Shown piece after piece: positions 1-8,186 of a stretch of DNA of 8,186 nucleotides. Origin of the DNA: Alphaproteobacteria bacterium TMED109 (GTDB taxonomy: Bacteria > Pseudomonadota > Alphaproteobacteria > TMED109); assembly GCA_002171375.1 (NCBI GenBank), contig NHFK01000002.1, forward strand, positions 19,857-28,042. Direction: 5' to 3'. Made by a program: the position numbers and the translations under genes. The notes under the pieces were generated by a model, which saw only the letters and a list, made by a program, of their open reading frames with translations, searched no databases and was not told the DNA's origin. Position 1 is the stretch's first letter. Every line of letters begins with the position of its first letter.

Positions 1-1554
1 TACATCATTAAAGGTATTGCGCCACCAGGTATAAAAGGGTTAATGATAGAATCTTTGATGACATGGAGTCCTGATGAACCTTTTTCTCTATACCCTGGCA
101 TAGCTGAAGCTATAAAAATTCCAGAAGATAGGAAATGGGTAGAATTTAAAATATATGATGAAGCAAAGTTCTCAGATGGAAAATCAATCACTAGTGAAGA
201 TGTAATATTTTCCTGGAAAACTCTGAAAAATTCAGGAAGACCTCATACAAGGTCCTACTATTCTATGGTAAAAGAAGTAAAAGTAATAAACAATAAAAGG
301 GTAAAATTCTTTTTTTCGAATGAAGGTAATTTTGAAATGCCCCTTATTGTGGGTTTGATGCCTGTTTTTCACAGTAAATATTGGAATAATAAAAATTTTA
401 CTAAAACAACCCTTGAGCCTTTTATAAGTTCTGGCCCTTATAAAATAGCTAATATAGAAACAGGAAGATCTATTACATTTATTAAAAATGAAAATTGGTG
501 GAAAATAAATAGTAAAGATAGTTTAGGTAGATATAATTTTAAGAATATAAAGTATGATTTTTACAGAGATCAGAATGTAGCTCTAGAAGCATTTTTATCT
601 GGAGAATTTGATATTAATATTGAAAGCGATGCTGTTAGGTGGGAGAAAGCCTATCATCAAAACTCTCAAAATAAAATTATAAAAAATACTTTCTTAAAAC
701 ACTCTCCATCTGGAATAGAAGCTATAATTTTAAATAGCAGAAAACCTATGCTCCAAGATCGAAATGTAAGAAAAGCAATATCATTATTGTTTCCATATGA
801 ATTTGTAAATAAAATAGTAAACCATGGCTTATTAAAACAAACATTTGGTCCATGGGATAATAGTGAACTATCTGCTAAATCAGACCCAAGTCAAAAGGCA
901 AAAAAAATATTATCTCAATACCAAGATGATATTAGTAAAGATGCATTAAAAAAAATAAATAATTTATCTTACAATGAAAGAAAAACTATAAAACAATCTA
1001 TATCTCTATTGGAAAAATCTGGATGGAAAATAATAGATCAAAAAATGAAAAATATACAATCAGGAAAATCATTAAGCTTTGAGGTAATAACTAATAAATA
1101 TAAAATGGAGAAGTTATTACTAATTTGGAAGGATAAGTTAAGAAAAATAGGAATAGATTTAAAGATTAGAATAATAGATAGTTCTCAATTTCAAAACCGT
1201 ATCCAAACATTTGATTTTGATGCAATAATTTTTGAGTACTACATGTCTTTATCTCCAGGAAATGAACAATCAATATATTGGGGTAGCTGGGCCGCTGACC
1301 AAAATGGCTCAAGAAATTACGCAGGAATAAAGCATAAAGCTATCGACGAAATTATAAAAAAAATAACTAATGCAAAAAATAGAGATAACTTAATTGAATA
1401 CACTAGAATCCTTGATAGACTTCTAAGGTCTGGGAAATGGATGATACCACTTTTTCATGATCCTCTTCATAGAATTGCTCACCAAGCATATATTGCTATA
1501 CCTGATGAAATACCCCTGTATGGATTTAACCCATGGACAGCATGGAAAAAATAA
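1..1554 (+). CDS. YejA-type extracellular solute-binding protein (SBP family 5), 5'-truncated by window edge
   Basis: Periplasmic substrate-binding component of an ABC importer for peptides or related small solutes. The reading frame is open from base 1, so the Met codon at position 43 is internal; 517 residues are visible. Family members are about 600 residues, so the signal peptide and first strand region are missing. Visible family features are the ESLM/DEPFSLY block near the beginning, the FSDGKSITSEDVIFSW block (about visible residues 57-72), the SGPYKI block, an NENWW block, and a C-terminal stretch with GSWAADQNGSRNYAG and PLFHDP. The DEPF and YNFKNIKYDFYRD features point to the YejA subgroup rather than OppA or DppA. 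No permease or ATPase genes follow; a 101-bp gap separates it from the aromatic cluster, so it may be the last gene of an upstream operon. The substrate is unknown; import of an aromatic conjugate is possible but unsupported. Confidence 0.9.
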   Translation, partial: YIIKGIAPPGIKGLMIESLMTWSPDEPFSLYPGIAEAIKIPEDRKWVEFKIYDEAKFSDGKSITSEDVIFSWKTLKNSGRPHTRSYYSMVKEVKVINNKRVKFFFSNEGNFEMPLIVGLMPVFHSKYWNNKNFTKTTLEPFISSGPYKIANIETGRSITFIKNENWWKINSKDSLGRYNFKNIKYDFYRDQNVALEAFLSGEFDINIESDAVRWEKAYHQNSQNKIIKNTFLKHSPSGIEAIILNSRKPMLQDRNVRKAISLLFPYEFVNKIVNHGLLKQTFGPWDNSELSAKSDPSQKAKKILSQYQDDISKDALKKINNLSYNERKTIKQSISLLEKSGWKIIDQKMKNIQSGKSLSFEVITNKYKMEKLLLIWKDKLRKIGIDLKIRIIDSSQFQNRIQTFDFDAIIFEYYMSLSPGNEQSIYWGSWAADQNGSRNYAGIKHKAIDEIIKKITNAKNRDNLIEYTRILDRLLRSGKWMIPLFHDPLHRIAHQAYIAIPDEIPLYGFNPWTAWKK

Positions 1555-1655
1555 ATTTAAATTATTGTATTTTAAATTCTAATTGATTATTAAATCTATC
1601 AATGCTGAATAAACGTAATATTAATAAAATATACTAAATAATACTAGAGGAAAAT
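1555..1655 (+). promoter_or_regulatory. Intergenic leader, probable promoter region of the aromatic cluster
   Basis: This 101-bp AT-rich gap is the largest non-coding stretch inside the window and lies directly upstream of the seven-gene cluster, so the cluster promoter is most likely here. TATACT at 1630-1635 is a possible -10 element, but no good -35 hexamer lies 16-18 bp upstream of it. TTGATT at 1583-1588 resembles a -35 without a convincing partner. In sequence this AT-rich such matches are expected by chance. An AT-only inverted repeat (1554-1561 with 1571-1578, 9-nt loop) follows the stop of the binding-protein gene, but it lacks G/C pairs and a T-tract and is not a convincing terminator. 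Confidence 0.35.
1646..1650 (+). promoter_or_regulatory. Ribosome binding site of the reductase gene
   Basis: AGAGG lies 5 nt before the ATG at 1656. It is a clear Shine-Dalgarno match and supports that start as the first codon of the cluster. Confidence 0.7.
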
Positions 1656-2684
1656 ATGCCTTTCAAAGTAAAGATATCAGATGGTAACGAAATTTTAGTA
1701 GATGAAGGAAATACTATACTTGAAGCTGCACTAGATCAAGGAATAGACTTTCCTCATGGTTGTAGATCCGGTAATTGCGGAGCATGTAAATCAAAAAAAA
1801 TTTCTGGAGATATTGAAATGTCTCCTTATTCTGAATTTGCGTTGGATGAAGATGAAGAAAAACAAAATTTAATTCTCGCATGTAGGTCAGTTCCTTGGAG
1901 TGATTGCGAGATTAAAATTTTAACAGATGAAGAAGATGATGAAAACAATAATTTAGAAATTAAAAACCTAGAATGTAAGGTTGTTAATTTAAAAAAAGTA
2001 ACAAATGACATATATGTAATGAACTTAAGCATAGATAATAAAGAAGTTTTTAAGTTTAAAGCTGGTCAATATGCCGAATTATATATTGGAAAGTGTAAGG
2101 AAAAGCACTTTTCCATGGCTAGTTCTCCAAATGCTGGTGAATTAGAATTTCATATAAAAACTCTCGATGGAGGAGAAGTAAGCGCTTATGTAAAAAATAA
2201 TTTGAAAATAGGAGAAGCTATAAAAATTAAGGGCCCTTATGGAAATGCACATTTAAGAGAAAAACATAAAGGACCAATAATTGCAGTTGCGGGAGGTACA
2301 GGGTTAGCACCAATACTGTCTATAATTAAATATTCACAAGAAATAGGCTCAAAACAACCAATTAATATTTATTATGGTTCTCAATCTGAAAATGAATTAT
2401 ATTCTATTGAACAATTTGAAGAAATGTCAAAGATTAATGAGAATCTGAAGTTTTATCCTGTAGTAATAGAAAAACCCAAAAATAAAATTTTACGACGAGG
2501 TTTTGTTACAGATGCAGTAATTGAAGATATAAAAGACTTTGACGGATATAAAGCTTATCTTGCTGGTCCTCCAAAAATGGTTGAGGTTGCAGAGGAAATA
2601 TTAATTACTAAAGGAATTAGGAAAGTTGATATTCATTCAGATGCATTTTATACTCCCTATGACGAAATCAAGGAACAAAAATGA
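1656..2684 (+). CDS. 2Fe-2S ferredoxin / FAD / NAD(P)H oxidoreductase, electron-transfer component of an aromatic oxygenase
   Basis: Single-chain reductase passing electrons from NAD(P)H through FAD and a plant-type 2Fe-2S cluster to an oxygenase. Domain order is ferredoxin (about 1-90), FAD-binding barrel (about 104-200), NAD-binding domain (about 205-335). Cluster ligands are C36, C41, C44 (C-x4-C-x2-C) and C76. FAD-side motifs are GQYAEL at 137-142 and FSMAS at 152-156; GPYGNA is at 193-198. The nucleotide loop is GGTGLAP at 213-219, and AGPPKMV lies at 303-309. An acidic linker (DEEDDENNN, 91-99) joins the first two domains. The LREKHKGP block and the DAFY near the C-terminus resemble, from memory, the NahAa/NagAa reductases of naphthalene dioxygenase and salicylate 5-hydroxylase. 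PaaE has the reverse order, flavin domain first. The stop overlaps the SDR start by 4 bp. The likely partner is the diiron subunit two genes downstream. Confidence 0.92.
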   Translation: MPFKVKISDGNEILVDEGNTILEAALDQGIDFPHGCRSGNCGACKSKKISGDIEMSPYSEFALDEDEEKQNLILACRSVPWSDCEIKILTDEEDDENNNLEIKNLECKVVNLKKVTNDIYVMNLSIDNKEVFKFKAGQYAELYIGKCKEKHFSMASSPNAGELEFHIKTLDGGEVSAYVKNNLKIGEAIKIKGPYGNAHLREKHKGPIIAVAGGTGLAPILSIIKYSQEIGSKQPINIYYGSQSENELYSIEQFEEMSKINENLKFYPVVIEKPKNKILRRGFVTDAVIEDIKDFDGYKAYLAGPPKMVEVAEEILITKGIRKVDIHSDAFYTPYDEIKEQK

Positions 2685-3625
2685 CAGATAAAAAGCTTAA
2701 TAATAGAACTGCATTAATTACTGGCGGGGCAAGAGGAATAGGAAAATCTATTGCAGAAAACTTAGCTCAACAAGGTTGTAAAATTGTAATTATTGATCCG
2801 GGTTACAGCATTAAAGGTAACCATGATGACAAAAATTTAGCTGAAAGAGTATCTGAAGAAATAAGTAACAAATATAATGTCGAAACTTTAGCTATTACTA
2901 AAGATATTTCTATAGCAGAAGATGTTAAAAATTCTATTGAAATAGTTATAAAAAAATTCAATAGGATAGACATTGTTGTAAACAATGCTGCAATAATAAG
3001 AGATGGTTTTATCTTTAAATATTCAATAGAAGATTGGAAAAAAGTAATAGATATTAATCTTACAGGGGCATTTAATATTATCTCAGAAACTAGTAGATAT
3101 ATGAAAGAAGTAGTTAAATTAGATAGTAATTATAATTATGGCAGAATTATTAATATTATCTCTACTGCAGGTATTTGGGGTAATTATGGACAAGCCGCAT
3201 ACGCCTCTGCTAAAGCCGGCCTAATAGCTTTAACCAGAGTAACAGCACTAGACTTACAGAGATCAAATATAACATGTAATTCGATTGCTCCCTTTGCAGC
3301 AACTAGAGTAACAGAGTCAATAAAACCGCAAAATGAAGCGCAACAAAAGTATAAAGATTCAGCACTTAAAATTGATTCAAAGTATGTTGGAGAGCTGGTT
3401 TCTTACTTATCATCTAATGATGGAAAAAAATATTCTGGTCAAATATTTGGTGTAAGAGCAAAGGAAGTTTTTTTATTTCAACAATCCCGTCCAGTTTTTA
3501 ATTTTATTCGTAAAGAAGATGACATGTATAGTGATTTAAAAAGAGGCTTTGAAGAGAATTTTGATGAAAATTTAACGTCTTTGGAAACCGATCTAGAAGC
3601 TTTTTCAAATGAACCTATGATTTAA
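2681..3625 (+). CDS. Short-chain dehydrogenase/reductase, MFE-2 (hydroxyacyl-CoA dehydrogenase)-like
   Basis: NAD(P)-dependent SDR of 314 residues, longer than the usual 250. The cofactor motif is TGGARGIG at 14-21, with D39 at the end of the second strand favouring NAD. The NNAA motif is at 101-104, and the catalytic set N126, S161, Y174 and K178 is complete (YASAK). The extended segment after D39, the FGVRAKEVFLFQQSRP region near the C-terminus and the long tail resemble the dehydrogenase domain of peroxisomal multifunctional enzyme type 2 and bacterial relatives, which oxidise 3-hydroxyacyl-CoA. In this cluster an alcohol or dihydrodiol-type CoA ester made by the oxygenase is a plausible substrate, but that is inference. 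AAGGA at 2670-2674, 6 nt before the ATG, is its ribosome binding site and lies inside the reductase gene. The ATGA overlap suggests coupled translation. Confidence 0.88.
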   Translation: MTDKKLNNRTALITGGARGIGKSIAENLAQQGCKIVIIDPGYSIKGNHDDKNLAERVSEEISNKYNVETLAITKDISIAEDVKNSIEIVIKKFNRIDIVVNNAAIIRDGFIFKYSIEDWKKVIDINLTGAFNIISETSRYMKEVVKLDSNYNYGRIINIISTAGIWGNYGQAAYASAKAGLIALTRVTALDLQRSNITCNSIAPFAATRVTESIKPQNEAQQKYKDSALKIDSKYVGELVSYLSSNDGKKYSGQIFGVRAKEVFLFQQSRPVFNFIRKEDDMYSDLKRGFEENFDENLTSLETDLEAFSNEPMI

Positions 3626-3626
3626 T

Positions 3627-3630
3627 GGAG
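3627..3630 (+). promoter_or_regulatory. Ribosome binding site deciding the diiron subunit start
   Basis: GGAG sits 6 nt before the ATG at 3637. The earlier in-frame ATG at 3625, which overlaps the SDR stop as TAATG, has no purine-rich site before it. This favours 3637. Confidence 0.55.
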
Positions 3631-3636
3631 AATATT

Positions 3637-4344
3637 ATGAAATTAGAAAATGAAATCCCTCAAGTAAAAACTTGTGAAGATTTAATTCATTATCCTGAAG
3701 AATATAGAGAGTTATTAGTAAAAATAGTTAGAAGTCACGCCGTGAATGAGCTTTATGGTGCAAGAGTATTTGATGAACCAGCTATAGCATTAGCACCAAA
3801 TCCTTATGCGAAATGGCTAACTTGTAGGGTAGCAATGGAAGAGTATGGTCACCATGTAAGATTTAGAGAACTCGGACAAAAACTAAATATACCTGAAAAT
3901 GAAATGACTCCTGAGGGAAAAAACCCTTTATCTATATTTGAATTTCCACTTGAAACATGGGCAGAATTTTGCGTTATAAAACTACTAGCAGATTTAGCTG
4001 AAATTCTTCAAGTTGAAGACTTACTAGAATGTTCATTTCATCCATTAAAAAGTGTAGCCAGAATGACTATGCCTGAAGAAAAATTTCACGCAAAATTTGG
4101 GGAAGATTTTACAAAGGAATTAATTGCTTCAGAAGATGGTAAAAAAGAAGTACAAGAAGCAATCAACAGATATTACCCAATGCTTCCGGCCTTTTTTGGT
4201 AGAGCAGCATCAAAAAATAACGAATTATATAGAAAATGGGGAATAAAAAAGAGAAAGAATGAAGAAATGTTAGAGGATTATCTAAAATTAACCCATGAAT
4301 TGGTGGTAAATAAATTAAATTTAGAACTTCCTAGCATTAATTAA
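3637..4344 (+). CDS. PaaA-like ferritin-fold diiron oxygenase subunit (phenylacetyl-CoA epoxidase family)
   Basis: Probable catalytic subunit of an aromatic-CoA oxygenase that uses O2 and electrons from the reductase. Numbered from 3637 (235 aa), the carboxylate-bridged diiron ligand pattern is complete: E38 on helix 1, E69-x2-H72 on helix 2, D119 on helix 3 and E148-x2-H151 on helix 4. From memory, E. coli PaaA shows matching local features: a VI-x-x-L-x-D stretch on helix 3, EESFH (here EEKFH) on helix 4, an INRF/INRY segment, and WGIK followed by an Asn-acidic pair near the C-terminus. It is shorter than PaaA (about 309 aa), lacking part of the N-terminal region and C-terminal tail. No PaaB, PaaC or PaaD homologue is adjacent, although PaaA normally needs PaaC as scaffold. 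BoxB, the benzoyl-CoA epoxidase, is much larger. The start at 3625 (239 aa) is an alternative. The substrate is inferred from neighbours to be an aroyl-CoA. Confidence 0.85.
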   Translation: MKLENEIPQVKTCEDLIHYPEEYRELLVKIVRSHAVNELYGARVFDEPAIALAPNPYAKWLTCRVAMEEYGHHVRFRELGQKLNIPENEMTPEGKNPLSIFEFPLETWAEFCVIKLLADLAEILQVEDLLECSFHPLKSVARMTMPEEKFHAKFGEDFTKELIASEDGKKEVQEAINRYYPMLPAFFGRAASKNNELYRKWGIKKRKNEEMLEDYLKLTHELVVNKLNLELPSIN

Positions 4345-4360
4345 ATAATAATATATTCTT

Positions 4361-4388
4361 AGTTTACAAAACTTTAAAGAGGTAAACT
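4361..4388 (+). repeat. Nested inverted repeat over the gentisate dioxygenase ribosome binding site
   Basis: AGTTTAC (4361-4367) and GTAAACT (4382-4388) are perfect 7-bp inverted arms separated by 14 nt. The spacer contains the palindrome CTTTAAAG (4372-4379) and the Shine-Dalgarno AAAGAGG (4376-4382). The right arm ends at the base before the TTG start. In RNA it could occlude the start; in DNA the arms are 21 bp apart centre to centre, about two helical turns, as in operator half-sites. It could also be chance in AT-rich DNA. Confidence 0.4.
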
Positions 4389-5411
4389 TTGAAAAAAAAT
4401 GATTTTTATAAAAATATTAGCGAATTAAACATGGCTCCCTTGTGGGAAGTTTTAGCTAAATTAGTAACTCCTGAACCAAATACTAGAACACACTCACATA
4501 TTTGGTATTGGAAAGATACAAAAAATCGTGTTTTAGACTCAGGTTCAATTATAACTGCAGAGCAAGCTGAAAGAAGAGTGCTTATTTTAGAAAACCCTAA
4601 TATGAGGGGTGAAAGTAAGATTACCGATACACTTTATGCTGGTCTGCAATTAATTCTTCCCGGAGAAGTTGCCCCTAGCCATAGACATACACAATCTGCT
4701 CTTAGATTTGTAATGCATGGAAATGGAGCATATACAGCAGTGGATGGAGAAAAAACTATTATGCGTCCTGGAGATTTTATTATTACACCCTCCTGGACCT
4801 GGCATGATCATGGAAATGAATCTAATGAGCCAATGATATGGCTAGATGGCTTAGATATTCCAATGGTAAATCATTTCTCAGCAAGCTTTTCAGAAAAATT
4901 AAATGAAGATACACAGGAATTAAAAAGGCCAGAAGGTGATTCTCTTGCAAGATATGGTGCTGGGCTTTTACCTGTAGACCATAAACTATTTGATAATCTT
5001 GCTTCCCCTGTCTTTTCTTATCCCTATGATAGAACTAAAGAAGCTCTAGATAAAATGAAAGAATCCAAAGAATGGGATAAATGCCACGGTCTAAGATTAA
5101 AATATGTAAACCCTTCTAATGGAGGACATGCTATTCCTACCATGGCCACATTTATGCAATTAATACCTAAATCATTTTCAGGAAATTCATTTAGAAGTAC
5201 AGACGGAACAATTTATACAGTTGTTGAAGGCCAGGGTAAAACAACAATTAACGATCAAGAATATTTATGGAACAAAGGAGATATTTTTGTAGTACCTCCT
5301 TGGGCAAAAATTAAACACGAAACTATAGATGAATCAGTATTATTTTCTTTTTCAGACAGACCAGTACAAGAATTATTAGGCTTGTTTAGAGAAAAAATAT
5401 ATAAACAATAA
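4389..5411 (+). CDS. Gentisate 1,2-dioxygenase (bicupin, Fe(II)-dependent)
   Basis: Cleaves gentisate (2,5-dihydroxybenzoate) between C1 and C2 with O2 to give maleylpyruvate. The 340 residues match the usual 340-375 and form two cupin domains. The N-terminal cupin (about 85-160) carries the Fe(II) ligands H98 and H100 (PSHRHTQSALRF) and H139 (TWHDHG), with the family RPGDFIITPSWTWHDHG and WLDGLDIP features. The second cupin (about 250-330) shows the TVVEGQGKTTIN and NKGDIFVVPPWAKIKHE features. The start used is TTG at 4389, with AGAGG 6 nt before it; the first in-frame ATG (residue 15, position 4431) has no ribosome binding site, and the residues before it belong to the conserved N-terminus. 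A salicylate or 1-hydroxy-2-naphthoate dioxygenase, both close relatives, cannot be excluded. It ends 8 nt before the next gene. Confidence 0.93.
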   Translation: MKKNDFYKNISELNMAPLWEVLAKLVTPEPNTRTHSHIWYWKDTKNRVLDSGSIITAEQAERRVLILENPNMRGESKITDTLYAGLQLILPGEVAPSHRHTQSALRFVMHGNGAYTAVDGEKTIMRPGDFIITPSWTWHDHGNESNEPMIWLDGLDIPMVNHFSASFSEKLNEDTQELKRPEGDSLARYGAGLLPVDHKLFDNLASPVFSYPYDRTKEALDKMKESKEWDKCHGLRLKYVNPSNGGHAIPTMATFMQLIPKSFSGNSFRSTDGTIYTVVEGQGKTTINDQEYLWNKGDIFVVPPWAKIKHETIDESVLFSFSDRPVQELLGLFREKIYKQ

Positions 5412-5419
5412 AATTTATT

Positions 5420-5968
5420 ATGAGCCTAATATCATTAAATAAAATATCTTCTGTTACTGCTAACATAGTTAAAATTAACTGGTTTAAAAATGTAGGAAAA
5501 GAAATAGATTCCAACCTCTATTCCTTTATTAAAAACTATTGCCAAGAATTAAATATTCATAATGAAATAAAACAAGTAGCTAATTGGGAAGAAGCTATTA
5601 AAGTTATTAATAGTAAAGATTGGAATAAAGAATGTTGGGAGATAGAAGAAAAAGAAAAAGAAAATTTATTAAACATTTTATTAGAGAATGAAGATAAAAA
5701 AAAAGTTTTTTCTTTTTTAAAATCTCTTACTGAAGAATCATCTAAAATAATAGAAACATACTCAATTAAAGATATACATAAAGATAATGTTAAATACCAA
5801 TATTATTCTAAAGTTGCAGCTGGTGCCGCAGCTATATGTTGTTACCAAGCAGCATTAGCCTTTGCTTCCGACCAAAATGATAATCATATTTTCATTTCAA
5901 AATATCATTTATTTAAATCAGGTCATTGGCCATTAATAGTAAAAGATAATGTTTTTAATATATTTTAA
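5420..5968 (+). CDS. Unrecognised 182-aa protein within the gentisate cluster
   Basis: I do not recognise this family. It begins 8 nt after the gentisate dioxygenase stop and ends 19 nt before the ligase, with no clear Shine-Dalgarno, so it may depend on translational coupling. Residues 55-85 are rich in Trp and acid (ANWEEA, a W at 68, CWEIEEKEKE). The middle is charged and helical. Residues 132-149 form a small-residue hydrophobic stretch (VAAGAAAICCYQAALAFA), which could be a buried helix or, less likely, a membrane segment. The C-terminal 25 residues (KYHLFKSGHWPLIV, ending in NVFNIF) look conserved in character, and the protein ends exactly in an aromatic/aliphatic tail. No signal peptide and no ferritin-like EXXH pairs are seen, so it is not an obvious PaaC substitute. 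Codon use is very AT-rich, like the ligase after it. An accessory or structural partner of the oxygenase is only a guess. Confidence 0.75.
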   Translation: MSLISLNKISSVTANIVKINWFKNVGKEIDSNLYSFIKNYCQELNIHNEIKQVANWEEAIKVINSKDWNKECWEIEEKEKENLLNILLENEDKKKVFSFLKSLTEESSKIIETYSIKDIHKDNVKYQYYSKVAAGAAAICCYQAALAFASDQNDNHIFISKYHLFKSGHWPLIVKDNVFNIF

Positions 5969-5987
5969 TTAACGAAATAAAATTGCA

Positions 5988-7511
5988 ATGAACATATTTG
6001 ATAAAATAGAACAAAACGCTTTAAAAAATAATTATATAAACAAGACAGCGATAACTCAGATAATGGACTCTAATAAGATAAAGATAATATCTTATAAAGA
6101 ATTATTTCAGCTAAGTACAAAAGTTAGCCAATTATTACTTAAGTTAAAAATTAAACGCAAAGATAGAATTTATATAAGTAGTAGTGACAGTGTTAACTTT
6201 GTATCTTCTTTTTTAGGAGCAATAAAAGTAGGAATTGTTCCTATTCCTGGTAATCCTGAACTATCTAAAGAACAAACACTACATATACTTAATGACAGCA
6301 AACCTTCAATAATATTAAGCGATAATTCTCTAAATAAAGATAAACTTAAATTTAAATATTCAGTCTATAAAAACAATAAATGGAAAAATCTTTTATCTAA
6401 AATTCATTTAAAAAAAATTAAAACAGTTAACTCTAAAAATAATCAAATTGCTTTTTTAATTTATTCTTCAGGAACCACAGGTTTACCTAAAGCTATAATT
6501 CATCAACATGAGATTATTACTAATACTTATTTTCTTCATAAAGATATTTTAAAATTATGTTATGGGGATAGCATATTTACTACATCTAAATTATTTTTTG
6601 CTTATGCCTTGGGAAATAATTTTTTTGCTCCGTTACTAATAGGGCTTAATACAATTTTTAATGATAATTTATTAAATAATCCAAACCTTTCTTATATAAT
6701 TAAAAAATTTAATCCTAAAGTTATTTTTAGTGTTCCCACTATTTATAGAAGACTTTTAGAGGATAGCAGTACAAATTTAAAAATATTATCTGAAGTACAA
6801 TATTTTATTTCAGCAGGAGAGAGAATACCTGATAAGCTTTATAAAGAATGGAAAAGTAAAGTAAAATCTCCACTCTTAAATTGCTATGGGACTACAGAAA
6901 CGCTTGCTATTGTAATTGCAACCAGACCAGAAAATTCAAAAATAGGTAGCACAGGAGAACCAATTAAAAATGTAAAAACAAAATTAATAAATAGTAATAA
7001 GTTATTATCCAAAACAAATGGTGTTCTTCATATTAAACATTCAACTTTTTCAAATAAATATTTAAATAATAAAAATAAATCTGAAAAAACCTTCCTCGAA
7101 GGATGGATAAAAACTGGAGATATATGGTCAATAAAAAATAATCATTGGTATTACCAGGGTAGAGAAGACGACCTAATAAAAGTAGCTGGTAAATGGGTGA
7201 ATCCTAAAGAAATAGAAAATATAGCATCTAATTTAAATAATGTGCTTGATTCATTTTGTATAGCTTTTAATACCAAACAAGACACTCTAAGACTAGCTTT
7301 GTTTCTACACGTAAATAAAACTACAAATGAAGATTTGATAGTTAGAAAATTAAAAACTAAAATAGCCTCTCTTCCAAATTATAAAAAACCCTATATGATT
7401 AAGCTTATTGATAAATTACCCCAAACTAGCACTGGTAAAATAAAAAGGAATGATTTACACAAATTAATTAAGGATAAATTTGATGAGCCTAGTAAAAGTA
7501 AAACAATATAA
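5988..7511 (+). CDS. Aromatic acid-CoA ligase (benzoate-CoA ligase-like, ANL superfamily)
   Basis: ATP-dependent formation of an aroyl-CoA through an acyl-AMP intermediate; a cytoplasmic enzyme of 507 residues, close to the usual 510-530. The order of ANL motifs is intact: P-loop YSSGTTGLPK at 159-168, YGTTET at 300-305, GDIW at 377-380 with D378 for the ribose, the hinge GREDDLIKVAGKWV at 391-404, and the catalytic lysine K484 in TSTGKIKR. SKLFFAYALGN at 200-210 is a hallmark of the benzoate / hydroxybenzoate / cinnamate-CoA ligase branch, so the substrate is most likely a benzoate-type acid; which one cannot be told by eye. The residue after the P-loop lysine is Ala169, where Gly is usual. 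The ATG at 5988 has no clear Shine-Dalgarno. The gene is more AT-rich than the dioxygenase gene, and its 3' end overlaps the thioesterase by 29 bp. Confidence 0.92.
   Translation: MNIFDKIEQNALKNNYINKTAITQIMDSNKIKIISYKELFQLSTKVSQLLLKLKIKRKDRIYISSSDSVNFVSSFLGAIKVGIVPIPGNPELSKEQTLHILNDSKPSIILSDNSLNKDKLKFKYSVYKNNKWKNLLSKIHLKKIKTVNSKNNQIAFLIYSSGTTGLPKAIIHQHEIITNTYFLHKDILKLCYGDSIFTTSKLFFAYALGNNFFAPLLIGLNTIFNDNLLNNPNLSYIIKKFNPKVIFSVPTIYRRLLEDSSTNLKILSEVQYFISAGERIPDKLYKEWKSKVKSPLLNCYGTTETLAIVIATRPENSKIGSTGEPIKNVKTKLINSNKLLSKTNGVLHIKHSTFSNKYLNNKNKSEKTFLEGWIKTGDIWSIKNNHWYYQGREDDLIKVAGKWVNPKEIENIASNLNNVLDSFCIAFNTKQDTLRLALFLHVNKTTNEDLIVRKLKTKIASLPNYKKPYMIKLIDKLPQTSTGKIKRNDLHKLIKDKFDEPSKSKTI
7470..7474 (+). 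promoter_or_regulatory. Ribosome binding site of the thioesterase gene
   Basis: AAGGA inside the ligase coding sequence lies 8 nt before the ATG at 7483 and 5 nt before an adjacent in-frame TTG at 7480. The ATG is preferred as the stronger start codon. Confidence 0.55.
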
Positions 7512-7923
7512 AATAAAAGTAGAATGGGGCGATTGCGATCCGTATGGAATAGTATTTTATCCTAATTTTTATAAATGGATGGATAGCGCTCAATGGAATT
7601 ATTTTAAAAGTATAAAGCAACCTATTTCTAAATTAGAGGAATTATATAATATAAAGGGATTACCATTACTGCACACTGAAGCAAAATTTCTTTCTGCTTG
7701 TGTTAGAGAAGATATTTTAAATATACAAACTAGTTTGGTTAATATTACCAATTCTACCTTAAAACTTCAGCATATTATTAAAAGAAAAAATAAAATAGTA
7801 TGTGCGGGCTCTGAAATCAGAATATGGGCAGAAGAAAAGAATGGAATAATTAAATCTAAAGCTATTCCTGAAAAGATGAAAAAAGTATTTGAATACTATC
7901 TAATAGAAGAAAAAAAAGTTTAA
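7483..7923 (+). CDS. 4-hydroxybenzoyl-CoA thioesterase-family hotdog thioesterase
   Basis: Hydrolyses an aroyl-CoA to the free acid and CoA. The 146-residue hotdog protein carries the family signature at the N-terminus (EWGDCDPYGIVFYPNFYKW, residues 14-32). D19, the second Asp of GDCD, aligns from memory with the catalytic Asp17 of the Pseudomonas sp. CBS3 4-hydroxybenzoyl-CoA thioesterase, which has a similar GDCDPAGIVWYPN stretch and about 141 residues. In this cluster a gentisyl-CoA thioesterase role is the natural inference, since gentisate dioxygenase needs the free acid; a housekeeping YbgC/Tol-Pal acyl-CoA thioesterase is less likely given the context. The start lies 29 bp inside the ligase gene, implying coupled translation and matched amounts. 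It is the last gene of the cluster and ends 14 nt from a convergent gene. Confidence 0.9.
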   Translation: MSLVKVKQYKIKVEWGDCDPYGIVFYPNFYKWMDSAQWNYFKSIKQPISKLEELYNIKGLPLLHTEAKFLSACVREDILNIQTSLVNITNSTLKLQHIIKRKNKIVCAGSEIRIWAEEKNGIIKSKAIPEKMKKVFEYYLIEEKKV

Positions 7924-7937
7924 ATAATCTGAAATTG

Positions 7938-8186
7938 CTATGATAGGTTTAAAACCTTATATATATAATTAGCAGTAGCTAAATCAGATAAAGCATGTCC
8001 AACTGATTTATATATAGTTACTTTATCTTTTTCATCTCTCTTAAAGTCATTACTCATAATTAATTGCTTAATATCAGCTTTAATATCATTTTTACTTATA
8101 TAGCCTAGCTTTATTGACTGCATTAAATCTCCTGCTTCAATAAGCGCAGCCTCCTTATCATCTACATATATTTCACCTAATGAAAA
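7938..8186 (-). CDS. Ornithine cyclodeaminase / mu-crystallin family protein, C-terminal part, cut by window edge
   Basis: The minus-strand frame stays open from the stop at 7938-7940 to the right window edge, giving the last 82 residues of a protein usually about 310-330 long. The Met codon at 8121-8123 is therefore internal. The visible part begins SLGEIYVDDKEAAL, continues EAGDLMQSIKLG, and has the strongly conserved TIYKSVGHALSDLATANYIY near the end. This matches the C-terminal pattern of the family (VDD...A..EAGDL...TVFKSVG.A..DLA.A). Members are NAD(P)-dependent ornithine cyclodeaminases, ketimine or pyrroline-2-carboxylate reductases, or alanine dehydrogenases; the reaction cannot be told from this fragment. 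It converges on the aromatic cluster with a 14-bp gap and is probably functionally separate. Confidence 0.85.
   Translation of the reverse strand, partial: FSLGEIYVDDKEAALIEAGDLMQSIKLGYISKNDIKADIKQLIMSNDFKRDEKDKVTIYKSVGHALSDLATANYIYKVLNLS

Follow-up and report, generated by a model that had tools for sequence, protein, structure and literature searches.

A conserved alphaproteobacterial gene cluster predicted to encode a CoA-linked diiron route to gentisate, possibly from 4-hydroxybenzoate

4-Hydroxybenzoate is a common plant-derived aromatic compound and one of the main products of the degradation of lignin-type phenolics. The 4-hydroxybenzoate hydroxylase PobA usually serves as the marker of its utilization. 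Another solution is the PhgABC route, which converts 4-hydroxybenzoate to its CoA ester, hydroxylates it while the acyl-CoA group undergoes a 1,2-shift, and hydrolyzes the thioester to gentisate (Zhao et al. 2018, as described in PMC7862547). PhgB is a flavoprotein. Diiron enzymes are represented by PaaABCE, the phenylacetyl-CoA 1,2-epoxidase, and BoxAB, the benzoyl-CoA 2,3-epoxidase. The iron ligands of PaaA are Glu42, Glu72, His75, Asp126, Glu155 and His158, and the protein holds the C1-C2 bond of the ring above the iron site (PMC4498308). A diiron route from 4-hydroxybenzoate to gentisate was not found in the open-access literature searched.

The window analyzed here is a stretch of 8,186 nucleotides from Alphaproteobacteria bacterium TMED109. 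It contains a real cluster of genes, all on the + strand, between positions 1656 and 7923. This is preceded on the same strand by the gene of an SBP_bac_5 solute-binding protein (1–1554; PF00496, 1.5e-59), the 5′ end of which lies beyond the window. This gene accompanies the cluster in near relatives, at seven loci including the window. The first-pass annotation had described six genes in one tight cluster, and each of these was identified by profile. Its list overlooked a further gene, X, and left the SDR unexplained.

The first gene, RED (1656–2684), encodes a [2Fe-2S]-FAD-NAD reductase, the predicted electron donor. Its domain order is like that of BenC and MmoC, with the ferredoxin domain at the N-terminus (profile search; Fer2 at residues 10–80, FAD at 107–198, NAD at 211–313), whereas that of PaaE is C-terminal. 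The SDR (2681–3625) is of the MFE-2 (3R)-hydroxyacyl-CoA dehydrogenase type, with 2et6 as its best solved relative (4.3e-65). Residues S161, Y174 and K178, together with G15, G19 and G21, are invariant across 55 aligned sequences. PAA (3637–4344), a PaaA-family diiron oxygenase, is followed by GDO (4389–5411), which passes the cut-off of the gentisate 1,2-dioxygenase model TIGR02272 (530.5 versus 442.1 bits). X (5420–5968) is a conserved helical protein of 182 amino acids and of no named family; profile scans returned no Pfam or NCBIfam match, and its predicted structure has a model pLDDT of 91.6. The AMP-forming aroyl-CoA ligase (5988–7511) belongs to the benzoate-CoA ligase group, scoring 272 bits on TIGR02262 (8.6e-81) without reaching the cut-off of 375, and it matches the solved benzoate-CoA ligase 2v7b at 3.6e-51. 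The hotdog thioesterase TE (7480–7923; 4HBT_2) is of the 4-hydroxybenzoyl-CoA thioesterase type, lying nearest to 5wh9 (1.2e-19) and 1bvq (2.3e-15). A DCDPxGIVxYPN stretch common to TE and 1bvq fits a relation to the CBS3-type enzyme.

No flavoprotein monooxygenase or hydroxylase is present among the window genes. The predicted sequence of steps resembles that of PhgABC: a CoA ester is formed, the ring is hydroxylated as the acyl-CoA group moves by a 1,2-shift, and hydrolysis yields gentisate. The difference is that a diiron protein and a separate reductase stand in place of the flavoprotein, with the addition of the SDR and X. Clusters for salicylyl-CoA 5-hydroxylase, such as locus L171, likewise combine a ligase, a hydroxylase and GDO, but the hydroxylase of L171 is a flavoprotein (first half of NF006101, 406 bits, under the cut-off of the fused model).

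PAA forms a branch of its own next to PaaA, with which it shares the fold and the iron ligands but not the lysine bridge. Its start was placed at the ATG at 3637, after a GGAG, in preference to the ATG at 3625. The protein passes the PaaA_PaaC superfamily cut-off (PF05138, 3e-23; 82.8 versus 28.5 bits) and remains under those of the PaaA equivalog TIGR02156 (85.6 versus 280 bits) and BoxB (TIGR03225; 19.7 versus 499.1 bits). The model (pLDDT 93.1) superposes on PaaA 3pw8_C with a TM of 0.90, the highest seen, at 1.6 Å. The diiron fold of BoxB is related at a TM of about 0.7, and both PaaABCE and BoxAB share with PAA a CoA-ester substrate, predicted in the case of PAA. The genome's own BoxB lies elsewhere, at G000:C9. 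A short single-domain protein of Sulfolobus, SSO1313 (4mud; its entry name is merely PaaA-like), superposes at a TM of 0.83–0.84 but shares 21% identity. In an alignment in which two rows are gapped at the first three ligand columns, the six iron ligands are kept as E 78/78, E 78/78, H 78/78, D 79/80 (one N), E 80/80 and H 80/80. By contrast, Lys68 of the PaaA lysine bridge, present in 7/7 PaaA rows, is replaced in all 78 PAA rows (V in 74, I in 4). The genes paaB, paaC and paaD are not among the window genes, nor were they recognized by eye in the 45 commonest clusters of 80 related loci. A PaaC search of this genome and of another that is 96% complete (G005) matched only PAA and a BoxB-sized protein, a search that a diverged PaaC could escape. 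In their source records, many PAA-type proteins are named “ring-1,2-phenylacetyl-CoA epoxidase subunit PaaA”.

A search for the same gene order in other genomes, suggested on first reading, was productive. Four other genomes of the genus (L031–L034) have the full order SBP-RED-SDR-PAA-GDO-X-ligase-TE. Loci from distant families keep RED-SDR-PAA-GDO-X (L025, PAA 71% identical) and RED-SDR-PAA-GDO (L027, 65% identical). The order is thus not due to chance. Across the 80 related loci plus the window, PAA is partnered by SDR in 78/81, RED in 73/81, X in 72/81 and GDO in 48/81. Some CoA ligase occurs in 45/81 loci (NDP-forming ligase alpha in 39, AMP ligase in 6) and any hotdog TE in 40/81; in the 41 loci with long flanks, the figures are 30/41 and 24/41. 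The ATP-grasp domain is absent from two scanned examples of the NDP-forming “ligase”, the commonest type.

Co-occurrence with GDO extends beyond the locus. In a class sample of 385 alphaproteobacterial genomes, GDO was found in all 23 PAA+ genomes and in 37 of the 362 PAA- genomes (Fisher 4e-21); as the genomes are related by descent, this and the p-values below overstate independence. The association holds when the genes are unlinked, as in one genome (G093) where they lie 3.5 Mb apart on one contig. In a second set of PAA genomes, GDO was present in 32/35, and 25 of the 28 genomes without GDO at the PAA locus have it elsewhere. It was not found in the other three of the 35, and one genome has only a distant GDO; these are drafts. 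The conserved gene content and the 23/23 co-occurrence make a CoA-linked diiron route to gentisate a well-supported prediction. The initial proposal, that a diiron oxygenase acts on an aroyl-CoA and leads to gentisate by way of a CoA ester, gains accordingly from these comparisons. In a very unlikely alternative, another CoA ester is the substrate of PAA and SDR, which merely share an operon with gentisate degradation. Such an arrangement would agree with the Reyranella-type loci, where GDO is not beside PAA, and with the GDO-X and RED-GDO-X combinations that exist without PAA. However, it sits poorly with the constant presence of GDO in PAA+ genomes, even unlinked, and with the TE and ligase that often accompany the core.

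The substrate clue, which is new here, comes from PobA. Among the 60 GDO genomes of the class sample, PobA occurs in 0/23 PAA+ versus 30/37 PAA- genomes (p 1.7e-10). When only PcaH-keeping genomes are counted, the values are 0/12 versus 24/29; PcaH itself is slightly rarer with PAA (12/23 versus 29/37, p 0.047). A clean swap of PAA and PobA is seen within five families (f67, f82, f93, f102, f128), and in a further one (f68) PobA is missing from PAA- genomes too. The exclusion is near-complete but not strict. A further set of 55 PAA+ genomes, reduced to 46 by removing nine coordinate-matched duplicates of sample genomes, includes eight that hold both genes, several of them Reyranella and others large genomes. 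No exclusion applies to BoxB (over cut-off in 22/23 PAA+ versus 30/37 PAA- GDO genomes) or to the salicylyl-CoA 5-hydroxylase model NF006101 (13/23 versus 18/37). Proteins of the latter model may act on anthraniloyl-CoA as well. Since PobA is nearly excluded and these two are not, 4-hydroxybenzoyl-CoA appears to be the likeliest substrate of PAA.

The first-pass annotation had left the substrate open among salicylate, 3- or 4-hydroxybenzoate, and benzoate. The PobA pattern favors 4-hydroxybenzoate from this list, and benzoate is disfavored because BoxB is already present in nearly all PAA+ genomes. In a benzoyl-CoA scheme, PAA would form the 2,3-epoxide as BoxB does, water would attack at C5 (SN2′), and the SDR would oxidize the 2,5-dihydrodiol at its 2-hydroxyl, which is beta to the thioester, and so aromatize it to gentisyl-CoA. 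This would provide a use for an SDR that is nearly always present and is of the (3R)-hydroxyacyl-CoA dehydrogenase type with a conserved S-Y-K, and it suits both the kinship of the ligase to benzoate-CoA ligases and the fold common to BoxB and PAA. The step would nevertheless be redundant beside BoxB and leaves the PobA pattern unexplained, so the scheme is improbable.

An unlikely but more serious contender is the same route starting from 3-hydroxybenzoyl-CoA, with hydroxylation at C6, or from salicylyl-CoA, with hydroxylation at C5. Both positions are para to the existing hydroxyl, and gentisyl-CoA would result with no rearrangement. The best NCBIfam score of the window ligase is with the 3-hydroxybenzoate-CoA ligase HbdA (NF053567, 6.1e-83), and the ligase of L094 also has this best name. 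At 279 bits, the window score is far under the cut-off of 1000. At E <= 1e-100, a smaller share of PAA+ than of PAA- GDO genomes carries a 3-hydroxybenzoate 6-hydroxylase (8/23 versus 25/37, p 0.017), but this enzyme does occur alongside PAA, whereas PobA never does in this sample. Salicylate is disfavored, less strongly than benzoate, because more than half of the PAA+ genomes have a protein that passes the cut-off of the salicylyl-CoA 5-hydroxylase model; 3-hydroxybenzoate is a possible substrate.

For the preferred substrate, conversion of 4-hydroxybenzoate to gentisate by a CoA-dependent route with diiron hydroxylation and an acyl-CoA shift is judged slightly more probable than its negation. 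The ligase would form 4-hydroxybenzoyl-CoA, and PAA with RED would hydroxylate the ring at C1, the acyl-CoA group moving to C2. This could proceed by a 1,2-epoxide, opened by the push of the para-hydroxyl to a cyclohexadienone with the OH on C1. Gentisyl-CoA would then arise as the CO-SCoA group undergoes a 1,2-shift, and the overall change would be the one known for PhgABC. TE would release gentisate, and GDO is predicted to open its ring. Downstream steps may be served by an adjoining pair of genes away from the cluster in the same genome (G000:C15), an FAH-family gene of fumarylpyruvate-hydrolase type and a MaiA-type isomerase (TIGR01262, 260 bits, cut-off 171). The shifted dienone would be a 3-oxoacyl-CoA, the kind of compound handled by MFE-2-type SDRs. 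The proposed chemistry does not account for what the SDR and X do, although both are conserved in the cluster.

Several observations count against the 4-hydroxybenzoate route, among them the exceptions to the PobA pattern and the lower frequencies of the 3-hydroxybenzoate 6-hydroxylase and PcaH in PAA+ genomes given above. The SDR is conserved yet not required by the chemistry, and the ligase scores best, below cut-off, with a 3-hydroxybenzoate-CoA ligase. In addition, X adjoins GDO without PAA at three loci (L153, L165, L168), ATP-grasp is missing from the two NDP-forming ligases that were scanned, and there are PAA drafts without GDO. A more specific reading, tentative and somewhat short of even, is that stand-alone PAA is a 4-hydroxybenzoyl-CoA 1-hydroxylase driving acyl-CoA migration, with the MFE-2-like SDR and X replacing PaaB and PaaC. 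It would be a third solution beside PobA and PhgB, widespread in PobA-less uncultured marine and soil Alphaproteobacteria.

If the 4-hydroxybenzoate route is correct, many PobA-less alphaproteobacterial genomes have a different, CoA-based and oxygen-dependent way of using this compound, and the PaaA name on many PAA-type proteins is misleading. The chemistry of diiron enzymes acting on aroyl-CoA would then include, beyond epoxidation, a hydroxylation in which a carbon group migrates, and one small diiron subunit would suffice where multi-subunit complexes are otherwise used. The route is directly testable in cultured PobA-negative hosts with both PAA and GDO: Iodidimonas muriae, Desertibaculum subflavum, alpha proteobacterium Q-1 and Enhydrobacter aerosaccus. 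The hosts of the cluster are marine and soil bacteria.

The gene cluster of the window is a real and conserved variant of CoA-linked aromatic degradation, one that is not described in the literature as far as the open-access papers searched show. It resides in a 1.35-Mb draft genome that is 74% complete, with all genes of the cluster on the plus strand. The first is a [2Fe-2S]-FAD-NAD reductase (RED, 1656-2684), followed by an MFE-2-type dehydrogenase (SDR, 2681-3625), a PaaA-family diiron protein (PAA, 3637-4344 with GGAG before the start, or from an alternative start at 3625) and gentisate 1,2-dioxygenase (GDO, 4389-5411). A 182-aa helical protein without a named family (X, 5420-5968), an AMP-forming ligase (5988-7511) and a thioesterase (7480-7923) complete the set. 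Profile identification upholds the gene names of the first-pass annotation; its named genes stand, with X having been overlooked. The chemistry set out below is a proposal, and it accounts for neither SDR nor X. A family-5 solute-binding protein (SBP_bac_5, 1-1554, plus strand, its start open outside the window) lies upstream, as it does in near relatives, and on the other side of the cluster a gene of the ornithine cyclodeaminase type (7938-8186) is convergent with it.

PAA is identified by profile search as a PF05138 protein, and its closest named record is an alphaproteobacterial MAG (L037, 99% identity). Its scores are far under the cut-offs for PaaA, PaaC and BoxB (benzoyl-CoA 2,3-epoxidase). 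A structure model built from 16 sequences (pLDDT 93.1) superimposes on PaaA 3pw8_C with a TM of 0.90 at 1.6 A and 25% identity; it also matches the short Sulfolobus protein SSO1313, with BoxB a poorer match. The six iron ligands of PaaA (PMC4498308, section 7) are conserved in 78/78, 78/78, 78/78, 79/80, 80/80 and 80/80 aligned PAA proteins. In contrast, the lysine-bridge residue Lys68 is Lys in 7/7 PaaA rows, but Val or Ile in 78/78 PAA rows. A tree of 23 rows groups all 12 PAA rows in a single clade (100/99) on a long branch. The ferredoxin domain of RED is N-terminal, unlike that of PaaE (PMC4498308).

The PAA alignment was scanned against one genome per species, which confirmed 175 of 233 stretches, and the best 80 were taken as loci. 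Cultured hosts include Iodidimonas muriae (L074), alpha proteobacterium Q-1 (L062), Desertibaculum subflavum (L063), Reyranella soli (L104), Enhydrobacter aerosaccus (L086), Vineibacter terrae (L112) and Reyranella sp. CPCC 100927 (L108). Partners were counted in the best 80 loci plus the window from tblastn matches that passed bit thresholds at any position of the fetched stretch. The core partners are conserved: SDR in 78/81, RED in 73/81 and X in 72/81. MarR follows in 50/81, GDO in 48/81, FPH in 25/81 and MPI in 5/81. A ligase of either kind is present in 45/81 (NDP-forming ligase alpha 39, AMP ligase 6) and any thioesterase in 40/81 (PaaI-type 22, 4HBT-type 18). Many apparent losses are contig ends; restricting the count to the 41 loci that extend >6 kb upstream and >7 kb downstream of PAA gives SDR 40, RED 39, X 38, any ligase 30, MarR 29, GDO 25 and any thioesterase 24. 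Two examples of the NDP-forming protein score 353 and 366 bits with TIGR02717 (cut-off 567), and the protein is a chain of the acetate-CoA-ligase-alpha type. As a domain scan of these two examples found no ATP-grasp domain, its role as a working ligase is only inferred. One such protein lies at L058 12411-13811, with similar proteins in 38 further loci; CoA-binding and Succ_CoA_lig domains occur in the two scanned, and an HTG motif was spotted by eye.

Comparative genomics makes a strong case for the link between the diiron protein, CoA and gentisate. Among 385 genomes of the class, 23 carry PAA (E <= 1e-60) and 60 carry GDO (E <= 1e-100). GDO is found in 23/23 genomes with PAA versus 37/362 without (Fisher 4e-21, a guide only as the genomes are related). 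The two genes are sometimes distant, lying 3.5 Mb apart on one contig in G093. Another count covered 35 PAA genomes reached through loci, 28 of them picked from loci whose fetched stretch had no GDO; GDO is present in 32/35 at E <= 1e-20 and 31/35 at E <= 1e-100, with none seen in G418, G422 and G435. Elsewhere in the window's genome (G000:C15), a MaiA-type gene (260 bits with TIGR01262, against a cut-off of 171) comes immediately after an FAH-family gene that is 58% identical to its counterpart in the Iodidimonas cluster. With this pair, the gentisate pathway would be complete.

The substrate was approached by counting other aromatic enzymes in the 60 GDO genomes, 23 with and 37 without PAA. 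PobA, the usual 4-hydroxybenzoate hydroxylase (TIGR02360, E <= 1e-80), occurs in 0/23 versus 30/37, and protocatechuate dioxygenase PcaH (over cut-off) in 12/23 versus 29/37. Among the PcaH holders, PobA is present in 0/12 versus 24/29; thus, these 12 genomes with PAA lack the first step but retain the ring-cleavage gene. For 3-hydroxybenzoate 6-hydroxylase (NF006021, E <= 1e-100) the counts are 8/23 versus 25/37, and for the salicylyl-CoA 5-hydroxylase model NF006101 (over cut-off) 13/23 versus 18/37. Six families hold genomes of both kinds. In five (f67, f82, f93, f102, f128), PobA is absent from every genome with PAA and present in every genome without; in the sixth (f68) no genome has it. 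Among the genomes compared from the window's own family, PobA occurs in 0/7 with PAA versus 6/15 without (p 0.12). Strict exclusion is countered by 8/55 locus-reached PAA genomes that also hold PobA (G409-G412, G418, G427, G447, G461), or 8/46 without nine duplicates. The simplest reading of this pattern is that PAA takes over the job of PobA, which makes 4-hydroxybenzoate the best-supported substrate. The thioesterase, closest in sequence comparison to 4-hydroxybenzoyl-CoA thioesterases, fits this substrate without being decisive.

PaaA positions the C1-C2 bond of phenylacetyl-CoA over its irons (PMC4498308). It is proposed that PAA hydroxylates 4-hydroxybenzoyl-CoA with an acyl-CoA shift: attack as in PaaA would yield the 1,2-epoxide, which the para-hydroxyl would open with the oxygen retained on C1. 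The acyl-CoA group would then move from C1 to C2, and enolisation would give gentisyl-CoA. The overall conversion would be that reported for PhgABC, the known CoA route from 4-hydroxybenzoate to gentisate (PMC7862547); PMC10815724 also cites the turnover of 4-hydroxybenzoate to gentisate for Bacillus spp. and Haloarcula. SDR, whose best solved relative is 2et6 (4.3e-65) and whose Ser-Tyr-Lys and glycine motif are conserved in 55 aligned proteins, is superfluous to this scheme. It would gain a task if benzoyl-CoA were instead converted to gentisyl-CoA via a 2,5-dihydrodiol, but that route is at odds with both the PobA pattern and the presence of BoxB in genomes with PAA (22/23, versus 30/37 without).

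The X model is mainly helical (pLDDT 91.6), and fold searches with it gave no match worth naming. X accompanies PAA where GDO lies elsewhere, and adjoins GDO without PAA at L153 6599-8292, L165 7075-9214 and L168 7119-8836. The fetched stretches of these three loci have no PAA, RED or SDR match, and their genomes are PobA-positive. Reduced forms of the cluster also exist: RED, GDO and X occur without PAA in L162 and L167, in the order MarR-RED-GDO-X-FPH, and L154 holds RED-shortened SDR-GDO-X, again without PAA. X keeps to PAA when GDO is distant and to GDO when PAA is absent, and is therefore tied to the gentisate route generally; it is a separate family linked to gentisate degradation.

Related loci show other arrangements. 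Like PAA loci, L169 (6119-12467) combines a thioesterase, a TRAP transporter, GDO and an NDP-forming ligase; no RED, SDR, PAA or X match was found there, and PobA is present in its genome (G322). At L171 (7487-12748), GDO is accompanied by a member of the benzoate-CoA-ligase family that passes the TIGR02262 cut-off, and by a flavoprotein of the salicylyl-CoA 5-hydroxylase type that matches the first half of NF006101. This locus is a flavoprotein counterpart, in the same class as the window, of a CoA route. Adjoining the cluster in Iodidimonas (L074 2359-7558) and Q-1 (L062 2293-7576) are a TPP enzyme (PRK08327 model in L074), a second benzoate-CoA-ligase-like protein and an OsmC-like protein. 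Another type of diiron locus, L035 (G034:C490, about 2000-13400), encodes two PaaA-like proteins with 30% identity to PAA. Their genes alternate with phenylacetate-CoA-ligase-like and enoyl-CoA-hydratase-like genes downstream of an apparent kynureninase. These three names were assigned by eye, and the locus may encode a diiron anthraniloyl-CoA route.
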